Source of the DNA: Myxococcota bacterium
GTDB taxonomy: Bacteria; Myxococcota; Polyangia; GCA-2747355; JAKLHH01
Assembly (NCBI GenBank): GCA_022710245.1
Contig: JAKLHH010000174.1
Span: 1 to 10,209 of the forward strand
Reading direction: 5' to 3'
DNA length: 10,209 bases
The translations under genes were made by a program, and so were the position numbers. Below, piece by piece: positions 1 through 10,209 of this stretch (the stretch's first letter is position 1; each line of letters opens with the position of its first letter). The notes under the pieces were generated by a model that saw only the letters and a program-made list of their open reading frames with translations, searched no databases and was not told the origin of the DNA.

Positions 1-145
1 TCGGCTTCGCGCTACTCGATCGGCTTCGCGCTACTCGATCGGCTTCGCGCTACTCGATCGGCTTCGCGCTACTCGATCGGCTTCGCGCTACTCGATCGGC
101 TTCACGCTACTCGATCGGCTTCGCGCTACTCGATCGGCTTCACGC
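1..145. repeat. 19-bp tandem array at the 3' end of the leftmost gene
   Basis: Seven full 19-bp units are visible (2-20, 21-39, 40-58, 59-77, 78-96, 97-115, 116-134), plus an 11-bp partial copy at 135-145 inside the gene; the array runs off the left edge. Read on the minus strand the unit is ATCGAGTAGCGCGAAGCCG. Units differ only at one position, GTGAAG versus GCGAAG: the copy in the gene and unit 97-115 have GTGAAG. The last four sense codons (Lys-Pro-Ile-Glu) and the TAG stop of the gene are themselves part of the array. Because 19 is not a multiple of three, three successive units place TAG in all three frames. Whether it has a role or is replication-slippage noise cannot be told from the sequence. 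Confidence 0.97.
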
Positions 146-1427
146 AGTTCGCGATGTCGAAGATCAGGTACTCGAGGATGCGGTCCTGCGGCGAGGCCGA
201 GGCACCCGAGCAGTAGGCCGGATAGGCGAGCGGCAGGATCTCATCCTCGCGGCCCTCGGTGTGGTACGAGGAGTAGAGGATCTTGCCGCAGTTCTTGAAG
301 TTGAAGGTGAGCGTCAGCGGCCGCACGCCCTGGATGCTCCCGTCGCGGGACTTGATCGGGCCCTCCACCCAGAGCTTCACGTCCTTGGCGATGCTCGAGA
401 TGATCACCCAGTCGATGAGGAAGTACTCGATGGGGGAGGTCTTGCTGGCGTCGATCGCGTTCGGGAAGAGCTTGAGCCAGCTCGCCAGCGCGTCGTCCTT
501 GATGCTGGCCCGGATCTTCAGCCCGTCGGCGCCGAGCGCGCCGGCGTTCTGCGCCTCGGGGCTGCCGGCGGAGGCGCCGGGCTCGAAGTCGATGAAGGGC
601 GAGAAGGCCTCCACCTGCTCGATCCAGTCGTAGGACCAGTCGGTGACGTAGAAGCGGCCGCCCGACTGCATGTAGGTCGTGATGTTCTGCCGCACCTCGG
701 GCTTCTTCAGCTCGGCCTCGAAGGTGTTGGCGGTGCAGTTGATGAAGATGATGTTGTACGTCTTCATCCTGGCGAGGTCGCTCACCAGGCTCTGGAAGGT
801 GGGGAGCTTGGTCGGCGAGGTCAGCACGGTCGCGTCCTCGTAGAGGTCGAAGGCCCCGTCCTGCAGCCCGATCTTGCGCAGCACGCACTCCATCTTGTCG
901 TAGTCGCCGGTCGCCACGGCGATCTTGGGGACCGCGTCCGCGAGCTCGAACTCCTTCGCGCGCTTGGGCAGGCGGGTCTGCTCGGCGGTGAGCGCGACCG
1001 AGCCCTTCTCGGGCACGTCGACGTAGATCAGCCGGCGGAAGCGGCCGTTCTGCAGCACCAGCGGGCGCTTGCCAGGGCAGACCGAGGTCAGCTTGAAGGC
1101 GCCGTCGGTGGCGGAGGTCGTGTACCAGAGGTTGGTGGAGCCGCCGAAGGTCCCGCAGACCTCGCAGGTCACGTCCGGCGGGAAGAGCTCGGGGACCTGC
1201 GCCGGGATGAAGACCGAGGCGCCGGGCACCGGATCGGTGGCGTTCGGAGCAAGCACCTTGCCGGTGATCTCGCTCTCCTGCCCGGGGCAGGAGGGGCGCT
1301 GCGGGTTGACCCCGCTCTCGGGGTTGCCCGTCCAGCCGAACTCGTAGCCTGCGCCGTCGCCGGCGGAGAACTCGCTCCCGCCGCAGGCCGCGAGGAGCAG
1401 GACGACGAGCACGCTGAGGATGCGCAT
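126..1427 (-). CDS. Lipoprotein with carboxypeptidase-regulatory-like fold and amidotransferase-like region
   Basis: A 433-residue predicted lipoprotein, called gene A here. The start is the ATG at 1427-1425, preceded by GGAGG at 1438-1434 with a 6-nt gap. The frame stays open for 140 codons further upstream, but that part only reads through the 75-bp repeats and is not used. Residues 1-15 form a lipoprotein signal ending LLAAC, with Cys15 as the lipidation site and Gly at +2, which suggests the outer membrane. Residues about 52-130 (GKVL...PVPGASVFIP...TSATDGAFKLTSV) resemble a carboxypeptidase-regulatory-like beta-sandwich, with an inserted CxxC at 88-91. Residues about 171-270 (YNIIFINC, then QSGGRFYVTDWSYDWIE), and GKILYSSYHTEG at about 381-392, recall the flavodoxin-like fold of ThuA/class I glutamine amidotransferase-like proteins; no catalytic triad was identified. 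It is last in the cluster and its 3' end merges into the 19-bp array. Coding and lipoprotein status are firm, the fold assignments tentative, the function unknown. Confidence 0.9.
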   Translation of the reverse strand: MRILSVLVVLLLAACGGSEFSAGDGAGYEFGWTGNPESGVNPQRPSCPGQESEITGKVLAPNATDPVPGASVFIPAQVPELFPPDVTCEVCGTFGGSTNLWYTTSATDGAFKLTSVCPGKRPLVLQNGRFRRLIYVDVPEKGSVALTAEQTRLPKRAKEFELADAVPKIAVATGDYDKMECVLRKIGLQDGAFDLYEDATVLTSPTKLPTFQSLVSDLARMKTYNIIFINCTANTFEAELKKPEVRQNITTYMQSGGRFYVTDWSYDWIEQVEAFSPFIDFEPGASAGSPEAQNAGALGADGLKIRASIKDDALASWLKLFPNAIDASKTSPIEYFLIDWVIISSIAKDVKLWVEGPIKSRDGSIQGVRPLTLTFNFKNCGKILYSSYHTEGREDEILPLAYPAYCSGASASPQDRILEYLIFDIANCVKPIE

Positions 1428-1737
1428 GACGAACCTCCACGAGGGCGGTGCGGCGCGTGCCGCGACCTCAATCATCGCTTGGGCATCAGGGCCCGTCAAC
1501 GCGTTGGTGCCACCATCGCAGCCGGCCGTATGGGCTGCCATCGTGCAGCCGCGTCGACGAGGGCTCGCGGTCAACGCGTTGGTGCCACCATCGCAGCCGG
1601 CCGTATGGGCTGCCATCGTGCAGCCGCGTCGACGAGGGCTCGCGGTCAACGCGTTGGTGCCACCATCGCAGCCGGCCGTATGGGCTGCCATCGTGCAGCC
1701 GCGTCGACGAGGGCTCGCGGTCAACGCGGGCCCGCGG
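1428..1737. other. Intergenic region between genes B and A, mostly tandem repeats
   Basis: About 310 bp without a gene. It holds, in the direction of transcription, two short GTTGAC-edged fragments next to the gene B stop, three perfect 75-bp repeats, the possible gene A promoter and the ribosome binding site of A. All six frames are partly open through the repeats, because 75 is a multiple of three and the DNA is G+C-rich, but none has a start and ribosome site that suggest a protein. Confidence 0.85.
1471..1499 (-). promoter_or_regulatory. Possible promoter for gene A
   Basis: On the minus strand TTGACG (1499-1494), a 17-bp spacer and GATGAT (1476-1471) give sigma-70-like spacing. This would place a start near 1464 and a leader of about 37 nt before the ATG at 1427. 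The -35 is good but the -10 matches the consensus at only three positions. The -35 is the GTTGAC edge of the 75-bp repeat nearest the gene. Confidence 0.4.
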
Positions 1738-1745
1738 TCAACGCG
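1495..1745. repeat. Three perfect 75-bp tandem repeats plus two 9-bp fragments
   Basis: Units 1495-1569, 1570-1644 and 1645-1719 are identical over all 75 bases. They are followed by the first nine bases of the unit (gtcaacgcg) at 1720-1728 and again at 1737-1745. The last fragment overlaps the final codons and TGA stop of gene B, so the array appears to start at that gene's 3' end. Each unit contains several dyads: ggtg-c-cacc, a gcagcc/ggctgc stem with a 9-nt loop, and cgtcgacg. Each also carries, at its minus-strand 3' edge, a TTGAC that resembles a -35 element. Perfect identity points to recent expansion or ongoing homogenisation. Confidence 0.97.
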
Positions 1746-2568
1746 CGTCGCGAGCAGGCGGAGCGGGAGACGGGCCGGGTGCGCCGGCGCGAGCGTCGGC
1801 CGGCGACGCGGCGCGGCCGCGAGCCACCGCGGCGAGGTCGGGGTCACGGCGGGCGAGCTCGAGGCGCGCGCGCGCGAGCGGCGTCCCGAGGCTGCGCAGG
1901 CGCGCGAGGTGAGCGCGGGCGGCGGGGAGCTCTCCGAGGAGGGCCGAGCAGCGCGCGGCGTTGTAGAGCGAGAGCTCGAAGCTCGGGTCGACCCGGATCG
2001 CCGCCTCGAACCAGGCGCGCGCCTGACCCATGGCGCGCCGGCGGTAGAGGCGATAGCCGCGCATGTCCGCGACGCTCGCCACCTCCCGCCGCGGCACGCC
2101 GCCCTGGCGGAGCGCGGCGGTGAGCGCCGCGGCCTCCCGCGCCGCCGCGGCGAGCTGCGCGGGGCGCTCGGCGAGCGGCGGCCCCGGCTCGCGCGGGGGC
2201 GGCGGCGCGTGGGCCGGAGCCGGCGGCGGCGGCTCTCTGAGGTCGGGCGGGGGCGGCGCCGCGGGCGTGCTGCAACCGGTGCAGAGGAGCGCGAGGGCGC
2301 AGAGCGCGGGGGCGGGAGCGAGCGCGAGCGCGTGGCCGCAGCGCCCGAGGGCGCGAACGGCCGCGTGGCCGCAGCGCCCGAGGGCGCGCCCGAGCGCGTG
2401 GCCGCAGAGCGCGGGGGCGGGAGCGAGCGCGAGCGCGAGGCCGCAGCGCCCGAGGGCGCGAACGAGCGCGAGGCCGCAGCGCCCGAGGGCGCGAACGAGC
2501 GCGAGGCCGCAGAGCACGAGGGACCGAGCGAGCGCGAGGCCGCAGAGCACGAGGGACCGAGCGAGCAC
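1738..2568 (-). CDS. TPR-like lipoprotein with a repeat-expanded signal region
   Basis: Called gene B here; 276 residues from the proposed GTG at 2568-2566 to TGA at 1740-1738. No ATG exists between the gene C stop and residue 169, so GTG 2568 (or in-frame GTG at 2550 or 2517) is the only reasonable kind of start; no Shine-Dalgarno sequence precedes any of them, so the start is uncertain. Residues 1-93 are encoded by the 33/39-bp repeats and read as CGLALVRALGR-type 11-mers and CGLALALAPAPAL-type 13-mers. The final uncharged stretch, about residues 77-98, ends LLCTGC and looks like a lipoprotein signal with Cys99 as lipidation site. A Pro-rich linker (about 100-137) follows. Residues about 167-235 (RGYRLYRRRAMGQARAWFEAAIRVDP, read in two pieces, then LYNAARCSALLGELPAARAH) look like two TPR motifs. 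It lies 32 nt downstream of gene C and is probably co-transcribed. The role is unknown; TPRs suggest protein-protein contacts at the envelope. Confidence 0.7.
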   Translation of the reverse strand: MLARSLVLCGLALARSLVLCGLALVRALGRCGLALVRALGRCGLALALAPAPALCGHALGRALGRCGHAAVRALGRCGHALALAPAPALCALALLCTGCSTPAAPPPPDLREPPPPAPAHAPPPPREPGPPLAERPAQLAAAAREAAALTAALRQGGVPRREVASVADMRGYRLYRRRAMGQARAWFEAAIRVDPSFELSLYNAARCSALLGELPAARAHLARLRSLGTPLARARLELARRDPDLAAVARGRAASPADARAGAPGPSPAPPARDAR

Positions 2569-2580
2569 GAGGGGCCGAGC
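2302..2580. repeat. In-frame 33/39-bp minisatellite in the 5' part of gene B
   Basis: Consecutive units are 2302-2340 (39 bp), 2341-2373, 2374-2406 (33 each), 2407-2445 (39), 2446-2478, 2479-2511, 2512-2544 (33 each), then two 18-bp half units, 2545-2562 and 2563-2580. Most full units end ggccgca on the plus strand. Units 2446-2478 and 2479-2511 are identical; the rest are diverged. Every unit length (18, 33, 39) is a multiple of three, so the reading frame of gene B is never broken over 279 bp. This is indirect support that the array is translated. Confidence 0.95.
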
Positions 2581-2600
2581 GAGGGAGGAGCGCGTGAGCG

Positions 2601-4244
2601 CTACTTGCAGCAGCGGAAGCCGAGGGTGGGGAGCTGGAGCGACGAGCTCGGCGCGGGCAGGTCGTAGGTGCAGGAGAGGCCCGCCCCGTAGGTATCGATG
2701 CTGGGCGTGTCGTAGGCCCCGCCGTTGATCCCGTAGCCCGTCGGCTTGCCGGCGCTGAAGCCGGTCGCGGTCCACTCCTTCAAGTTGCCGCTCATGTTGT
2801 AGATCTTGGCGGCGCCGAAGGTGCTGACGCAGGTGCCGCCCGGCTGGTCCGTGGGCAGGACGTGCGGGTTGATGAGGTCGTAGGCGTGGCCGTTGCAGGT
2901 CTTCGGCTGGAAGGTCGCGCCGTAGGGGAAGTCGGTGTTCGCCGTGCCCCGGCAGGCCTGCTTCCACTGCGCCGTGGTGCAGAGGTGTCCGCCGACGCGG
3001 ACGCAGGCCGCCTCGGCGTCCTCCTTGGTGACCGACGCCCAGGGGAGCCTGCCGGGCAGGGAGCAGGGCCGCCCGTCGGAGATGATGCCGGGCTGCGAGG
3101 CTCCCGCGTCGGGCCGCGTGGCCTCGTACATGAAGATCTTGAAGGTGCCGACGGTGACCCAGGCCTCAGCGCCCGGGTTCTTCGCCAGGTCCAGGTTGTC
3201 GACGATCCCGTCGCAGTCGTCGTCGAGGCCGTTGCAGCTCTCCACCCCGGGCAGGCAGGCGCCGCAGTCGAACGGGCAGAGCTGGCAGCTCTCGCCGGGG
3301 TCGCACGTGCCGTTGCCGCAGAGGCCGCCGCTTGGCAGGAGCGCGCAGACGACGGACTTCTTCGTGCTGTCGCAGACGCCCTTGCCGATGGCCCGGCAGA
3401 TCCCCTTCTTGGTCTTGTCGAGGTCACAGTCCTTGCCGAGGACCACCGGCAGCGTGGGGTTCATCCAGGGGCCGTCCACGGCGTTGTCGCAGTCGCCGTC
3501 GACGTTGTCGCACTGGGTCTCGTTGCTGACGATGAGGCCCGGGCAGACCCCCTTGGCGGTGTCGCAGCAGCCGGTCTTGATCACGCCGTCGCAGCCGCAG
3601 TCCTGGTCCTTGGTGCACTTGACCAGCTCGATCCCCTTGCTGATGTCATAGTCGCAGATCCAGCCCAGCTTGCCGTGGCAGGACATCTTGGTCCCGGCGC
3701 AGGGGCCGTTCTGGCGGCAGAACTTGGTCTCGTCGGGCTTCGAGGTGTCGACGTTGTCGTCGGTCTTGCCGTTGCAGTCGTTGTCGACCCCGTCGCAGAC
3801 CTCGGCGCCCGAGTAGGTGCACTGGAACTCGCAGCCGTCGCTCGGGTCCTTGTTGAGATCGACCCAGCCGCCGACGCACGTCTTGATCACGCACTTGCCG
3901 GCCGCGCAGTCGGGGACGGCGTTCTTGCCGTACATCCAGCTGCAGCCCTTGCAGCTGTCGCAGAAGCGGACATCGGTCTGCTTGTCGAAGCCCTCGTCGG
4001 TCTGACCGTTGCAGTTGTCGTCGACGCCGTTGCAGACCTCGATCATCTTGATGCAGGCGTCGTAGCTCAGGTCCTTGCCGGGCTGGGTGTCCGGGCGGGC
4101 GTCGCTCGGCAGGTGCTCGACGAAGCCGACGTCGGGCCAGAGGTCGGGCGCCGAGCCGTCGCCGTAGTTGCGGATCCGGTAGGGGTCCTGCTGGCAGGCC
4201 GCCAGCGCGAGGAGGACGACGAAGCTATAGCGGAGCGCGCGCAT
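2601..4244 (-). CDS. MopE-motif lipoprotein with formylglycine-generating-enzyme-like domain
   Basis: Called gene C here; 547 residues. The ATG at 4244-4242 directly follows the gene D stop codon, and its GGAGGG ribosome site (4255-4250, 5-nt gap) lies inside the end of D, so translational coupling is likely. Residues 1-17 are a lipoprotein signal (LLALAAC, Cys17, Gln at +2). Four MopE-type metal-binding motifs follow: CNGVDDNCNGQTDE (71-84), CDGVDNDCNGKTDD (150-163), CDNVDGDCDNAVDG (245-258, degenerate) and CNGLDDDCDGIVDN (337-350). A CGNGTCDPGESC-type Cys-rich segment lies at about 309-330. Residues about 361-547 match the SUMF1/formylglycine-generating-enzyme fold: LCTTAQWKQACRG (421-433), GNLKEW (486-491) and terminal LGFRCCK. 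The paired CxxxxC cysteines that bind copper in true formylglycine-generating enzymes are not seen; only Cys525 lies near. It is therefore probably a structural or ligand-binding use of the fold. The motifs are known to bind metals (Ca or Cu) in some homologues; which metal here is unknown. Confidence 0.95.
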   Translation of the reverse strand: MRALRYSFVVLLALAACQQDPYRIRNYGDGSAPDLWPDVGFVEHLPSDARPDTQPGKDLSYDACIKMIEVCNGVDDNCNGQTDEGFDKQTDVRFCDSCKGCSWMYGKNAVPDCAAGKCVIKTCVGGWVDLNKDPSDGCEFQCTYSGAEVCDGVDNDCNGKTDDNVDTSKPDETKFCRQNGPCAGTKMSCHGKLGWICDYDISKGIELVKCTKDQDCGCDGVIKTGCCDTAKGVCPGLIVSNETQCDNVDGDCDNAVDGPWMNPTLPVVLGKDCDLDKTKKGICRAIGKGVCDSTKKSVVCALLPSGGLCGNGTCDPGESCQLCPFDCGACLPGVESCNGLDDDCDGIVDNLDLAKNPGAEAWVTVGTFKIFMYEATRPDAGASQPGIISDGRPCSLPGRLPWASVTKEDAEAACVRVGGHLCTTAQWKQACRGTANTDFPYGATFQPKTCNGHAYDLINPHVLPTDQPGGTCVSTFGAAKIYNMSGNLKEWTATGFSAGKPTGYGINGGAYDTPSIDTYGAGLSCTYDLPAPSSSLQLPTLGFRCCK

Positions 4245-6743
<2,499 letters not shown>

Positions 6744-6777
6744 GCGCGACTCCTCGGTCTAAGCGGGGTACCTGATC

Positions 6778-6806
6778 ATCCTAGGGTACCCCCCGGTGGG
6801 CGTCAA
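6778..6806 (-). promoter_or_regulatory. Sigma-70-type promoter of the D-C-B-A cluster
   Basis: On the minus strand TTGACG (6806-6801), a 17-bp spacer and TAGGAT (6783-6778) give a good vegetative promoter about 30 nt upstream of the gene D start codon. This implies a short leader, with initiation near 6771. An inverted repeat with 8-bp arms, ggggtacc (6765-6772) and ggtacccc (6785-6792), brackets the -10 element and could be an operator. Confidence 0.7.
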
Positions 6807-6985
6807 TTGTTGGTCACCCTGGCGCTCCTGATCACCAGTACCCCGCACGTGTCCACAGTGGCTGGCACCGCTCAGCCCCGGTGGGCGCGGCGGACACCAC
6901 GAGCCGCGCGAGTCGACTCCTCGGCTCGCCACGTGGGTGGAGACCCCACCTCACCCCCAACGCCAGGCCGGGCGCCCTCTCCCCG

Positions 6986-7217
6986 CCCGGGCCAGCGGCT
7001 TCGCCGCGGCGTCGCCCGCTCCATCGAGGAGCTTGTTTTTCCGCTCGCTGGTGCGGCGACGTCGGGCGCGACTCTTCGCTCCAGGGTCTCGCCACGCATC
7101 ATTCCCGCGACGGCAGGCCGTGCAGGGGCGCCTGCGCGCGAGAGGTGCGCCGAGGAGGAGCGAGCGCTGAGGCTCGCTTGGGGCTCCTCGATGAAGCGGG
7201 CGACGCTCTGGCCCGGG
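6986..7217. repeat. Long imperfect inverted repeat
   Basis: A 24-bp segment at 7009-7032 is matched in inverted orientation at 7183-7206 with one mismatch. Its outer neighbour cccgggccag (6986-6995) is matched perfectly by ctggcccggg (7208-7217). The left arm carries about 13 extra bases (6996-7008) that fall within a small perfect hairpin, gcggc-ttc-gccgc (6995-7007). The arms enclose about 150 bp. It may be a dispersed intergenic repeat or the remnant of a small non-autonomous element; no transposase or target-site duplication was recognised. Confidence 0.85.
7018..7040 (+). terminator. Terminator-like hairpin and T-run with no gene in front
   Basis: gctcc (7018-7022), a 5-nt loop and ggagc (7028-7032) are followed by ttgttttt (7033-7040). 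This is the form of a weak intrinsic terminator reading on the plus strand, yet no plus-strand gene lies upstream of it in the window. It overlaps the inner end of the left arm of the inverted repeat. It may block antisense transcription towards gene E, or be incidental. Confidence 0.35.
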
Positions 7218-7328
7218 CTCGCCCTGGGCGCGGCTTGCGCCAACGCAGGAAGCCCGTTGAGGTGTTGAGGTGTTCAACGCAGGCAGACGGGGAAGGAGGC
7301 AGACGAGGGGAGGCGCGAGGGCGGCGAG

Positions 7329-9305
7329 CTACTTCCCCCCGGCGATCATGTGCATGATCATCGCCGTGCGGCGGACCCGCGGGTCCACGTCGCGGTTCAT
7401 CGCCGTGCGGATCACCGAGCGGCCGAGCGGCGTGCCGATGCGCGCGATGCCGCGGAGCGCGGCCGAGCGGACCTTCGCCTCGGGGTCGCAGACCGCCGCG
7501 CGGATGAGCGGGCTCAGCGCCTTGCCCGTCGCGCGCAGCGAGAGCGCCTCGGCGGCGTCCTGGCGGACCGCCGCGCTCTCGTCGGCGAGCTGGGTGAGCA
7601 GGTCCTCGACCGCGACCTTGGCGATGACGAGGTACTTGCGCGCGGTGAGGCGGATCTTCTCGCTCGGGTCCTTCGCCGCGGCGGCCTTGAGCGCCTTCTC
7701 GCCGCGCTCGCTCGCCATCAGCACCAGCGCCCAGGCGGCCGCGTGGCGGACGCCCTCGTCCTTGTCGCTGGCGAGGAGCTGCGCGAGGTTCTCGACGGCG
7801 ACCTCGGCGCCGCCCACGCCGAGCGCGATCGCCGCGTCGAAGCGCCAGACCGGGTCATTGTCGGTGGTCTTCATGATCAGGCGGTTCGGGTCCTTGTAGA
7901 ACGCGCGCCACTGCTCGAGCTGCTGCTGCTCCTTGAAGAAGTGGTCGATCAGCTTGCGCACCCTGGGGTCGGCGTCGCTGCCGGCGACCTTGAGCGCCTC
8001 CTTCGCCTTCGGCTCGGTGTAGCTCACCAGCGCGCCCGCCGCGGCCAGGCGGACCTTCGGATCCTTGTCCTTCAGCGCGGCGATCAGCGGGTCCAGGCCC
8101 GGCGGGTAGGCGGCCTGGCCGAGGGCGCGCGCGGCGAGGGTCTTCTGGCCCGCGTCGCCGCTCTGCAGCTGCTTGACCAGCGCGTCGACGCGCTGGCGCA
8201 TGCCAGTGAGGAGCTTGCGGATGTTCGCCTGCAGCTTCTTGTCGCTCTCTAGCTCGGCGGCGACGCGCATCGCCGTGAGCACGGTGGTGTCGTGCATCGC
8301 GGTGAGGACCTTGGCCGCGGTGGTGCGGACCGGCGCGCTCTTGTCCGAGAGCAGCGTGCAGGACATCGGCGCCATCGCCCGCCAGTGCGTCGAGCGCGAG
8401 AGCTCCTCGAGCGCGGCCAGGCGGCCTTCGGGGTTCGCCGAGGCGAGCTTGGCGATGCGGTTCTTCAGCAGGCGCTTGCCCACCGCGGTCGAGGGCTCGA
8501 GCAGGTCCTGCGCCCCGGCCTTCACCTCGGCGTTCGCGTCGGAGGAGGCGAGCTTCTGCAGCACCACCAGGGCGCCGCCGTCGCTGAACTCCGCCAGCAG
8601 CTGCGCGACCTCGTAGCGTACGGTTGGATCGCCGTCGTCGACCGCCTTGATCAGCGTCGGCAGCGCCTTCGCCTTCGCCGTCGCGGCGAGGAGCTTGGCC
8701 GCCTCGACGCGCACGCGGACCGAGGGGTCCTTGCGCAGGTGCTTCTCCAGCACCGCGGCCGGGAAGTCCTTCAGGGTCGCCGCCTGCCGCACCGCCCAGA
8801 GGCGCGCGTCGCCCGACGGCAGCGCGAGCGTCTTCTCGACGGCGCTCAGGGTCACGGCCTTGGGCGCCTTGAAGGGGCGCGGCTTCTGCGGGATCGTCGC
8901 CGCGGAGAGCTTCTTCGGGAGCCCCTTCAGCAGCGCTGCGGCGCGGGCGCGGACGCCCGCGTCGGGATCCGCGTCGGCGGCCAGGGTGAGGAGCCCCTTC
9001 GCCTCGGGGCTCTTCAGCGCGGCGAGCGCCTCGGCGGCCGACCGCCGCACGCTCGCCTCGGGATCCTCGCGCAGCGCGGTGGCGAGCGGCGCCGCCGAGC
9101 GCGGGTCCCTCAGCTCGGTCAGCTCGGCGACCGCCTTCTGCCGCTCGGCGACCTCGGGCTTGCTGGCGAGCGTCGCGGCGGCCTGCTCGAGCTTCCACTC
9201 GATGGCGGCCAGGTCGGCGAGGCTGGGCTTCTTCTTCTGCGCGGCGGCGGGGGTCGCCAGCAGGCAGAGCATCGCGGCAGAGAGGACGAGCTTGAGGGGC
9301 GTCAC
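7329..9305 (-). CDS. Secreted HEAT-repeat protein
   Basis: Called gene E here; 658 residues. The start is taken as GTG at 9305-9303, because GAGGTG (9316-9311) lies 5 nt upstream and the protein then begins with a proper signal peptide. The frame remains open upstream to about 9611, but across the promoter region. The signal peptide has one Lys, a hydrophobic core and cleavage near A20-A-A22|Q23. The rest is a run of paired helices of HEAT/PBS-lyase type, for example PRSAAPLATALREDPEASVR, KDKDPKVRLAAAGALVSY and VCDPEAKVRSAALRGIARIG, spanning most of the mature chain. The middle (about 285-470) is less regular, including an FFKEQQQLEQWRAFYKDP segment. There are no catalytic motifs, so a periplasmic or surface scaffold that binds other proteins is the best inference. 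It appears monocistronic, with its own promoter, and ends 585 bp before the cluster. Confidence 0.95.
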   Translation of the reverse strand: MTPLKLVLSAAMLCLLATPAAAQKKKPSLADLAAIEWKLEQAAATLASKPEVAERQKAVAELTELRDPRSAAPLATALREDPEASVRRSAAEALAALKSPEAKGLLTLAADADPDAGVRARAAALLKGLPKKLSAATIPQKPRPFKAPKAVTLSAVEKTLALPSGDARLWAVRQAATLKDFPAAVLEKHLRKDPSVRVRVEAAKLLAATAKAKALPTLIKAVDDGDPTVRYEVAQLLAEFSDGGALVVLQKLASSDANAEVKAGAQDLLEPSTAVGKRLLKNRIAKLASANPEGRLAALEELSRSTHWRAMAPMSCTLLSDKSAPVRTTAAKVLTAMHDTTVLTAMRVAAELESDKKLQANIRKLLTGMRQRVDALVKQLQSGDAGQKTLAARALGQAAYPPGLDPLIAALKDKDPKVRLAAAGALVSYTEPKAKEALKVAGSDADPRVRKLIDHFFKEQQQLEQWRAFYKDPNRLIMKTTDNDPVWRFDAAIALGVGGAEVAVENLAQLLASDKDEGVRHAAAWALVLMASERGEKALKAAAAKDPSEKIRLTARKYLVIAKVAVEDLLTQLADESAAVRQDAAEALSLRATGKALSPLIRAAVCDPEAKVRSAALRGIARIGTPLGRSVIRTAMNRDVDPRVRRTAMIMHMIAGGK

Positions 9306-9346
9306 GAGAGCACCTCGACAGGTGAGGGGTTGGTCGGTCCGCGCAG

Positions 9347-9376
9347 AACATAGCGGTGCGGCCGCCCCGATTGCAA
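9347..9376 (-). promoter_or_regulatory. Probable promoter of gene E
   Basis: On the minus strand TTGCAA (9376-9371), an 18-bp spacer and TATGTT (9352-9347) resemble a sigma-70-type promoter. The A+T-rich -10 stands out in the surrounding G+C-rich DNA. Initiation near 9340 would leave a leader of about 35 nt before the GTG. Confidence 0.55.
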
Positions 9377-9440
9377 GCACCGCGCACGCCGCGGGGCGCC
9401 CGCGAGGCGCAGCGGTCGACGGGGGCGCGCACCCCGCGAT

Positions 9441-9463
9441 CCTCGTTGACAAACGCAACGAGG
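9441..9463. promoter_or_regulatory. Dyad with 7-bp arms in the E/F divergent region
   Basis: cctcgtt (9441-9447) and aacgagg (9457-9463) form a perfect inverted repeat with a 9-bp spacer. It overlaps a consensus -35 hexamer, TTGACA (9446-9451, plus strand), for which no -10 is visible at proper spacing. The dyad lies about 90 bp upstream of the sigma-54-like site, a position common for activator binding sites, and could also affect gene E. Confidence 0.45.
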
Positions 9464-9533
9464 CTGTTGCCGGCTTCCCCGCGCTCGCGCCGCCAGGCGC
9501 GCGCTTCCCCGCAGAACCGCTGGGATCCTCGGC

Positions 9534-9549
9534 TGGCACGGCCAGTGCT
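9534..9549 (+). promoter_or_regulatory. Sigma-54-like promoter for gene F
   Basis: TGGCACG, four bases, then GTGCT reproduces the -24/-12 arrangement. The GG (9535-9536) and GC (9547-9548) are exactly 10 bases apart, and the only departure from TGGCACG-N4-TTGC is the first T of the -12 block. Initiation near 9560 would leave about 32 nt before the gene F start. No good sigma-70 pair for F was found. Confidence 0.45.
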
Positions 9550-9591
9550 TCGCGGGAGCGGAGCCGGGGGGTGTCAACCAGGAGTGAGACG

Positions 9592-10209
9592 ATGCGACGA
9601 GTCTTCTGCACAGTGGCCCTGCTGGCAGTGAGCAGCGTGGTCTGGGCGACGACCTACCACACCATCACCGTCGACGGCGACCTCTCGGACTTCGCCACCG
9701 ACGAGCAGACCGCGGGCGACCCGGCGGGCGACTCGGGCTACGGCACGAACAACGACCTCACCACCCTCGCCGTCACCTGGGACGCGCAGAAGCTCACCCT
9801 CGGCTTCGCCTACAAGGCGCAGGGGACGGGCGTCATGTACCTGATCGAGACCGGCAAGTCCGGCGGCGCGACGAACCTCTGCCCGAGCGCTGGCTACACC
9901 GGCGCCTTCCCGGCCAACGTGCAGGGCCCCGCCTTCGACCTGATGGTGGCCTTCTTCGCGCCCAACTCCAGCGCCGTCCCCACGCCGCACATCTACGCGC
10001 TGACCGCGACGGGGTCGGTGGAGCTCACGGCAGGGATCCAGGTGAAGCTGGCCGGGACAGTATCCTCGTCGGTGCACACCGGGGCGGTCGAGGCCTCCAT
10101 CCCCTGGGACACCCTCTACGGGCTCGGCGCGGGCAAGGTCCCGGCGAACGCGAAGCTCCAGATCGCCGGCGTCCTGCGCGGGCAGAACGACGGCGACGGC
10201 CTCGGCGAC
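9592..10209 (+). CDS. Secreted CBM9/DOMON-like protein (3' end beyond window)
   Basis: Called gene F here; 206 codons are visible, without a stop before the right edge. The ATG at 9592 follows AGGAG (9580-9584) by 7 nt. Residues 1-19 are a signal peptide (MRR, hydrophobic core, cleavage near VWA19|T20). The mature part opens with ITVDGDLSDFATDE (25-38), followed by NNDLTTLAVTWDAQKLTLGF, a membrane-free beta-rich stretch, and IPWDTLYGLGAGKVPANAKL further on. This order matches family-9-type carbohydrate-binding or DOMON-like beta-sandwich modules, often seen at the ends of secreted glycan-active or S-layer-linked proteins. Codon use with G or C in third positions agrees with the other genes. 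It is divergent from gene E. A catalytic domain may follow outside the window; sugar binding is inferred from family resemblance only. Confidence 0.9.
   Translation, partial: MRRVFCTVALLAVSSVVWATTYHTITVDGDLSDFATDEQTAGDPAGDSGYGTNNDLTTLAVTWDAQKLTLGFAYKAQGTGVMYLIETGKSGGATNLCPSAGYTGAFPANVQGPAFDLMVAFFAPNSSAVPTPHIYALTATGSVELTAGIQVKLAGTVSSSVHTGAVEASIPWDTLYGLGAGKVPANAKLQIAGVLRGQNDGDGLGD

Follow-up and report, generated by a model that had tools for sequence, protein, structure and literature searches.

Three unrelated tandem repeat arrays in one operon-like gene run: known kinds of minisatellite, unusually crowded

Among the described systems that come closest to the repeats analysed here, the VNTRs of Yersinia pestis lie at a stop codon in 10 of 88 cases and at a start codon in six, one of the six being a CRISPR, and, in the part of that report considered, several of the stop-overlapping ones are low in diversity, for which the authors suspect constraint (PMC3689786). 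In Mycobacterium tuberculosis, the junction upstream of Mtb-fpg1 was reported to carry longer repeats together with higher expression of the next gene, the same junction measuring only 1-54 bp in species outside the complex (PMC2734929, main points of the report). Finally, the Borg elements combine intergenic and in-frame arrays side by side, with units divisible by three and contigs ending in arrays, according to the portion of the report drawn on here (PMC9879509).

The locus described below resembles the Y. pestis VNTRs in its short tandem units (8-41 bp at 3' ends in that species) and in having the stop codon inside the repeat, but differs from them in presenting two stop arrays within one gene run, in an uncultured bacterium represented by a single sequence (PMC3689786). 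A likeness to the Mtb-fpg1 junction, of 279-358 bp, lies in the composite units, of 55 and 79 bp, by which that junction is filled (PMC2734929, PMC12548453). The Borg features listed above are also met in our material, although Borg repeats are described as perfect and spread over the whole genome, whereas one of the arrays here, array 3, is diverged (PMC9879509). A literature search at the level of titles and abstract openings retrieved no paper that describes three such arrays in one operon. The arrays look like ordinary, already known kinds of minisatellite, two of them copying the stop codon of a gene and the third resembling a protein leader that has been stretched, and it is only their crowding that is unusual.

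The window, meaning the whole stretch of DNA that was analysed, comprises 10,209 bases of an uncultured bacterium with a G+C content of 71%. Four genes, D, C, B and A, all on the minus strand like every feature located below, form an operon-like run. Gene D (4245..6743), an open reading frame with MopE-type motifs and rich in Cys, abuts without a spacer gene C (2601..4244), whose open reading frame carries a MopE-type metal-binding motif and an FGE-sulfatase domain and ends with the stop codon at 2601-2603. The body of gene B, taken from a lipobox-like Cys recognized by eye to the stop codon (1738..2274), is an open reading frame with homologues, and its N-terminus, again by eye, suggests a lipoprotein. 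The best homologue of this body is 69% identical and the frame is open; used as a protein query with part of the leader, B retrieved 24 homologues of 168-216 aa, with no more than 59% of the query covered. B itself matches nothing in Pfam; PF07719 is present in some of its homologues. Gene A (126..1427), with an ATG at 1427 and a GGAGG upstream of it, encodes a 433-aa protein of a metagenomic family whose N-terminus looks lipoprotein-like by eye. It has no match in Pfam, and its homologues amount to 167 proteins at E <= 0.001, A itself counted, the best other one being 71% identical over 93%. Between A and the array preceding it lies a spacer of unique sequence (1428..1494) which contains a ribosome-binding-like sequence. 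An Rfam scan for conserved RNA returned nothing at gathering scores, and no plasmid record matched positions 1-2600.

Three arrays are found in this run, with TRF scores of 276 for array 1, 468 for array 2 and 283-413 for array 3, while 300 dinucleotide shuffles of positions 1-2600 gave a best score of 107 and a mean of 36 (period 9 or more). All three are real and exceed chance by a wide margin. They do not represent one phenomenon, their units being mutually unrelated. An earlier note on this DNA, made from the sequence alone, had proposed that three neighbouring gene boundaries each carry a different array and that the coding body of D is free of tandem repeats. The former statement holds as regards the reality of the arrays and their unrelated units, and has to be narrowed in that arrays occupy three of the four boundaries of the run, A's end included, TRF detecting none at the D/C boundary (4244/4245). 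The latter is contradicted by a 63-bp repeat inside the coding body of D, given by TRF as 2.4 copies at 4452-4601 and 2.0 copies at 4449-4576, with a score of up to 186. This repeat sits in a Cys-rich stretch.

Array 1 (1..145) lies at the end of gene A and consists of a 19-bp unit, CGYGAAGCCGATCGAGTAG, in 7.6 copies (TRF, 97% match, score 276). Its first copy is formed by the last codons and the stop of A (GTG AAG CCG ATC GAG TAG), and the TAG is found in all seven full copies. The C-terminus of A is conserved across an alignment of 28 homologues, mostly as KPIE or KPI, which argues that A stops at its native position. One site varies among the seven full copies, reading T C T C C C C in succession, an order that points to growth in more than one step. 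Since the contig ends within this array, its length is a lower bound. As for folding, array 1 compared with shuffles gave a z of -7.7, to which no weight is given because shuffles break the repetition and the 19-bp unit contains the palindrome CGATCG.

Array 2 (1495..1728), at the B/A junction, is made of 75-bp units in 3.1 copies with 100% match (TRF score 468), each unit combining a 17-bp element R (GCGTTGACCGCGRGCCC) and 58 bp. Copies of R are located at 1744, 1727, 1652 and 1577, with a variant at 1502, the final three steps being of 75 bp. The first copies appear in TRF as a 17-bp partial repeat (1699..1745; score 66), of which the first covers the stop TGA of B (1738-1740), and a TGA is present within each of the five R copies. 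The 75-bp units proper begin about 10 nt past B's stop, so that only the 17-bp element straddles it. Both arrays 1 and 2 show the two features of a stop-overlapping VNTR, namely at least three head-to-tail units and a stop copied from the first unit. Downstream of array 2, gene A is provided with a GGAGG and an ATG of its own. When folded, a single 75-bp unit did no better than shuffles (z -0.05; 0.64 on the other strand), and two units gave a z of -2.4. By analogy with the M. tuberculosis junction, in which repeat length and expression of the next gene were linked, array 2 could affect A (PMC2734929, as far as the part considered goes).

Array 3 (2290..2565) comprises eight units of 33 or 39 bp, in the order a a b b c b' b'' c, in frame with a leader of B that ends LALAPAPALCALALLCTGC. 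TRF gives overlapping rows for this array within 2287-2601; of these, a 33-bp register with 7.4 copies (score 283) and a 105-bp register with 2.4 copies (score 413) lie within 2287-2572. The first clear unit begins 35 nt beyond the stop of C. Weaker rows extend to 2583 and, in a 66-bp register with 74% match and a score of 245, to 2601, the last base of that stop. The stop of C is thereby outside the first clear unit, while the units, of 33 and 39 bp, are divisible by three and the frame is open, as in an in-frame coding repeat. From the sequence, array 3 is thus best read as a putative 5' leader array of B. Its units have diverged further than those of arrays 1 and 2, so that it is probably older. 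Judged by eye, third codon positions do not account for most of the substitutions between these units, which lends no support to selection on its amino acids. The sole in-frame ATG, GTG or TTG codons between the stop of C and the Cys of B are GTGs at 2517, 2550 and 2568, the last lying just beside the array; no ribosome-binding site was seen upstream of these three, and two further in-frame GTGs are found inside gene C. Array 3 would consequently be either a long putative leader of B, perhaps translated by coupling to C, or the cause of a silencing of B. Among the B homologues, no repeated leader was seen by eye in the 16 read of the 25 found, and the leaders of these 16, as called, differ in length, some being absent and others placing up to about 50 residues ahead of the first likely Cys.

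The same places were then considered in relatives, of which the nearest found via gene A are Myxococcales bacterium isolate HKST-UBA02 (G001), Deltaproteobacteria bacterium isolate AB_03_Bin_128 (G002) and G013. These three belong to one order, of which four genomes were examined, and a class-level search used 289 genomes drawn from the larger group. An array of score 40 or more over the stop of an A homologue was found at none of 26 loci (23 distinct genes), most of these homologues being only 29-48% identical to A and the closest 55-64%. Likewise, the relatives yielded 2 distinct B genes, neither with an array at its ends, and genes C, B and A are not grouped there. A wider array survey covered 2,263,477 bases in 140 stretches of G013, G001 and G002, selected by contig number instead of randomly, which represent part of genomes of 8.0, 11.2 and 7.6 Mb, respectively. 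Genes were delimited with a dicodon gene caller, giving 1,777 genes in the relatives; applied to the window, it recovers the stops of A, B, C, D and a HEAT-repeat gene.

With strong arrays defined by a score of 150 or more and 2.5 copies or more, the survey contains 29, of which 25 are in genes, 4 between genes and none at stops; the absence from stops is weak evidence, since just 4 of them reach into non-coding DNA, a number for which the expectation at stops is 1.1. At a score of 50 or more, 51 of 394 arrays touch non-coding bases, and 13 of these 51 meet a stop against 10.6 +/- 2.9 under a same-genome null (P = 0.26), while 6 meet a start, below the corresponding null of 11.8 +/- 3.1. With a 90% match, stops are met by 10 of 30 arrays (same-genome null 5.9 +/- 2.2, P = 0.06), and a looser null, in which placements are pooled over the three genomes, gives at score 50 a count of 14 at stops versus 7.8 (P = 0.015). 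The arrays of the relatives therefore coincide with stops roughly as often as chance predicts, a mild excess being possible, and the habit of stop-codon-anchored minisatellites that had been suggested is not borne out in the sampled parts of these three genomes.

In the light of these data, the arrays are probably three independent, lineage-specific minisatellites, situated where the DNA of a single operon-like run is under the least constraint. This is supported by the unrelated units and by the lack of arrays at the orthologous places examined in relatives; moreover, the first copy in arrays 1 and 2 still holds the stop that belongs to the gene, and the frame of B is maintained through array 3. 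Slippage is the likely maker of such arrays: short direct repeats would allow slippage or recombination to add copies, an example being the 17-bp R, which occurs at either end of the 75-bp unit. Copies would then survive where the protein is left unchanged, as across a stop codon, where the first stop still ends the gene, and would be tolerated in a leader when units divisible by three keep the frame. Stop anchoring would accordingly reflect a filter left by selection and geometry rather than a mechanism acting at gene ends. Plain neutrality might nevertheless be too simple a view, as the low diversity at several stop-overlapping VNTRs of Y. pestis speaks against it (PMC3689786, in the part considered).

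The crowding is the feature that this explanation leaves aside. The window holds 3 strong arrays in 10.2 kb, compared with 29 in 2.26 Mb of the relatives, from which 0.13 would be expected per 10.2 kb (Poisson P about 3e-4, for a case chosen after the fact). None of 5,071 overlapping 10.2-kb windows of the relatives contains two arrays of score 150 or more. At a score of 100 or more, 100 of these windows hold multiple arrays (87 with two and 13 with three), and in none are there two arrays that are not wholly inside a gene. Given the overlap between the windows and the post hoc choice of the case, the crowding of three arrays in one gene run is a lead and not a test. It is unusual in comparison with the three relatives, and no cause was found. 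The view of the earlier note, that three unrelated arrays in a row are more than chance and suggest a local process or a genome-wide habit, is upheld for the unrelated units and for the crowding, which exceeds that of the relatives, and not for the outward duplication of gene ends as the process.

Several other explanations have to be weighed against three independent minisatellites, and two of them bear on a single array. Array 2 could be a MIRU-like element, i.e., a 75-bp intercistronic repeat with an open frame of its own that links the stop of B to A. MIRUs, with a length of 40-100 bp, are described as inserting at start codons and as coupling translation (PMC2734929, PMC12548453, in the parts considered); array 2 likewise has a 75-bp unit between two genes, every R copy in it contains a TTGA in which start and stop overlap, and an open frame leads across the units into A. 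Such an open frame is, however, cheap at 71% G+C, and it passes in phase through the ATG of A instead of overlapping A's start by a few bases, whereas it is this overlapping frame that ties the MIRUs, which are dispersed, to start codons (PMC2734929, PMC12548453). In addition, A homologues start at the ATG that follows A's own GGAGG, and, of four genomes of the order, the 75-bp unit gives only weak short matches (45-50 bases, E about 0.005) in G001 and G013, the best with 47 query bases at 78% and E 0.004, and none in G002 or G030. A MIRU-like element is extremely unlikely. As to array 3, it might have destroyed the start of B, in which case B would be unexpressed and the array a scar instead of a working leader. 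The candidate GTGs are indeed at least 81 codons from the Cys of B, with pyrimidine-rich sequence and no ribosome-binding site upstream, and the window's B is absent among the proteins matched by its own sequence, A being present among those matched by its own. Against this stand the preservation of the B body, the persistence of the array's units as multiples of three, and the possible coupling of B translation to C, whose stop lies 32 nt upstream of the first GTG, which make a silencing of B somewhat unlikely.

The other two concern the window as a whole. It might be a sample of a lineage with a genome-wide excess of gene-boundary minisatellites, due for instance to a repair or replication defect or to a recent burst. 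Three strong unrelated arrays within 2.6 kb, two of them nearly perfect and so probably young, would fit this proposal, as would the share of sequence taken up by arrays of score 150 or more, which is 6.5% for the window and 0.24-0.49% for the three relatives. Yet no strong non-coding array occurs in the remaining 7.6 kb, where a spacer of 585 bp lies upstream of D, the sampled parts of the three relatives of the order do not show such an excess, and the window was picked for looking odd, so that this is rather improbable. Quite improbable as well is a stronger version, in which the lineage makes boundary minisatellites at more than 10 times the rate of its relatives by a process favouring intra-operon junctions, one of the arrays being now a variable-length leader that carries the start codons of a gene. 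Alternatively, at least one array, or the copy numbers, could be an assembly artefact of a metagenome contig. The window is as long as the contig on which the protein database places gene A (10,209) and does end inside array 1, the copies of array 2 are 100% identical, one contig of a relative (L077) also ends in an array, and assemblers are reported often to collapse such arrays, with contigs often ending in them (PMC9879509, in part). On the other hand, the units contain the genes' own stop codons and frames, the copies of array 1 differ at one site and the units of array 3 are diverged, and 39 whole contigs of the relatives are not enriched in arrays at their ends (2 of 78 ends, 1.8 expected). 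An artefact is therefore very unlikely.

Returning to the preferred reading of independent minisatellites, it sheds light on the apparent direction of growth. The earlier note had two arrays beginning in the last codons and stop of the preceding gene, as if gene 3' ends had been duplicated outward. A beginning in the gene end is seen for array 1, with A's last codons and stop, and for the 17-bp element of array 2, with B's stop, but not clearly for array 3 and the end of C, its clear units running from 2565 to 2290. Outward duplication as a process is not supported: contact with a stop is clear for just two of the three arrays, and, since the first stop always ends the gene, any tandem duplication across it leaves the protein unchanged and looks outward. 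'Stop-anchored' repeats thus require no special process, and the geometry of duplication across a stop provides a simple null for anyone meeting such arrays. In the relatives, 9 of 14 distinct stop-touching arrays copy the stop one period downstream, most having two to three copies, and the period of the in-gene arrays with a score of 100 or more is divisible by three in all 54 cases.

Among the sequence stretches from relatives scanned for tandem arrays with TRF, the highest score for an array that copies a stop codon was recorded in the stretch L066, where 2.8 copies of a 25-bp unit (5085-5153) copy the TGA stop of a gene. Also among the relatives, the contig of the stretch L077 terminates within an array of 21-bp units (3300-3394, 4.5 copies), as the window itself does.

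Within the window, comparison by eye indicates that the C-terminus of gene B (1738-1815) exceeds that of its best homologue by about 25 residues, and that these additional residues, of low complexity and encoded by G+C-rich sequence, directly precede array 2, the array of 75-bp units at the 3' end of the gene. The present stop codon of gene B may not be the ancestral one. The window's own gene B (1738-2568) was absent from the matches listed in both protein-database searches made with B, and its own gene A was present among the matches listed for A; the database gene calling may have missed gene B, or have assigned it a different length.

The 585-bp spacer upstream of gene D holds a 24-base inverted repeat (arms 7009-7032 and 7183-7206, 96% complementarity, 150 nt between the arms), which may correspond to a small structure resembling a mobile element, or may form a long hairpin. 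Finally, a cysteine-rich stretch of gene D contains a coding repeat at 4449-4601, with a 63-bp unit present in 2.0-2.4 copies and a TRF score of at most 186.
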